From Sanguibacter hominis ATCC BAA-789 (GTDB taxonomy: Bacteria; Actinomycetota; Actinomycetes; Actinomycetales; Cellulomonadaceae), in NCBI RefSeq assembly GCF_012396185.1, contig NZ_JAAXOW010000004.1:124001-188000 (forward strand): a stretch of 64,000 nucleotides of DNA, written 5' to 3'. The translations under genes were made by a program, and so were the position numbers. Shown here in pieces: positions 1-64,000 of this stretch (positions within the stretch are counted from its first letter, which is position 1; every line of letters starts with the position of its first letter). The notes beneath the pieces are model-generated. The model was not told where the DNA came from and did not search any database. It worked only from the letters and a program-made list of their open reading frames with translations.

Positions 1-123
1 CACGTCGGTGGGAGCGGCCTCTGGATCAGGGAGGAACGGAGCCGCCAGCAGGCCGACGAGCGCGACGGACAAGCAGACGGCAGCGCGCACCGCGTCGCGG
101 CGCACGGGACGGGCAACGATCAC
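1..123 (-). CDS. N-terminus of an exported or membrane-anchored protein (cut by the window edge)
   Basis: Forty-one codons are visible and read MIVARPVRRDAVRAA at the start. A basic stretch (RPVRRD) is followed by a hydrophobic core of about 17 residues ending in a proline-rich segment, which looks like a signal peptide or signal anchor. The GTG start overlaps the TGA of the small upstream gene by 4 bp, so the two are probably translationally coupled. The rest of the protein lies outside the window and no family can be assigned. Confidence 0.6.
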   Translation of the reverse strand, partial: MIVARPVRRDAVRAAVCLSVALVGLLAAPFLPDPEAAPTDV

Positions 124-227
124 GGATCGTTGCGGCTCGACGTCACGACGACAGCGACGATCACCGCGACGACCGCGGCGACCGCCACGACCCCCGCGAT
201 CAGGGCGAAAAGAGATACCGACGCCAC
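120..227 (-). CDS. 35-residue single-span membrane peptide
   Basis: A GTG start preceded by a strong GGAGGG ribosome site (7 nt spacing) opens a 35-codon frame. The product is almost entirely one hydrophobic helix (residues 5-28, rich in Ala and Val) with a short polar tail SSRNDP. Its stop overlaps the start of the next exported-protein gene by 4 bp, as in a real operon. The size resembles small subunits of membrane complexes such as KdpF or CydX, but the sequence matches none that I recognise. The ribosome site and the coupling are seen; any role as a small subunit is inference. Confidence 0.55.
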   Translation of the reverse strand: MASVSLFALIAGVVAVAAVVAVIVAVVVTSSRNDP

Positions 228-358
228 CAGCGTTCCCTCCGGTCAGGCGGAGCGTCCCCGCCCCAGCCACCCGCGCCCCTCCCGGGCACGGCCTGCCTGA
301 CGGTACTGCGCCTGCCTGACGTCGGCAACGGTCGCAAACCCCCTGGTACCTTGCGCGG

Positions 359-826
359 ATGCAGAGCCGCCAGCCTCGTTCCCGTCCGCGTCTCGTCGCC
401 GTCATGGCGGTGGTCGTCGTCGCGGGGCTGCTCGGACGGTCGCTGCCGGGGGTCGTGGGTGACGTCGTCGGCGGCCTGCTCTATGCCGTCCTGCTCTACC
501 TCCTGCTCGCGCTCTTCGCGCCGCGGGCCCGGGCCACGACGCTCGTCATGGCCGCTGCCGTGCTCGGCGTCACGGTCGAGCTCGCCCAGCTCACGGGACT
601 GCCCGCACGCGTCGGTGAGCTGTGGGCGCCCGCCCGCCTCGTGCTCGGCTCGACGTTCGTCCCCCGCGACCTCGCGGTCGCCGTCGCAGGCGCCACGCTC
701 GCGGCCCTCACGGATCGCCTCACCCGCCGCGGCCCGGCACGGCGTACGGTCGAGGCATGTCACGAGCTGCCGGATGGCACGACGAGCTGCAGAGACGCGC
801 AACGGGGGACTGGCCGGCCTTCCTGA
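359..826 (+). CDS. DUF2809 family membrane protein
   Basis: This is a 155-residue protein with three or four hydrophobic helices in its first 125 residues. The LLYAVLLYLLLALFAP stretch, the acidic VELAQLTG motif inside a membrane segment and a final GSTFVPRDLAVAVAG helix match the DUF2809 layout as I know it. The function of the family is unknown. There is no clear ribosome site, and the ATG lies close to a TACCTT-like -10 element, so the message may be leaderless. The last 70 bases overlap the next gene in another frame. Confidence 0.7.
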   Translation: MQSRQPRSRPRLVAVMAVVVVAGLLGRSLPGVVGDVVGGLLYAVLLYLLLALFAPRARATTLVMAAAVLGVTVELAQLTGLPARVGELWAPARLVLGSTFVPRDLAVAVAGATLAALTDRLTRRGPARRTVEACHELPDGTTSCRDAQRGTGRPS

Positions 827-1455
827 GCGAGCACTCAGGGCTGCCCGGCCCGCGAGCGAACCTCCCCCTCGTGGACGCTGCGGCGGCGCTCGCGTCGCAG
901 GCCACGATCGACGCGCTCCTGGACTCGGGCGACGAGTACCTCGTCATGTGCGCGGCAGCCGCGCTCGGGCGGCGTGCCAACGACCCGGCCGCCGCGGCCC
1001 GCGCGCGAGCCCTCGCCTCGGACGAGCGCTGGCGTGTCCGTGAAGGTGTCGCGATCGGCCTGCAGCTCCTCGGCGACAGGAACCTCCCTGCCCTGCTCGT
1101 GCTCGTGGAGGAGTGGGCAGCCGACCCCGACCCGCTCGTCGGGCGTGCCGCCGTCGCCGCCGTCTGCGAGCCACGACTGCTCCGCGACCCCCAGGCGACG
1201 GCCGCCGCGCTCGCAGCGTGCGAGCGCCTGACCACGCGCCTCGCCGCGCTACCGCCCGGGCAGCGTCGGGGCGCCGACGTGCGCACGCTGCGCCAAGCCC
1301 TCGGCTACTGCTGGAGCGTGGCCGTCGCCGCCGACCCGACCGCGGGCCTGCCCACGTTCGGTGCCCTCGACGTCGCCGACCCGGACGTCGCCTGGATCGT
1401 CAGGACCAACACGGGCAAGAAGCGCCTCGCAGCCCTCCTGACGAGCCCTGCGTGA
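757..1455 (+). CDS. HEAT-repeat protein
   Basis: This is a 232-residue soluble protein made of repeated alanine- and leucine-rich helical pairs. Examples are YLVMCAAAALGRRAN, WRVREGVAIGLQLLGD and PLVGRAAVAAVCEPRLL, the pattern of HEAT or PBS-lyase-like repeats used for protein contacts. The start at 757 gives the repeats a natural beginning; longer upstream frames add only arginine-rich shadow sequence of the overlapping gene. No catalytic motif is visible, so the partner and role are unknown. Confidence 0.65.
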   Translation: MSRAAGWHDELQRRATGDWPAFLSEHSGLPGPRANLPLVDAAAALASQATIDALLDSGDEYLVMCAAAALGRRANDPAAAARARALASDERWRVREGVAIGLQLLGDRNLPALLVLVEEWAADPDPLVGRAAVAAVCEPRLLRDPQATAAALAACERLTTRLAALPPGQRRGADVRTLRQALGYCWSVAVAADPTAGLPTFGALDVADPDVAWIVRTNTGKKRLAALLTSPA

Positions 1456-1501
1456 CCACCGTGTTGCTCCTGCCCCTGGGGCAGGGCCTAGCGTCCACGA
1501 C

Positions 1502-2341
1502 ATGACGAACGACGCATCCGCCGACCGGCTCACGACCGGAGACCTCGCCCGGGCTGCCGGGCTCACGACCAAGGCCGTCCGGCTCTACGACGAGCGCGGG
1601 CTCCTGCGCCCCGCACGCACGTCCGAGGGGTGGCGGCTGTTCGACCGCACGCAGGTGGACCGCGCGCGAATGATCGCGCTGCTCCGGTCGCTCGGCGCGC
1701 CGCTCGGCGTCGTCGCCGATCTCCTCGAGGCGGGCGACACCTCGGGCCCGACCGACCCGGGCGGCGCCGTCGGGGCGTTCGACGGGTGGTGGGCGCAGGA
1801 ACAGGCCACGCACGCCGGCCGCGCGCCTCTCGCCGAGCTCGTGCGCCGCCGTCTTGCGGGCGAGGACCTGCCCGCGCTCGCAGCGGCGCGCAGGGACGTC
1901 CCCGAGCAGCTCGTCCTGACCGTCACGTGCCGGACGGACGCGGCCGGCCTCCCGGACGCGCTGCGGCGCAGCGCGGGCACGCTCTTCGAGCAGCTCACGC
2001 CCGACGACGTCGCAGGCCCCGTGTTCACCGTGTACCGCGGACGCGTGACGCCCGACGGCGACGGCGAGGTCGAGACGTGCGTCCCCGTCGTCGCACCGCT
2101 GCGACCCGCGCGCGGCAGCGTGCTGCGCGTCGAGCCTGCGGCGACACTCGCCGTCGTCACGGTCCCGGGCCCGCCCGACGCCGTCGGCTTCGCTCGCATG
2201 GTCGAGGTCCACGACGCGCTGTCGTCAGGTCGCTTCACGCTCGACGGCGGGGCCGGCGCCGAGCCGTGCGGTGCGAACCGCGAGATCACGTACCCGCCGC
2301 ACGAGGAGCAGCGCACCGACGTCGCGGTGCCGGTGGGCTGA
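1502..2341 (+). CDS. MerR-family regulator with GyrI-like effector domain
   Basis: The protein has 279 residues. The first 75 form a MerR helix-turn-helix: TTGDLARAAGLTTKAVRLYDERGLL, then a wing with GWRLFD, split here as TTGDLARAAGLTTKA and VRLYDERGLL. The central part is a linker helix. The last 150 residues (VYRGRVTP, PVVAPLR, LAVVTVPG) look like a GyrI/BmrR-type ligand-binding fold, suggesting activation by a hydrophobic drug or metabolite. There are no cysteine pairs, so metal sensing is unlikely. The target is not obvious; the gene stands alone before a convergent metalloprotease gene. Confidence 0.8.
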   Translation: MTNDASADRLTTGDLARAAGLTTKAVRLYDERGLLRPARTSEGWRLFDRTQVDRARMIALLRSLGAPLGVVADLLEAGDTSGPTDPGGAVGAFDGWWAQEQATHAGRAPLAELVRRRLAGEDLPALAAARRDVPEQLVLTVTCRTDAAGLPDALRRSAGTLFEQLTPDDVAGPVFTVYRGRVTPDGDGEVETCVPVVAPLRPARGSVLRVEPAATLAVVTVPGPPDAVGFARMVEVHDALSSGRFTLDGGAGAEPCGANREITYPPHEEQRTDVAVPVG

Positions 2342-2370
2342 CGCCCGCTCACCGAGGTCGTGAGCTTGGT

Positions 2371-2424
2371 CGCGAGGTCGTGAGTCCTGGCTCGCGACCT
2401 CGGGTCAGAGGTCACGACCTCGCG
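2371..2424. repeat. Palindromic intergenic repeat between convergent genes
   Basis: Arms of 13 bp (CGCGAGGTCGTGA at 2371-2383 and its exact complement at 2412-2424) are separated by 28 bp holding further GAGGTCG and CGACCTCG half-sites. Another direct GAGGTCGTGAG copy lies just upstream. The element sits between two stop codons, so it could act as a bidirectional terminator. Its internal iteration is more like a dispersed REP-type element and resembles the repeat at 5102-5175. Confidence 0.6.
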
Positions 2425-2460
2425 GGGCGCGGGGGCCGGGCCGCGGGGCGCGGGGCCGCG

Positions 2461-3189
2461 TCAGGGCAGCAGGGTGGGCGCTAGCCATCGCGCGCCCTGT
2501 GCGAGCGCGGCGAGAGTCACGAGCGCGAAGATCGCGACCCAGAGCCCCCCGGGCGTCCGTGTGAGCCGGCCGAGCACGTCCGCGTCGGAGCCGGTCGCGC
2601 CTCGGCGACGACGCTGCACCTGCAGCTCGACGACCGCCCGCGGCGCGCCGAGCAGCAGGAGCCACACGACGGCGTACGCGGCACCGAGGCGCAGGCCGTC
2701 GCTGCCCCACCAGGTCACGCCGACGAGGGCGACGAGCGTCACGAGCACCGTCCACAGCCCGTACCAGTTGCGGATCATGACCAGGACGAACACCGCCATG
2801 AGCACGAGCGCCCACAGGACGCCGACGGCGTAGCCGCGGCTCAGCCCGTACGCCGCCGCGAACCCGACGACTGCGGGTGCCGTGTAGCCGGCGAACGTCG
2901 TCGCGACCATGCCGGGTCCGCGTGGCCGTCCCTTCGACACCGTGAGCCCGGACGTGTCCGAGTGCACGCGGATGCCCTGCAGCTGCCTGCCTGTCAGGAG
3001 CGCGACGACGGCGTGCCCCGCCTCGTGCACGGTCGTCACGCCGTGCCGCACGACCGACCACGAGGGCCGCCAGGCCACGACGACGAGCGCGGCGGCGGCG
3101 GTCACGAGGACGAGCCGCAGGTCGGGATGGTCGGACGGGGTGGTCGCCGCGGACCAGATCTGGCCGAGGACGTCGAGGACTGTCTGCAC
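2461..3189 (-). CDS. M50-family zinc membrane metalloprotease
   Basis: This is a 242-residue polytopic membrane protein. The zinc-binding motif HEAGH (around residue 56) lies in a helix following GVTTV, as in M50 / site-2 protease relatives that cut inside the membrane. About six hydrophobic segments follow. I chose the GTG at 3189 because an AGGA ribosome site precedes it; the longer upstream frame encodes only arginine-rich leader sequence. The usual second aspartate motif is not clear and the substrate cannot be told from the neighbours. Confidence 0.75.
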   Translation of the reverse strand: MQTVLDVLGQIWSAATTPSDHPDLRLVLVTAAAALVVVAWRPSWSVVRHGVTTVHEAGHAVVALLTGRQLQGIRVHSDTSGLTVSKGRPRGPGMVATTFAGYTAPAVVGFAAAYGLSRGYAVGVLWALVLMAVFVLVMIRNWYGLWTVLVTLVALVGVTWWGSDGLRLGAAYAVVWLLLLGAPRAVVELQVQRRRRGATGSDADVLGRLTRTPGGLWVAIFALVTLAALAQGARWLAPTLLP

Positions 3190-3289
3190 GGTGCCATCCT
3201 GCCTGCCACGCCTGTGACAGGCCTGGTCGGGCGGGGACGGGAGGCGAACGTCACGCGGACGGGGGAGGTGCTTCGCCGCGCCGTCTGAC

Positions 3290-3522
3290 ATGATGGGACC
3301 TCTTCGGGCCGCGCGATCTGCCGGCCCAGCGTCGTGGAGTCAGCACGTCCCAGCGAGATCGCGGGCGCGTGCGAGCCTGAGTTCTCTCGCGGCGGACCCC
3401 GAACCCTCGGTCGAGACCGGACAGCCGGTCGGTGCCGAAGGCTGCCAGGAAGCAGCCAGCAATCAGGCTCGTCGCAGCCTCGTCCCCGCCCGTGTGCGCG
3501 GGAGACCTACCCAGAGAGCACC
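3290..3522 (+). promoter_or_regulatory. Long structured 5' leader of the DEAD-box helicase gene
   Basis: This stretch of about 230 bp has no convincing gene. It holds at least two local hairpins: GACCGG/CCGGTC at 3415-3430 and GGCTGC/GCAGCC at 3440-3457. A long folded leader is usual for DEAD-box helicase mRNAs controlled by cold or by autoregulation; its use here is inference. Confidence 0.4.
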
Positions 3523-5079
3523 ATGCCTTCCACGCCTCAGTCCTTCGCGGACTTCGATCTGCCCACCGCCGTCGTCAACGCCCTCGCCAAGGACGGCAAG
3601 ACGACCCCGTTCCCCATCCAGACGGCCACGCTTCCCGACACCCTCGCAGGACGCGACGTCCTCGGGCGCGGCCGCACCGGCTCCGGCAAGACCCTCGCCT
3701 TCTCCCTGCCGATGGTCACTCGCCTCGACGCGGCCCGCCCCGAGGGCCGCCGTCGGGCTGCCCGTCCGCGCGGTCTCGTGCTCGCCCCGACGCGTGAGCT
3801 CGCGTCGCAGATCGACGCGACGCTCGCCCCGCTCGCCAAGTCGCTCGGCCTGACGACGACGGTCATCTTCGGTGGTGTCGCCCAGTCGCGTCAGGTCAAC
3901 GCGCTCGCGGCTGGCGTCGACATCGTCGTCGCCTGCCCGGGTCGCCTCGAGGACCTCCTCGGCCAGGGCCACCTGACGCTCGACGACATCGAGATCACCG
4001 TGCTCGACGAGGCCGACCACATGGCCGACCTCGGCTTCCTGCCCGGTGTGAAGCGCATCATGGACCGCACGCCCAAGCGCGGTCAGCGCATGCTCTTCTC
4101 GGCGACGCTCGACAACGGCGTGGACGTCCTCGTCAAGCGCTACCTGAGCGACCCGCTGCACCACTCGGTCGACTCGGCGCAGTCGCCGGTCGCCGCGATG
4201 ACGCACCACATCTTCGAGGTCGCGGACGCGGGCGTGAAGCGTGACGTCGTCACGCAGCTCGCGAGCGGCACGAACCGCCGCATCCTCTTCACCCGCACGA
4301 AGCACCAGGCGAAGAAGCTCGCGAAGACGCTCACCGCTGACGGCATCCCGGCCGTCGACCTGCACGGCAACCTGTCGCAGGGTGCGCGCGAGCGCAACCT
4401 CGAGGCGTTCTCGACGGGCGCGGTCAAGGTGCTGTGCGCGACCGACATCGCGGCGCGCGGCATCCACGTCGACGAGGTCGAGCTGGTCGTGCACGTCGAC
4501 CCGCCAGCCGAGCACAAGGCGTACCTGCACCGCTCGGGCCGCACGGCTCGCGCCGGGCACGGTGGCGACGTCGTCACCGTCATGCTTCCCGAGCAGCGCG
4601 GCGACGTGAAGGACCTGACCCGCAAGGCGAAGATCGCCGCGACGCCCGAGCGTGTGCGTGCGGGTGACGCGCGCATCGCCGAGCTGGTCGGTGACGTCGC
4701 GGAGCTCGTGGCGCCGTCGGCGGCCCCGGCCGCCGCGCAGCCCGCGCCCAAGCAGCCGCGGAAGAAGAAGCCCGCGGGCGAGACTGCGCGCGGTGCTGGT
4801 CGCGGCGCGCAGCAGGGCGGCGGGCAGCGCGGTGGCGCGCAGCGCGGTCAGCGCAGCGAGCAGGCTGGCCAGGGTGGTGGCCGCCGGTCGGGTCAGTCCG
4901 CCGAGGGCGGTCGCGGGCGCCGCGGTGCTGGTTCGGCGCCGACGACGTACTCGACGTCCACGCCGTCGTCCGGCGGTTCCGGCCGTTCGGGTCAGGGCCG
5001 CTCCGGGGGCTCGCGCCAGGGCGCGACGTCGGGTCGCACGCGTACCGCTGCCGACTTCTCCCGCGGCCGCGGCCGCTGA
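3523..5079 (+). CDS. DEAD-box ATP-dependent RNA helicase (RhlE-like)
   Basis: This 518-residue protein unwinds RNA duplexes using ATP. The visible core motifs, in order, are the Q motif PFPIQ (29-33), Walker A GRTGSGKT (50-57), PTRELA, DEAD (162-165), SAT (193-195), a helicase C domain with ARGIHV, and HRSGRTARAGH from residue 336. After about residue 400 comes a low-complexity basic tail rich in R, G, S and Q, typical of RNA-binding tails. The ATG at 3523 starts just before the Q-motif region; the upstream extension is leader RNA. It is likely involved in ribosome assembly or mRNA turnover, especially in the cold. Confidence 0.93.
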   Translation: MPSTPQSFADFDLPTAVVNALAKDGKTTPFPIQTATLPDTLAGRDVLGRGRTGSGKTLAFSLPMVTRLDAARPEGRRRAARPRGLVLAPTRELASQIDATLAPLAKSLGLTTTVIFGGVAQSRQVNALAAGVDIVVACPGRLEDLLGQGHLTLDDIEITVLDEADHMADLGFLPGVKRIMDRTPKRGQRMLFSATLDNGVDVLVKRYLSDPLHHSVDSAQSPVAAMTHHIFEVADAGVKRDVVTQLASGTNRRILFTRTKHQAKKLAKTLTADGIPAVDLHGNLSQGARERNLEAFSTGAVKVLCATDIAARGIHVDEVELVVHVDPPAEHKAYLHRSGRTARAGHGGDVVTVMLPEQRGDVKDLTRKAKIAATPERVRAGDARIAELVGDVAELVAPSAAPAAAQPAPKQPRKKKPAGETARGAGRGAQQGGGQRGGAQRGQRSEQAGQGGGRRSGQSAEGGRGRRGAGSAPTTYSTSTPSSGGSGRSGQGRSGGSRQGATSGRTRTAADFSRGRGR

Positions 5080-5101
5080 CCCACCGGGTCATCTTCCCCT
5101 T

Positions 5102-5175
5102 CGCCGAGGTAGGGGGTTGCGCTCGAGGTAGGGCCCTCCATGGGCCTGTCTCGCGTGCGACCCCCTACCTCGGCG
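5102..5175. repeat. Perfect 16-bp inverted repeat with internal repeat units
   Basis: CGCCGAGGTAGGGGGT at 5102-5117 is matched exactly by its complement at 5160-5175. A further CGAGGTAGGG unit lies inside the loop at 5124-5133. The element lies between the helicase and msrB, both on the plus strand. It could end helicase transcription, but the iterated GAGGTAGGG unit suggests a REP-like repeat family, related in style to 2371-2424. Confidence 0.6.
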
Positions 5176-5281
5176 TCGTCGTGCCCGGTGGGTGCGCGCG
5201 GTCGTCCCCTTCGGCGCGTGGTGCCGAGGCGAGGGAAGATGTGGGGGCGTGACGGTGTTGCGCCCCCTGAGGAGGAGAGAC

Positions 5282-5683
5282 ATGACGTACCAGGTGAACA
5301 AGACCGACGACGAGTGGAAGGTCGTGCTGACCCCGCAGGAGTTCCACATCCTGCGCGAGGCCGGGACGGAGCGCCCGTTCACGGGGGAGCTGCTCGACGA
5401 GAACCGCGAGGGCATCTACCGCTGCCGCGCCTGCAGCGCCGAGCTGTTCCGGTCGACGACGAAGTTCGACGCGCACTGCGGCTGGCCGAGCTTCTACGAG
5501 GCCACGAGCTCCGACGCCGTCGAGCTGCTCGAGGACCACTCGCTCGGGATGGTCCGCACTGAGGTGCGCTGCAAGAGCTGCGGCTCGCACCTGGGCCACG
5601 TCTTCGACGACGCGCCCCAGACGCCCACGGGCAACCGCTACTGCATGAACTCGGTGTCGCTCACGTTCGACCCGGACGCCTGA
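5282..5683 (+). CDS. msrB: Peptide-methionine (R)-S-oxide reductase MsrB
   Basis: This 133-residue cytoplasmic enzyme reduces methionine-R-sulfoxide in oxidised proteins. It carries the zinc pairs Cys48/Cys51 (CRAC) and Cys97/Cys100 (CKSC), the GWPSF signature (67-71), HLGHVF and the catalytic Cys121 in RYCMNS. Its length is normal for a stand-alone MsrB. A strong GGAGGAGAGA ribosome site fixes the ATG at 5282. Confidence 0.96.
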   Translation: MTYQVNKTDDEWKVVLTPQEFHILREAGTERPFTGELLDENREGIYRCRACSAELFRSTTKFDAHCGWPSFYEATSSDAVELLEDHSLGMVRTEVRCKSCGSHLGHVFDDAPQTPTGNRYCMNSVSLTFDPDA

Positions 5684-5806
5684 GCAGCCGACCCAGCGCA
5701 ACAGATCGCCCCGGTGCACACGTCACGTGTGCACCGGGGCGATCTGTCGTCCGGGGGGCTGGCTCGGGCCCGGGCTCGGAGGGGCCGGGACCAGGGCCCG
5801 AGCGGG

Positions 5807-7426
5807 TCAGGACTGCTCGGCGTCCTCGCGGGCGAGCTCCTCCATGCGCAGCTCGAGGTTGGACTTGGTGCCGAGCGGCACCTCCTTGATGAAGAGGATC
5901 GCGACGAGCGTGACGAGCGCGATCGGCGCAGCGACGAGGAACACCTCGGCGACGCCGGCACCGTAGGCGGACTCGACGATCTTGGCGATCGGCGCGGGCA
6001 GTTCGTGGACGTTGGGCAGGGTGCCGCCGGAGAGCGGCCCGCCGTCGACCCCGAGGGACTTCAGGCCGGACGTGATGTCCGACGTGATGCGCGAGCCGAG
6101 GATGGCGCCGAGCACGGAGACGCCGAGCGCGCCGCCGAGCGAGCGGAAGAACGCGATCGTCGCGGAGCCCGTCGAGAGTTCGGCGGGCGACAGCGTGTTC
6201 TGGGCCGCGAGCATCATGTTCTGCATGAGCATGCCCATGCCGACGCCGATGATCGCCATGTAGAGGCAGATGAGGCCGAGGTTCGTCTGGTAGTCGATCG
6301 TGCCCATGAGCCCGAGGCCGACCGGCATGAGGACGCCACCGACGACGAGGAACACCTTGTAGCGGCCGCGCCGTGAGATGGCCTGGCCGGTCGCGATCGA
6401 GGACGTGAGCTGGCCGAGGATCAGCGGGATGGTCAGCAGGCCGGAGACGGTGGGGGAGTACCCGCGGGCGATCTGCATGTACTGGCTGAGGAACACGGTC
6501 GTGCCGAACAGCACGACGCCGACGGCGGCGCTCGCGATGATCGCGAGGGTGACCGTGCGGTTGCGGAAGAGGTCGAGCGGGATGATCGGCGCGGCGACGC
6601 GGGACTCGACCCAGACGGCGATCGCGAGGACGACGACGGAGCCGCCGACCATCGCGGTGGTCTGCCAGGAGGCCCAGTCGAACGAGTTCCCGGCGAACGT
6701 GACCCAGAGGAGGAGCGTCGAGATGCCGGCGGACATGAGCAGCGCCCCCCAGTAGTCGATGTCGACCTTCTCGGGGCGGGTGAACGGCGGGAGGTGCAGC
6801 GTCTTCTGCAGCAGGACGATCGCGACGACGGCGAACGGCACGGCGATGAAGAAGTTCGCACGCCAGCTCACGGCGTCGGTGAGGAAGCCGCCGAGGAGCG
6901 GGCCGCCGATCGTGGCGACGGCCATGATGCCACCCATGTAGCCCATGTACTTGCCACGCTGGCGGGGCGCGACGATGTCGGCGATGAGCACCATGCTCAC
7001 GGCGGTGAGGCCGCCTGCGCCGACGCCCTGGAGGGCGCGCCACGCGATGAGGGTGCCGCTGCTCTGCGCGAGACCGGCGAGGCCTGCGGAGACGACGGTG
7101 AGGACGAGCGAGAGCTGGACGATGACCTTGCGGTCGAACAGGTCGGCGACCTTGCCCCAGATGGGGGTGCTGATCGTCGTCGTCAGCAGCGTGGCGGTGA
7201 CGACCCACGTGTAGGCGGACTGGTTGCCGCCCAGGTCCGCGACGATGCGGGGCAGCGACGAGCTGACGATCGACGTCGACAGGATCGACACGAACAGGCC
7301 CATGAAGATGCCCGAGATCGACCGGAGGATGTCGGTGTGCGACATGGTCGAGGGTTCGCCGGGGAGGTGGTCGGGGCTCTGGGCCGCACCGGTCTGGGGT
7401 GCGTGGGGCGCTGGGGACTTGCTCAT
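5807..7426 (-). CDS. MFS multidrug efflux transporter (DHA2 / EmrB type)
   Basis: The protein has 539 residues with about 14 membrane segments, the size and topology of DHA2 proton-drug antiporters. Visible signatures are motif A-like GKVADLFDRKV after helix 2, RALQGVGAGG in helix 4, and the DHA2 motif C region GGPLLGG. A polar N-tail of about 27 residues precedes helix 1 and an acidic tail follows the last helix. Its ATG overlaps the stop of the upstream MarR gene by 4 bp, so the pair forms one drug-responsive operon. The substrate is unknown. Confidence 0.9.
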   Translation of the reverse strand: MSKSPAPHAPQTGAAQSPDHLPGEPSTMSHTDILRSISGIFMGLFVSILSTSIVSSSLPRIVADLGGNQSAYTWVVTATLLTTTISTPIWGKVADLFDRKVIVQLSLVLTVVSAGLAGLAQSSGTLIAWRALQGVGAGGLTAVSMVLIADIVAPRQRGKYMGYMGGIMAVATIGGPLLGGFLTDAVSWRANFFIAVPFAVVAIVLLQKTLHLPPFTRPEKVDIDYWGALLMSAGISTLLLWVTFAGNSFDWASWQTTAMVGGSVVVLAIAVWVESRVAAPIIPLDLFRNRTVTLAIIASAAVGVVLFGTTVFLSQYMQIARGYSPTVSGLLTIPLILGQLTSSIATGQAISRRGRYKVFLVVGGVLMPVGLGLMGTIDYQTNLGLICLYMAIIGVGMGMLMQNMMLAAQNTLSPAELSTGSATIAFFRSLGGALGVSVLGAILGSRITSDITSGLKSLGVDGGPLSGGTLPNVHELPAPIAKIVESAYGAGVAEVFLVAAPIALVTLVAILFIKEVPLGTKSNLELRMEELAREDAEQS

Positions 7427-7953
7427 GCGTGGTCCTTCTGGTCGGGCGTGGGGAGAGGACCGGCGGCACCGTCGGCGCCGGGGAGGGCGGACGTCGCCGC
7501 GGGGGCGTCGATCCGGTTGATGGCGTCGGCGACCGCGATGACGGCGGCCGCCGCGGTGTCGAGGTCTGCGGGGTCCCAGCCGGCGAACGCGGCGGAGAGG
7601 TCGGTCGTGAGGCGCGCGAAGAGCTCCGTGACCTTGGCGCGTCCTGCGTCGGTGAGGCCGACGGAGCGGCCGCGGCGGTCGTCGTCGGCGACCGTGCGCT
7701 CGACGAGGCCTGCGGCGACGAGTGCGGAGACGTGCCGGGACGCGACGGACGTGTCGACCTTGAGGTGCTGCGCGAGGCAGCCGACCTGGGTCGAGCCGGC
7801 GCGCGAGAGGTGCAGCAGGAGCCCGATCGTCGCGCGTGGCAGGTCGAGGTCGTGCGACATGCGCGCGCCGAGGGTCCGCTGCGCCGAGGTGAGCACCTCG
7901 AGGGCGCGGGCGAGGCCGATGATGTGCGGGGGGATCCCGGGTGGGGTGGTCAT
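7423..7953 (-). CDS. MarR-family repressor of the adjacent efflux gene
   Basis: This 176-residue winged-helix regulator has the recognition region QVGCLAQHLKVDTSVASRHVSAL, split as VGCLAQHLKVDTSV and ASRHVSAL, followed by a wing with DDRRGRSVGLT. The ATG at 7953 follows an AGGAGC ribosome site; the longer frame runs back through the operator and is rejected. It lies first in a two-gene operon with the MFS pump and faces a palindrome at 7990-8010, so it probably represses its own operon until a drug ligand binds. Confidence 0.9.
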   Translation of the reverse strand: MTTPPGIPPHIIGLARALEVLTSAQRTLGARMSHDLDLPRATIGLLLHLSRAGSTQVGCLAQHLKVDTSVASRHVSALVAAGLVERTVADDDRRGRSVGLTDAGRAKVTELFARLTTDLSAAFAGWDPADLDTAAAAVIAVADAINRIDAPAATSALPGADGAAGPLPTPDQKDHA

Positions 7954-7989
7954 GGTGCTCCTTCGGGTGCCGGACCACGATAGATGCCG

Positions 7990-8010
7990 TTGCTTGCAGC
8001 ATGCAAGCAA
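7990..8010. promoter_or_regulatory. Operator palindrome for the MarR-MFS operon
   Basis: TTGCTTGC and GCAAGCAA form perfect 8-bp arms around a 5-bp centre, 37 bp upstream of the MarR start. The spacing and symmetry fit a MarR-dimer site covering the operon promoter. The short patch is AT-richer than its surroundings. Confidence 0.7.
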
Positions 8011-8087
8011 ATTGGGCTGGACGTGACGAGCGAGACAGCCCACGCCCTGACTGGCCGCCGCGACCCCTCGTGCCCAACACTGGACGG

Positions 8088-8729
8088 ATGACTGACGCCA
8101 CCGGACCACGCCGACCGCACCGTCGGCCTGCGATGCTCGATCCGCAGCAGGCCGACGAGATCCCCGGCGTCAACGACCCCACCCTGCGCGCCGAGATCGC
8201 GCACACCACTGCGTGCGCGCTCGTCCGCGAGGCCCACGCGCACGAGGACCCCGAGGTCGTCGAACGTCTCGTCCGCCTCGTCGAGACCGAGGGGCTCGAC
8301 GTCGTCGCCGGGCTGTGGGCGGACTCCGCGCCCGAGACCCTGCCCGGCGCGCTGTGGCGCCTCTACGTGCTGCGCGAGTGGGTGCGCCGCGACCCCGCGA
8401 CGGTCACGCTCCGCTTCCGCCTCGGCGTCGTGCACGCGCCCGTCCACGAGGCCGTCGCCGGAGCCTCAGGCCCCTCGCCCGAGGACATGCTCCGCCTGGC
8501 CGACGCCGTCCTCTCCGGCGTCTTCGCAGGGGACCTCGCCGTCGCGCTCGAACGTGCGAGCGCGTTCTGCCGCATCCTCGCCGTCGGCGCGGCGTTCGAC
8601 GCCGACTCGGTCGACGTCACCGACGGCGTCCGCGCCACCCACATGACGCGACGGGCCTCGTCGCTCGTACGCACCGCCGAGGAGCTCGAGAGCTGCGCCC
8701 ACCTGTGGCGCGCGGGCATGCTCGACTGA
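8088..8729 (+). CDS. Conserved hypothetical actinobacterial protein
   Basis: This is a 213-residue soluble, mostly helical, acidic protein with no signal peptide or membrane span. The start region MLDPQQADEIPGVNDP and the middle ETLPGALWRLYVLREWVRRDP are familiar as a conserved actinobacterial family, but I know no proven role. ATG 8088 is used because it begins the conserved-looking part; no ribosome site precedes it, so translation may be leaderless. It is divergent from the MarR operon. Confidence 0.6.
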   Translation: MTDATGPRRPHRRPAMLDPQQADEIPGVNDPTLRAEIAHTTACALVREAHAHEDPEVVERLVRLVETEGLDVVAGLWADSAPETLPGALWRLYVLREWVRRDPATVTLRFRLGVVHAPVHEAVAGASGPSPEDMLRLADAVLSGVFAGDLAVALERASAFCRILAVGAAFDADSVDVTDGVRATHMTRRASSLVRTAEELESCAHLWRAGMLD

Positions 8730-8773
8730 CCTGACCCGGTGCGCCGTTCGGGAAGTGCACGGCAGACCGCGGC

Positions 8774-8966
8774 GTTAGAGTGGACGTGCGACGCCGGGCT
8801 GCGGTAGCCCCGGGCTCCATCATCAGCCGCTACGAGCGGCCCCGCGCCGAGAGGCGCTCCCGGCCCGGCGTCGTTCATCTCACTCCCGCACCGGGGCATA
8901 GGTCCCGCACGGTCCCCGGGCGAGATGGTGCAGCACCTGACCCTCATCCGGCAGATGCCTGCCGGA
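8774..8966 (+). ncRNA. Candidate structured RNA or leader upstream of the phosphate-uptake genes
   Basis: A TAGAGT -10-like box at 8775-8780 is followed by a long-range stem. CGACGCCGGGC at 8789-8799 pairs exactly with 8863-8873. It encloses two perfect hairpins: GCCGC/GCGGC at 8826-8840, and GCGCC/GGCGC at 8844-8857 closing a GAGA tetraloop. An 8-bp hairpin at 8947-8966 could terminate it. There is no supported reading frame in the stretch. It could be an independent small RNA or the first part of the DUF47-pit leader. It matches no RNA family that I recognise. Confidence 0.45.
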
Positions 8967-9043
8967 CGCCCGTGAAGTTGCGTGTTCACCCAAACGAGGT
9001 TCTACGCTGTACGCGACACCTCCCCTCGTCATCGGAGCTTCCC

Positions 9044-9664
9044 GTGCGCTTCCGTATCACCCCGCGCGATACATCTTTCTTCGACCTCTTCACCGCCTCG
9101 GCGGAGCACCTGGTCACCGGTTCGAAGCTCCTCAGCGAGCTCCTCGGTGCCGACAGGCAGGGCCGCAAGGCGATCGCGAAGCAGATGAACGAGGTGGAGC
9201 ACCTCGCCGACGAGGCGACGCACTCGATCCTGCGACGCATCAACTCGACGTTCGTCACGCCGTTCGACCGTGACGACATCTACGCGCTCGCCTCCGCGCT
9301 CGACGACTGCATGGACTTCATGGAGGAGGCGAGCGACCTGATCGTGCTCTACAAGCTCGACGACCTCCCGCGCCGCGTCGCCGACCAGATCCAGATCCTC
9401 CAGCGCTGCGCGGAGATCACCGCCGAGGCGATGCCGCGCCTGCGCTCCATGCAGGACCTCTCGGACTACTGGGTCGAGATCAACCGCCTCGAGAACCAGG
9501 CCGACAAGCTGCACCGCAAGCTCCTCGCGCAGATGTTCGACGACGTGACCGACCCGATCGAGCTCATGAAGCTCAAGGAGGTCGTCGAGATCCTCGAGGA
9601 GGCTGCCGACGCGTTCGAGAAGGTGGCGAACACGGTCGAGACCATCGCGGTCAAGGAGTCCTGA
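9044..9664 (+). CDS. DUF47 (PhoU-like) Pit accessory protein
   Basis: The 206-residue, all-helical cytoplasmic protein begins with FRITPRDTSFFDLFT, the usual start of DUF47. It contains PhoU-like acidic helices (EVEHLADEATHSILRRINSTF, split as EVEHLADEATH and SILRRINSTF; ALDDCMDFMEEASD). Members sit next to Pit transporters and are thought to regulate them. The GTG at 9044 gives the normal family length. A possible pho-type half-site GTTCACC lies about 60 bp upstream. The stop is 6 bp before the pit start, so both are co-transcribed. Confidence 0.9.
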   Translation: MRFRITPRDTSFFDLFTASAEHLVTGSKLLSELLGADRQGRKAIAKQMNEVEHLADEATHSILRRINSTFVTPFDRDDIYALASALDDCMDFMEEASDLIVLYKLDDLPRRVADQIQILQRCAEITAEAMPRLRSMQDLSDYWVEINRLENQADKLHRKLLAQMFDDVTDPIELMKLKEVVEILEEAADAFEKVANTVETIAVKES

Positions 9665-9670
9665 CCCCTC

Positions 9671-10675
9671 GTGGACGTCGCACTCGTTCTGGTCGTCGCC
9701 GCGCTCGCGCTGACGTTCGACTTCACCAACGGCTTCCACGACGCGGCCAACGCGATCGCCACCTCGGTGTCGACGCGCGCTCTCACGCCGCGTGCGGCGC
9801 TCGCCATGGCCGCGGTCATGAACTTCGCTGGCGCCCTCATGGGTACCGCGGTCGCGGAGACGATCGCTCACGAGATCATCCACATCGACGACGTCGGCAC
9901 GCGGCTCACGCTCGTCGCGGTGCTCGCCGCGCTCGTCGGCGCGATCGTGTGGAACCTCATCACCTGGTGGTTCGGCCTGCCGTCCTCCTCGACGCACGCG
10001 CTCATCGGTGGGCTCGTCGGCGCGGGGCTCGCTGGCGGGATCGCCGTCTACTGGGCGTCGATCGTCGAGAAGGTCGTCCTCCCGATGGTCATCTCGCCGA
10101 CGGTCGGCTTCGGTCTCGCGTTCCTCGTCATGGTCGGGGTCCTGTGGGTCTTCAAGAACGTCGCACCGGCGAAGGCGTCGCGCCGCTTCCGCATCGCGCA
10201 GACGGCGTCGGCTGCGGCCATGGCGCTCGGCCACGGGCTCCAGGACGCGCAGAAGACCATGGGCGTCATGTTCCTCGCGACGACCGCGATCGGGTGGACC
10301 ACGAAGGGTGACGCCATCCCGTGGGAGATCAAGATCCTGGCTGCGGCTGCGATCTCGGCGGGGACGGCCACGGGCGGCAAGCGCATCATGCGCACGCTCG
10401 GCCGCCGCATCATCGAGCTCGACCCGGCGCGCGGCTTCGTCGCCGAGTCGGTCTCCGCGGTCGTCCTGTACGTGAACGCGTTCTGGCTGCACGCCCCCGT
10501 GTCGACGACGCACACGATCACGACCGCGATCATGGGCGTCGGCGCGACCAAGCGGTTGTCGGCTGTGCGCTGGGGCGTCGCGAAGTCGATCGGCATGGCC
10601 TGGGTCCTCACGATCCCGGCCGCCGCAGGCGTCGCCGCGATCGTGTTCTGGATCCTGCACCCGATCCTCGGCTGA
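9671..10675 (+). CDS. pit: PiT-family inorganic phosphate transporter
   Basis: This 334-residue inner-membrane protein carries phosphate, probably as a metal-phosphate complex with protons. The duplicated PiT signature is visible twice: FDFTNGFHDAANAIATSVSTRAL, split as FDFTNGFHDAANAIA and TSVSTRAL, near residue 16, and the C-terminal half with VSTTHTITTAIMGVG near residue 276. About ten membrane segments are present. It follows the DUF47 gene by 6 bp and ends before a strong hairpin terminator. Confidence 0.95.
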   Translation: MDVALVLVVAALALTFDFTNGFHDAANAIATSVSTRALTPRAALAMAAVMNFAGALMGTAVAETIAHEIIHIDDVGTRLTLVAVLAALVGAIVWNLITWWFGLPSSSTHALIGGLVGAGLAGGIAVYWASIVEKVVLPMVISPTVGFGLAFLVMVGVLWVFKNVAPAKASRRFRIAQTASAAAMALGHGLQDAQKTMGVMFLATTAIGWTTKGDAIPWEIKILAAAAISAGTATGGKRIMRTLGRRIIELDPARGFVAESVSAVVLYVNAFWLHAPVSTTHTITTAIMGVGATKRLSAVRWGVAKSIGMAWVLTIPAAAGVAAIVFWILHPILG

Positions 10676-10707
10676 GGTCGCCCGCCGCCTGAGGCGGCCA
10701 GACGTAC

Positions 10708-10740
10708 CGACGGCTCCCGTGCTCAGCACGGGAGCCGTCG
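10708..10740. terminator. Terminator hairpin between pit and mutT1
   Basis: A perfect 15-bp stem (10708-10722 with 10726-10740) has a TCA loop and lies between two convergent genes. It lacks a T-run, as is common in GC-rich actinobacteria, and could serve both strands. Confidence 0.85.
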
Positions 10741-10760
10741 TCGTCAGGGGCTGGTGACGC

Positions 10761-11825
10761 TCAGGAGACCCCGGCCTTCGCCGTGAGGATCGCCTGGTGC
10801 AGGTGGCTCTGCGAGCGCTCGACGGCGACGACGCGCGGGCCGTCGCGGTGGTCGGCGACGTGGGCGATGAGCAGCTCGCCCGGCTTGAGGTACGGGTCCT
10901 GCGACGGCAGGTCGGCGCGGACCGCCTCGCGGGTGCGCGCGGAGAGGGCTCGCACGACCGTCGGGAGCACAGGACGGTGCGTGCACATCACTGCCGAGCG
11001 CGGCTCCTTGAGGAGGCGGTCGACGACGGCGGCGACCTTCCGCGGGGACGTCTCGTGAGCGAGCTCCGTCAGGTCGAAGCTCAAGCCCGACGCGAGGCCC
11101 GTGGCGCGGGCGTAGGGCGCCATCGAGTCGGCGCAGCGCAGCCAGTGCGACGTCGTGATCGACACCGCGCCGTATGCCGCGAGGATCGGGACGAGCGTCG
11201 CGGCCTGCAGGTATCCCGCTGGGGTGAGCGGCCGGTCCTCCTCGGTGCCCGCCCACGCTGCGCGCTTGCGCGCCCTTGCGTGCCGCGCCACGACGAGCGC
11301 GCGCGTGTCGAGGCGGCCCTTCGCGTGCGCGTGCACGAGCGCGTCGAGAGGTTCGCGGTCCGCGGGGCGTGTGAGGCGGCGTCGGGCATCGTCGACGCCG
11401 AGCCAGCACGCCTCGTCGATCTCGGCGGGGTCCACGGCTGGCACGGGCGTGCGCGCGCGCAGCGCAGGCGCGTCCTTGTCGGTCGCGCGTCGTGCGGCCC
11501 AGTAGTGCACACGCTTGAAGCGCCCCTCGGGCGTCTTGTACCGCAGCATCGGCAGCGGGATCCCGAGGACGATCGGCTTGCCGGTCTCCTCCGCGACCTC
11601 GCGGACCGCGCACTCCCGCAGCGTCTCGCCCGGGTCGAGCTTGCCCTTGGGCCACGACCAGTCGTCGTAGCGGGGGCGGTGGATGAGCTGGACCTGGAGC
11701 TCCCCCTTGCGGACGCGCCACACGAGCGCGCCGGCGGCCTCGATCGCGTGCCGGTGCGAGCTCTCGCCCGTGTCGACGAGGCTGCTGCCGCTCGGGACGT
11801 GTCCCTGCGTCGACAGGCGGCTCAC
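10761..11825 (-). CDS. mutT1: MutT1-like NUDIX hydrolase fused to a histidine phosphatase domain
   Basis: The protein has 354 residues in two domains. The first carries the NUDIX box G61...REVAEETG82, used to cleave oxidised nucleotides or diadenosine polyphosphates. The second, from about residue 172, is histidine-phosphatase-like with [11 protein letters not shown] (His182) and a distal CTHRPVLP. The second position of the usual RHG motif is kept but the glycine is replaced by alanine. This architecture is that of mycobacterial MutT1. The GTG start overlaps the ppk stop by 4 bp, placing it last in a mshD-ppk-mutT1 run. Confidence 0.9.
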
Positions 11826-14116
11826 CGCCCGAGCCCGAGGCGTCGCCGCTGGCGCTGGATGAGCACTGCCTGGATGTCCTGGAGCGGCTCACCGTCGGGG
11901 CCGGTGTGGCGGTGCTCCCACGTGCCTGCGGCGTCGAGGACCCAGGACGCGGTCGAGTCGTCCATCGAGGCGTCGAGCAGCGCGATGAGGTTCTGCACCT
12001 GCTCGGGGTCGGCGATGGACACGAGCGCCTCGACGCGACGGTCGAGGTTGCGGTGCATGAGGTCGGCGGAGCCGATGAAGATGTCCGGGACGCCGTCGTT
12101 CGCGAACGCGAAGATGCGCGAGTGCTCGAGGTAGCGGCCGAGGATCGACCGGACCCGGATGGTCTCGCTGAGCCCGGGCACGCCTGGACGCACCGCGCAG
12201 ATGCCGCGGACGACGAGGTCGACCTGGGCGCCCGCCTGCGAGGCACGGTAGAGCGCGTCGATCGTGGCCTCGTCGACGATCGAGTTCACCTTGATCTTGA
12301 TCCACGCGGGCCGTCCGAGGCGCGCGTGCTCCGCCTCGCGGTCGATGCGCTCGATCAAGCCGGTCCGCACGGAGCGCGGCGCGACGAGCAGACGGTGGAA
12401 CTCGGACTTGGGCGCATACCCGGAGAGCTGGTTGAACAGCCGGGTGAGGTCCTGGCCCACGTCCGGGTCGCACGTGAGCAGGCCCAGGTCCGTGTACTGG
12501 CGGGCGGTCTTCGGGTTGTAGTTGCCGGTGCCGACGTGGCAGTAGCGGCGCAGCCCGTCGGCCTCCTGCCGCACGACGAGAGACAGCTTGCAGTGCGTCT
12601 TGAGCCCGACGATGCCGTAGACGACGTGCACACCCGCCTGCTCGAGCTTGCGCGCCCAGGAGATGTTGTTCTGCTCGTCGAAGCGAGCCTTGATCTCGAC
12701 GAGCGCGAGCACCTGCTTGCCGGCCTCGGCGGCGTCGATCAGGGCGTCGACGATCGGCGAGTCGCCTGAGGTCCGGTAGAGAGTCTGCTTGATCGCGAGG
12801 ACCGACGGGTCCGCCGCGGCCTGCTCGAGGAACGTCTGCACGGACGTCGAGAACGAGTCGTACGGGTGGTGCAGCAGGATGTCGCGGCGCTTGATCGCCG
12901 CGAACACGTCCGTCGGCTTCGCCGACTCGACCTCCGCGAGGTAACGGTGCGTCGTCGGGACGAAGCGCGGGTACTGGAGGTCAGGTCGGTCGATGTCGGC
13001 GATGAGGTGCAGGCCCGTGAGGTCGAGCGGCGCGGTGAGCTCGTACACCTCTTCGGGCTCGACGCCGAGCTCCCGCACGAGGAGCTTGCGGATGCGTGGC
13101 GTGATCGACTCGGTCAGCTCGAGGCGCACCGGCGGGCCGAAGCGTCGCCGCAGCAGCTCCTTCTCCATCGCCTGCAGGAGGTTCTCGGCGTCGTCCTCCT
13201 CAACCTCCACGTCCTCGTTGCGGGTGACGCGGAAGCTGTGGAACTCGAGGATCTCCATCCCCGGGAAGAGGTGGTCGAGGTGCTGCGAGATGACGTCCTC
13301 GAGCGGCACGAACGACGTGCGCTCGCTGCCCTCTGCGCCGGTCTGCGCGCCGGGCGCAGAGGGGCGGCCGCGGGAGTCGACGGCGATGAACCGGGGGAGC
13401 AGCGGCGGCACCTTGACGCGCGCGAAGTGCTCTTTGCCGGTGCTCGGGTTGCGGACGATGACCGCAAGGTTGAGCGACAGCCCCGAGATGTACGGGAACG
13501 GGTGCGCGGGGTCGACGGCGAGCGGGGTGAGCACCGGGAAGATCTGCTTGCGGAAGTACTTGTGCAGGCGGTCCTGCTCCTGGGTGGCCAGGTCCTCCCA
13601 GCGCACGATCGTGATGCCCTCGTCAGCGAGGGCGGGCTTGAGGTCGTCGAACACGCGAGCGTGCCGGGCCGCGAGGATGTGCGCGTGCTCGGCGATGCCC
13701 TCGAGCACCTGGCGCGGCGTCTGCCCGGACGCAGAGTTGACCGCGATGCCGGTCGCGATGCGGCGCTTGAGGCCGGCGACGCGGACCATGAAGAACTCGT
13801 CCAGGTTGGACGCGAAGATCGCGAGGAACCGCACGCGCTCGAGGAGGGGCAGGCCGGGGTTCTCGGCGAGCTCGAGGACGCGCTGGTTGAACGCGAGCCA
13901 GGACAGCTCGCGGTCCGCGAAGCGGTCGTCGGGGAGCGGGACGAGCTCCGGCGTGCGCTCGCCGCCCTGCTGCTCGGGCTCCGCGATGTGCTCGGCGATG
14001 TGCGCGGCGAGTTCAGGGTCGAGCGGGATCGTCGGCACGCCGGGGGCGCGGGCCTCGCCCGGAGCGGGAGCGCTGGCGGGGGCGGCTGGTCCGGTCGCGT
14101 CGTTCATGCTGCTCAT
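11822..14116 (-). CDS. ppk: Polyphosphate kinase PPK1
   Basis: This 764-residue enzyme makes inorganic polyphosphate from ATP. The N-terminal domain has [15 protein letters not shown]. The catalytic half contains His527 in [13 protein letters not shown], which matches the autophosphorylated histidine region of PPK1, and a second histidine-bearing HSRIFAF segment. The length is slightly above the usual 690 because of a proline/alanine-rich N-tail. ATG 14116 follows a GAGGTG site; ATG 14107 is an alternative. Coupling to mutT1 and nearness to the pit pair suggest a phosphate-handling neighbourhood. Confidence 0.95.
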
Positions 14117-14158
14117 CGTGGCACCTCGTGGTGACGCCGCGCGACCGCCTGAGGGCGC

Positions 14159-15148
14159 TCAGGCGCGCGTCGACCGCATGCGGACGCTGCGGGCCGTCGT
14201 CTCGAAGCCGGCCCGCAGGTAGGTCGCGACGGCGGGGACGTTGTCCGCGTCGACATAGAGGAACGCGCGGGGCAGTCCGCGCGCCGCGACGTGCGCGAGC
14301 CCGACGGCGGTCAGCAGGTGCCCGTAACCGCGCCCCTGCGAGTCAGGGTCGACACCGACGACGTACAGCTCGCCGCCGCTCTCGTCGACGACCTTGACCC
14401 ACACGAAGCCCGCGAGGGCTCCTGAGCCGGCGTCCTCGAGCAGCAGGAGGTCCTCGGCGCGGAACCAGGGCTCCTCGAGGCGGGCCTGCAGGTCGTCGCG
14501 CGTGAGGCGGCCCTGCTCGGGGTGCGTGGCGAAGGACCGCGCGTTGACCGCGAGCCACGCGTCCTCGTCGCGCCCGACCTCGAACGAGCGCAGCCGGGTC
14601 CCCATCGGCAGGGCGGGGTACTCGACCGCGGCCTCCGTCGCGGGCTCGACCGGAGCGCCACCGCCCGGGAGTACCGTGCCGACGGCAGGCTCGACGTCGC
14701 GCGACATGACCCACAGCTCGCGGGCAGGCTCGAGGCCGCGCGCAGCCGCGAACTCGAGGGCCTCGGGCAGGTTGCCGTGCGCCCACACGGAGAACGCGCC
14801 GGGTGTCGACGCCGCGGCGTGCCTCCCCGTCGCGGCGGGGACGTCGCGTGCGACGTCCGCGACCGCGTCGAGCAGCGCGGTGCCGATGCCGCGACGGCGC
14901 AGCTCGGGCGCGACGACGAGCTCGGCTGACGGCTCGTCGCCGCCGACGTCGACCTGCGCGTAACCGACCAGCGCGCCTGCGCCGTCGTGCGCGAGGACGT
15001 GGACGACCGGCGCCTGCGCGGACAGCCAGAGGAGCGTCTGACCGGACAGCGGCGCGGTGCCGTCCTGCTCCTCGGCGCGCCCGGCGAGGGAGCGCACTGC
15101 GGTGGCGTCGGCCGTGTCGAGGCTCTTGTGGACGAGGAGGATGTTCAC
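14159..15148 (-). CDS. mshD: Mycothiol synthase MshD
   Basis: This 329-residue enzyme acetylates Cys-GlcN-Ins with acetyl-CoA, the last step of mycothiol biosynthesis. Two GNAT domains are visible: the first with APELRRRGIGTALLDAV, the second with DPDSQGRGYGHLL. The MshD signature NARSFATHPEQG lies between them. The length matches known MshD. It is a strong marker for Actinobacteria and fits the mycothiol-dependent enzyme family gene at 33.3 kb. It lies 42 bp upstream of ppk on the same strand. Confidence 0.95.
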   Translation of the reverse strand: MNILLVHKSLDTADATAVRSLAGRAEEQDGTAPLSGQTLLWLSAQAPVVHVLAHDGAGALVGYAQVDVGGDEPSAELVVAPELRRRGIGTALLDAVADVARDVPAATGRHAAASTPGAFSVWAHGNLPEALEFAAARGLEPARELWVMSRDVEPAVGTVLPGGGAPVEPATEAAVEYPALPMGTRLRSFEVGRDEDAWLAVNARSFATHPEQGRLTRDDLQARLEEPWFRAEDLLLLEDAGSGALAGFVWVKVVDESGGELYVVGVDPDSQGRGYGHLLTAVGLAHVAARGLPRAFLYVDADNVPAVATYLRAGFETTARSVRMRSTRA

Positions 15149-15275
15149 CCGTCCAGTCCACCACGGTGACGTCGCACGCGCGACGGCGTACCCCCGGCAT
15201 CTGGCCCACGGTGGTCACAGGCCAGGCACAGGCTCGACCTACAGGCGTCCCAGGTGCGGGCGTGACGCTCGTGCC

Positions 15276-16657
15276 ATGACCTCACGCAGACGCCTGTTGA
15301 TCAACGCCGCCCTCGTGGCGGCCCTCGTCCTCGTCGGCACCGGGACATGGTGGTTGCTGCGACCAGGCGACGGTCAGAGCGCCGACGCTGCGACGGGGGC
15401 GGTGCGCACCGTGACCGCGCAGCGCGCCGATGTCACGGCGACGATCGCCGCGCAGGGCAACCTCGGCTCGGCGAAGGTCACGGACGTCTCGTTCGCGACG
15501 TCGGGCACGATCGCGTCGATCGACGTCGCCCTCGGCGACACCGTCACGAAGGGCGACCTGCTCGGCACCCTCGAGGACGACTCGGTGCAGGACTTGATCG
15601 ATGCCGCGCAGGACGCCGTGACCGAGGCCAAGGCGCAGGTCGCGACCGCGAGGCTCAACGTCACGTCCGCGAACGAGGCGGTGACCGAGGCGCAGGATGC
15701 GCTCGCGGCCGCGAAAGAAGCGGCCGCAGCTGCCGAGAAGGAGGCGAAGGCGAGCCCGACCGTCACCTCGTCCGGTGCGGGCACCAGCAGCGCGGCGCCG
15801 ACCGGGACACAGTCCCAGGTGACGTCCGCGAAGGCCCAGCGCTCCTCCGCCCAGGCCAACCTCACGAAGGCCCTCGCGACGCTCGCCGACGCGCAGGCGA
15901 ACCTCGCCGACGCGCGGGCCGCGCTCGACGACCTCACGCTCACGTCACCCGTGACGGGCGTCGTCACCGCGGTCACGGGCGCCGTCGGGCAGTCGACAGG
16001 CGCTGCCACGTCCGCAGCGTCGGGCGCGTCGGGCGCTGTCTCCGGCGCCAGCACCTCGAGCGCGTTCGTCACGATCTCCTCGCTCGCGAGGATGCAGGTC
16101 GCTGCGACCTTCGACGAGGCCGACGCCGCGAGGCTCGAGGTCGGTCAGGCCGCGACCGTCACGTTCCCCGCGGTCGACGACGTCACCGCCGAGGCCACGG
16201 TCACGGCGCTCGACCCCGTCGGCACCACGTCAGGCTCTGTCGTGACGTTCGGCGCGACGATCACCCTCGACGCCGTCCCCGACGGCGTCCGCCTGGGACA
16301 GACCGCCTCCGTGACCGTGACGACCGAGAGCGCGACCGACGTCGTCGCGGTCTCGAGCCAGGCCGTCGAGGTCTCGACGACCACCGACGGCGTCACGACC
16401 GGCAGCGTCACCGTGCAGGCGACCGACGGCAGCACCTCCGTGCGCTCCGTCGAGATCGGCGTCCAGGGTGACTCCCTCACCGAGATCACGTCCGGGCTCA
16501 CCGCCGGCGAGACGGTCGTCGTCTCCGTCGACACCGAGGTCGGCACCGCCACGACGAGCGAGCAGCGGGGCGGCTTCCCGGACTCGGGGTCCTTCCCCGG
16601 GGGCGTCCCGGGCGGTACCGGCGGGTTCACCGGCGGCCAGCTGCCGGGAGGCAACTG

Positions 16658-16658
<1 letters not shown>
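15276..16658 (+). CDS. Periplasmic adaptor subunit (MacA / HlyD-like) of an ABC exporter
   Basis: The 460-residue protein starts with a membrane anchor (residues 7-24) and then a biotinyl-lipoyl half (RADVTATIAAQGNLG, TSGTIASIDVALGDTVTKGD, the latter exactly twenty residues). A long Ala/Lys/Glu-rich coiled-coil hairpin follows at about 95-225, then the second lipoyl half (LTSPVTGVVTAV) and beta-barrel domains. The tail is rich in Gly and Pro (GGFPDSGSFPGG). It overlaps the ATPase gene by one base (TGATG). In Gram-positives such proteins pair with MacB-type transporters to move peptides or lipids outward. Confidence 0.9.
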
Positions 16659-18609
<1,951 letters not shown>

Positions 18610-18641
18610 ACCCCACCACCTCATCGACACCTGGAGCTGAC

Positions 18642-19217
18642 ATGACTCACGAGAACCCCGCTGCCGCCACGACACCCGGCACGACCCCCGAGGCGCTGCT
18701 CGCCGGGGAGCCTCAGACGCTGCCTGACGGTGGCCGCATCGTCTTCACGAAGCACAGACGGTCGACGGTGACCACGGTGCTCGGTGCCGTCGTCGCTGGC
18801 GCCGTCCTGTTCGCGGGCGGCGTGCTGACCGGCACGGCTCTCGGGGGCGACGACACCGGGCGTGGTCCCGGTGGGAGCCAGGCCGGGGCGTTCCCGCAGT
18901 CGCGCGGGGACCTGCCGGACGGCGCGCTCCCGGACGGCGGGACGCCCACCGCGTTCCCCGGCGCGACGAGCGGCGAGATCAGCGCGATCGGTGACGGGAC
19001 GCTCACCCTCACGACGGCCGACGGCACCGAGGTCACGGTGACGACGTCGGACGAGACCGCGGTCTCCCTGGTCGACGACGGCGAGGTGTCGAGCCTCGCG
19101 GTGGGCGACGCCGTGAGCGTCACGGGGACGACGGAGGACGACGCCGTGACGGCGTCGAGCATCCTCGTGGGCGACGTCGCCGACCTCGTCGGTGCAGGCC
19201 CCAAGAATCCACGCTAG
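18642..19217 (+). CDS. Membrane-anchored DUF5666-like protein
   Basis: This 191-residue protein has a disordered N-tail, one membrane helix (about 43-65), a Gly/Pro/Asp-rich spacer, and an outer domain. That domain has the two-strand repeats GEISAIGDGTLTLTTADGTE and AVGDAVSVTGTTEDD seen in DUF5666-like beta-barrels. It follows the permease by 32 bp with its own GGAG site. Its tie to the MacAB-like genes suggests an accessory or substrate-handling role, which is inference. Confidence 0.7.
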   Translation: MTHENPAAATTPGTTPEALLAGEPQTLPDGGRIVFTKHRRSTVTTVLGAVVAGAVLFAGGVLTGTALGGDDTGRGPGGSQAGAFPQSRGDLPDGALPDGGTPTAFPGATSGEISAIGDGTLTLTTADGTEVTVTTSDETAVSLVDDGEVSSLAVGDAVSVTGTTEDDAVTASSILVGDVADLVGAGPKNPR

Positions 19218-19412
19218 GTGTTGGCAGATGAAAAGACCAGGGCCTGAGAGCCTTGATATTCCGCCATTCTCGGGGCCAGAATGGAGTCATAACAGCACAG
19301 AGGAACAGGCGGAACCCACGCGCGATCAGTCCACGCATAGGACCTGTGAACGGGGCCGCTGCTCTCGACACAGCACACTGCACGCTTGATAACCCCTGTT
19401 CCTGCTGACCGG
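19218..19412. other. GC-poor intergenic stretch without a gene
   Basis: This stretch is clearly less GC-rich than its neighbours. Short frames here lack ribosome sites and family signals. It contains a perfect CCATTCT/AGAATGG inverted repeat around 19264-19284. It could be the scar of an inserted element, but no transposase or integrase fragment can be recognised. Confidence 0.35.
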
Positions 19413-19436
19413 ACGGCGTCCCGCTTGGGGCGCCGT
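19413..19436 (+). terminator. Hairpin upstream of the malic enzyme gene
   Basis: ACGGCGTCCC pairs with GGGGCGCCGT (one G-T pair) around a GCTT loop. It probably ends transcription coming from the MacAB-like operon. Confidence 0.65.
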
Positions 19437-19486
19437 TCGCGTGTCCGCGTCTGGCTGGCGCCGCAGGCCGCGAGCACAATGAAGCC

Positions 19487-20872
19487 ATGAGCCCAGCGCC
19501 GAGCGTCTCGTCGTCCATCACCGCGCGCCTCCACGTCGAGGCGAGGCCGACCGTCGTCAGCGAGCTGACGACCGTGATCGAGCACCAGGGCGGCCTCGTC
19601 ACCGGCATCGACGTCACCGAGTCCGGCTCCGCCCGCATGACCGTCGACGTCACGTGCGCGACGAGCGGCGACGCCCACGCGCAGCGGATCGTCGAGGCGC
19701 TGCGCCACGTCGCAGGCGTCGAGGTCGACCGGGTCTCGGACCGCACGTTCCTCCTGCACCTCGGCGGCAAGCTGCGCATCGAGCCGACGACCCCGATCCG
19801 CAACCGCGACGACCTGTCGATGATCTACACGCCCGGCGTCGCGCGCGTCTGCGAGGCGATCGCCAAGGAGCCCGCCGACGCGCGGCGCCTGACCATCAAG
19901 CGCAACACCATCGCCGTCGTCACGGACGGCACCGCCGTGCTCGGGCTCGGTGACATCGGGCCGCTCGCCTCGCTCCCCGTCATGGAGGGCAAGGCCGCGC
20001 TGTTCAAGCGGTTCGCGGGGATCGACGCGTTCCCCGTCGCGCTCGACACGACCGACGTCGACGAGATCGTGCGGACCGTCAAGGCGATCGCCCCCGTGTT
20101 CGCGGGGATCAACCTCGAGGACATCTCGGCACCACGCTGCTTCGAGGTCGAGCGGCGGCTGCGCGAGGAGCTCGACATCCCCGTGTTCCACGACGACCAG
20201 CACGGCACGGCGATCGTCGCGCTCGCGGCGCTCATCAACGCTCTGCTGGTCGTGGGCAAGGAGCTCGAGTCGGTGCGGATCGTCCTGTCCGGTGCTGGCG
20301 CGGCCGGGACCGCCGTGCTCAAGCTCTTGCTCGCGGCAGGAGCGAAGGACGTCGTCGTCGCGGACATCGACGGCGTCGTCCACACCGGCCGGCCAGGGCT
20401 GACGGAGCAGCTGCGGTGGACGGCCGAGCACACGAACCCGCGCGGGCTCACCGGGACGCTCAAGGCCGCCATGGCTGGCGCAGACGTCTTCATCGGCGTC
20501 TCCGCACCCAACGTGATCGACGCCGCCGACGTCGCGACGATGAACGACGACGCGATCGTCTTCGCGATGGCCAACCCGGCCCCGGAGATCGACCCTGTCG
20601 AGGCCGCGAAGCACGCGACGATCGTCGGCACGGGCCGCAGCGACTTCTCGAACCAGATCAACAACGTGCTCGCGTTCCCCGGCGTGTTCCGCGGCCTGCT
20701 CGACGCTGAGTCGTCGCGGATCACCGACGACCTGCTGCTCGCAGCGGCGCGCGCGCTCGCCTCGACCGTGCACCCCGACCAGCGCAACGCGACCTACATC
20801 GTCCCGAGCGTGTTCAACCCTGACGTGACGACCGTCGTCGCCGAAGCGGTGGCGAACGCGAGCCGGGCCTGA
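19487..20872 (+). CDS. NAD(P)-dependent malic enzyme with N-terminal ACT domain
   Basis: This 461-residue enzyme oxidatively decarboxylates malate to pyruvate. Residues 1-85 form an ACT-like regulatory domain (ITARLHVEARPTVVSELTTV, exactly twenty residues). The catalytic part has SMIYTPGVARVCEAI, the metal-site stretch FAGINLEDISAPRCF, HDDQHGTAIV and the nucleotide loop GAGAAGT (269-275). It ends with FALANP-type FAMANPAPEI. Such short bacterial malic enzymes usually prefer NAD or NADP without strong distinction. The ACT domain suggests control by a small ligand. Confidence 0.93.
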   Translation: MSPAPSVSSSITARLHVEARPTVVSELTTVIEHQGGLVTGIDVTESGSARMTVDVTCATSGDAHAQRIVEALRHVAGVEVDRVSDRTFLLHLGGKLRIEPTTPIRNRDDLSMIYTPGVARVCEAIAKEPADARRLTIKRNTIAVVTDGTAVLGLGDIGPLASLPVMEGKAALFKRFAGIDAFPVALDTTDVDEIVRTVKAIAPVFAGINLEDISAPRCFEVERRLREELDIPVFHDDQHGTAIVALAALINALLVVGKELESVRIVLSGAGAAGTAVLKLLLAAGAKDVVVADIDGVVHTGRPGLTEQLRWTAEHTNPRGLTGTLKAAMAGADVFIGVSAPNVIDAADVATMNDDAIVFAMANPAPEIDPVEAAKHATIVGTGRSDFSNQINNVLAFPGVFRGLLDAESSRITDDLLLAAARALASTVHPDQRNATYIVPSVFNPDVTTVVAEAVANASRA

Positions 20873-20925
20873 CCGCAGCCCGAAGGTCCCACGAATCTGG
20901 CCCGGTCGCCCCGCATCGTGGAGAC

Positions 20926-21771
20926 GTGCTGAGCATCGACGAGACCATGGCCTACCAGGCGCAGTCGGCGGCCACCAAGGTCGCCTTCACCCGCCGCCCC
21001 ATCGCATACACCGTGCAGTCGATGCTCGCCGGGTCGTACATCGGCATCGCCGTCGTGCTCATGGTCTCCGCAGCGGGGCCCTTCCTCGCAGCAGGATCAC
21101 CCGCGACAAAGCTCGTGCAGGGACTCGTCTTCGGCGTCGCGCTGACCCTTGTCTTCACGGCCGGCGGCGAGCTCGTCACCTCGACCATGATGACGATGAC
21201 GCAGGGTGCGTACTCTCGCGCCATCAGCTGGTGGGAGGGCGGTCGCACGATCCTCTTCTGCTTCTTCGGCAACATGCTCGGCGCGTTCGCGTTCGGCGGC
21301 ATGGTCCACCTCACCGGTCTCCTGGACCGGTCCACCCCGGCCGGCGCGATGCTCGCCGGCATGCTCGAGGGAAAGTCCCACGAGGCGATCCCTGAGCTCT
21401 TCTGGCGCGGCGTGCTCTGCAACATGCTCGTCTGCCTCGCCATCTGGTCGAGCGTGCGGCTCACGAGCGAAGGCGCGAAGCTGTTCACGATCTTCTGGTG
21501 CCTGCTCGCCTTCATCACCTCCGGGTTCGAGCACGTCGTCGCGAACATGACGTCCTTCGCCGTGGGGCTCATGGCGGGGCTCCCCGAGACGTCGTGGGCA
21601 GAGTTCGCGCGGAACATGACCGTCGTCGGTCTGGGCAACCTGGTCGGTGGTGCCGTCGTGGTCGGGCTCGCCTACGCGGTCAGTGCCTCCCGCGACCGCG
21701 CGCCGCAGCCGCAGGTGACGGTCGAGCCGCCTGTCGAGAGCACGGAGACCGGCACCGCCGCGCTCGTCTGA
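20926..21771 (+). CDS. FNT-family formate/nitrite channel
   Basis: The 281-residue membrane protein has six segments with the duplicated FNT fold. Visible are the first-half GSYIGIAVV and GELVTSTMMTMTQGAY and the second-half WRGVLCNMLVCLAIW and FEHVVANM, where the conserved histidine gates anions. It exports or imports formate, nitrite or related small anions. Next to malic enzyme and on the same chromosome stretch as nrdDG, a fermentative role in formate or acetate flow is plausible. GTG 20926 is used; ATG 20947 is an alternative. Confidence 0.9.
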   Translation: MLSIDETMAYQAQSAATKVAFTRRPIAYTVQSMLAGSYIGIAVVLMVSAAGPFLAAGSPATKLVQGLVFGVALTLVFTAGGELVTSTMMTMTQGAYSRAISWWEGGRTILFCFFGNMLGAFAFGGMVHLTGLLDRSTPAGAMLAGMLEGKSHEAIPELFWRGVLCNMLVCLAIWSSVRLTSEGAKLFTIFWCLLAFITSGFEHVVANMTSFAVGLMAGLPETSWAEFARNMTVVGLGNLVGGAVVVGLAYAVSASRDRAPQPQVTVEPPVESTETGTAALV

Positions 21772-21794
21772 CCCGCGTCTGAGAAGCACCTTCA

Positions 21795-21834
21795 CCCGCC
21801 AGGTCCTGGTCGCAGCCGACCAGGACCTGGCGGG
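21795..21834 (+). terminator. Strong terminator after the FNT gene
   Basis: A perfect 18-bp stem (21795-21812 with 21817-21834) has a CAGC loop and is followed by TCTTTG. Confidence 0.9.
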
Positions 21835-21896
21835 TCTTTGTCCCCGGGTGCGCCGGGAGAACCCGTGCGGCCGTCGAGACGCCCAAGAGCCGCAGC

Positions 21897-22031
21897 TTCC
21901 CGCCGATCACCGGGGTCGCCGACGCCGCCCAGTCGTCGTCGTCCGCGTCCGTCGCCCTCGCGGGCTCGACCGACGAGCTCGCGAGGCTCGCCGAGGACCT
22001 CCGTGCGCAGGTCGGGATGTTCAGGCTCTGA
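21897..22031 (+). pseudogene. Remnant of a methyl-accepting chemotaxis protein 3' end
   Basis: The frame ending in TGA at 22029-22031 reads ITGVADAAQSSSSASVALAG and then STDELARLAEDLRAQVGMF before a final RL. This is the usual C-terminal end of chemoreceptors (the I.GI.DAAQ block, then ELA.LA..L...VG.F). No start, HAMP or signalling tip precedes it, and upstream lies the FNT terminator. It is therefore a relic of a deleted or inverted receptor gene. No other chemotaxis gene is in the window. Confidence 0.6.
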
Positions 22032-22051
22032 CGGACGCGCCCGGTGTGTCG

Positions 22052-22083
22052 GGGTCTAGACTCCCGACAGGGACCTAGGTCCC
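22052..22083 (+). promoter_or_regulatory. Promoter region and 14-bp palindrome upstream of acs
   Basis: A TAGACT -10-like box (about 22057-22062) is followed by the perfect palindrome GGGACCTAGGTCCC at 22070-22083, 33 bp before the acs start. The position just after a likely start point suits a repressor site. Confidence 0.5.
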
Positions 22084-22116
22084 GACGCACCAACGACGAT
22101 GCGCACCGGAGGACCG

Positions 22117-24138
22117 ATGACGACCGACGAGACTCCCGCCCAGGACCAGCAGGGCGCCCCGGCGCACGAGCCGGGCCTCGAGAACCTGCTCCACGAGACG
22201 CGTTCCTTCCCGCCGTCGCGCGAGTTCGCCGCGCAGGCCAACGTCCACAAGGACGCGTACGCCTGGGCCGCTGCCGACCGCGTCGCGTTCTGGGCCGACC
22301 AGGCCCGCGAGCGGCTCTCGTGGCGCAAGCCGTTCACCGAGACGCTCGACTGGTCCGGCGCCCCGGTCGCGCGCTGGTTCGCCGACGGCACGCTCAACGC
22401 CTGCTACAACGCCGTCGACCGGCACGTCGCGGAGGGTCGCGGCGACCGCGTCGCCCTGCACTTCGAGGGCGAGCCCGGCGACACCCGCACGCTGACGTAC
22501 GCCGACCTGCAGCGGGAGGTGTCACGCGCCGCGAACGCGCTCGCGTCCCTCGGCGTCAGCGCCGGGGACCGTGTCGTCATCTACCTGCCGATGATCGTCG
22601 AAGCGGTCGTCGCGATGCTCGCGTGCGCGCGCCTCGGCGCGCCGCACTCCGTCGTCTTCGGCGGCTTCTCCGCAGACGCGCTGCGCTCCCGCATCCGCGA
22701 CGCGGAGGCGAAGGTCGTCATCACCGCCGACGGCGGCTTCCGCCGCGGCGCGGCCTCCGCGCTCAAGCCTGCCGTCGACGACGCCCTCGCCCCGCGCGAC
22801 GGCGAGGAGACCACGGTGACGAACGTCGTCGTCGTCCGCCGCACCGGTCAGGACGTCACGATCGAGCCCGGCCGCGACCTGTGGTGGCACGAGCTCCTCG
22901 AGACGGCCGACGTGCTCCACGAGCCCGTGTGGGTCGACGCCGAGCACCCCCTGTTCATCCTCTACACCTCCGGCACCACCGGTAAGCCGAAGGGGATCCT
23001 GCACACGACCGGCGGGTATCTCACGCAGGTGGCGTTCACGCACCACGCCGTGTTCGACCTCAAGCCCGAGACCGACGTCTACTGGTGCACCGCGGACATC
23101 GGCTGGATCACCGGCCACTCGTACGTCACTTACGGACCGCTCGTCAACGGCGCGACCCAGGTCATCTACGAGGGCACGCCCGACACCCCGCACCAGGGCC
23201 GCTGGTGGGAGATCGTCGAGAAGTACAAGGTCACGATCCTCTACACCGCGCCGACCGCGATCCGCACGTGCATGAAATGGGGCGACGAGATCCCCGGTCG
23301 CTTCGACCTGTCCAGCCTGCGCGTGCTCGGCTCGGTCGGGGAGCCCATCAACCCGGAGGCGTGGATGTGGTATCGCCGCGTCATCGGCGGCGACCGCACA
23401 CCGATCGTCGACACGTGGTGGCAGACCGAGACGGGCGCGATCATGATCTCGCCGCTGCCCGGCGTGACGGAGGCCAAGCCCGGCTCCGCGCAGGTGCCGC
23501 TCCCGGGGATCGCAGCGACGGTCGTCGACGACGAGGCGCACCCCGTGCCCGACGGCGGAGGCGGCTACCTCGTGCTCACCGAGCCGTGGCCCGCGATGCT
23601 GCGCGGCATCTGGGGTGACCTCGAACGGTTCAAGGACACGTACTGGTCCCGCTTCCCGGGCATCTACTTCGCTGGTGACGGCGCCAAGAAGGACGAGGAC
23701 GGGGACATCTGGCTCCTCGGCCGCGTCGACGACGTCATGAACGTCTCGGGGCACCGGCTGTCGACGACCGAGATCGAGTCGGCGCTCGTGTCGCACGAGG
23801 CCGTCGCCGAGGCAGCGGTCGTGGGCGCGGCGGACGAGACGACCGGTCAGGCCGTCGTCGCGTTCGTGATCCTGCGCGAGGACGCCGCCGAAGCGCTCGG
23901 AACGCAGGACCCGGACCAGATCGTCGAGGTGCTGCGCAGCCACGTCGGGAAGGAGATCGGACCGATCGCGAAGCCGCGCAAGATCCTCGTCGTGGCCGAG
24001 CTGCCCAAGACACGCTCGGGCAAGATCATGCGCCGCCTGCTGCGCGACGTCGCCGAGAACCGTACGGTCGGCGACGCGACCACGCTCGCAGACTCCTCCG
24101 TCATGGACCTCATCTCGCAGGGCCTCTCGAAGTCTTGA
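22117..24138 (+). CDS. acs: Acetate-CoA ligase (acetyl-CoA synthetase)
   Basis: This 673-residue enzyme activates acetate through acetyl-AMP to acetyl-CoA. It carries the AMP-binding loop [11 protein letters not shown] (283-293), [14 protein letters not shown], the adenylate motif [27 protein letters not shown] at the hinge, and the C-terminal [11 protein letters not shown]. Lys636 there is the usual acetylation-controlled residue. A GGAGG site fixes ATG 22117. The length is standard for Acs. Confidence 0.96.
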
Positions 24139-24251
24139 GCCGGGCGCCAGCAGGGCGCCCGGGCGTTCCTCCGTCAGACGCACACCCCGCGCGGCCGGGC
24201 ACCCACGCAGATCAGGGAGCGGCGGCAGCCTCCCAGCGGCATGATCAGAGG

Positions 24252-27200
24252 ATGCGGACCTTCGACGACCTGGTCCCGGACGCTGAGGCTCTCGCCCGCG
24301 CCTGGATGCACGCCGCGCAGGAGGGGGCGGCCGCCGAGACGACGCGTGAGCGGCGCACCACGCGCCGTCTCGCGCGGCTCGTCGCCGACCCGGACGGTCT
24401 CGAGCTCGCCCTGCGCTTCGTCGATCGCGTCGTCCGCCCGCGCGACGACGCCGTCGCCGCGCGTGAGCTCGCGAGGCTGCGCGGTCGGCCGAGCACGTTC
24501 CTGTCCGTCGTCGACCGCACCATGCTCGGAGCGGGCGCGCTCACGGCACCCGCACTGCCGCGCCTCGTCGTCCCGGCCGCGCGGGCGCGGCTGAGAAGCC
24601 TCGTCGGGCACCTCGTCGCCGACGACGGCCCTCGGCTGGGCGAGCAGGTCGCGCGGCTGCGCGACCAGGGGTTCCGCGTCAACGTCAACCTCCTCGGCGA
24701 AGCCGTGCTGGGCGAGCAGCAGGCGCGCGAGCGCGCCCGCCGCCTCCTCGAGCTGGTGCGCCGCCCGGACATCGACTACGTCTCGGTCAAGACGTCGTCG
24801 GTCGTCCCGCAGATCTCGACGTGGGACACCGCGGGCTCACGCGACCGCGTGCTGCGCAGGCTGCGCCCGGTCGCGCGCGCCGCGGCCGCAGACGGGACGT
24901 TCGTCAACCTCGACATGGAGGAGTACCGCGACCTCGAGCTCACCCTCGAGGTGTTCGAGGCGCTCGCCGACGACCCGGGCCTCGCGCCGCTGTGCCTCGG
25001 CGTCGCGCTGCAGGCCTACCTCCCGGACGCGTCGGACGCGTTCGAGCGCGTCGCCGCCATCGCCCGCCGTCGACGTGCAGCCGGTGGAGCGCCCGTCAAG
25101 GTGCGACTCGTCAAGGGCGCGAACCTCGCGATGGAGCACGTCGAGGCGGAGCTCCACGGCTGGCAGCCCACGCCGTACCCGACGAAAGCCGACGTCGATG
25201 CGTCGTTCCTCGACCTCGTCGACCGCGCCCTCGCACCGCGCCACCACGGCTGCCTGCGGGTGGGCGTCGCGAGCCACAACCTGTTCCACGTCGCGCTCGC
25301 CCACCTCGTCGCGGTCGAGCGCGGCGTCACGGACCACATGGACGTCGAGATGCTACAGGGCATGGCGCCCGCGCAGGCGCGCGTCGTGCGTGAGGCGACC
25401 GGGAGCGTGCTGCTCTACCTGCCCGCGGTCGCGCCGGAGGACTTCGACGTCGCGGTCGGCTACCTGGTCCGGCGCCTCGAGGAGAACGCCGCCCCGCAGA
25501 ACTACCTGCACGCCGCGTTCGGCTCACCCGACGCGATGGCGGCGCAGGCGGAGGCCTTCCGCGTCGCGGTCGCCCGCCGCAGCGAGGTCGGCCGCACCCC
25601 GCGCCGTCTCGCGCCGCCGGAACCGCCAGGGGCGCACCCCGCGCACCCCGCGCACCCGGCGCACGCCGCCCACCCCGACCGTGAACCGTTCCACAACGCG
25701 TCCGACGCCGACCCTGCGCTCCCCGGGACGCGTGCCCGCGCGGCGACGCTCGTCGACGGCGACACCGACGCCCGGCTCCTCGCGAACCTCCCCGCCGCGA
25801 CGTACGTGCTCTCTCCCGCGGACGTCGACGAGGTGCTCGCCCGCGCGACGTCGGTCAGCTCGGCCTGGGCCGCCGCCGCGCCGTCCGTGCGCGCCGCCGT
25901 CCTGCGCGACGCCGCGAACCGGCTCGAGGACCTCCGCGGCGACCTCACCGCGACCGCCGTCCACGAGGCAGGCAAGACCGTCGCCGAGGCCGACCCCGAG
26001 GTGAGCGAGGCGGTCGACTTCGCCCGGTACTACGCGCTCGCCGCCGAGGCGCTCGAGGACGACCCCGACGCGACCTTCGAGCCCGACGGCGTCACCCTCG
26101 TCACGCCGCCCTGGAACTTCCCCGTCGCGATCCCGTGCGGATCCGTCCTCGCGGCGCTCGCTGCCGGGTCAGCGGTCGTCGTCAAGCCGTCGCACGTCAC
26201 GCCGCGCTGCACGCAGGTCGCGATGTCCGCCGTCCGCGACGCCCTCGAGGCGGCGGGCTTCGAGGCGGACACCGTCCAGGTCGTGCTCGCCCTCGAGGGC
26301 GAGGTGGGGCGTGCGATCGTGACGCACCACGACGTGGCACGCGTGATCCTCACCGGGTCGATCGACACGGCTCGCACGTTCGCGGGCTGGCGGCCGGACG
26401 TCGACGTCCTCGCCGAGACGTCAGGCAAGAACGCGATCGTCGTGACGCCGTCGGCCGACGTCGACGTGGCCGTCACCGACGTCGTGCGGTCGGCGTTCGG
26501 GCATGCCGGGCAGAAGTGCTCGGCCGCGTCCCTGCTCATCCTCGTCGGCTCGGCGGGCACGGACGACCGGCTGCGGCGCCAGCTCGCCGACGCCGTGACG
26601 TCGCTCCGCGTCGGGTGGCCGACCGACCTCGGCACGGCCGTCGGGCCGCTCACGACGCCCGCGGAGGGCAAGCTGTGGCGCGCGCTCACCACGCTCGAGG
26701 CGGGTGAGTCGTGGCTCGTCGAGCCGCACCCGCTCGACGTGCCTCCCGCCGGGCTCGCCGAGGGACGCTGCCGCCTGTGGACGCCCGGCGTCCGCTCGGG
26801 CGTCCAGCCCGGCTCGTGGTTCCACCGCACCGAGGTGTTCGGGCCTGTGCTCGGCGTCGTGCGCGTCGCGACGCTCGACGACGCGATCGACGTGCAGAAC
26901 GCCGTCGCGTTCGGGCTCACCGCCGGGCTGCACAGCCTCGACGAGGAGGAGATCGCCCGGTGGAAGGACCGCGTCGAGGCCGGGAACCTGTACGTCAACC
27001 GGCACACGACGGGGGCGATCGTGCAGCGGCAGCCGTTCGGCGGGTGGAAGGAGTCGGTCGTCGGACCGGGCGCGAAGGCGGGCGGGCCGCACTACGTCGC
27101 CCAGCTCGGCCGCTGGCACGACGCCGAGGGAGTCCCCGACCGTGGGGCCGAGCCCGAGGCGTGGCTCCAGCGGTCCCTCGCGTCCGACGAGCGTGTCTGG

Positions 27201-27698
27201 GCCGAGCGCTTCTCGCGCGAGCACGACCCGAGCCGGCTCACGGTCGAGAGCAACGTCCTGCGGTACGTCCCCGTACCGGACGCGGTCGTGCGCGTCGGCG
27301 CAGGCTCATCGGCTGTCGAGGTGCGTCGCGTCGTCGCGGCGGCCGAGAGGTGCGGTGTGCCCGTGACCTTGTCGGTCGACCCGGGTTGGGGCGAGCTGCC
27401 CGCCGAGGTACGTCCTGCGGACGGTGCCGGGCACGGCGCCCGGACCGTGCGCGACGTGCGCGTCGAGGATGCTGACCGATTCGTCGACGCCGTCGCGCGC
27501 GGGTCTGTGCACGGTCGGGTGCGGGCTCTCGGTGAGACGCCCGGGCTACGGGCCGCCGCGGCGCCGTGGGCGGGCCGGACGACCGTGCTCGACCGTCCGG
27601 TCGTCGCGTCGGGCGAGCGTGAGCTGCTCGCGTTCTTGCGGGAGCAGGCCGTGTCCACGACGCTCCACCGTCACGGCCACGTCCCGGCGGTCCGCTGA
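24252..27698 (+). CDS. putA: Bifunctional proline dehydrogenase / P5C dehydrogenase (PutA type)
   Basis: This 1148-residue enzyme oxidises proline to glutamate. The proline dehydrogenase barrel spans about residues 100-470 (DYVSVKTSSVVPQI, FVNLDMEEYRDLEL, RLVKGANLAMEHVEAELHGW, exactly twenty residues). A low-complexity linker with AHPAHPAHPAH repeats follows at about 458-475. The aldehyde dehydrogenase half has Glu722 in ETSGKNA and catalytic Cys756 in GHAGQKCSA. A C-terminal extension of about 150 residues follows. There is no ribbon-helix-helix DNA-binding domain, so it is not a PutA repressor. No ribosome site of normal spacing precedes ATG 24252. Confidence 0.93.
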   Translation: MRTFDDLVPDAEALARAWMHAAQEGAAAETTRERRTTRRLARLVADPDGLELALRFVDRVVRPRDDAVAARELARLRGRPSTFLSVVDRTMLGAGALTAPALPRLVVPAARARLRSLVGHLVADDGPRLGEQVARLRDQGFRVNVNLLGEAVLGEQQARERARRLLELVRRPDIDYVSVKTSSVVPQISTWDTAGSRDRVLRRLRPVARAAAADGTFVNLDMEEYRDLELTLEVFEALADDPGLAPLCLGVALQAYLPDASDAFERVAAIARRRRAAGGAPVKVRLVKGANLAMEHVEAELHGWQPTPYPTKADVDASFLDLVDRALAPRHHGCLRVGVASHNLFHVALAHLVAVERGVTDHMDVEMLQGMAPAQARVVREATGSVLLYLPAVAPEDFDVAVGYLVRRLEENAAPQNYLHAAFGSPDAMAAQAEAFRVAVARRSEVGRTPRRLAPPEPPGAHPAHPAHPAHAAHPDREPFHNASDADPALPGTRARAATLVDGDTDARLLANLPAATYVLSPADVDEVLARATSVSSAWAAAAPSVRAAVLRDAANRLEDLRGDLTATAVHEAGKTVAEADPEVSEAVDFARYYALAAEALEDDPDATFEPDGVTLVTPPWNFPVAIPCGSVLAALAAGSAVVVKPSHVTPRCTQVAMSAVRDALEAAGFEADTVQVVLALEGEVGRAIVTHHDVARVILTGSIDTARTFAGWRPDVDVLAETSGKNAIVVTPSADVDVAVTDVVRSAFGHAGQKCSAASLLILVGSAGTDDRLRRQLADAVTSLRVGWPTDLGTAVGPLTTPAEGKLWRALTTLEAGESWLVEPHPLDVPPAGLAEGRCRLWTPGVRSGVQPGSWFHRTEVFGPVLGVVRVATLDDAIDVQNAVAFGLTAGLHSLDEEEIARWKDRVEAGNLYVNRHTTGAIVQRQPFGGWKESVVGPGAKAGGPHYVAQLGRWHDAEGVPDRGAEPEAWLQRSLASDERVWAERFSREHDPSRLTVESNVLRYVPVPDAVVRVGAGSSAVEVRRVVAAAERCGVPVTLSVDPGWGELPAEVRPADGAGHGARTVRDVRVEDADRFVDAVARGSVHGRVRALGETPGLRAAAAPWAGRTTVLDRPVVASGERELLAFLREQAVSTTLHRHGHVPAVR

Positions 27699-27708
27699 CG
27701 GGTGAGTC

Positions 27709-28512
27709 TCAGCGCCGGCGGCGGCGGGAGACCGCCCACACGATCGCGACCGCCGCAGCGAGGGCTGCAGCTCCGGCGACGGCCGACGTCGTGCGTGAGA
27801 TGAAGGGTCGCAGCGCGACGGGACGCGAGAACGTCAGGTTCCCCCAGCCGTTCTCTGCCGCCTCACGGCGCAAGGCGCGGTCCGCGTTGACCGTGAACGC
27901 GTGCCCGACCGCCGACAGCATCGGCACGTCCGTGATCGAGTCGGAGTAGGCGTACGACCCGTCGAGGTCGTACCCGCGACGTTCGGCCAGCTCGCGGATC
28001 GCGAGCGCCTTGTTCTCCCCGTACGCGTAGAAGTCGATGCCGCCCGTGTAGCGGCCGGCGACGACCTCCATGCGGGTCGAGATGACGTGGTCGGCGCCGA
28101 GCGCCGCCGCGATCGGCTCGACGACCTCCGCGCCGGACGCGGAGACGATGACGACGTCGCGGCCCGCCGCGTGGTGCACGGCCATGAGCTCGACGGCCTC
28201 CGCGTACACGTACGGGTCGATGAGGTCGTGGAGCGTCTCGGCGACGATCTCCTCGACCTGGGTCACGTCCCAGCCGGTGACGAGCGAGGAGATGTTGGCG
28301 CGCATGCGTTCTGTCTGGTCGGCGTCGGCGCCGCCCAGCATGAACAGCAGGTGGGCGTACGCGCTGCGCAGCATCCCGCGGCGCGAGAGGAGGCCGCCGG
28401 CGAGGAAGGGGCGCGAGAAGGCCGAGACCGACGACGTCGCGATCACGGTCTTGTCGAGGTCGAAGAACGCCGCGGTCGGCGGCGTCCGTCGTGCTGGCTG
28501 ACGGGCGTCCAC
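27709..28512 (-). CDS. HAD-IB family phosphatase (SerB-like) with C-terminal membrane helix
   Basis: The 267-residue protein has the HAD motifs FFDLDKT (14-20), VIVSASG, and YSDSITDVPML. This pattern is that of the HAD-IB subgroup that includes phosphoserine phosphatase and lipid-phosphate phosphatases. A hydrophobic helix and a terminal RRRRR tail suggest a membrane tether. In mycobacteria the homologue lies beside the same Ssd/Tad cluster. The GTG at 28512 gives the shortest start that keeps the HAD core whole; the substrate is unknown. Confidence 0.85.
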   Translation of the reverse strand: MDARQPARRTPPTAAFFDLDKTVIATSSVSAFSRPFLAGGLLSRRGMLRSAYAHLLFMLGGADADQTERMRANISSLVTGWDVTQVEEIVAETLHDLIDPYVYAEAVELMAVHHAAGRDVVIVSASGAEVVEPIAAALGADHVISTRMEVVAGRYTGGIDFYAYGENKALAIRELAERRGYDLDGSYAYSDSITDVPMLSAVGHAFTVNADRALRREAAENGWGNLTFSRPVALRPFISRTTSAVAGAAALAAAVAIVWAVSRRRRR

Positions 28513-28675
28513 CTGCCGAGCGTATCGGGTCGGTCGGAGCGGGTCGGTGCCGCCCACAGTCCTGGTGTCGGACGCCGGAGCCCGCACGTCCGGTCCCGCC
28601 CTGGGCGCCTGAACCCGCCGCGACCGAACCTGGCCGGTGTGCCCGTGCGGGCACGCTTCAGACGGGAGGCGGTCG

Positions 28676-29515
28676 ATGCGGGGCTGGGCGGACACGGCGG
28701 GGAGGGACCCGCGGGGAGAAGCAGCCGGGCCTGCGGTGCGCGAGGCGGTCGTCGGGGTGTGCGGCGCACGTGGCGGCGCGGGCGCGAGCGTGCTCGCGGC
28801 CGCGCTCGCACGAGCGCGCCACCGGCGCGGCCCGCACCCGGCGGTGCTCGTCGACCTCGACGACGCCGGGGGAGGGATCGACGTCCTCCTTGGCATCGAG
28901 GACCAGCCGGGCATCCGCTGGCCCGACCTGCGTGACGCGCGCGGCGACGTCCCCGCGCGCGAGCTCGTCGGGCTCCTGCCGCGCTGGGGCGACGTGCCCG
29001 TCCTGTCGGTCGACCGCACGCGACGGGAGCCGGTCGACGACGACGTGCGCCGCGACGTGCTGAGCGCTCTGCGCCGGGAGGCGGCCCTCGTGCTGGACCT
29101 CCCGCGCCCGGTGCCCGATGCCCCGGCGTGGGGCGGCGACGAGTGCGACGCCGTGCTCGTCGCGGCGCGCAAGGACCTCCCCACGGTCGCGGGGGCGCTC
29201 GGCGTGGTCGCGCGGGCGAGAGCAGGCGGCGCGCACGTCGCGCTGGTCGTGCGCGGCCGCGCCCCCGCAGGGCTGACGGCGGCGCAGCTCGGTGCGGCGC
29301 TCGACTGCCCCGTCGCCGCCGAGATGAAGTCGGAACGGGCCCTCGCAGCGGCCGTCGAGCGTGGCGTCGGGCCGTGCGGGGCGCGGCTGCACCGCGCCGC
29401 AGTCCGGGCGCTCGACCACGTCGCTGCGTCGGCGCCCGTCCTCGGCGATGCCGTCCGGGGGCCCTGGCCCACCCGCACGGCCGCAGCGGAGCTCACGTCC
29501 GGCAGGATCGCGTGA
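28676..29515 (+). CDS. CpaE/Ssd-like P-loop protein of the Tad pilus operon
   Basis: The 279-residue protein resembles the ParA/MinD-like CpaE and septum-site determining protein Ssd. The deviant P-loop GARGGAGAS (around 28-36) precedes LVDLDDAGGGIDVLLGIED, split here as LVDLDDAGGG and IDVLLGIED. The end of the protein keeps AEMKSERALAAAVERG. A GGGAGG site fixes ATG 28676; a perfect GTGCCCG/CGGGCAC palindrome lies about 25 bp upstream. Members place pilus machinery at the membrane. It is the first gene of a tightly coupled operon. Confidence 0.8.
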   Translation: MRGWADTAGRDPRGEAAGPAVREAVVGVCGARGGAGASVLAAALARARHRRGPHPAVLVDLDDAGGGIDVLLGIEDQPGIRWPDLRDARGDVPARELVGLLPRWGDVPVLSVDRTRREPVDDDVRRDVLSALRREAALVLDLPRPVPDAPAWGGDECDAVLVAARKDLPTVAGALGVVARARAGGAHVALVVRGRAPAGLTAAQLGAALDCPVAAEMKSERALAAAVERGVGPCGARLHRAAVRALDHVAASAPVLGDAVRGPWPTRTAAAELTSGRIA

Positions 29516-30729
29516 CGCGGCCGGCGGTCGACGCGACGCTCGTCGCAGACGTCCGGGCGCGCCTCGGTGCCGCCGCGCGCGACGGTGAGAGGGCCGACGT
29601 CGGCCGGCACGTCCGGGACGCCCTGCGCAGCCGCGGCGCCGTGCTCGGCAGCCGTGCGCTCGAGAGCGTCGTCGCCGACGTCCGCGCGCACGTCCTCGGC
29701 GCCGGACCGCTCCAGCCGTTCCTCGACGACCCTGCCGTGACCGACGTCCTCGTCAACGGGCCCGCTGAGGTGTGGGTCGATCGCGGCGCGGGCCTCGACC
29801 GGGTCCACGTCGACCTCGGCGGGCCGGCGGCGCTGCGCGAGCTCGCCGTGCGCCTCGCCGCCGCGGGCGGGCAGCGGCTCGACGACGCATCCCCGCTCGT
29901 CGACGCGCGCCTGCCCGACGGCACGCGGTTGCACGCCATCATCGAGCCTGTGTGCACGTCCGGGGCGCTCATCTCGCTGCGCGTGCTCCGCAGCGCAGCG
30001 CTCGGCATCGACGCGCTCGACGCGGCCGACGCGTTCCCGCCCGGGGCCCGGGCGACGCTCGAGGCCCTCGTACGGGCGCGCGCGAACGTCCTCGTGTCCG
30101 GCGCGACCGGGACCGGGAAGACGACGCTGCTCGCCGCCGTCCTCGCCCTCGTCCCGCCCGAGCAGCGCATCGTGTGCATCGAGGAGGCGCGTGAGCTCGC
30201 GCCCGTGCACCCGCACGTCGTGCACCTGACCGCGCGACAGGCGAACGTCGAGCACGCGGGCGAGGTGACGCTCTCCGCGCTCGTGCGGGCCGCGCTGCGG
30301 ATGCGGCCCGACCGCATCGTCCTCGGAGAGTGCCGCGGCCCCGAGGTGCGGGACATGCTGCTCGCGCTCAACACCGGCCACGAGGGCGGTTGGGCGACCG
30401 TGCACGCCAACTCGCCGGGCGACGTCCCCGCGCGGCTCGACGCGCTCGCTGGCCTCGCGGGCATGACGTCCGCGTCCATGGCGGCGCAGGCCGCGAGCGC
30501 GCTCGACGCCGTCGTGCACCTGCAGCGGCGCGGACGGCGGCGGGAGGTCGCAGGGATCGGGGCGGTCGTCCGCGACGGTGACCGTCTCGTCGTCGAGGAC
30601 GCCCTCACGTGGGACGACGGTGCGCCCGTGCGCGGGCCGGGGTGGGACGGGCTCGTCGCGCGGCTCGGCCCGCCGAGCCTGGTGGGCCTGGACGATCCGG
30701 TCGTGGCTGCGGTGCGGGGGATCGCGTGA
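29512..30729 (+). CDS. tadA: TadA/CpaF-type pilus assembly ATPase
   Basis: The 405-residue secretion ATPase powers Flp/Tad pilus assembly. It contains the N-terminal VTDVLVNGPAEVWVDRG, Walker A GATGTGKT (197-204), the Asp-box CIEEARELAP, Walker B RIVLGECRG and the His box NTGHEGGWATVHAN. Its start overlaps the previous stop by 4 bp (GTGA). Confidence 0.95.
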   Translation: MTRPAVDATLVADVRARLGAAARDGERADVGRHVRDALRSRGAVLGSRALESVVADVRAHVLGAGPLQPFLDDPAVTDVLVNGPAEVWVDRGAGLDRVHVDLGGPAALRELAVRLAAAGGQRLDDASPLVDARLPDGTRLHAIIEPVCTSGALISLRVLRSAALGIDALDAADAFPPGARATLEALVRARANVLVSGATGTGKTTLLAAVLALVPPEQRIVCIEEARELAPVHPHVVHLTARQANVEHAGEVTLSALVRAALRMRPDRIVLGECRGPEVRDMLLALNTGHEGGWATVHANSPGDVPARLDALAGLAGMTSASMAAQAASALDAVVHLQRRGRRREVAGIGAVVRDGDRLVVEDALTWDDGAPVRGPGWDGLVARLGPPSLVGLDDPVVAAVRGIA

Positions 30730-31433
30730 CCGCGCTCGCGTCGATCCTCGTCGCAGTCACGGCGGCGCTCGTGGCGTGGTGCCGACGCGGCTCGGCGGCG
30801 CGGATCGACGGCGTGGCACGCCCGCGTGCCGTGGGTTCGTCGTCGCGCGACCGTCGCGGCGGCGACGCGGGCGTCCCGCTCGACCGGCTCGTCACGGAGG
30901 TCGCGACGATGCTTCGGGCGGGAGCGCCGCCTGCCTCGGCGTGGGCGCGCGTGGGCGTGCTCGCTGACATGTCCGGGGTTCCGGACGCCCAGGCGCTGAG
31001 GGCACGGTGCGCGGACGGCGCCGAGCAGGGGTGGGCGCGAGTTCTCGCCCGCTCCGCGCGCGCTCCGTCCCCCGACCGCCACGTCGTGGGCGTGGTCGCG
31101 GGGTGCCGCGTCGCCGCGGACGTCGGAGCGTCGCTCGCCCCCGTGCTCGACGGCGTCGCTGCCGCGGTCGTGCGCGCCCGTGAGGGCGAGGCGCGCCGGG
31201 CGGCGGCGCTCGCGGGCCCTCGAGCGACCGCGCGGCTGCTGGGCTGGCTGCCCGTCGGTGGGCTCGGCGTCGCCGTGCTGATGGGTGCGGGCCCCGGTTC
31301 GTCAGGAGCCGGGCAGGGCGTCACGACGGTGGCCATCGGGGCGGGTGCGCTGCTCATGCTCGCGGGTCGAGCCTGGACGCGGCGGCTCGTCCGCGAGGCT
31401 GCGGGAGCCCGGGGACGACGGGTGTCGTCGTGA
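30726..31433 (+). CDS. TadB-like type II secretion F-family membrane protein
   Basis: The 235-residue protein has an N-terminal helix and a cytoplasmic T2SSF-like helical domain (LVTEVATMLRAGAPPASAWARV, split as LVTEVATMLRAG and APPASAWARV; VGVVAGCRVAADVGASL). Two helices close it near the C-terminus. This is the TadB platform position, directly after the ATPase with a GTGA overlap. Confidence 0.85.
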   Translation: MTALASILVAVTAALVAWCRRGSAARIDGVARPRAVGSSSRDRRGGDAGVPLDRLVTEVATMLRAGAPPASAWARVGVLADMSGVPDAQALRARCADGAEQGWARVLARSARAPSPDRHVVGVVAGCRVAADVGASLAPVLDGVAAAVVRAREGEARRAAALAGPRATARLLGWLPVGGLGVAVLMGAGPGSSGAGQGVTTVAIGAGALLMLAGRAWTRRLVREAAGARGRRVSS

Positions 31434-32074
31434 GCGCGGTGACCATCGACCTCGTGCTTGCGGTCGTGGTCGCTGCGGGGCTCCTCGCCGCGGTGGTGCC
31501 GTGGCGGGGGCTCGAGACGGGGCGGCGGCTGCCGCTCGTCGCCGCGCCCGGGTGCTCCGACGTGGCGGGCGGGGAACCTGCGGCGGAGCAGGCCGAGGAG
31601 GTCGACCTCGGCGTCGTCCTCGAGCTGTTGGCGGTGGCGCTGCGCGCTGGCACGTCGCTACCGCGGGCGATCAGGGTCACGGGTCAGGCCGTCGCGGGAG
31701 CCGACGGCGCGAGGCTTGCCCGTGCGGGGACCGCGCTCGAGCTCGGAGCCTCGTGGGACGAGGCGTGGCACGGCCTCGCCGACACAGGCGCGCGTGCGCG
31801 CCCGCGCCTCGGTCGCCGGCGGACGGCCGACGACCGCGTCGTCGCGCTCGTACGCGACTGCCTGCGCCCGGCCTGGGTGGACGGGGCGGCGCCGGGCCCT
31901 CTCCTGCACGCGGCTGAGGCGCGCCTCGCGCACGACGACGCGACTGCGGCGCAGGTTGCCGCGGAACGTCTGGGCGTGCGCCTCGTCGTGCCGCTCGGGA
32001 CGTGCCTGCTCCCCGCGTTCATCTTGATGGGGCTCGTGCCGGTGGTCGTGGCTCTCGGGCAGGGACTTCTGTGA
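31430..32074 (+). CDS. TadC-like type II secretion F-family membrane protein
   Basis: The 214-residue protein has one N-terminal helix, the T2SSF-like segment VVLELLAVALRAGTSLPRAI, and a C-terminal hydrophobic stretch RLVVPLGTCLLPAFILMGLV. It is the second platform protein of the Tad apparatus and overlaps tadB by 4 bp. Confidence 0.85.
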   Translation: MSAVTIDLVLAVVVAAGLLAAVVPWRGLETGRRLPLVAAPGCSDVAGGEPAAEQAEEVDLGVVLELLAVALRAGTSLPRAIRVTGQAVAGADGARLARAGTALELGASWDEAWHGLADTGARARPRLGRRRTADDRVVALVRDCLRPAWVDGAAPGPLLHAAEARLAHDDATAAQVAAERLGVRLVVPLGTCLLPAFILMGLVPVVVALGQGLL

Positions 32075-32168
32075 CAGCTCCCGTCCACAGGCGCGGCCGC
32101 CGCGCATCGACCGCACGCGGACGGGTGCAGCCGGAGCGGCGCCGCCACGTGCCGGCGCAGGCTCGGAG

Positions 32169-32186
32169 CGCGGCCGACCGGCCGCG
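32169..32186 (+). promoter_or_regulatory. Hairpin between tadC and the pilin gene
   Basis: CGCGGCC and GGCCGCG form a perfect 7-bp stem with a GACC loop, 20 bp before the pilin start. In the one gap of the operon (132 bp), it may stabilise or terminate mRNA so that the pilin is expressed at a different level. Confidence 0.4.
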
Positions 32187-32206
32187 ACGGATCGACGGAG
32201 GAACCC

Positions 32207-32524
32207 ATGACCACGATGACCAGCACGATCGCCGCGCCGGGAAGGCCCGCGAGCTGTCCGACCGCCCCGAACGGCGCCCTGCGCGAGCGAGCCCGCCGCG
32301 AACGGCACGGACCCGCCCGGCTCGTGCGGCTCGCGCCACGGGCCAGGGCTCGGTGGGCGCGGACCGTCGTGCGCGGGCGCGACGCCGGCCTCGCGACTGC
32401 CGAGTACGCAGTCGTCCTGATCGCGGCGGTCGGCTTCGCCGGCCTGCTGCTCGTGATCCTCACCTCGAGCGAGGTCCGCGGGCTGCTCCTCGGCCTCGTC
32501 CAGAAGGCCCTGGCAGTCGGATGA
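32207..32524 (+). CDS. DUF4244 Flp-like pilin subunit
   Basis: The 105-residue protein has a long basic N-tail of about 60 residues. The pilin-like core then begins: DAGLATAEYAVVLIAAVGFA with the E-Y pair typical of Flp prepilins at the start of the hydrophobic helix. It ends TSSEVRGLLLGLVQKAL as in DUF4244. Cleavage before the core by a prepilin peptidase is expected but no peptidase is in the window. A GGAGGA site precedes the ATG. Confidence 0.9.
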   Translation: MTTMTSTIAAPGRPASCPTAPNGALRERARRERHGPARLVRLAPRARARWARTVVRGRDAGLATAEYAVVLIAAVGFAGLLLVILTSSEVRGLLLGLVQKALAVG

Positions 32525-32880
32525 GCAGGTCGCCGCGGCCGGCGGTCGCACCCCGTGGGGACTCGGGCGTCGTCACGGCGGAGCTCGCGGTGCTGCTCCC
32601 GACGGTCGTGGTCCTGCTGCTCGTGCTGCTCGTCGTCGGGAACGTCGGGATGACACGGCTGCAGGTCGCCGGCGCCGCGCGTGCGGGGGCACGCGCGGCG
32701 TCGCTCGGCGAGGACCCGGCTGCCGTGACGACCGCGGCCCGCCGCGTCGCGGGCGACCGCGCCGCAGTCATGACCGGTGAGGACGAGGGCTGGCGCACCG
32801 TGGAGGTGAGCCGCGACATCGGGACGTCCTGGTTGTCGTTCCACGTCAGCGCCTCGTCGACCGCATGGGTCGAGCAGTGA
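32521..32880 (+). CDS. TadE-family pseudopilin
   Basis: The 119-residue protein starts with the TadE signature DSGVVTAELAVLLPTVVVLL, a membrane helix preceded by Glu. It continues with an extracytoplasmic part (LQVAGAARAGARAASLGED). It overlaps the pilin stop by 4 bp (ATGA). TadE proteins are minor pilins or initiation factors of the Tad pilus. Confidence 0.88.
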   Translation: MSRSPRPAVAPRGDSGVVTAELAVLLPTVVVLLLVLLVVGNVGMTRLQVAGAARAGARAASLGEDPAAVTTAARRVAGDRAAVMTGEDEGWRTVEVSRDIGTSWLSFHVSASSTAWVEQ

Positions 32881-33272
32881 GCACCGGCCAGGCCGGGAGC
32901 GGGGACGAGGGATCGGCCGCGGTCCTGGTCGTCGCCCTCCTCGCGGTCGCAGCGGCGCTCGTCGCTGCGGTCGCGATCCTCGCGGGAGCGCACACCGCGC
33001 GGGCAGACGCTCAGACTGCGGCAGACCTCGCCGCGCTCGCGGCAGCGCAGCGCCACGCGGTTGCTCGCTCCGGGGCTTGCGAGACGGGGAGCGAGGCGGC
33101 GACGCGCAACGGAGGTCGTCTCACCAGGTGCATCGTGGCAGACGACGGTAGCGTCACGGTCAGCGTCGAACGTGACCGTGGCGGTGCCTCGGGAGCATTC
33201 GGTGCGCGGTCGGTGGAAGCGACAGCCCGCGCAGGGCCGTCCTGGCTGCTGGCCGCACGTGCCGCCCCGTGA
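32877..33272 (+). CDS. Rv3654c-family TadE-like protein
   Basis: The 131-residue protein begins GDEGSAAVLVVALLAVAAAL, a TadE/Flp-like helix. It goes on with HTARADAQTAADLAALAAAQ, the pattern of the helicase/secretion-neighbourhood TadE-like family of actinobacteria. I chose GTG 32877 because it recreates the GTGA overlap used throughout this operon; ATG 32865 is possible. It is the last gene of the Tad run. Confidence 0.85.
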   Translation: MSTGQAGSGDEGSAAVLVVALLAVAAALVAAVAILAGAHTARADAQTAADLAALAAAQRHAVARSGACETGSEAATRNGGRLTRCIVADDGSVTVSVERDRGGASGAFGARSVEATARAGPSWLLAARAAP

Positions 33273-33332
33273 TCGGGGGTTCGGCCGACCCGGCGCGTCC
33301 GCGCCACCGTCGACACGAAGCAGGGGAGACAC

Positions 33333-33986
33333 ATGAGGACCGATGACCGAGACCGCCTCTGGGGCCTGGTGCACGCGGAACGAGCCGCGCTCGCAGACGA
33401 CCTCGCCCGGCTCGAGCCGGAGCAGTGGCACCACCGCACCTTGTGCGGGCGGTGGGACGTCGAGGACGTCGTCGCGCACTTGGTCGCGGCCGCGCTGACC
33501 GGTCGCGGCCGCTGGATCCGGAGCATCGTCGGCGCGAGGTTCCGCACCGACGTGCACAACCAGAGGCGACTCGACGAGCACAAGGGCCGTGACCCCGAGG
33601 AGACGTTCGCGCGGTTCCGCGCGGCGGTCGACAGCACGATCGCCCCGACAGGTCATACGGCGGCCTACCTGGGCGAGGTCCTCGTCCATGCGCAGGACAT
33701 CCGCGAACCGCTGGGCCTGCCGCGGCGTCCGAGCGTCGAGGCGCTCACCCCCGTCGCGGAGTTCTTCGCGAAGCAGGACTTCGCCGTCTCGAGCCGAAAG
33801 GTCGCCGCAGGCCTGGAGCTGGTCGCTTCCGACGGGCCGTTCCGCGCAGGCGCCGGGCCTCGCGCCGAGGGCAGCACGCTCGCGCTCGTCATGTCGATGG
33901 CAGGGCGGGACGCTTACCTCGACGAGCTCGAGGGGCCGGGGCTCGAGGACCTGCGGGCGAGGGTGTCTGCAGGTACAGGTAGCTGA
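33333..33986 (+). CDS. Maleylpyruvate isomerase family mycothiol-dependent enzyme
   Basis: The 217-residue protein has the DinB-like N-terminal helix bundle. Its LCGRWDVEDVVAHLVAAAL segment carries the conserved histidine for metal binding, with further conserved HAQDIREPLG. The family includes mycothiol-dependent maleylpyruvate isomerase and many uncharacterised thiol transferases. The substrate cannot be told. A GGGGAG site precedes the ATG. It lies between the Tad operon and the regulator-oxidoreductase pair. Confidence 0.85.
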   Translation: MRTDDRDRLWGLVHAERAALADDLARLEPEQWHHRTLCGRWDVEDVVAHLVAAALTGRGRWIRSIVGARFRTDVHNQRRLDEHKGRDPEETFARFRAAVDSTIAPTGHTAAYLGEVLVHAQDIREPLGLPRRPSVEALTPVAEFFAKQDFAVSSRKVAAGLELVASDGPFRAGAGPRAEGSTLALVMSMAGRDAYLDELEGPGLEDLRARVSAGTGS

Positions 33987-34058
33987 GGGTCGAGAGCCGA
34001 GCCTCGAGGAGCGGGGCCGGGCTGCGCGGCGTCGTCCGCGCCTGACGCACGACGAGAT

Positions 34059-34095
34059 GTCAACCCGTTGACACTGCGCGTGTCAACGGGTTGAC
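34059..34095. promoter_or_regulatory. Double palindromic operator of the MarR-oxidoreductase operon
   Basis: GTCAACCCGTTGACAC (34059-34074) and its exact complement (34080-34095) flank a 5-bp centre. Each arm contains its own 14-bp near- or full palindrome GTCAAC..GTTGAC. The block ends 7 bp before the MarR ATG and contains TTGACA-like -35 boxes, so binding would block transcription. Confidence 0.75.
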
Positions 34096-34102
34096 TTCGG
34101 GT

Positions 34103-34537
34103 ATGAGCACACGCCTCACCTACTCGATCAACGAGCTCTCGACCGCGCTCGACGCGTACGCAGACCGCATCCTGCAGGCGCGTTGGGGAGTCACGATCAG
34201 CCAGTTCACCTTCCTCGCCGTGCTCGAGGAGGGGCAACCGATCGACGTCACCCACCTCGCCGAGTGTCTCGGCGTCACGAAGGCCGCGGTGAGCAAGCGT
34301 GTCCCCGTCCTCGTCGGCAAGGGCCTCGTGCAGACCCAGACCGATCCCGCGAACGCTCGACGGGTCGTCCTCACCCTCACCGAGGCAGGCCTGCGGCTCG
34401 CACGTGAGGCCGGGGACGTCCTCGAAGCTGAGTTCGAGGACATGTTCGTCGACCGCCCCGACCTCGACCTCGAGCGGATCCACGCTGACGTGCTCGCAAT
34501 GCTCGGTACCGTCCTGTCCAAGGAGAGCGCGAGATGA
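34103..34537 (+). CDS. MarR-family regulator
   Basis: The 144-residue winged-helix protein contains DVTHLAECLGVTKAAVSKRV in its recognition region and a wing with ANARRVVLTLTEAG. ATG 34103 starts right after the operator; a TTG at 34091 would lie inside it. Its stop overlaps the next start (ATGA), so it should control itself and the oxidoreductase. Confidence 0.9.
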   Translation: MSTRLTYSINELSTALDAYADRILQARWGVTISQFTFLAVLEEGQPIDVTHLAECLGVTKAAVSKRVPVLVGKGLVQTQTDPANARRVVLTLTEAGLRLAREAGDVLEAEFEDMFVDRPDLDLERIHADVLAMLGTVLSKESAR

Positions 34538-35244
34538 CCTCGACGACGCCACCCTCACCCGCCCGGACTTCGACCGCGCGACCCTCGATCCTCGTCGTCC
34601 TCGGTCACCCGCGCAGCGACAGCCTGTGCGGGGCGCTCGCAGACGCGTACGCCGATGGCGCGCGAGCCGCGGGCGCCGACGTCACCGTCCTGCGGCTCGG
34701 CGACACGGACTTCGACCTCGCGTCCCGCGAGCACAGCCTCCAGCGCTGGCTCGGCCCTGACCAGGAGCCGGCGCGCGAGACCGAGGTCGAGGCGATGATC
34801 ACGGCGGTCCACGCGGCCGACCACATCGTGCTCGTGTTCCCGCAGTGGTGGGGCACCTACCCGGCCCTGCTCAAGGGGTGGATCGACCGGGTGATCTTGT
34901 CGAGGTCTGCGTTCTCCTACCGTGCAGGCTCGTCGCTCTGGGACAAGCACCTCACCGGTCGCACTGCACGCCTCATCATGACGATGGACAGCCCCGCGTG
35001 GTGGGACACCGTCCAGTACCGCCGTGCCGCACTCAGGTCGCTCACGCACGCCACGCTCGGCTACTGCGGCGTGCGGACGGTGGGAACGACTCGTCTCGCG
35101 CGGGTGCGCTTCTCCTCCGCCGAGTGCCGCGCCGCATGGATCGCCCGGGCCGAGCGCCAGGGTCGCACCGATGCCGCGCGGACGCCGAAGGTGAGCCGCA
35201 CGCCAGCCAGGTTCGAGACGCTCCGACCCGGTCCGGTCGGCTAG
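34534..35244 (+). CDS. Flavodoxin-fold NAD(P)H:quinone oxidoreductase
   Basis: The 236-residue protein belongs to the NQO1/KefF-like flavodoxin family. It has LVVLGHPRSDSLCGALADAY at the phosphate loop and VFPQWWGTYPALLKGWIDRV at the flavin-site helix. Such two-electron quinone reductases detoxify electrophiles. Control by the coupled MarR suggests induction by quinones or similar stress. Its stop overlaps that of the convergent helicase gene. Confidence 0.9.
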   Translation: MTSTTPPSPARTSTARPSILVVLGHPRSDSLCGALADAYADGARAAGADVTVLRLGDTDFDLASREHSLQRWLGPDQEPARETEVEAMITAVHAADHIVLVFPQWWGTYPALLKGWIDRVILSRSAFSYRAGSSLWDKHLTGRTARLIMTMDSPAWWDTVQYRRAALRSLTHATLGYCGVRTVGTTRLARVRFSSAECRAAWIARAERQGRTDAARTPKVSRTPARFETLRPGPVG

Positions 35245-37823
35245 CGGGCGGTTGTCGCCGCGTCGGGTCCGCCGTGCGGGCGCCGGTTCCGGCCGCGCCC
35301 CGGGTCGAGGTCGCCCTCCGCGCCCTCGCCGTCGCGCACACCGCGCGGGGCGGGGGTGCACGCGAGGACGACGTCGAGGAGCCGCACCGCCGCGTCCTTC
35401 TCGAGCGGGTTGTTCTGCGAGCCGCACTTGGGCGACTGGACGCACGCGGGGCAGCCGCTCGTGCACGGGCACGCGGCGATCGCGTCGCGCGTCGCGCGCA
35501 GCCAGGTCGCGCCCAGCTCGTAGCCGCGCTCGGCGAAGCCTGCGCCGCCGGGATAGGCGTCGTAGACGAAGACGGTCGCGTGCTCGGTGTCGACGTGCAG
35601 CGCGGTCGAGACCCCGCCGAGGTCCCAGCGGTCGCACGTCGCGAGGAGCGGCAGCAGCCCGATCGAGGCGTGCTCGGCGGCGTGCAGCGCGCCGGGAACC
35701 GTCTCGGCCGTGAGGCCGGCCGCCTCGAGGACCGCGGCAGGAGCGGTCCACCACACGGCGACGGTCGACAGGGTCCGCGGCGGCAGGTCGAGCTCTTGCG
35801 ACCCGACGACCTCGAGCCCGGGCAGGCGCCGCTTCGTGAAGCTGATGACCTGCGTCGTCACGTCGACCTCGCCGACGCCCCACGTCACGGGCGCGGGACC
35901 GGAGTCCCACGTCCGCGAGCGAAGGGTGCTCTGCACGGCGATCGTCGTGACGTCGTGGGACCACGTGCCGTAGTCGACGTCGCGGCGTCGCACGAGCGCG
36001 ACGTGGTCCTGCAGGTCGAGGTGGTCGACGACGAACGTCGCGCCCTGGTGCACGTACACGGCGCCGTCGTGCACGGACCCGTCCGCGGCGGGCTGGTCGA
36101 TCGTGCCGAGCATGCGTCCGGTCGCCGCCTCGACGACGCGGACGGGCTGCCCGCCCGTGCCGCGCAGGTCGGTGAGCTGCGACGCGGGCTCGGGATGCGT
36201 CCAGAACCAGCCGCTCGGGCGGCGGCGCAGCGCGCCGCGCGCGGTGAGGACGTCGAGCACCTCGGCGGCGTGCGTGCCGAACGTGTCGCGCTCGTCGGGG
36301 CGCACGGGGAGCTCGGCGGCGGCGGCGCAGAGGTGCGGGGCGAGGACGTGCGGGTTCCCGGGGTCGAAGACGGTCGCCTCGAGCGGGGCGTCGAGGATCG
36401 CTTCGGGGTGGTGCACGAGGTACGTGTCGAGCGGGTCCTCGCGCGCGACGAAGACGACGAGCCCGTCGGCGCCGGCGCGCCCCGCGCGCCCGGCCTGCTG
36501 CCAGATCGACATGCGGGTACCGGGCCACCCGACGATGAGCACGGCGTCGAGCCCGGAGATGTCGACGCCGAGCTCGAGCGCGTTCGTCGTCGCGAGGGCG
36601 CGCAGCGCGCCCGTGCGGATCGCGTCCTCGAGCGCGCGGCGTTCCTCGGGGAGGTACCCGCCGCGGTAGGCGGCGACGGCGTGCTGCAGCGCGGGGTCGA
36701 CGGCGTGCAGGGCGCGCTGGGCGCTCAGCGCGACGGACTCGGCGCCGCGGCGCGAGCGGGTGAACGCGAGGCTGCGGGCGCCCGCGCAGGTGAGGTCGGC
36801 GAGGAGGTCGGCGGCCTCGGCGGTCGCGGACCGCCGGGGACGGTCCTCGACCTCGGGAGTCTCGACCCACCACTCGTCGGTCCCGGTCGTGGCGCCGTCG
36901 GCGCCGGGTCCGGAGGGGGCGACGACCTGGAACCCGTCGATGCCGGAGTCGGCGGGCGGGAGCTCGGGCGGCTCCCACAGCACGAACGTGCGGGTGCCGG
37001 ACGGCGCGGTGTTCTCGGTGACGGCGACGACGTCGCGCTCGTCCACCCCGACGAGGCGCGCGGCGCTGCGCGCGGGCTCGGCGGTCGTCGCGGACGCGAC
37101 GAGGAAGACGGGCCCGGGACCGCCGGAGTAGTGCGCGCACAGGCGCTGGAGACGGCGCAGGACGAGCGAGACGTGCGCTCCGAAGACGCCGCGGAAGGCG
37201 TGCCCCTCGTCGACGACGACGTAGCGCAAGGAGCGTAGGAACCGCACCCAGCGGGCGTGGCTGGGGAGCATCGAGAAGTGCAGGAAGTCGGGGTTGGTCA
37301 GGACTGCGTCGGCGTGGTCCTGGACCCAGCGGCGCTCGGTGAACGGGGTGTCGCCGTCGCACGTCGCGACGCGGAGGTCGCGGACGTCGGCGGCGCGCAG
37401 GAGGCGTTCGACACCGCTGAGCTGGTCGGCGGCGAGCGCCTTGGTCGGGCACAGGTAGAGCACGGATCCGCGCGAGCGGACGTTCTCGATGCGGCTGAAC
37501 GCGGCGGTGCCTTCCGCGGCGGCGAGGCTGTCGGCGCGCACGGAGGTGAGGGCGGGCAGCCAGAAGGCGAGCGACTTGCCTGAGCCGGTCGACGTGCCGA
37601 GCGCGGTGTGCCGGCCGTGCCACGCGGCGTCGGCTGCCTCGACCTGGTGGTGCCACGGGCGTTCGACGCCGAGCGCACGGTAGCCCGCGACGAGCGCAGG
37701 GTCCGCCCACGCGGGCCAGTCGGCGTGCACGCCCTCGCGGGCCGGCAGGTGGGCGATGTGCGTCGCGTTCTCGGCGCGGCGCCCTCCGGCGAGGAGGACG
37801 TCGAGGAGGTCGGGTGCGGGCAC
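35241..37823 (-). CDS. DEAD/DEAH-box DNA helicase with DUF1998 (MrfA/YprA, Rv3649 family)
   Basis: The 860-residue protein has Walker A GTSTGSGKS, PTKALAADQ, a DEVH-like VVDEGHAF box, SATTAEP, a helicase C domain ending in WQQAGRAGRAGADG, and a C-terminal DUF1998 domain. That domain carries the four-cysteine cluster CPCTSGCPACVQSPKCG. This is the layout of Bacillus MrfA (mitomycin repair factor) and mycobacterial Rv3649. GTG 37823 is preceded by GAGGATGG. Its place next to a Tad locus is the known actinobacterial helicase/secretion neighbourhood; here three redox genes separate them. Confidence 0.92.
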   Translation of the reverse strand: MPAPDLLDVLLAGGRRAENATHIAHLPAREGVHADWPAWADPALVAGYRALGVERPWHHQVEAADAAWHGRHTALGTSTGSGKSLAFWLPALTSVRADSLAAAEGTAAFSRIENVRSRGSVLYLCPTKALAADQLSGVERLLRAADVRDLRVATCDGDTPFTERRWVQDHADAVLTNPDFLHFSMLPSHARWVRFLRSLRYVVVDEGHAFRGVFGAHVSLVLRRLQRLCAHYSGGPGPVFLVASATTAEPARSAARLVGVDERDVVAVTENTAPSGTRTFVLWEPPELPPADSGIDGFQVVAPSGPGADGATTGTDEWWVETPEVEDRPRRSATAEAADLLADLTCAGARSLAFTRSRRGAESVALSAQRALHAVDPALQHAVAAYRGGYLPEERRALEDAIRTGALRALATTNALELGVDISGLDAVLIVGWPGTRMSIWQQAGRAGRAGADGLVVFVAREDPLDTYLVHHPEAILDAPLEATVFDPGNPHVLAPHLCAAAAELPVRPDERDTFGTHAAEVLDVLTARGALRRRPSGWFWTHPEPASQLTDLRGTGGQPVRVVEAATGRMLGTIDQPAADGSVHDGAVYVHQGATFVVDHLDLQDHVALVRRRDVDYGTWSHDVTTIAVQSTLRSRTWDSGPAPVTWGVGEVDVTTQVISFTKRRLPGLEVVGSQELDLPPRTLSTVAVWWTAPAAVLEAAGLTAETVPGALHAAEHASIGLLPLLATCDRWDLGGVSTALHVDTEHATVFVYDAYPGGAGFAERGYELGATWLRATRDAIAACPCTSGCPACVQSPKCGSQNNPLEKDAAVRLLDVVLACTPAPRGVRDGEGAEGDLDPGRGRNRRPHGGPDAATTAR

Positions 37824-37889
37824 GGGGCCATCCTCGCACCAGCACCGTGCCGCCAGGTGTCCGCACCTCGGTCCAGGCGTGGACACCTG

Positions 37890-37918
37890 TTGACACCCCT
37901 GGACCCCGCGCCTAGATT
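37890..37918 (+). promoter_or_regulatory. Sigma-70-type promoter of the SAM-IV leader
   Basis: TTGACA (37890-37895) and TAGATT (37913-37918) are separated by exactly 17 bp. This is the best consensus promoter in the window and points to a start near 37925, leaving a leader of about 520 nt before the next large gene. Confidence 0.8.
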
Positions 37919-37974
37919 GCGCAGTAATTCCGGAACGCAGGGTGTCAAACCAGGTGACCGGAAGGACTCGACAG

Positions 37975-38090
37975 GACAAGGTCACGAGTATCAGCGACAA
38001 GCCCCGGCTCGCTGGTCAGCAACCCTCCCGCGCGGTGGGGTGCTCCGGGTGAGGACCTGGCACCGGATCTCGGTGCAAGAGCGCAGCCGC
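37975..38090 (+). promoter_or_regulatory. SAM-IV riboswitch
   Basis: The stretch reproduces the SAM-IV aptamer core: P1 from AGGTC (37979-37983) pairing with GACCT (38054-38058), the kink-turn-like GTCACGAGTATCAGCGACAA, AGCCCCGGCTCGCTGG, GCAACCCTCC, GCGGTGGGGTGCTCCGGGTG. The downstream GCACCG/CGGTGC hairpin (38060-38076) is followed by GC-rich pseudoknot strands. SAM-IV is an actinobacterial S-adenosylmethionine sensor usually placed before sulfur-metabolism genes; binding is expected to switch expression off. Confidence 0.9.
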
Positions 38091-38119
38091 GAGAGCGGTT
38101 CGGACAGGAGACACGCACG

Positions 38120-38224
38120 ATGATGGCAGGACGGCTTCGCACACCCGCGTCGATCTCGCTCGCCCCTGTGATGTGTCCGACCTGTATGCCCTGCGGGTCC
38201 GTCGCCTGTTGTCCCCGCGACTGA
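38120..38224 (+). CDS. Cysteine-rich leader peptide (34 residues)
   Basis: ATG 38120 follows a GGAG site by 9 nt and opens a 34-codon frame that ends at TGA 38222-38224. The second half reads MCPTCMPCGSVACCPRD, with five cysteines in 13 residues, two of them adjacent. It lies between the SAM-IV aptamer and the monooxygenase gene. Poly-cysteine upstream frames are known in mycobacteria to sense cysteine by ribosome stalling and to attenuate sulfur genes; a like role here is inference from composition and position. Confidence 0.75.
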   Translation: MMAGRLRTPASISLAPVMCPTCMPCGSVACCPRD

Positions 38225-38232
38225 CCCGCTGA

Positions 38233-38342
38233 GGTCCGCCCACGGCGGACCCCTGCCGGCGACCGCCGTCGCGCTCCCGAGCGCGCACGTCGTCGCCTGA
38301 CCGTCCTTCTCGGACACCGCCGATGCCGGCTCCTCAGGAGCC
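38233..38342 (+). promoter_or_regulatory. Candidate attenuator hairpins after the leader peptide
   Basis: GGTCCGCC/GGCGGACC (38233-38251, CAC loop) begins 8 nt after the leader peptide stop, within ribosome reach. A second hairpin GGCTCC/GGAGCC lies at 38328-38342. There is no gene between 38225 and 38448. Alternative pairing controlled by the leader-peptide ribosome is plausible but not demonstrated. Confidence 0.45.
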
Positions 38343-38448
38343 CCCGGCCGTTGCAGTCACCTCGGCGCACGCTGCGCACCGTCCCCCCTGACGACGTGAG
38401 TCCGTGGGGTCGGTGCTGCGCGCCGCCGTCACGCAGAGAGCGAAGACC

Positions 38449-39429
38449 ATGACCTCGACCACCCCTTCTCGTCCCACGACCGCCGACCGTCAGATCCACC
38501 TGGGTATCGACCTCACGAGCGCGGGCGCGCGCCGCGTCACGAGCCGCGTGCCTGTCGCGTCGTTCGCGAGCGCGTTCGACGCCGAGCGTCTCGCCGACCT
38601 CGTCGCCGCGGCGCAGCGCGGCACCCTCGACTTCGTCGCGATCGACGACTCGTTCCGTCTCCAGCCCGAGACGGTCGGCCTGCTGCGCGGCCGCCTGGAC
38701 GCGGCGGTCGTCGCGTCGCGCCTCGGGAAGGTCACGCACGGCGTGGGTCTCGTCGCGACGATCTCGCCCGAGGCGACCGAGCCGGAGCACGTCGCGACGG
38801 CGCTGCAGACGATCAGCCGGGTGTCCGGCGGCCGCGCAGGGTGGCAGGTCGACGGCAGCGCGCCCGACCGGTCGGTGACGGCCGTGACGCGGGCCGTGTC
38901 GTCGGTCGCGCCGACGGTCGTGCGCGTGCGCTCGGACGCTCAGCTCGAGCGTGCCGCCCGGCACGCGGACGTCCTGCGGATCGCCGCGACGGACCTCGAC
39001 TCGGCGCTCGAGCAGCGCCGTCGGGCTCGGACGATCGCCGTCGAGGCGGGCCGTGCGGCTGACGACGTCCTCGTCCTCGTCGACGTGTATGCCGTCACGG
39101 GTCCGGACGCGGAGAGCGCGCAGGCGCGTGTCGAGCTGCTCGACGCGTTCGAGGGGACGGACGTCGTCGCGCAGCACTCCGACTCGCTCATCCACGTGGG
39201 GACGCCGCTCGACCTCGCGGAGCTTGCCGAGGCGTGGTTCGAGGCGGGTGCGGTCGACGGGTTCGTCGTGACGCCGTCGTCGCTCGTCGCGGACGTCGCG
39301 GGCCTGGTCGACGGCGTGGTGCCCGCGCTCCGGGCGAGCGGCGTGTTCCGCCGCGAGTACCCGGGGGCGACGCTGCGCGAGAGCCTCGCGCTCACGCCGT
39401 CGGGCGTGGGGGTCCTCGCCGGGGTGTGA
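38449..39429 (+). CDS. LLM-class flavin-dependent monooxygenase-like protein
   Basis: The 326-residue protein has a luciferase-like TIM-barrel pattern: LDFVAIDDSF, HGVGLVATISPEATEPEHVA and SGGRAGWQVDGS as in the NtaA/SnaA/DszA group, and a C-terminal DGFVVTPSSL. It is well below the usual 430-450 residues of that group, lacking part of the insertion region, yet shows no stop or shift. Sulfonate or dialkyl-sulfur use fits its SAM-IV and cysteine-peptide leader. The flavin reductase partner is not in the window. Confidence 0.8.
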   Translation: MTSTTPSRPTTADRQIHLGIDLTSAGARRVTSRVPVASFASAFDAERLADLVAAAQRGTLDFVAIDDSFRLQPETVGLLRGRLDAAVVASRLGKVTHGVGLVATISPEATEPEHVATALQTISRVSGGRAGWQVDGSAPDRSVTAVTRAVSSVAPTVVRVRSDAQLERAARHADVLRIAATDLDSALEQRRRARTIAVEAGRAADDVLVLVDVYAVTGPDAESAQARVELLDAFEGTDVVAQHSDSLIHVGTPLDLAELAEAWFEAGAVDGFVVTPSSLVADVAGLVDGVVPALRASGVFRREYPGATLRESLALTPSGVGVLAGV

Positions 39430-39570
39430 GACGCGCTGCCTGCTGCCCTGCCCGGGCATCCCGGGCGGGGCAGCGGTGCGTGCGGGGGAGTTTCGCGCGT
39501 CGTTCTGCGGATGTGGGCGCGGCTGGGACTTTAGGCCCCTCCGCCACGCGGGTGCAGCAGAGCAGAATCA

Positions 39571-39608
39571 ACATCTAGTGACAACGGTGTGACTCGACCA
39601 CTAGATGT
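39571..39608 (+). promoter_or_regulatory. Pair of NrdR-box-like sites upstream of nrdD
   Basis: ACATCTAGTG (39571-39580) and its exact complement CACTAGATGT (39599-39608) lie 28 bp apart start to start, 11 bp before the nrdD ATG. The CTAGTG/CACTAG cores resemble actinobacterial NrdR boxes. NrdR represses ribonucleotide reductase genes when deoxynucleotides are plentiful. nrdR itself is not in the window. Confidence 0.7.
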
Positions 39609-39619
39609 AGGGGAATCGA

Positions 39620-41485
39620 ATGGCTCAGGCTGACGCAGCGACGCGGACCCAGGTCGACGTGGGGTCGACCATGCGCGAGTACCTGGACCGGACCGACTGG
39701 CGCGTCAACGCCAACGCCAACCAGGGTTACTCCCTCGGCGGCCTCATCCTCAACACCGCCGGCAAGGTCACCGCGAACTACTGGCTCTCCGAGGTGTACC
39801 GCCCCGAGGTCGGGCAGGCGCACCGCGACGGCGACCTGCACATCCACGACCTCGACGTGTTCGGCGGGTACTGCGCCGGCTGGTCCTTGCGCATGCTCCT
39901 GACGCAGGGCTTCAACGGCGTGCCGGGCAAGGTCGAGTCGAACCCGCCCAAGCACTTCAGCTCCGCCGTCGGGCAGATCGTCAACTTCCTCGGCACCATG
40001 CAGAACGAGTGGGCCGGCGCGCAGGCGTTCTCCTCGTTCGACACGTACATGGCGCCGTTCGTCCGCAAGGACGCGATGACCTACGACCAGGTCAAGCAGT
40101 GCGTCCAGGAGCTCATCTACAACCTCAACGTCCCCTCCCGCTGGGGCACGCAGACGCCGTTCACCAACCTCACGTTCGACTGGACCTGCCCCGAGGACCT
40201 CCGCGACCAGGTGCCGCTCGTCGACGACTCCCCGATGGACTTCACGTACGGCGAACTCCAGGCCGAGATGGACCTCATCAACCGCGCCTACATCGAGGTC
40301 ATGACAGAGGGTGACGCGTCGGGCCGCGTCTTCACGTTCCCCATCCCGACCTACAACATCACCGAGGACTTCCCGTGGGAGTCCGAGAACGCGACGCGAC
40401 TGTTCGAGATGACCGCGAAGTACGGGCTGCCGTACTTCCAGAACTTCCTCAACTCCGAGCTCGAGCCCGGGATGGTCCGCTCGATGTGCTGCCGCCTCCA
40501 GCTCGACCTGCGCGAGCTGCTCAAGCGCGGCAACGGACTGTTCGGGTCGGCCGAGCAGACCGGGTCGATCGGCGTCGTCACCGTGAACTGCGCACGCCTC
40601 GGATACCTGTTCCGCGGCGACGAGTCCGCGCTGGTCGCCCGGCTCGACGAGCTGATGGACCTCGCGAAGGAGTCGCTCGAGGTCAAGCGACAGGTGGTGC
40701 AGCACTACATCGACGAGGGCCTGTTCCCGTACACGCGCCGCTACCTCGGCAACCTCGACAACCACTTCTCGACGATCGGCGTCAACGGTCTCAACGAGAT
40801 GGTCCGCAACTTCACCGCGACAGCCGAGCAGCCGCAGGGCGCTCTCGACATCACGGACGACGAGGGGCACGCGATGGCCGTGCGCATCCTCGACCACGTC
40901 CGCGCGCGCATGGTCGAGTTCCAGGAGGAGACGGGCCACCTCTACAACCTCGAGGCGACCCCCGCGGAGGGGACGACGTACCGCTTCGCGAAGGAGGACC
41001 GGGCGCGCTGGACGGACATCCTGCAGGCGGGCACCGAGTCGAACCCGTACTACACGAACTCCTCCCAGCTGCCGGCCGGGTTCACCGCCGACCCGTTCGA
41101 GGCGCTCGAACGGCAGGAGGAGCTGCAGGGCAAGTACACGGGCGGCACGGTGCTGCACCTGTACATGAGCGAGAAGATGAGCTCGGCGGACGCCGCGCGC
41201 GAGCTGGTGCACCGGTCCCTGCAGAACTTCCGCCTGCCGTACATCACCGTGACGCCGACGTTCTCGATCTGCCCGAACCACGGCTACCTCGCGGGCGAGC
41301 ACCCGACGTGCCCGCGCTGCGCCGAGCGACGACCGGACGCCGAGCCGGTCGTGTGCGAGGTGTGGACGCGCGTCATGGGCTACCACCGGCCCGTGAGTTC
41401 GTTCAACATCGGGAAGAAGGGCGAGCACGCGGAACGGCAGTTCTTCACGGAGGAGCGGGCGCGAGCGCACCTGCGGTCAGCATGA
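39620..41485 (+). CDS. nrdD: Anaerobic ribonucleoside-triphosphate reductase NrdD (class III)
   Basis: The 621-residue glycyl-radical enzyme makes deoxynucleotides without oxygen. Visible are DLHIHDLDVFGGYCAGW at the active site, CCRLQLDLRELLKRG, the zinc-type cluster with Cys551, His554, Cys564 and Cys567 (ICPNHGY...CPRC), and radical Gly587 in RVMGYHRPV. The first cysteine pair of the usual four-cysteine site is replaced by Cys-His. It is coupled to nrdG and lies behind NrdR-like boxes. It is somewhat shorter than E. coli NrdD because it lacks the ATP-cone. Confidence 0.95.
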   Translation: MAQADAATRTQVDVGSTMREYLDRTDWRVNANANQGYSLGGLILNTAGKVTANYWLSEVYRPEVGQAHRDGDLHIHDLDVFGGYCAGWSLRMLLTQGFNGVPGKVESNPPKHFSSAVGQIVNFLGTMQNEWAGAQAFSSFDTYMAPFVRKDAMTYDQVKQCVQELIYNLNVPSRWGTQTPFTNLTFDWTCPEDLRDQVPLVDDSPMDFTYGELQAEMDLINRAYIEVMTEGDASGRVFTFPIPTYNITEDFPWESENATRLFEMTAKYGLPYFQNFLNSELEPGMVRSMCCRLQLDLRELLKRGNGLFGSAEQTGSIGVVTVNCARLGYLFRGDESALVARLDELMDLAKESLEVKRQVVQHYIDEGLFPYTRRYLGNLDNHFSTIGVNGLNEMVRNFTATAEQPQGALDITDDEGHAMAVRILDHVRARMVEFQEETGHLYNLEATPAEGTTYRFAKEDRARWTDILQAGTESNPYYTNSSQLPAGFTADPFEALERQEELQGKYTGGTVLHLYMSEKMSSADAARELVHRSLQNFRLPYITVTPTFSICPNHGYLAGEHPTCPRCAERRPDAEPVVCEVWTRVMGYHRPVSSFNIGKKGEHAERQFFTEERARAHLRSA

Positions 41486-42201
41486 TCCTCGCGGACGACC
41501 TCAACGTCGCCGGCTTCGAGCCGTTCTCGTCCTGCGACTGGCCAGGTCGTCTCGTCGCGACGGTCTTCCTGCAGGGCTGCCCGTGGGACTGCGGCTACTG
41601 CCACAACGCGGCGATCATCGACCCGCGCGCGCAAGGTGAGTCGAGCTGGGCGGAGGTGCGCGCGGTCCTCGCGCGCCGTCGCGGACTGCTCGACGGCGTC
41701 GTCTTCTCGGGTGGTGAGCCGACCCGCCAGGCGGGGCTCGCCGCCGCGATGCGCGAGGTGCGCGCGGCCGGCTACGCCGTCGGGCTGCACACCGGGGGCG
41801 CGTACCCGCGCCGGGTGCGTGACCTCGCCGCGGAGGGTCTGCTCGACTGGGTCGGCCTCGACATCAAGGGCCCGCGCGACCGGTTCGACGCCGTCACGCG
41901 GAGGCCGGGCGGCGCCCGGCCGGCGTTCGAGACGCTCCGCGTCCTGCAGGAGGCCGGGGTGCCGATGCAGGTGCGCACGACGGTCGACCCGACCGTCCTC
42001 TCGCCCGACGACGTCGCGCGTCTGACCGCCGAGCTCGCCGAGGCCGGCGTCACCGACCACGTCCTGCAGGAGGTGCGCACGGACGGCGCCCGGCCCGAGT
42101 TCGTCGAGCGGTTCGCCGAGATGAGCCGTGCGTCGAACGGAGCGGCCGTGGTGCGGGCCGCCGGGCACGGACCGGCGCACCTCGACGTGGTCTCGTCGTG
42201 A
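41482..42201 (+). CDS. nrdG: NrdD-activating radical-SAM enzyme NrdG
   Basis: The 239-residue activase creates the glycyl radical on NrdD. It has the radical-SAM motif CPWDCGYC (C-x3-C-x2-C, around residues 33-40), FSGGEPTRQ for SAM binding and LDIKGP. The ATG overlaps the nrdD stop by 4 bp. The family annotation often reads pyruvate formate-lyase activating type, but coupling to nrdD decides the partner. Confidence 0.94.
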   Translation: MILADDLNVAGFEPFSSCDWPGRLVATVFLQGCPWDCGYCHNAAIIDPRAQGESSWAEVRAVLARRRGLLDGVVFSGGEPTRQAGLAAAMREVRAAGYAVGLHTGGAYPRRVRDLAAEGLLDWVGLDIKGPRDRFDAVTRRPGGARPAFETLRVLQEAGVPMQVRTTVDPTVLSPDDVARLTAELAEAGVTDHVLQEVRTDGARPEFVERFAEMSRASNGAAVVRAAGHGPAHLDVVSS

Positions 42202-42596
42202 CGGTGCCCCGGCTGGCGATCGTCGTGATCGCGGTCGACGACGTGGATGCTGCCTCGACGTTCTGGGCCGCGCTCACGGGCCTGTCGGCAACCGAGCGCG
42301 TGCCGGGCGTGTTCGCGGAGCACGGGGCGCCTGACGGCGCGGGGCCCGGCGTCGCGTGGTACCGCCGGGAGTCCTATGTCGCCAACCTCGGCGCAGGGGT
42401 CGGGGACCTCGCCGCGGGCGAGGTCCACCCGGCGGAGCTGTACCTGCGCGTGGACGACGTCGCGCACGAGCTGGAGCGCGCCGTCGCGCTGGGCGCGGCC
42501 GAGCTGTCTCCCGCGGGCGCCCGACCGTGGGGTGAGACGGTCGCGTACGTGCGCGCCCCCGGCGGTGCCGTCGTCGCGCTCGCCACGGGACGCTGA
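42198..42596 (+). CDS. Glyoxalase/VOC-fold protein
   Basis: The 132-residue protein has two beta-alpha-beta-beta-beta units (AIVVIAVDDVDAASTFWAAL; AELYLRVDDVAHELERAVAL) and a final ETVAYVRAPGGAVVALATG, typical of the VOC superfamily. The metal ligands are not clear. Its GTG overlaps the nrdG stop, so it is co-transcribed with the anaerobic reductase genes, but a functional link is unproven. Confidence 0.8.
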   Translation: MTVPRLAIVVIAVDDVDAASTFWAALTGLSATERVPGVFAEHGAPDGAGPGVAWYRRESYVANLGAGVGDLAAGEVHPAELYLRVDDVAHELERAVALGAAELSPAGARPWGETVAYVRAPGGAVVALATGR

Positions 42597-42736
42597 CGCG
42601 CCGCTGCTGCGGGTCCTTGCTCCGGGCCGGGCTTCCCTCACGTGGGCTCGCTCACACGCAGGGCCCCTGGTGGTACCCCCGTGCTAACGTCGTCGACGGT
42701 GCCCATCGGCACCCGATCGAGCGTGAGCCCTTCGCC

Positions 42737-42811
42737 ATGACGGCGCGGTTCACCCACGGCGTGCATCACCTGCTCCTCGCAGCAAGGCGGCACCAGCCAG
42801 ACCTTTTCTAG
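42737..42811 (+). CDS. 24-residue leader peptide of the MFS gene
   Basis: A short frame, MTARFTHGVHHLLLAARRHQ followed by PDLF, ends with TAG at 42809-42811. The stop is part of the TAGGAG ribosome site of the MFS gene, whose TTG start is 11 nt away. Stop and ribosome site being fused is the geometry of leader peptides that control efflux genes by stalling or re-initiation. No strong site precedes its own ATG, so it may be leaderless. Confidence 0.5.
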   Translation: MTARFTHGVHHLLLAARRHQPDLF

Positions 42812-42821
42812 GAGCATCGAG

Positions 42822-44081
42822 TTGAGCACTGTCACGCCCGCGCGCCCCGACGCCCGCGTCACCACGACCGGCACCGAGCACGCCCCCACCCTGATCGCCG
42901 CGACCGGCCTCGGCTACTACCCGCTCGCGTTCGTCGCGCGCCTCCCGTTCGCGATGGTGGTCGTCGGTGTCCTCACGTACGTCGTCGCGGTGTCCGGGTC
43001 GGTCGCCGTCGGCGGCCTCGCGGCGGCTGCGGTCGGTGTCGGTGTCGTGATCGCCGGGCCGGTCGTCGGTGCGACGGTCGATCGTCGCGGCCAGCGCAAG
43101 GTCCTGCCTGCTGTTGCCCTCGCGAACGTCGTGGCGGTGCTCACGCTCGCGTTCGTCGTCGGTCAGGGCGTGTCGACGCCGGTCGTCGTGGCGTGCTCGT
43201 TCCTCGCGGGTGCCACGGTCCCGCAGGTCGCGCCGCTGTCGCGGACGCGGCTCGTGACGCTCGTCGGTGAGCGCGTCGCGCCGAGCCGACGCGTGACGAC
43301 GTTCTCGCGGGTCATGTCTTACGAGTCGGCGATCGACGAGACGGCGTTCGTGGTCGGGCCGGTGCTCGTGGGTCTGCTCGCGGCGTGGGTTGCGCCGTGG
43401 CTGCCGCTCGTCGCGGCGGCGGGGCTGAGCCTGACGGCGGTCGTGGCGTTCGCGCTGCACCCGACGGGTGCGGTGCGCTCGCACGCGGCACGCGATGCTG
43501 AGCGGGCGCCGCTGAGCGAGGTCGTGCGGGTGCGTGTGCTGGTCGTCGTGACGGGTGCGTTCGCGGTCGGCCTGTTCTTCGGGACGACGCTGACGTCGCT
43601 CACCGCGCACATGGGTGTGCAGGGCCGTGCGGACGACGCGGGCCTGCTGTACGGCGCGCTGGGCCTCACGTCTGCGGCGCTCGCGCTGGGTGCGGCGGCG
43701 CTGCCGCGTGCGTTCGCGGCCCGGTGGCGGTGGGTCGGGTTCGCGGCCGTGATCGCGGCGTCGGCTGCGCTGTACGCGCAGCTCGGGGCTGCGGCGTCGC
43801 CGACGGCGGTGCTGCTGCTCATGGGTGTGGGCGTGGGGCCGGTGCTCGTGACGCTGTTGAGCATGGCGTCGGACCGCAGCCCGGTCGGGCGTGCGGCGAC
43901 GACGATGACGCTCGCGACGGCGGCGCTGAGCCTCGCGCAGGCGCTCGCGTCGGCGCTGACGGGCCAGGTGGCGGAGCGTGTGGGTGTGTCGGCGGCGATG
44001 TGGCTGCCGTTCGCTGCGGCGGTGCTGCTGCTGGTGCTGGGTGGCGCGAACGTCGTCGTGGAGCGTCGCGCGCGGCGGTGA
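42822..44081 (+). CDS. MFS transporter
   Basis: The 419-residue protein has twelve hydrophobic segments, with a motif-A-like GATVDRRGQRKVLP loop between helices 2 and 3. The TTG start is supported by AGGAG 8 nt upstream and by the leader peptide geometry. Proteins of this type are often drug exporters; the substrate is unknown. Codon use is typical of the chromosome. Confidence 0.87.
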   Translation: MSTVTPARPDARVTTTGTEHAPTLIAATGLGYYPLAFVARLPFAMVVVGVLTYVVAVSGSVAVGGLAAAAVGVGVVIAGPVVGATVDRRGQRKVLPAVALANVVAVLTLAFVVGQGVSTPVVVACSFLAGATVPQVAPLSRTRLVTLVGERVAPSRRVTTFSRVMSYESAIDETAFVVGPVLVGLLAAWVAPWLPLVAAAGLSLTAVVAFALHPTGAVRSHAARDAERAPLSEVVRVRVLVVVTGAFAVGLFFGTTLTSLTAHMGVQGRADDAGLLYGALGLTSAALALGAAALPRAFAARWRWVGFAAVIAASAALYAQLGAAASPTAVLLLMGVGVGPVLVTLLSMASDRSPVGRAATTMTLATAALSLAQALASALTGQVAERVGVSAAMWLPFAAAVLLLVLGGANVVVERRARR

Positions 44082-44124
44082 CCGGGCCTGTGGCACTCGG
44101 CCGACGACGGTAGGTAGACAATCT

Positions 44125-44149
44125 GACTAGGTAGCGGTACGTTCTAGTC
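44125..44149. promoter_or_regulatory. Inverted repeat at the PadR gene start
   Basis: GACTAG (44125-44130) and CTAGTC (44144-44149) flank 13 bp and abut the PadR ATG. This AT-richer patch also holds the likely promoter, so it probably is the autoregulatory PadR site. Confidence 0.55.
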
Positions 44150-44515
44150 ATGTCCGAGACCGCGTGGCCCGCCGAGTGGCTCCGCGGCGTCCTCGAACCC
44201 TGCGTCCTGCGGGTCCTCGCCGACGGCGCCACGTACGGCTACGCCATCGCTGAGAAGCTCGCGGACCTCGGCCTGGGCCGGCTCAAGGGCGGCACCCTCT
44301 ACCCGCTGCTCGGACGCATGGAGGCCGCGGGCTACGTCACCGTCGAGTGGCGCGCTGGCGACGGCGGCCCCGGCCGCAAGTTCTACGAGCTCACCGCGGC
44401 CGGGCGCACCGCGCTCGCGGACGCGACCGCCCGCTGGGACCTCTTCACGACGACGACCCGTTCGATCCTCGCGCCCGCGCCCGACGGCCCGGACCACACC
44501 CCGGAGGTGCTCTGA
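44150..44515 (+). CDS. PadR-family transcriptional regulator
   Basis: The 121-residue winged-helix protein shows the PadR core: LRVLADGATYGYAIAEKL, GTLYPLLGRMEAAGYVTVEW and GRKFYELTAAGR. The ATG directly follows the operator, so translation may be leaderless. Its stop overlaps the start of the next gene by one base (TGATG), the usual PadR plus HAAS membrane protein pairing. Confidence 0.93.
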   Translation: MSETAWPAEWLRGVLEPCVLRVLADGATYGYAIAEKLADLGLGRLKGGTLYPLLGRMEAAGYVTVEWRAGDGGPGRKFYELTAAGRTALADATARWDLFTTTTRSILAPAPDGPDHTPEVL

Positions 44516-45228
44516 TGGCACACGCCCCCGACCTCGCGTCCCTCGCACCCCACGTCGACGACGCGTGGACCGACGAGTTCGTGGTCCGGCTGAGGCTGCG
44601 CGACGTTCCCGGCGACCGCATCGGCGACGCCCTCGCCGAGGTCGACGCCCACTGCGCCGACTCGGGAGAGGGCGCGCTCGAGGCGTTCGGCGACCCCGTC
44701 GAGTACGCCGACAGCCTCGACCTGCCCAGCGAGCCCGACGAGCCCGGCGTGCGTCGCACGCTCGCCGGCAGCGGCCTCCAGATCATCGGGCTCCTGCTCG
44801 CGCCGCAGGCCGTCGGAGCCCTCGCGACCGGCGAGGGCCTGCCCGTCTCGGCGGGCGGCGTGACCACGCTCGGCATCATGGTCGCCGTCCTCGCCGCGTT
44901 CGCGGTGCGGCACGACGCGGTGCTGCGGAGCATGATCGCGCGTCCCTGGCCGTGGTGCGTCGGGATCGGTCTCCTGGCCACGGCGTGCCTCCTGCCGATG
45001 CTGCTCTGGCAGACCCAGGTGGCCGACGTCGAACCGTGGGCCGGACTCGCCCTCGCCGTGGTGCTGCTCGCCGTGGGCGGCGTCGTCCAGGCGCGCGCCC
45101 TGGGCGCGGGGGACCCGGTCCTGCTGCCGGGCGACGAGCGCCCGGCGTCGCGCGTCGAGCCGGTCGTCTGGATGATGCCGGCTGCTGCCGTCGTGCTCAG
45201 CGCGTTCGCGTGGTTCGTCGCACGGTGA
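44515..45228 (+). CDS. HAAS-domain membrane protein partner of PadR
   Basis: The 237-residue protein has a soluble N-terminal HAAS-like part of about 85 residues (RLRDVPGDRIGDALAEVDAH, AFGDPVEYADSLDLP) followed by about five membrane helices. HAAS proteins are encoded beside PadR regulators and are thought to pass signals or adjust membranes. The function is unproven. Confidence 0.8.
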   Translation: MAHAPDLASLAPHVDDAWTDEFVVRLRLRDVPGDRIGDALAEVDAHCADSGEGALEAFGDPVEYADSLDLPSEPDEPGVRRTLAGSGLQIIGLLLAPQAVGALATGEGLPVSAGGVTTLGIMVAVLAAFAVRHDAVLRSMIARPWPWCVGIGLLATACLLPMLLWQTQVADVEPWAGLALAVVLLAVGGVVQARALGAGDPVLLPGDERPASRVEPVVWMMPAAAVVLSAFAWFVAR

Positions 45229-45334
45229 CCTCCCCACCCAGGACGTGGGGTGGTCCCCTAGGATCGGACGTGGTCGCCCGGCGTCCTGCCGGACGGTCGC
45301 CGCACACCACGACCACCCGGGCCCCCACCGGTGA

Positions 45335-46618
<1,284 letters not shown>

Positions 46619-46634
46619 CCCTCCTCGACGCCGA

Positions 46635-47915
46635 TCATCTGGACCCGTCCCCGACGAGCGTGATCGTCGTCGGGGGTGCGATGACGTGGAAGTCGACGTC
46701 CGGGCCGCCCGCGTGGGCGACGACGAGGACCTCGTAGTCGCCCGGCTCGAGGGGAGCGCCGTCCTGGCAGCGTGTCCCGGTGAGCTCGGGATAGAGGGTG
46801 CCCAGCGGGGTTGCGCCGTGGTGCTCGGCGTACGCGTCGCCCACCTCGTCCCGCCCGGACGAGAGGACCCACATGCCGCCCGGCACCGTGGTCTTCCGTC
46901 CTGAGACCACGTGCCCGTCCTTGACCAGGTAGGCCTCGACGTACCTCCCGACGTAGGTGGTCTCGTCCTCGGGGTCTGCCGCGAGCCGGACCTGGAGCGC
47001 GGACCTGATGACTGCACCGACCGGGACCGGCTCCTGCGCCGGGTCGACCGTGATGTCGAGCGGCCAGCCGGCTGCCTCAGCTACCGACTGAAGCTCGGGC
47101 GTGACCTGAGCGGTCGGGTCGGCGCACACCAGGCCGTGGTCAGCCCACCCGGTCGGCCGGAGCGGGATACCACTCTCGAGCGTGAGGGCGATCGCCTGGC
47201 TCCACAGGCGTACCTTCGGGACGCCGCGAGGACCGTAGTAGCTCGACGCCTGGCGCTCGGTCGAGTTCTCGGCGACCTCGGCGTCCAGGTATACGTACAG
47301 CTGGAACGGCACGCCCTCGGGGACGGGAGCGCCGTCGCACATCGTGGCCTCGAAGGGCAGGTTGAGGACCTCGGACACGTCACCCGTGCCAGCCCGGGCC
47401 TCGCTGTACCCGCTCGGCGCGCCCGTGTGCCCGCCGACGACGACGCCGTCCTGGACGAGCGCGTAGGAGAGGCCGTGCTCGAAGCCTGCGACGACATCGA
47501 CCTCGGAGTCGTTGACGACGACGATCTGCGGGAGCTCTGTGACGGTCGTCGTGCCGGACGCCGTCGCGAGCCTGACCGGCTCGACCTTCGGCGGAACGAA
47601 TGTCGAGCCGCACGTGGGCACTGTCTCTGCCACTGCCGGGGTGGTCTGCGCTGGCGGCACGGGCGTGGGGGCCACCCGTCCCACGTACTGCGTCACGCCG
47701 ACGCTGGCCGCAGCGACCGCGGCGACCGTCGCGACGGCGGCGAGGTTGCGGGTGCGTGCGCGCCGGACGCGGAGCGCGGTGGCGCGGAGGCGGACGGACG
47801 ACACCATCGCGTCGTCGGACAGGGTCGAGAAGCCAGCCTCCTCCTCGGCGGACGCGCCGATCGCCTCGAGGAGGTCGGGAAGGTCGGGGTGGTCGTCGTG
47901 GTGCCGCTGGTTCAT
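46635..47915 (-). CDS. Anti-sigma-like single-pass membrane protein
   Basis: The 426-residue protein has a cytoplasmic N-part of about 57 residues, one membrane helix (about 58-77, LAAVATVAAVAAASVGVTQY) and a large outer domain with paired cysteines (CGSTF, MCDGA, LVCADP, TRCQDG). The start overlaps the upstream ECF sigma gene by 4 bp. This topology is that of membrane anti-sigma factors or co-regulated surface proteins. The N-part lacks an evident zinc-binding HxxxCxxC motif, so the anti-sigma role rests on gene order. Confidence 0.7.
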   Translation of the reverse strand: MNQRHHDDHPDLPDLLEAIGASAEEEAGFSTLSDDAMVSSVRLRATALRVRRARTRNLAAVATVAAVAAASVGVTQYVGRVAPTPVPPAQTTPAVAETVPTCGSTFVPPKVEPVRLATASGTTTVTELPQIVVVNDSEVDVVAGFEHGLSYALVQDGVVVGGHTGAPSGYSEARAGTGDVSEVLNLPFEATMCDGAPVPEGVPFQLYVYLDAEVAENSTERQASSYYGPRGVPKVRLWSQAIALTLESGIPLRPTGWADHGLVCADPTAQVTPELQSVAEAAGWPLDITVDPAQEPVPVGAVIRSALQVRLAADPEDETTYVGRYVEAYLVKDGHVVSGRKTTVPGGMWVLSSGRDEVGDAYAEHHGATPLGTLYPELTGTRCQDGAPLEPGDYEVLVVAHAGGPDVDFHVIAPPTTITLVGDGSR

Positions 47916-48463
47916 CGCACGCCTCCGAGGGTGATCGTGTCGAGGTCGTCGAGGTGTGCGGCGGGCAGCGGGCCCACCATCCCCTCGAGCCGGGAGACAG
48001 CATCGGAGAGATAGCGCTTGACGGTCCCCACCGCGAGCGAGAGCTCGACGGCGATCTGCGCGACCGTCATGTCCTCGTAGAACCGGAGGACGACGCACGC
48101 CCGTTCGCGCGGACCCAGGGCAGCGAGCGCCCGCTGGACGTCGATGCGCACGGGAACCGTCTCGGGCGACGCGTCGCCCGTCGGTGGCTGCACGTCGGGT
48201 GTCACGACGAGGTGCCGCAGCGTCGCCCAGTGGCGGCGGCGCCGGAAGCCGTCGATGTACGTGTTGCGGATCGCCCGGCGTACGTATGCCTCGAGCGCGT
48301 CGACCTCGTCGGGGAGGCGCCGGCCCGCGAACACGGAGACGAGCGCGTCCTGGACGAGGTCTTCCGCCTCGCGAAGGTCGGAGCAGAGCAGGAAGGCATA
48401 TGCCGTGAGCGCTCTGCGGCGTTGCCGCACGAGCGCCTCGAGTGCCTGCTCCCAGCCGCTCAT
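47912..48463 (-). CDS. ECF sigma factor (SigE-like family), copy 1
   Basis: The 183-residue sigma factor has region 2 (AYAFLLCSDLREAEDLVQDA, YVRRAIRNTYIDGFRRRR) and region 4 (LGPRERACVVLRFYEDMTVA, VGTVKRYLSDAVSRL). The C-terminal tail is short. A matching ECF-type promoter lies upstream, pointing to autoregulation. It is paralogous to the sigma gene at 50500-51060. Confidence 0.93.
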   Translation of the reverse strand: MSGWEQALEALVRQRRRALTAYAFLLCSDLREAEDLVQDALVSVFAGRRLPDEVDALEAYVRRAIRNTYIDGFRRRRHWATLRHLVVTPDVQPPTGDASPETVPVRIDVQRALAALGPRERACVVLRFYEDMTVAQIAVELSLAVGTVKRYLSDAVSRLEGMVGPLPAAHLDDLDTITLGGVR

Positions 48464-48514
48464 CAGATCCCCTGTGCGTGTGTCGTCGTGCTGTCCGTCC
48501 TGCTGTCACAAGCC

Positions 48515-48540
48515 CAGACGAACGGTGGCCGGAAAAGGTT
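48515..48540 (-). promoter_or_regulatory. Putative autoregulated ECF promoter
   Basis: Read on the minus strand, AACC (48540-48537) and CGTCTG (48520-48515) are separated by 16 nt, the spacing of ECF sigma promoters. The start would lie about 45 nt before the sigma gene. The rest of the 48464-48757 gap holds no gene that I can support. Confidence 0.55.
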
Positions 48541-48757
48541 GGGGTCGCCTGGTGACGAGATCACGACGGGCTGCTGGCCGCGCCGAGGTCGGTGCGGCGG
48601 TCTGGCTCGGGGGAAATCAGACCGGTGCACCGACCCCGGCCTCGGGGGATGGGGTCCAGCTGCGGGGCAGGCCGGGCGGCACGCCCCCTGCGCGTGCCGC
48701 CCGATACCAGCCCTATCCCTCATATGTCGCGTGCATGCCCGGTCTTGCACTCCTGTC

Positions 48758-50503
48758 TCAGGAGATCTTGACCGACCCCAGGCGCCCGATCGACGTCTGC
48801 GTCGAGCCGCCTGCAGGAGTCACCTCGACCTGTGACCAGATCTCGTACGTGCCGGCCGGGAGCCGCTCGGAGGAGCCGCACACCTCAGAGGCAAGGTCCG
48901 CGGTCAGGTTCGCTGTCTCGCCCGGACCGAGGTCGATCGTGCGCTGGCTGCTCGCGATCGGCGTCGTCCCGACCGCTCCGACCACCCGGCCGTCGAGCGT
49001 GAGGACGGACTGGATCTCGCCCCCCAGCTGGCCGCGGAACGTGGTGCTCTGGTCCTCGTTGGTGACGACGGTCTCCACCTGGGAGGTCGTGTCACCGTTC
49101 ACGAAGGTCTCGTCCGGCCGGCCGAGCGTGACCGCCGTGTCGGAGTAGCCCGGCACCACCGCGCCGCACTCGGGGAAGGTCGCGAGCGGGTCGCTCTCGG
49201 GAAGGACGGGAGCGTCCCCGAGCGTGATGTGCTCGCGCGGGGCGAACACGGAGAACTGGTAGTCGGGGACCCACATGCGCGCGACGACGAGCATCTCGTA
49301 CTCGCCCGCGGCGAGCGGCTCGCCCGTCTGGCAGTCGACGCCGGAGATCTCCGGGTAGAAGGCATCGGCGGGCGTGGCGCCCGTCTCCTCGACGGTCGAC
49401 GCCCAGAAGTCGGGCTTGCCGATGTACCAGGGGTCCTTCGCCGCCTTGGTGGCCCGTGCCGAGACGACCTTCCCGTCGCGGATCAGGTAGACCTCGACGT
49501 CCCCGCCGAAGTACGTGTCACCCTCGACGCTCGTGAGGTCGAGACGGACCTTGCGCGTGAGGACGTCCTCGAGGGCGAGCGCGTCCTGCGGCGGCGTGAC
49601 CTCGGCGACGACGACGGGCTTGCCGTCCTTCTGCGGGTACTCGGGAGCGGTGATCTCGCTCGTCGGCATCGCGCACGAGAGGGCAAGGCTCTCCGAGCCT
49701 CCGACGGTGGGGCCGACGCGGACCTTCCACGGGCCGCCCCACACGCGCGGGCTCGACGGCTGGGCGCTCGCGTCGCTCGCCGGGTCGGTGAGCGACGCGT
49801 CGACGTAGGAGTAGACGTCGTACGTCCCGGCGACCTCGGTCTCCGGCCCGTCGCACATCGCGACGCCGGCGTGCTCGAGGGGCTCGCCGACGTCACCCGG
49901 CGAGAGGGTCTCCTCGCGATATGGCTCGGGCATCGCGTCGGTCGCGCCGACGACGACGCCGTCGCGCACGAGCACGTAGGCGGCGTAGCCGGTCGACCCG
50001 ACCGTCACGGTGCTGTCGCCCTGGTTGGCGATCGCGACCTCGAAGAGGTCGTCGATGCTCTGGATGATGACCGGCGTGGCGTCGGCGGGGGACACGCTCG
50101 CGGCGTTGCCGTCGGCGTCCTCGACCGCGTTCGTCACGAGGCGCAGCGCGGTCGCGTGGTCGAGCTCGCCGACGGGTGCCCCGCACTCGGGGAACGCCGC
50201 GCCGGGCTCGATCGACGGCGTCTGGACGGGAGTCTGCGTCGCTGGCGGAGGGGGGACTGTCGCCCCGCCGATGTTCTGCGCGATGACGACGCCGCCCACG
50301 GCGATCGCGGCGACGCTCGCAGCGGCGACGAGCGCCCGGGAGCGCGTCTGGCGCCGGCGGGCAGCCGTGCCGTGCCGGCGTGCGGTCGCGAGGAGCGCTT
50401 CGGGCGTGCGGCCCGCGTGCGTCTCGGCAGCCGAGTCGGCAAGGGTGTTGAGGATGTCGGACAGGTGCTCCTGACGGGACCGGTCGCGGTCGTGGTGGTT
50501 CAT
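48758..50503 (-). CDS. Anti-sigma-like single-pass membrane protein, enlarged paralogue
   Basis: The 581-residue protein has a cytoplasmic N-part of about 55 residues, one membrane helix (about 57-77, ALVAAASVAAIAVGGVVIAQ) and an outer part about 155 residues longer than its neighbour at 46635-47915. The shared blocks include LVRDGVVVGATDAMPEPY (neighbour: LVQDGVVVGGHTGAPSGY), a CQTGEPLAAGEYEMLVVA block (neighbour: CQDGAPLEPGDYEVLVVA) and cysteines at like places. The extra C-terminal domain again starts with FPECGAVVPG, like the first outer domain, so it looks like an internal duplication. It is coupled to sigma copy 2. Confidence 0.7.
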   Translation of the reverse strand: MNHHDRDRSRQEHLSDILNTLADSAAETHAGRTPEALLATARRHGTAARRRQTRSRALVAAASVAAIAVGGVVIAQNIGGATVPPPPATQTPVQTPSIEPGAAFPECGAPVGELDHATALRLVTNAVEDADGNAASVSPADATPVIIQSIDDLFEVAIANQGDSTVTVGSTGYAAYVLVRDGVVVGATDAMPEPYREETLSPGDVGEPLEHAGVAMCDGPETEVAGTYDVYSYVDASLTDPASDASAQPSSPRVWGGPWKVRVGPTVGGSESLALSCAMPTSEITAPEYPQKDGKPVVVAEVTPPQDALALEDVLTRKVRLDLTSVEGDTYFGGDVEVYLIRDGKVVSARATKAAKDPWYIGKPDFWASTVEETGATPADAFYPEISGVDCQTGEPLAAGEYEMLVVARMWVPDYQFSVFAPREHITLGDAPVLPESDPLATFPECGAVVPGYSDTAVTLGRPDETFVNGDTTSQVETVVTNEDQSTTFRGQLGGEIQSVLTLDGRVVGAVGTTPIASSQRTIDLGPGETANLTADLASEVCGSSERLPAGTYEIWSQVEVTPAGGSTQTSIGRLGSVKIS

Positions 50504-51060
50504 CGGGCACCTCCGGGTGCTGCGTCGTCCAGGTCGTCGAGGTGGGCGTCCGCGAGCGGGCCCAGGTGCTGCTCGAGCCGTGCGACGGCGTCGTGCAGGT
50601 AGCGCTTGACGCTCCCGAGGCTCAGCGAGAGCTCCGAGGCGATCTGCGGCACGGTCATGTCCTCGTAGAAGCGCAGGACGACGCAGGCCCGCTCGCGCGG
50701 CGACAGCAGCGCGAGCGCGCGCTGCGCGTCGAGCCGCGCGGGGACGTGGTCGACCGTCGCGACGTCCGACGGCGGCTGCGACACGGGTGCGACGTGCAGG
50801 TGGCGCACGGTCGCCCAGCGCTTGCGACGGCGGAAGCCGTCGATGTACGTGTTGCGGATCGTGCGGCGCACGTACGCCTCGGCGCTCCGCACGTCGTCGG
50901 GCCCTCGACGCCGCGTGTACGCAGCGATGAGCGCGTCCTGGACGAGGTCCTCGGCCTCGGCGAGATCCCCGGTGAGGAGGAACGCCGAGGAGACGAGGGC
51001 GGACGTCCGGGTCCGCACGAGGTCTTCGAGCGCCTCTTCCCAGCTGGTCATGCCTGTCAT
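50500..51060 (-). CDS. ECF sigma factor (SigE-like family), copy 2
   Basis: The 186-residue sigma factor matches copy 1 closely: YVRRTIRNTYIDGFRRRKRW in region 2 and LSPRERACVVLRFYEDMTVP in region 4. ATG 51060 is chosen because GAGGGGG precedes it; ATG 51051 is an alternative. The stop overlaps the anti-sigma-like gene by 4 bp. No AACC-N16-CGTC motif like that of copy 1 is obvious upstream, so its control may differ. Confidence 0.92.
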   Translation of the reverse strand: MTGMTSWEEALEDLVRTRTSALVSSAFLLTGDLAEAEDLVQDALIAAYTRRRGPDDVRSAEAYVRRTIRNTYIDGFRRRKRWATVRHLHVAPVSQPPSDVATVDHVPARLDAQRALALLSPRERACVVLRFYEDMTVPQIASELSLSLGSVKRYLHDAVARLEQHLGPLADAHLDDLDDAAPGGAR

Positions 51061-51374
51061 GGTCCCCCTCGGTGCGTAGATCTTGGCGCTCGGAGCCGAG
51101 GACGCGCCGTCCGTGCCGTCGTCGGGGGCGGCAGGCACCGCTCTCAACGTCGGACGTCGCGCGTCCCGGGCGCCCGGCCACGCAGCGGGGGGCGTCGGAC
51201 CTGCGTCCGCTGCTCCTGCTTGCACGGTGTGCCTCCCTGTCCTGGCGGGCGCGTCGTCTCCGTCGGCCCGGTGGGCGCCCTGGTGGGTGCCTCTACCGGG
51301 TATGACGTCTGCCGCGCGCAGATCGTTGGGGGCGCGGTGTTCCCGTCGTGGGTGCCGAGGGCTACGGTCGGAGC

Positions 51375-51764
51375 ATGGTCCGGTTCTTCGTCCGAGTCGC
51401 GGTGTTTGTCCTGTCTGCGGCGCTCGGCCTTCTCGTGGCTTCCCTGCTGATCGACGGCGTCCACGTGACGTGGCGCGGCTACGTCGTGACGGTGATCGTG
51501 TTCGCGATCCTGCAGTCGGTGCTGACGCCCTTCATCGGGAAGATGGCGGACCGGTACGCGCCGGCGTTCGTGGGCGGCGTCGGCCTCGTGTCGACGTTCG
51601 TCGCGCTGCTCGTCACGAGCCTGCTGCGGGACGCGCTGACGATCCGTGGTGGCGTGACGACCTGGGTCGTGGCGACGCTGGTCGTCTGGCTGGTCACGGC
51701 CCTGGCCACGGTCTTGCTGCCGAAGGTGTTCGTGGTCAAGAGGATCCGCGACCGGGACCGCTGA
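51375..51764 (+). CDS. Small four-span membrane protein (phage holin family IV / YvlD-like)
   Basis: The 129-residue protein has four hydrophobic segments with LLVASLLIDGVHVTWRGYVV and ILQSVLTPFIGKMADRYAPA, as in the widespread membrane family named after phage holin superfamily IV. There are no phage genes nearby, so lysis is unlikely. The role is unknown. A GGAG site lies close to ATG 51375. Confidence 0.75.
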   Translation: MVRFFVRVAVFVLSAALGLLVASLLIDGVHVTWRGYVVTVIVFAILQSVLTPFIGKMADRYAPAFVGGVGLVSTFVALLVTSLLRDALTIRGGVTTWVVATLVVWLVTALATVLLPKVFVVKRIRDRDR

Positions 51765-51967
51765 CCCGCTCCCGCCTCGACGGGGCTCGCGGGTCACAGG
51801 TTGATCACGCCCGGGGTTGCGGCTGAACGTTTCGTCCCCGATGAGTAGGCTGACGGCAACCCGGACGACGATGGGGTCGTTCGGGCCTTCGCACCTTCCC
51901 GCCCGGCACGGCTCCGGCCGCGCCTGAGGCGCACGGTGCGCTGACCGCCGCACGTCGAGGAGGACGC

Positions 51968-54274
51968 ATGCAGCTCGGAAGCGCCAGCCTGACCATCGTC
52001 ACCGTGATCGCCGTCGTCGCGATCCTCGCGCTCGTCGTCGCGGTGGTCCTCAGAAGGCAGGTCCTCGCCGCAGGCGAGGGCACACCGCGGATGCAGGAGA
52101 TCGCCCTCGCGATCCAGGAAGGTGCCTCGGCCTATCTCAACCGTCAGTTCCGCACGCTCCTGCTGTTCGCGGTGATCGTGTTCGGCCTGCTCTTCCTGCT
52201 CCCCGGTGACGCAGGCGTGCGGGTCGGTCGATCGGTCGCGTTCCTGTTCGGGGCAGGCTTCTCGGCGGCGATCGGCTACCTCGGCATGTGGCTCGCGGTG
52301 CGCGCGAACCTGCGAGTCGCGGCGTCGGCCCAGGTGGCTGGCTCGGTCGACGCGCGCCGCGCGGAGGGTGCACGGATCGCGTTCCGCACGGGCGGCGTCG
52401 TCGGCATGAGCGTGGTCGGTCTCGGCCTGCTCGGTGCGTGCGCGGTCGTGCTCGTCTACCGTGCGGACGCGCCGGCCGTGCTCGAGGGCTTCGGCTTCGG
52501 CGCGGCGCTCCTCGCGATGTTCATGCGCGTGGGCGGGGGCATCTTCACCAAGGCGGCCGACGTCGGCGCCGACCTGGTCGGCAAGGTCGAGCAGGGCATC
52601 CCCGAGGACGACCCGCGCAACGCGGCGACGATCGCCGACAACGTCGGGGACAACGTCGGCGACTGTGCCGGCATGGCAGCGGACCTGTTCGAGTCGTACG
52701 CCGTGATGCTCGTCGCGGCCCTCATCCTCGGCAAGGCCGTGTTCGGTGAGCAGGGCCTCGTGTTCCCGCTCATCGTCACGGCCGTCGGTGCGCTCGTCGC
52801 GGTGCTCGGCGTCGCGATCACGCGCGTCCGCCCCGGCGAGGGCGGTCTGCGCGCGATCTACCGAGGCTTCTACCTGTCGGCGCTCGCGGGCGCCGTGCTC
52901 GCGAGCATCGCCGCGTTCCTGTACCTCCCGTCGAGCTTCGGTGCGATCGAGGGAGTCGCCGCCGATCTCGCGGGCAGGTCAGGGGACCCGCGCCTGATGA
53001 CGTCGGGTGCTGTCGTCATCGGTGTGCTGCTCGCGGGCGTGATCCTGTGGGTCACCGGCTACTTCACGGGCACGACGTCGAAGCCCACGCTGCACGTCGC
53101 CCGCACCTCTCAGACGGGCGCGGCGACGGTCGTGCTCTCGGGTATCGGCGTCGGGTTCGAGTCGGCCGTGTACACGGCGGGCATCATCGCCGCCGCGATC
53201 TGCGGCGCGTTCCTCATCGCGGGCGGCTCGGTGTGGCTCGCGCTGTTCCTCATCGCGCTCGCGGGCTGCGGGCTGCTGACGACGGTCGGCGTGATCGTCG
53301 CGATGGACACGTTCGGGCCTGTCTCGGACAACGCGCAGGGCATCGCCGAGATGAGCGGCGACGTCGACGCCGAGGGTGCGCAGATCCTCACCGACCTCGA
53401 TGCTGTGGGCAACACGACGAAGGCCATCACGAAGGGCATCGCGATAGCGACCGCGGTGCTCGCCGCGACCGCGCTGTTCGGGTCGTACGCGGACGCCGTC
53501 GCCACGGCGCTTCGCGACGTCGAGAACCCGGTGGGGGAGGACGGCATCGTCGCCGCGCTCCTGAGCTACCAGATCATCTCGCCGATCACGCTCGTCGGCG
53601 TGATCCTCGGCGGTGCGACCGTCTTCCTGTTCTCGGGCCTCGCGATCGACGCCGTGACGCGCGCGGCGGGCGCGATCGTGTTCGAGGTGCGGCGTCAGTT
53701 CCGCCACCACCCGGGGATCATGACCGGCGAGGAGCGGCCCGAGTACGGGCGGGTCGTGGACATCTGCACGCGAGACTCGCTGCGCGAGCTCGCGACGCCC
53801 GGCCTGCTCGCGGCGTTCGCACCGATCGCCGTCGGCTTCGGTCTCGGTGTCGGCCCGCTCGCGGGCTTCCTCGCCGGGGCGATCGGCACGGGCGTGCTCA
53901 TGGCGGTGTTCCTCGCGAACGCGGGCGGTGCGTGGGACAACGCGAAGAAGATCGTCGAGGACGGCGCGTACGGCGGGAAGAACTCTGCGGCGCACGCGGC
54001 CGTCGTCATCGGTGACACGGTCGGCGACCCGTTCAAGGACACGGCCGGCCCGGCGATCAACCCGCTCATCAAGGTCATGAACCTCGTGTCCGTGCTGATC
54101 GCGCCCGCGGTCGTCGCGATGAGCGTCCCGGCGGACGCCAACCACGTCCTGCGTGTCGCGGTCGCGACGGTCGCCGCGCTCATCGCGATGGGTGCGGTCG
54201 TCTGGTCGCGCCTGCGTGCGGCCAGCGTCGACGAGCAGGGCGAGCTTGAGCACGACATGGGCTTGCCGGTCTGA
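51968..54274 (+). CDS. hppA: H+-translocating membrane pyrophosphatase (K+-independent type)
   Basis: This 768-residue ion pump hydrolyses pyrophosphate and pumps protons. It has the substrate-site stretch DVGADLVGKVE (198-208), DDPRNAATIADNVGDNVGDC, GPVSDNAQGIAEM and late DNAKKIVE and GDTVGDPFKDT motifs over 15-16 helices. Lys485 in GNTTKA marks the potassium-independent class. A GGAGG site precedes the ATG; a TAGGCT box at 51846 may be the promoter, leaving a leader of about 110 nt. Confidence 0.95.
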   Translation: MQLGSASLTIVTVIAVVAILALVVAVVLRRQVLAAGEGTPRMQEIALAIQEGASAYLNRQFRTLLLFAVIVFGLLFLLPGDAGVRVGRSVAFLFGAGFSAAIGYLGMWLAVRANLRVAASAQVAGSVDARRAEGARIAFRTGGVVGMSVVGLGLLGACAVVLVYRADAPAVLEGFGFGAALLAMFMRVGGGIFTKAADVGADLVGKVEQGIPEDDPRNAATIADNVGDNVGDCAGMAADLFESYAVMLVAALILGKAVFGEQGLVFPLIVTAVGALVAVLGVAITRVRPGEGGLRAIYRGFYLSALAGAVLASIAAFLYLPSSFGAIEGVAADLAGRSGDPRLMTSGAVVIGVLLAGVILWVTGYFTGTTSKPTLHVARTSQTGAATVVLSGIGVGFESAVYTAGIIAAAICGAFLIAGGSVWLALFLIALAGCGLLTTVGVIVAMDTFGPVSDNAQGIAEMSGDVDAEGAQILTDLDAVGNTTKAITKGIAIATAVLAATALFGSYADAVATALRDVENPVGEDGIVAALLSYQIISPITLVGVILGGATVFLFSGLAIDAVTRAAGAIVFEVRRQFRHHPGIMTGEERPEYGRVVDICTRDSLRELATPGLLAAFAPIAVGFGLGVGPLAGFLAGAIGTGVLMAVFLANAGGAWDNAKKIVEDGAYGGKNSAAHAAVVIGDTVGDPFKDTAGPAINPLIKVMNLVSVLIAPAVVAMSVPADANHVLRVAVATVAALIAMGAVVWSRLRAASVDEQGELEHDMGLPV

Positions 54275-54285
54275 CCAGCGGGAGC

Positions 54286-54313
54286 GGGTGCAGGGGCATA
54301 GGTCGCTGCACCC
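54286..54313 (+). terminator. Hairpin after hppA
   Basis: GGGTGCAG (54286-54293) pairs with CTGCACCC (54306-54313) 12 bp after the hppA stop. Confidence 0.6.
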
Positions 54314-54421
54314 GTCTCTCGACTCGCGGGAGACGCGCCCTTACGGGAAGATGCGTCCGGGACTCCGTTCGGGGGCCTTTGTGGTGCTGTGCGATGCGGC
54401 ACCTCCCTGTCAGGAGAACCG

Positions 54422-55402
54422 ATGGCTTACCGTTTCAACCCCGCTCCCGGATGGCCCGTGCCCCCTCAGGGATGGGTGCCGCCGGAGGGCTGGGTCCCCG
54501 ATCCTGCGTGGCCTCCGGCCCCCGCCGGTTGGAACTTCTGGCTGGAGGTGCCCGACGCCGCGGCGCCCGTGAGCCCGGCCGCCGCGCCGCAGCCCACCGC
54601 GCCGCAGCCCACCACGCCGATGCCGCCGCCTGCAGCCACGAGCCCCGCGTCGGCGAACCCCGCGATGACCACGCCGATGCCCGCCGTCGCACCGGCGCCT
54701 CCTGCGGGTGGAGGGATGCCGCCGCAGGCGGCGCCCGCGAGTGTCCCTTACGCGCAGTACAACCACGTGCCTGCTGCAGGCTCGGCGAGCCAGCCGGGCC
54801 TCGTCCAGGAGCGTCGCCGCCGCAGCCCGCTCGTGTGGCTCGTGCCGCTCGTCCTCCTCCTCGTCGGTGGCGTGGCCTGGGGAGTCATCGCGCTCCTGAG
54901 CGGCCCCGACGACAAGCCGACGGACTCCGCGGCACCGACGGTGACCGCGACCGCCACACCGACGCCCGACCCGGCGACGACCCCGCCGCCGGCGGAGAAC
55001 CCCGCCCCAGAGCCGCCCCCGACCGAGGCCACGCCGACGGAAGCCCCTCCCGCAGGTGGGGACGATCAGGCCGCGACCACGGCGTTCTGCCCTGCGGCGC
55101 TGTCGCTCTACACGGCGTTCGGCCAGGCCACGTCGACCGAGACGGTCGCCGAGTTCATCGCGATCTACGAGCCTGCCGTCGCTGTGATGCCGCAGGCTGC
55201 CCCGCCTGCCGAGATCGCGGAGGCGTGGGCGTTCAAGCACACGAACGACACCGAGATGATCGCTGCGATCAAGGCGGGCGATCAGTCGCTCAAGCCGATC
55301 GACGCCTACATGTCGTTCCAGATCCAGGCCGCGCTCGAGGGCGACGAGTTCGTGACGCAGGAGACGGCGCTGACGGAGTTCGTCTCCGACCGCTGCTACT
55401 GA
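54422..55402 (+). CDS. Proline-rich single-pass membrane protein
   Basis: The 326-residue protein starts with repeats of PxGW/PPEGW type (FNPAPGWPVPPQGWVPPEGW), then a Pro/Ala/Thr-rich region, a membrane helix (about 137-157), a second Pro/Thr spacer and a folded C-terminal domain of about 105 residues. That domain has two cysteines (FCPAALSLY and DRCY) that may form a disulfide outside. The N-terminus resembles DUF2510-like motifs. The function is unknown. A GGAG site fixes ATG 54422. Confidence 0.7.
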   Translation: MAYRFNPAPGWPVPPQGWVPPEGWVPDPAWPPAPAGWNFWLEVPDAAAPVSPAAAPQPTAPQPTTPMPPPAATSPASANPAMTTPMPAVAPAPPAGGGMPPQAAPASVPYAQYNHVPAAGSASQPGLVQERRRRSPLVWLVPLVLLLVGGVAWGVIALLSGPDDKPTDSAAPTVTATATPTPDPATTPPPAENPAPEPPPTEATPTEAPPAGGDDQAATTAFCPAALSLYTAFGQATSTETVAEFIAIYEPAVAVMPQAAPPAEIAEAWAFKHTNDTEMIAAIKAGDQSLKPIDAYMSFQIQAALEGDEFVTQETALTEFVSDRCY

Positions 55403-55430
55403 CAGGCCCGCACGAGGGCAGGATGGACCT

Positions 55431-57002
55431 GTGAGCCATCCTCCGATCCTCGACGTCGACGCTGCCCCTGACCTTCTTGCGCGCCTGCGCGCCGATCTCG
55501 CCGCTGCCGACTACACGGTCGCCGGGGTCCAGGCGCTGCTCGGTCCGCTCGCGTTCGACGCGCTGCACCGCGAGGAGGCGCTGCCTGCGCGCCGCGTCCT
55601 GCGCGGCGTGCTCGACGCGGCGGGGACGGCCCCTGCCGACGCGGACCGCCGCCGTGCAGCGCTCGCCGCGGTGTTCTTCCTCGGCGACTCGGTCGCGCGC
55701 GACGCGCTCGCGCTCGCGTTGCCCACCCTCGGGCTCGAGGGCGCACGAGCTCTCGGCCTGACCCGCGACGTCGGCCCGGACCGGGTGCGCGCCCGGTTCG
55801 ACCTGCGGCCCTACGCAGCCGACGACGCCGCGGGGCACCTCGACTGGTGGCTCGCCTCCGACCTGGGCGAGCTCGCGACCGGTGCCGGCCTCGAGCCGGA
55901 CCACGTCCTCGGTGCGGGCGGTGCGTCCCTCACGCTCGCGCAGGTGACTGCGCGCCGTCCGGTCGGCCGGGTCCTGGACCTCGGAACGGGCTGCGGCATC
56001 CAGGCTCTGCACGCGTCCCGGCACGCCCGGCAGGTGGTGGGCACGGACATCTCGGAAGCGGCGCTCGCCTTCGCGCGGTTCAACGCGGCGCTCAACGAGG
56101 TCGACCTCGAGCTGCGCGAGGGCTCGATGCTCGAGCCCGTCGCAGGGGAGGTGTTCGACCTCGTCGTCTCGAACCCGCCCTTCGTCATCACGCCGCGTGC
56201 GTCGGCGGGCGTCGAGATGTTCGAGTACCGCGACGGGGGCCGGTCGGGCGACGACCTCGTCCGGGACCTCGTCCTCACCGTGGGGAGCGTGCTCGCGCCG
56301 GGCGGCGTCGTGCAGATGCTCGGCAACTGGGAGCACCGCCGTGGACAGGACTGGGCGGACCGGGTGGGCGGCTGGCTCGACGCCGCCGGGCTCGACGGCT
56401 GGGTGATCCAGCGCGAGGTCCTCGACCCGGCGCAGTACGCGGAGACGTGGCTGCGCGACGGCGGCACCACGCCCGAGCGCGACCCGGAGGGCTTCGCGTC
56501 GATGTACACGGCGTGGCTCGAGGACTTCGAGTCGCGCGACGTCGAGGCGGTCGGCTTCGGCATCGTCTACCTGCGACGCCCCGCCGACGGACGGGTGACG
56601 CTGCGGCGCCTCGAGGAGCACACGGGTTCGGTGCACCAGCCGCTCGGCGAGCACCTCGCGGCGTCGGTCGCGGCGCACGACTGGCTCGAGGCTCGGGACG
56701 ACGACGCGCTCCTCGCGGAGCACCTCGTCGTCGCGCCGGACGTCACCGAGGAGCGGTACCTCACGCCGGGTCAGGACGACCCGAACGTCGTGATCGTGCG
56801 GCAAGGCGGGGGTCTCGGGCGGGGCGTGCACGCGTCGACAGCCCTCGCGGCCCTCGTCGGTGTGTGCGACGGCGAGCTGAGCGTCGGCCAGATCGTCGGC
56901 GCGATCGCCTCACTGTTCGACGTCGACGCCTCCGAGCTTGCGGCCGACGTGCTGCCGGGGGTGCGCGGGCTGGTCCGCGACCTCTTCCTCACCCCGGCCT
57001 GA
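55431..57002 (+). CDS. SAM-dependent methyltransferase (HemK/PrmC-like fold)
   Basis: The 523-residue protein has an N-terminal helical part, then a Rossmann methyltransferase core with VLDLGTGCGIQALHAS (around residue 182) and the NPPF motif (VVSNPPFVI) used to methylate amide or amino nitrogens. A further C-terminal domain of about 170 residues follows. The length equals a common actinobacterial family of putative rRNA or protein methylases. The target is unknown. GTG 55431 follows an AGGA site. Confidence 0.85.
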   Translation: MSHPPILDVDAAPDLLARLRADLAAADYTVAGVQALLGPLAFDALHREEALPARRVLRGVLDAAGTAPADADRRRAALAAVFFLGDSVARDALALALPTLGLEGARALGLTRDVGPDRVRARFDLRPYAADDAAGHLDWWLASDLGELATGAGLEPDHVLGAGGASLTLAQVTARRPVGRVLDLGTGCGIQALHASRHARQVVGTDISEAALAFARFNAALNEVDLELREGSMLEPVAGEVFDLVVSNPPFVITPRASAGVEMFEYRDGGRSGDDLVRDLVLTVGSVLAPGGVVQMLGNWEHRRGQDWADRVGGWLDAAGLDGWVIQREVLDPAQYAETWLRDGGTTPERDPEGFASMYTAWLEDFESRDVEAVGFGIVYLRRPADGRVTLRRLEEHTGSVHQPLGEHLAASVAAHDWLEARDDDALLAEHLVVAPDVTEERYLTPGQDDPNVVIVRQGGGLGRGVHASTALAALVGVCDGELSVGQIVGAIASLFDVDASELAADVLPGVRGLVRDLFLTPA

Positions 57003-57009
57003 TGTGGGC

Positions 57010-57435
57010 TCAAGGCCGTTCGGGATCCGCGCCCCGGTCGGCGAACCCTCGCTCACCCGGACCTCGCGCGCCGGGGGCTCCGTCGCCGTGCCCCTGGGAG
57101 TCCATGCCTGGACGTTCGCGCCACCCTTCGCGATGCTCGGACGCGGCAGACGCGGGTTCGCGATCGTCGAGGCCTGCCCCGAGCAGGTAGCCGCCGCCGA
57201 GGCCGAGGAGCCCGGCCGTGATGGCAACGGTCAGCGCTGAGGCGATCGGGCGTCGGGTGAGCGTCTGCGCGGCCCTGCCGCTTCCGCGTGGTGCGTCGTC
57301 GCCCTGGGGCGAGAAGGCGGGGGCTGCGGAGTCCTGACCGGAAGCCGCAGCAGGAGGGCTCAGGGGCACATCGCGGCCGGGGTCGCTCTCGGGAGCGGGC
57401 GTCACGTCGGGTCGGGTGGTGTCGTCGGCGGTCAT
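57010..57435 (-). CDS. Small membrane protein of unknown family
   Basis: This 141-residue protein has a polar Pro/Asp/Ser-rich N-half, one membrane helix (ALTVAITAGLLGLGGGYLLG) and a charged Gly/Arg/Glu-rich tail. ATG 57435 is chosen because AGAGAGG precedes it; ATG 57465 is an alternative. It overlaps no other supported gene and meets the methyltransferase tail to tail. No function can be named. Confidence 0.55.
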   Translation of the reverse strand: MTADDTTRPDVTPAPESDPGRDVPLSPPAAASGQDSAAPAFSPQGDDAPRGSGRAAQTLTRRPIASALTVAITAGLLGLGGGYLLGAGLDDREPASAASEHREGWRERPGMDSQGHGDGAPGARGPGERGFADRGADPERP

Positions 57436-57526
57436 CTCCGCGTCCTCTCTCTCGTGGGCCTTCATCGTGCTGGGCGGACCTGGGAGCGAGATCTGGCTGC
57501 CCTGTGCGGGTGCTGGGATCCTCACC

Positions 57527-57559
57527 TAGCCTCGCGGTGTGGACCTGCGCGTGATGACG
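57527..57559 (+). repeat. 33-bp copy A of the EEP gene start
   Basis: Thirty-three bases are identical to 58368-58400 and 61298-61330, where they span the start of the EEP-family gene (GTG GAC CTG CGC GTG ATG ACG). Here the match stops after seven codons. It marks the original junction of the accessory island. Confidence 0.85.
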
Positions 57560-57576
57560 AACGCCGTCCGGACTCA

Positions 57577-57639
57577 TGGCGACGAGGTCTCTCAAGTTTG
57601 GCGGCGTCTCCCATCGTGGGTATCTGTGAGATTGGATGA
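57577..57639 (+). pseudogene. 3' relic of a NucA/NucB-type toxin gene
   Basis: The frame ending at TGA 57637-57639 reads LSSLAASPIVGICEIG, which lines up with the end of the intact toxin (ESNLSAPPTIGFCEVG), with the same 4-bp overlap into the following immunity gene. Farther upstream the nucleotide likeness continues to about 57577 with a one-base shift, then meets EEP copy A. The rest of the toxin is gone. Confidence 0.7.
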
Positions 57640-58259
57640 CGAGAATGTTGGAAAGTGGCGTGCCTGGGTGGATCGAGCGCCTTGATACGGCGCTCCGCAA
57701 CGTGCAAGACGAACATATTTGTTACTTCCCCGCTCCGGCGCCAGGGATTCCTTTAAGTCAGGCGCCGTGGCCCGCGATTCCGGCCGTCTGGCTCAGGGAC
57801 ATGCAGTCCTGGTGGGACTGGGCGGCCTCCTTCGATCTGGGCGAAGAGGTAGCGCGAAACCTGCTCTACCTGCCCTTAGGGGGCGTGGCGCTGCCCGCGG
57901 AGTACGCAGCCGGGCACGCCGATTGGTATTGCATGATTGCGGCCCAGACGCAGCCCGCGGAGACTGCGGACTCGTTCTGGAGTCCGTCGTGGGTGCCGCT
58001 CATCGGATCGAACAGCGTGGCCTGGGCTGTCGATGTGGCAGACGAGCGGGCTCCTGTGATCTTCGCGCCTCTGGATGGAGGCTCATCCAAGGTGGTCGGT
58101 TGCGGAGGCGTCCGGTGGTTGGCGGACACGTTGAGCGAGCTGCTCGAGCACGGATTCTTCCGCCGGAACTATGACCGGGGTGCGCCGTGGGACCGATCGG
58201 GGCTGCCGCTGCCCGAGTCTCTTCGGGAGTTGCACGTGTTCACGGAGCCCGGATACTAG
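57636..58259 (+). CDS. SUKH-like (SMI1/KNR4) putative immunity protein, orphan copy
   Basis: The 207-residue cytoplasmic protein has the SMI1/KNR4-like pattern: a W-rich N-part (WLRDMQSWWDWAASFDLG), LYLPLGGVALP, SFWSPSWVPLIGSNSVAWAV, and a C-terminal SLVADTL-type helix (RWLADTLSELLEHGFF). SUKH proteins are known to neutralise nuclease toxins. The ATG overlaps the toxin relic stop (ATGA). Compared with 60566-61189, residues 1-100 are about two-thirds identical while residues 101-207 differ at only two places, so the gene is a mosaic. No intact toxin precedes it. Confidence 0.7.
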   Translation: MTRMLESGVPGWIERLDTALRNVQDEHICYFPAPAPGIPLSQAPWPAIPAVWLRDMQSWWDWAASFDLGEEVARNLLYLPLGGVALPAEYAAGHADWYCMIAAQTQPAETADSFWSPSWVPLIGSNSVAWAVDVADERAPVIFAPLDGGSSKVVGCGGVRWLADTLSELLEHGFFRRNYDRGAPWDRSGLPLPESLRELHVFTEPGY

Positions 58260-58456
58260 GGTCGCGCGACGCAGCGCGCTCAGGGGTATCGCCGCCCGTC
58301 GTTGGGAGTCCCTCGGGCGGTGGCCGCGACGGCAACGGGCGGTGCTGCGCGCCCCGGACGTGCCGCATAGCCTCGCGGTGTGGACCTGCGCGTGATGACG
58401 TACAACATCAAGAGCCTCGAGCTCGACGGCGCTGCCGCGCGCCGTGTCGTGCGCGC
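57924..58456 (+). repeat. 533-bp direct repeat, left copy
   Basis: The stretch matches 60854-61386 with six mismatches by my reading, at a constant offset of 2,930 bp. The last 380 bp are identical. It covers the 3' half of the immunity gene, the gap of about 120 bp and the first 25 codons of the EEP gene. Confidence 0.9.
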
Positions 58457-58469
58457 ACAGCTTCGCGCG
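58380..58469 (+). pseudogene. Truncated 5' end of the EEP-family gene (copy B)
   Basis: GTG 58380 opens 25 codons identical to the intact gene at 61310. Twelve further bases (58458-58469) match the intact gene after a 65-bp deletion, which also shifts the frame. Everything beyond is unrelated, and the catalytic motifs are lost. Confidence 0.85.
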
Positions 58470-58907
58470 CTTCGTCGAGACGAGCGTGCAAGTTCACGAG
58501 CAGGCGAAACACCGACCAAACGGCGCTGGGATGGCCACGACCATGAGCCGGTTCGAACGTGAGTGTGGATCTCCGGAGTCCTAGCCAGTCAACACGTCCG
58601 GGGCGTGTCGAGATGGAGGCTCGCTTCAACACCGGCGGCATCGCACGCTGCCAGGACGCTGTATGCACCCTCGGATGAAGAGCTTGGCATTGACCTGAGA
58701 AGCAAGAGTGGACAGGATATCAGTGGTGCGTCCTGGCGGATCTCCACCACAAAGAAGCCGGAGATCTGCTACGGGTCATGCTTCACTGAGCATGTTCGGC
58801 TCGCATGAGGCCAAGAGGGTGAGGCGTTTGCCCTCATGGGTCGGCTGGGTCGCTCAGGAGGCATACGTGAACACGGAAAAATCCTAGGCGCTAATGCAGG
58901 GGGAAAC
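58470..58907 (+). other. Lower-GC spacer upstream of the toxin gene
   Basis: This stretch of about 440 bp has no gene I can support; short frames on both strands lack ribosome sites and family signals. A CATGAGG/CCTCATG inverted repeat at 58804-58838 may end incoming transcription. The toxin promoter should lie between 58810 and 58900, but no strong consensus is visible. Confidence 0.45.
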
Positions 58908-60569
58908 ATGCGCATTCGTTCGAGAGTTCTTGCCGCGATCGTCGCCACGAGTCTCATGTCCGTTGTATCGCCAGCCCCGAGTCCTGCTTCTGCAGAGGAG
59001 TCCTCTGGGCTGACTCTGAGCCGCTCCGAGAGTGGTGGCATCATCGTTTCCGTCAATGATGCGTCTTTCCTTTCGGCGCTCAACAAGATTCCACAGAACA
59101 GCCGCGAGATCTACGCCGAGTACTCCTACATCGATCCATCTGGACCGTGGAGTCTCCCTCACGACCCGGAAAGCGTCACGGTCGCCGGTCAATCCAATCC
59201 GCTCCCGGCAGAATTCCAACTTAATGCCAGCGCGCCCCCGCGGACTACGCACATGCGCGTAAGGCTCAAGAATGGCTGGACGGGAGCCGAACTTAGTAGC
59301 GCATTGACTCAGATCTACAAGCCGCACCCGGTCCTGCCCATTGCGATGAATGCGAAGGAATGGTACACTAAGGGAAGTTATGTGCAGTTTCAAGTACGGA
59401 TCGAACGGGACGAGCGGAGGTGGCTTCCGGGCCAGGTCTGCGAATCGGGCTGTAATATAGAACTGTGGGGCGTCTATCCGTCCGGCGAAAAGCGTCTCAT
59501 TAAGAGTAGTGCCGAATCTGAAATTCGTGGCTACTTTTCAATCGGTGAGTTTGAGCGCGTCATGCCGGCATTATCGAACCTCCACGCGGCTCGGCGAGAG
59601 TTCGGTCAGTCGTACGCTGTTCCGGGGAAGAATGACCAGGTGTCGAACGGCGTGAACCTTGCCCTCTCGGCGGCACTCCTCGCCGAGTCTTCCCTCACTC
59701 CAGAGGAAATCTGCCTCCCGCTCAATAATCTGCGGACCCCGAGCGACGGCTCGACGACGGAGGCCTATCTGACGTGCACCACTCTTGGGCAGGCCGGCAT
59801 CACGACGTCGTTCGTACGTTCAATCGCGGCGACGTACGGTTTGTCTGTAGTGTCAGCTCTCATCGCGAACGCCCTGTATCCGTCAGATCAGGCCGCAACT
59901 GATCCTGCACGACCTGTTCCGCCGCCGAATCCCGTCGACCCTCCCGGTGAGACGCCGGAGATAGTGGGCGATCCCTATTTTGTGTGGATCGATCGTATCC
60001 AGACTCGGCTTCTCGCTTCAGACGCCACGCGCACGCTGGGAGAGGGGGAAGCCCGCACTCTCGCTCGGCAGTGCTATAAGACGGCCGCTTACCTGTTTAC
60101 CAGCGGCGGGAGGCCTCACCCATGCGAGTCGCGGGCAATATTCATGCCGGGGTCGAACATTCTTGGCGCAGCCAAGCATAAGCACCGAGCTATCGTCCAA
60201 CACCCTGAATGGATCCAACTCACCCGAGGATATCGTCCCGAGTCCAAGGAGCGTTGGTATGCCAATGAGGCAGAGTGCGTGGGAAGCAGTCCGGCCACGC
60301 CCTGCGATGAGTATCCATACAGATCAACACAACAGGGAGGGCCTGCCGTTCCTTTCGGGAAAGCGCGTGCTTCGCTGCGAATTATCGATCGATCCAGCAA
60401 TTCTGCCGAGGGCGCGTTTCTGAGCTCCTTCTGGGCTCGATGCAATGTAGACAATGGGGAGATGTTCCTTGTTGTGCCTACGGTAGTCGACGCGGTCCAG
60501 CCTGACGGCGAGGAGCTTGAATCGAACTTGTCGGCACCCCCAACCATAGGCTTCTGTGAGGTAGGGTGA
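58908..60569 (+). CDS. Secreted NucA/NucB-type nuclease, putative antibacterial toxin
   Basis: The 553-residue protein has a Sec signal peptide (MRIRSRVLAAIVATSLMSVV to ASA, cleavage near residue 30), a long N-terminal region of unknown fold, a Pro-rich linker (PVPPPNPVDPPGETPE) and a C-terminal nuclease domain. The nuclease shows HPCESRAIFMPG, KHKHRAIVQHPEWIQLTRGY and the NucA/NucB signature CDEYPYRSTQQGG (Cys466-Gly478). AGGGGG precedes ATG 58908. GC content and codon use are lower than in the flanks, suggesting transfer. The stop overlaps the immunity gene (GTGA), like toxin-immunity and nucA-nin pairs. Confidence 0.82.
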   Translation: MRIRSRVLAAIVATSLMSVVSPAPSPASAEESSGLTLSRSESGGIIVSVNDASFLSALNKIPQNSREIYAEYSYIDPSGPWSLPHDPESVTVAGQSNPLPAEFQLNASAPPRTTHMRVRLKNGWTGAELSSALTQIYKPHPVLPIAMNAKEWYTKGSYVQFQVRIERDERRWLPGQVCESGCNIELWGVYPSGEKRLIKSSAESEIRGYFSIGEFERVMPALSNLHAARREFGQSYAVPGKNDQVSNGVNLALSAALLAESSLTPEEICLPLNNLRTPSDGSTTEAYLTCTTLGQAGITTSFVRSIAATYGLSVVSALIANALYPSDQAATDPARPVPPPNPVDPPGETPEIVGDPYFVWIDRIQTRLLASDATRTLGEGEARTLARQCYKTAAYLFTSGGRPHPCESRAIFMPGSNILGAAKHKHRAIVQHPEWIQLTRGYRPESKERWYANEAECVGSSPATPCDEYPYRSTQQGGPAVPFGKARASLRIIDRSSNSAEGAFLSSFWARCNVDNGEMFLVVPTVVDAVQPDGEELESNLSAPPTIGFCEVG

Positions 60570-61189
60570 CGAGCGTGTCGAAAAGTGCACTGCCGCAGTG
60601 GGTCGAGCGCCTTGATACGGCGCTCCGCGACGTTCAAGGTGACCGTATCTACTACGAACCGGCTGCCTCGCCGGGTATTCCCTTGAGCCTGGCGCCTTGG
60701 CCTGCGATTCCGCCCGTCTGGCTCAGGGACATGCGGTCCTGGTGGGAATGGGCAGCCTCTTTTGATCTGGGCGATGGGACGGTGCGAAACCTGCACTTCC
60801 TGCCTCTAGGTGGTTTTGCGTTACCCGCAGGGGATGCGGCCGAGTATGCCCGCTGGTATTGCACTATTGCGGCCCAAACGCAGCCCGCGGAGACTGCGGA
60901 CTCGTTCTGGAGTCCGTCGTGGGTGCCGCTCATCGGATCGAACAGCGTGGCCTGGGCTGTCGATGTGGCAGACGACCGGGCTCCTGTGATCTTCGCGCCT
61001 CTGGTCGGAGGCTCATCCAAGGTGGTCGGTTGCGGAGGCGTCCGGTGGTTGGCGGACACGTTGAGCGAGCTGCTCGAGCACGGATTCTTCCGCCGGAACT
61101 ATGACCGGGGTGCGCCGTGGGACCGATCGGGGCTGCCGCTGCCCGAGTCTCTTCGGGAGTTGCACGTGTTCACGGAGCCCGGATACTAG
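60566..61189 (+). CDS. SUKH-like (SMI1/KNR4) putative immunity protein of the nuclease
   Basis: The 207-residue cytoplasmic protein shares the SMI1/KNR4-like plan of its paralogue at 57636-58259: WLRDMRSWWEWAASFDLG, LHFLPLGGFALP, SFWSPSWVPLIGSNSVAWAV and a final VFTEPGY. The GTG start overlaps the toxin stop by 4 bp, so both are made together, as needed for self-protection. The N-half differs from the paralogue, which would fit a changed toxin specificity. Immunity is inferred from family and gene order. Confidence 0.72.
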   Translation: MTSVSKSALPQWVERLDTALRDVQGDRIYYEPAASPGIPLSLAPWPAIPPVWLRDMRSWWEWAASFDLGDGTVRNLHFLPLGGFALPAGDAAEYARWYCTIAAQTQPAETADSFWSPSWVPLIGSNSVAWAVDVADDRAPVIFAPLVGGSSKVVGCGGVRWLADTLSELLEHGFFRRNYDRGAPWDRSGLPLPESLRELHVFTEPGY

Positions 61190-61386
61190 GGTCGCGCGAC
61201 GCAGCGCGCTCAGGGGTATCGCCGCCCGTCGTTGGGAGTCCCTCGGGCGGTGGCCGCGACGGCAACGGGCGGTGCTGCGCGCCCCGGACGTGCCGCATAG
61301 CCTCGCGGTGTGGACCTGCGCGTGATGACGTACAACATCAAGAGCCTCGAGCTCGACGGCGCTGCCGCGCGCCGTGTCGTGCGCGC
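60854..61386 (+). repeat. 533-bp direct repeat, right copy
   Basis: This is the partner of 57924-58456, exactly 2,930 bp downstream. Recombination between the two copies would delete the spacer and toxin, leaving a single immunity gene joined to an intact EEP gene. Confidence 0.9.
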
Positions 61387-62005
61387 GCAGCGTCCGGACG
61401 TCCTGCTGCTGCAGGAGGCGCCCCGGTGGGTACGGGGTCGACGCCGCACGCGCAGCTTCGCGCGGGACGTCGGCATGGTCGTCGTCGCGGGTGGCATCGC
61501 GGGACGGGGTGCGGCGATCGCCGTCGCCCCGCATCTCGTGCCTCAGGTCGTCGAAGGGCGTGGCGTGGCGTTCGAGCCGCGGACCGTGCGCTTCCGTGAG
61601 GGCTTCCCGACGCCGCGCGGTTACGCGCTCGCCCGTCTCGCCCGCGGCGACGGTCGCGGCGGGGCCCTCACGTTCGTGTCGGTGCACCTGTCTGCGCAGC
61701 GCCCGCAGCGTGCACGGCACGTCCCCGTGTACGTGGAGCTGGTGGCTCGCGAGGCGCCCGACCTGGTGCTCGGCGGCGACCTCAACGAGAACCCGCGCGG
61801 GCCGAGCGTCCTCGCCCTCCAGCCGCCGCTGCGCGACGCCGACGCCGACCAGGCGCACACCGAGCCCGTGGACGTGCCACGCACCAGGCTCGACGGGTTC
61901 CTCGTCGGCAGCACCGTCACGGTCCACGGGGTCACCGTGCCGGACGGGCCCGACGTCCTCGTCGGCAGCGACCACCGTCCCGCCGTGCTCGACATGAGCT
62001 GGTAG
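61310..62005 (+). CDS. Endonuclease/exonuclease/phosphatase (EEP) family protein, intact copy
   Basis: The 231-residue protein has the EEP catalytic motifs in order: MTYNIK (6-11), VLLLQEAP with the metal Glu, FVSVHLSAQ, LVLGGDLNENP and GSDHRPAV at the C-terminus. The family cleaves phosphodiesters or phosphoesters with Mg2+. There is no signal peptide, so it acts in the cytoplasm. The GTG start is fixed by the shared repeat and family start MDLRVMTYN. Its 5' end is present three times in the island. Confidence 0.9.
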   Translation: MDLRVMTYNIKSLELDGAAARRVVRAQRPDVLLLQEAPRWVRGRRRTRSFARDVGMVVVAGGIAGRGAAIAVAPHLVPQVVEGRGVAFEPRTVRFREGFPTPRGYALARLARGDGRGGALTFVSVHLSAQRPQRARHVPVYVELVAREAPDLVLGGDLNENPRGPSVLALQPPLRDADADQAHTEPVDVPRTRLDGFLVGSTVTVHGVTVPDGPDVLVGSDHRPAVLDMSW

Positions 62006-62024
62006 GGCCGCAGTACGGGCCCCG

Positions 62025-63629
62025 TCAGGCCGGGCGAGGCAGGTGGACGCGGAACGTCGTCGCGCCGGGAGTGGTAGTGACGCTGAGCTCGCCGCCGTGC
62101 GCGGCGACGATCGCGTGCGCGATCGCGAGCCCGAGACCGGTCGATCCTGCCTCGCGACCACGCGCCGAGTCGCCACGGGTGAAGCGGTCGAACAGGAGCG
62201 GCAGCAGGTCCGGGGCGATGCCGGGCCCGTCGTCGGACACGTCGACGTCGACGCCTCCGTCAGCAGCTGCGCGCAGCCGGAGGGTCACGCTCGTCCCCGG
62301 CGGGGTGTGCACGCGCGCGTTCGACAGCAGGTTGACGAGCACCTGGCGCAGGCGCGCGTCGTCGCCCGTCACCTCGAAGGATGTCGTGTCCTCGTCCTCG
62401 GCGGGCAGGTCGAGCCGCCAGACGTGGTCCGGACCGGCAGCGTGCGCGTCCGCCAGGCACTCGACCGCGAGCGGCAGCAGGTCGACCGCCTCGCGCTCGA
62501 GCGGCCGGCCGGCGTCGAGCCGCGCGAGCAGCAGGAGGTCCTCGACGAGCCCGGACATCCGCACCGACTCGGACTCGATCCGGGCGAGTGCCTGGGAGGT
62601 GGCCGTGGGCACCTGGTCGTCGGAGCGGCGCACGAGCTCCGCGTACCCGCGGATCGAGGCGAGCGGGGTCCGCAGCTCGTGGGAGGCGTCCGCGACGAAC
62701 TGGCGGACCTGCGTCTCCGAGGTGAAGCGCGCGGAGAGCGCCTTCTCGACGTGGTCGATCATCCGGTTGAGCGCGGCCCCGACGCGACCGACCTCGGTGC
62801 GCGTGTCGTCGTCGTCGACCCGCTCGGGGAGGTTGACCGCACCCTCGTGCAGAGGAAGGCGCGCGATGCGCGTCGCAGTCTGCGTGACGTGCGCGAGCGG
62901 GCGCAGCGCACGCCGCACGAGGATGCTCGCGGCGATCGCCGCGAGCACGCCCGCTGCGACGCCGATGCCGATCTCGACCGTGAGGTACCTCGTCAACGTT
63001 GCCGTCGTGCCGTCGAGCGACAGGCCCGTGACCTGGACCGACGACGGCGTTGTCGCGGTCGCGCCGCCACGCTCGACCGCGACCACCCGGTAGGAGCCCA
63101 GCCCGGGCAGGTCGACCGTCTGTGGAGTGCCGTCAGGCTCGACCGACGCGAGGATCGCGAGCTGGTCCGCTGTGAGGTCTTGCACGGTGCCGTCATCGTC
63201 GAGATATCCCTGCTCGCGCACCTCACCCTCCTGGAGGCGCAGCCCCAGAGTCCCTGTGGACTGGCCCGGCACCGCGAGGAACGGTGGGCGTCCGTCGGCG
63301 ACGGGCGGCGCAGTGGTGCCCGGCGCCGTCGTCGACGGATCGGTCACGTCCGGAAGCGACGGGACGTCGCCAGGGACGGGGAAGACCGGTGCGCTCCCGT
63401 CTGGCGCACGGCCCGCGCGCATCGACGCGGCACCGAGCGAGCCGTCGATCCGTTCGACGAGGCTCGCGCGCAGTGCGAGCGTCGAGACGGTGGCGAGAGC
63501 GAGGCACACGCCCGCGAGGAGCGCGACGACCGTGACGACGAGGCGGCGCTGCAGCGACCACGCCCGACGACGCGGTGCGCGCCCCGCAGCGCGCGCGACC
63601 GGAGCGCCGGCACCGGGTCCGGCCGTCAC
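62025..63629 (-). CDS. Sensor histidine kinase
   Basis: The 534-residue membrane kinase has a basic N-tail, a first helix (about 27-48), an extracytoplasmic domain of about 150 residues rich in Pro/Thr, a second helix followed by HAMP (RRALRPLAHVTQTATRIARL), the H-box with His317 (ASHELRTPLASIRGY), an N-box (LRQVLVNLLSNARVHTP) and G-boxes (DDGPGIAP, GSTGLGLAI). The GTG start overlaps the regulator stop by 4 bp. The layout is similar to mycobacterial TrcS/PrrB-type kinases; the signal is unknown. Confidence 0.93.
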   Translation of the reverse strand: MTAGPGAGAPVARAAGRAPRRRAWSLQRRLVVTVVALLAGVCLALATVSTLALRASLVERIDGSLGAASMRAGRAPDGSAPVFPVPGDVPSLPDVTDPSTTAPGTTAPPVADGRPPFLAVPGQSTGTLGLRLQEGEVREQGYLDDDGTVQDLTADQLAILASVEPDGTPQTVDLPGLGSYRVVAVERGGATATTPSSVQVTGLSLDGTTATLTRYLTVEIGIGVAAGVLAAIAASILVRRALRPLAHVTQTATRIARLPLHEGAVNLPERVDDDDTRTEVGRVGAALNRMIDHVEKALSARFTSETQVRQFVADASHELRTPLASIRGYAELVRRSDDQVPTATSQALARIESESVRMSGLVEDLLLLARLDAGRPLEREAVDLLPLAVECLADAHAAGPDHVWRLDLPAEDEDTTSFEVTGDDARLRQVLVNLLSNARVHTPPGTSVTLRLRAAADGGVDVDVSDDGPGIAPDLLPLLFDRFTRGDSARGREAGSTGLGLAIAHAIVAAHGGELSVTTTPGATTFRVHLPRPA

Positions 63630-64000
63630 ACGACGTCCACGCCAGGCTTGAGCACGTAGCCCACCCCGCGCAACGTGTGGATCATGGGCTCGCGGCCAGC
63701 ATCGATCTTCTTGCGCAGATACGAGATGTACAGCTCGACGATGTTCGCCTGCCCACCGAAGTCGTAGCTCCACACCCGGTCGAGGATCTGCGCCTTCGAC
63801 ACGACCCGACGGGCGTTGCGCATGAGGAACCGCAGCAGCTCGAACTCGGTCGCCGTGAGGTGCACCGGCGTGCCCGCCCGCACGACGTCGTGGGCGTCCT
63901 CGTCGAGCACGAGGTCGCCGACGACGAGAACCGCCTCCTCGCGCTCCTGCCGTGCGCCCGCGCGGCGCAGCAGGACGCGGAGCCGCGCGACGACCTCCTC
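63626..64000 (-). CDS. OmpR/PhoB-family response regulator (cut by the window edge)
   Basis: Only the last 124 codons are visible: the linker EEVVARLRVLLRR and the winged-helix output domain (LTATEFELLRFLMRNARRVV, ILDRVWSYDFGGQANIVELY, IHTLRGVGYVL). The receiver domain lies beyond the window. It precedes and overlaps its sensor kinase gene, forming one two-component operon. Confidence 0.93.
   Translation of the reverse strand, partial: EEVVARLRVLLRRAGARQEREEAVLVVGDLVLDEDAHDVVRAGTPVHLTATEFELLRFLMRNARRVVSKAQILDRVWSYDFGGQANIVELYISYLRKKIDAGREPMIHTLRGVGYVLKPGVDVV

Follow-up and report, generated by a model that had tools for sequence, protein, structure and literature searches.

The leader described here lies on the plus strand of a 64-kb stretch of DNA (the window) from a genome of 2.98 Mb and precedes a gene at positions 38449-39429, presumed to be the regulated one. 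The gene codes for a 326-aa luciferase-like monooxygenase of NtaA/DmoA type, which scores above the cut-off of PF00296 and agrees with the flavin monooxygenase named in the initial annotation of this DNA. Among the NCBIfam models TIGR03860 (NtaA/DmoA) fits it best, although with a score below the cut-off of that model. A role in sulfur metabolism is suggested by the protein family and by the context of the gene. The 326 aa of the window protein compare with 388 aa at the locus L132 and with about 420 positions in TIGR03860, which the protein matches in pieces; an internal shortening has apparently taken place in the genus of the window. Directly downstream (39620-42201) follow an anaerobic ribonucleotide reductase gene, NrdD, and an apparent radical-SAM activase frame.

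Upstream of the gene, a near-consensus sigma70-type promoter (TTGACA-N17-TAGATT) is found at 37890-37918, where a consensus promoter had been proposed. It is the single match in the window, with 0 expected from shuffled sequence, and the transcript is predicted to start near 37925. The resulting leader length agrees with the approximately 520 nt originally given. The next element is a SAM-IV riboswitch aptamer at 37980-38087. The Rfam model RF00634 aligns over its full length (model positions 1-116) with 98 bits against a gathering score of 38 bits, and this is the sole Rfam match to reach its gathering score in the 64 kb. Both the model score and the position on one transcript with a putative sulfur gene place the element among the SAM-IV riboswitches, as had been claimed, and SAM binding is predicted.

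Between aptamer and gene lies an upstream ORF (uORF) with its own Shine-Dalgarno sequence (SD), AGGAG at 38106-38110, 9 nt 5' of the ATG. The uORF runs from the ATG at 38120 to the TGA at 38224 and encodes in 34 codons the peptide MMAGRLRTPASISLAPVMCPTCMPCGSVACCPRD. Its cysteines are codons 19, 22, 25, 30 and 31 (positions 38174, 38183, 38192, 38207 and 38210), four of the five being UGU, which bears out the frame with five clustered cysteines of the initial annotation. A small hairpin, AGCCGC-GAGA-GCGGUU (38085-38100), sits between the 3' end of the aptamer and the SD. Its fold z is merely -0.7; by eye, a hairpin of differing sequence occupies the equivalent place in most loci that combine aptamer and uORF, a candidate for covariation, and a hairpin is seen at the same place in SAM-IV loci of the genus g24 that have no uORF. 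The uORF stop is followed by a C-rich spacer of about 220 nt without a T-tract (38225-38448), which folds with a z of -2.3 and carries, from 9 nt past the stop, the hairpin GGUCCGCC-CAC-GGCGGACC (38233-38251). The hairpins at ribosome distance that had been proposed thus exist in this form, but a classical attenuator made of them finds no support: the window leader hairpins are not followed by a U-tract, no intrinsic terminator is present, and no conserved pairing that sequesters the ribosome binding site (RBS) was found. A second SAM-IV copy of the same genome, outside the window (G000:C4:37905-38018), is followed immediately, with no uORF in between, by a gene for a SufS-like cysteine desulfurase.

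The tandem of aptamer and uORF is real, conserved and non-random. From 46 Cellulomonadaceae genomes we collected 138 SAM-IV loci, together with the regions upstream of relatives of the monooxygenase. An SD-led short ORF stands behind the aptamer at 58 loci from 14 of the 25 genera, and these fall into 21 sequence clusters at 75% identity. This definition of a tandem locus asks for the SD-led ORF; nearly all such ORFs have Cys near the stop, a few with a single Cys (L154, L161, L191, L197). An SD-like motif precedes almost all of the uORFs. The genes behind the tandem loci mostly encode luciferase-like monooxygenases, and MetN, NtaA and a substrate-binding protein also occur. Within the genus of the window, the same aptamer is followed by ..VMCMACMPCGSVACCHRD in G003 and by MHQAGWQR..RMCMCMSTCADRCCQR in G002 and G004, in each case before the orthologous gene. 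The genomes G001 and G005 have a remoter copy of the gene (56-57% identity) and neither the aptamer nor the Cys frame. The Cys codons are accordingly conserved in the relatives that carry the aptamer, and the proposal thereby withstands the first of the two refutations named in the initial annotation, a lack of such conservation. Spurious ORFs are plentiful in GC-rich DNA, and the frame could be a chance one behind an ordinary SAM-IV riboswitch. Yet among 21 non-redundant relatives, 19 have one or more Cys within the last six codons of their first short SD-led ORF, whereas shuffles average 0.15 such cases and never exceed 2, although the shuffling also destroys SD and start codons. Together with the 58 loci in 21 clusters and the codon bias described below, this leaves chance with virtually no credit.

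Outside the Cys codons the uORF peptides are unrelated across genera. The usual end is CCR followed by the stop, with the nucleotides TGTTGTCGCTGA in 21 loci, whereas the window uORF ends in CCPRD. Neither the window peptide nor eight relatives in its family matched the leader peptide models NF042933, NF042934 or NF042936. In the genus of the window, Met interleaves with Cys (L002, L008, L006 and L007, window 38171-38196; MCMACMPC, MCMCMSTC), as in the metL leader peptide of Streptomyces lividans, and the uORF may also sense Met-tRNA. In most loci of the family outside this genus, a conserved GAACGGA (or GAGACGGA) replaces a strong SD 8-12 nt before the monooxygenase start; the motif is absent in the window.

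The choice of Cys codons is biased. Cys accounts for 11.4% of codons in the uORF frame and for 5.0% and 2.0% when the other two are read, and 150 of 195 uORF Cys codons (77%) are UGU. The genes downstream of SAM-IV use UGU for 6 of 260 Cys codons (2.3%; Fisher p 4e-70 versus the uORFs), and five genes of the window for 0 of 25. We read this best as selection for a rare, wobble-read codon, which would suit a sensor of tRNA charging and is not needed for peptide function. The bias could in principle reflect a constraint on the RNA. This is less favoured, as the preference for UGU extends over the Cys codons of the whole uORF and the tested pairings were negative. The same data bear on the idea that the peptide itself is functional, for example as a small metal- or redox-binding protein for which the cysteines are kept. 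The window peptide does contain a CxxC-like spacing (MCPTCMPC); however, the Cys spacing differs between genera, the sequences share nothing else, some uORFs encode just MCCCRH, and selection acts on the codon UGU, for which a protein has no use. A functional peptide is in our view very improbable.

The position of the uORF links it to the aptamer. At the tandem loci the uORF starts at a median of 32 nt behind the aptamer (n=58), and at ordinary SAM-IV loci the gene itself starts at a median of 31 nt (n=80; p 0.44). The genus g24 holds both arrangements: in three species the aptamer is followed at once by the monooxygenase gene, while in two a uORF (MYRSQCRCCCR, MRRSQTRCCCR) and a spacer are inserted, and the aptamers align throughout, with or without the uORF. 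Given the equal offset and this insertion, SAM-IV would most simply act on whichever start codon comes next, which is here that of the uORF. The aptamer is thus placed to control a uORF start, as in the B12 and Mbox leaders of Mycobacterium tuberculosis. One could still imagine that SAM-IV and uORF act separately, so that their effects are additive and form no AND gate. SAM-IV does function without a uORF in most loci, and Cys leader peptides exist without SAM-IV. But with the uORF start at the usual place of the SAM-IV gene start (32 versus 31 nt) there is no room for a second platform, and we regard two unlinked controls as unlikely. Aptamer and uORF also appear to share a transcript. A site of the form TTGAC-N16-19-(T/C)ANNNT lies 36-95 nt upstream of 53 of the 58 tandem aptamers, and its stricter form (TTGAC..TANNNT) is found nowhere in the 22.6 kb of leader between aptamer and gene of these loci. 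Transcription starting 3' of the aptamer, which the initial annotation had named as evidence against its proposal, hence finds no promoter-like site in this sequence.

From these observations we propose that the leader is a two-input sulfur sensor in a single mRNA, in which the gene would be on only if SAM and cysteine are both low. Transcription would begin upstream of the SAM-IV aptamer. At high SAM the folded aptamer would deny ribosomes the next start codon, that of the uORF and not that of the gene, and at low SAM the uORF would be translated. With ample Cys-tRNA the ribosome would complete the peptide and depart, and the C-rich untranslated spacer would lead to an early end of transcription, most likely via Rho. 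When Cys-tRNA is scarce the ribosome would stall at the UGU codons adjoining the stop and the gene would stay on. The simplest guess is that the stalled ribosome covers a Rho site adjoining the stop, as happens in the tna operon. We consider this two-input reading probable. It is the best account of the integration of SAM and cysteine signals that had been suggested at the outset, and its support is comparative, with the UGU selection and the start spacing adding to it. The promoter, the aptamer, the SD-led ORF with its conserved Cys codons and UGU bias, the start geometry and the C-rich spacer free of terminators are features of the sequence itself; SAM-IV gating of the uORF, ribosome stalling, AND logic and a Rho effector are what we infer from them. 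Several findings count against the model, namely the single-Cys uORFs, the CCPRD end in the window, the lack of a match to a curated leader peptide family and the SAM-IV elements that stand directly before related monooxygenases without a uORF in other families.

How the leader acts on the gene was addressed with the 56 spacers that could be measured. They contain 50.7% C and 29.9% G, a skew of 0.265 that compares with 0.10 in leaders of directly controlled genes, 0.17 in the coding sequence that follows and 0.02 in the DNA 5' of the aptamers. This C-rich, G-poor untranslated RNA after a uORF is what would be expected of a Rho-dependent attenuator. T-runs longer than 3 nt do not occur in the 56 spacers, which rules out a general role for intrinsic termination. 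A different possibility is translational attenuation, where the leader would hide the RBS of the gene until a ribosome stalled at the Cys codons opens it, and SAM-IV would act on uORF initiation. The spacer is structured (z -2.3), and the closest experimental precedent for a Cys uORF, the mycobacterial polycysteine sORFs, points in this direction. Against it, the gene start is equally accessible at every cut point tried in the 5' part (0.47-0.52), and in the pairing scan no leader window prefers its native RBS to those swapped in from other loci (best z -1.8). Thus an RBS sequestration switched by ribosome position received no signal from either scan, and translational attenuation appears rather unlikely to us, if less so than unlinked controls. 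The flat scans also weigh on the two-input model, for which a conserved structure switched by stalling was not found in the accessibility and swapped-pairing tests. Taken together, the C-rich spacers, the missing terminators and the flat RBS scans favour Rho-dependent premature termination over RBS sequestration, and we hold Rho as effector to be a plausible candidate at slightly less than an even chance. Three further pairings were considered and discarded. Pairing of the uORF tail (UGUUGUCGCUGA) with the aptamer is striking in single loci, but swapped tails pair equally well (-21.6 vs -21.6), and the same is true of its pairing with the uORF SD (-14.0 vs -14.3). A CCGACC-GGUCGG pairing, noticed by eye between the first Cys codons of the window and 38411-38416, lacks its partner in the sister species G003.

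Both devices are known individually. Two signals are read in one leader in Salmonella mgtA, where Mg2+ sensing is joined to the proline codons of mgtL and Rho takes part. This is alike in pairing an RNA sensor with a ribosome on a leader ORF, and differs in that aptamer, ligand and codons are unrelated. Polycysteine sORFs of mycobacteria were reportedly found to be cysteine-responsive by Canestrari in 2020, and leaderless to judge by the title of that work. Actinobacterial Cys leader peptides were predicted as early as 2005 (Seliverstov 2005, PMC1262725), and PMC13236596 cites the cysteine-responsive mycobacterial polycysteine ORFs as a case of translation attenuation. Like these leader ORFs (PMC1262725; NF042933, NF042934, NF042936), the window uORF is translatable and has conserved Cys codons clustered near the stop before a putative sulfur gene. 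However, the known ones are described as leaderless and without a riboswitch, whereas the window uORF does not start leaderless: it is SD-led and begins about 195 nt downstream of the predicted transcript start, behind an aptamer. The metL leader peptide of Streptomyces lividans, MSTTSDRTPATEATTTPGARCMCRRMCAF, precedes metNIQ and likewise interleaves Cys and Met near its stop (PMC8079986), and the genus of the window has similar MCMCM-like tails; metL differs in being leaderless, and SAM-IV is not reported there. Ordinary SAM-IV elements (RF00634) share the aptamer and the sulfur genes but normally lie directly before cysteine desulfurase-like genes, metX or metY, while in the window uORF and spacer intervene.

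Interplay between riboswitches and uORFs is established in M. tuberculosis for B12 (PMC11260477) and Mg2+ (PMC12810186). In the metE and ppe2 B12 leaders a riboswitch is likewise followed by a translated uORF that alters expression of the next gene, and at ppe2 ligand binding masks the SD of the uORF (PMC11260477). These leaders differ in the ligand, in uORFs without amino-acid sensor codons and in their single input. The pe20 Mbox-uORF leader, also actinobacterial, combines a translational platform acting on the uORF with Rho-dependent premature termination, which has been shown for it, but it responds to Mg2+ and has no Cys-codon sensor (PMC12810186). We found no literature report that joins SAM-IV with a Cys leader ORF, which is weak evidence given that subscription papers lay mostly outside the search. 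What is described here combines two known devices in a new way, and the combination extends well beyond the window.

Riboswitches and leader peptide sensors are usually treated as alternatives, and here they stand in series within one leader. The metabolites are linked: the methionine branch ends in SAM, and sulfur enters by way of cysteine. If our reading is correct, the leader would compute a logic function without a protein. It would account for the 300-nt gaps before the gene in some SAM-IV loci and provide a simple system, outside mycobacteria, in which to study uORFs under riboswitch control. For high-GC genomes, the UGU signature is an easy search handle for Cys-sensing uORFs.

A class-wide sample of 148 genomes, in which 89 SAM-IV loci were read, shows that seven or more further actinobacterial families have tandem-like loci. 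In f22, f42, f48 and f51, SAM-IV is followed by MCCCRMQQVTGA, MCRCRMTGVAGA, MHCCCTSIYT, MCCCCLSLAHR, MCIRRMCCR or MCIHQAHSRRFVCRR before a metY-like gene; metY (O-acetylhomoserine sulfhydrylase) is confirmed by model for L321, and the other downstream genes look like metY. Three further families (f36, f37, f47) have longer leader peptides behind SAM-IV. Two of these that were scored exceed the cut-off of NCBI 'putative leader peptide' models (L295 with 40.2 bits and L323 with 27.1 bits), L331 likewise does so, and some of the leader peptides found elsewhere behind SAM-IV match NF042934. At many other loci, among them records of Nocardia, Rhodococcus and Tsukamurella, SAM-IV controls its gene directly, and a search of a plasmid collection returned only directly controlled SAM-IV or unannotated loci. 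These data would fit a composite class throughout the Actinomycetes, in which SAM-IV repeatedly controls a Cys- and sometimes Met-codon leader ORF and forms a SAM-AND-cysteine gate in front of MetY, methionine transport and monooxygenases that scavenge sulfur; we see the arguments for and against so wide a class as evenly balanced. If it exists, the class would link metabolite binding by RNA with ribosomal sensing of tRNA charging in one nutrient network. Two search handles were abandoned: the 12-mer TGTTGTCGCTGA as a genus marker gave two matches, both inside coding DNA and due to chance, and NF042934 used on relatives yields ordinary Cys leader peptides without SAM-IV.

Two minor observations concern SAM-IV loci of other kinds. 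At eight loci of family f37 (L260, L262, L264, L266, L269, L270, L278 and L281), the interval between aptamer and gene holds a conserved tiny SD-led ORF, VSKRMR, VNQRMR or VSQRMR, which may be the Met-codon equivalent of the Cys uORF. Divergent, back-to-back pairs of SAM-IV aptamers share one intergenic region at G213:C1:849258-849686, G085:C2:77978-78365 and G037:C2:817005-817380, and further such pairs lie at G109:C30:116635-117037 and G626:C16:1956-2291.
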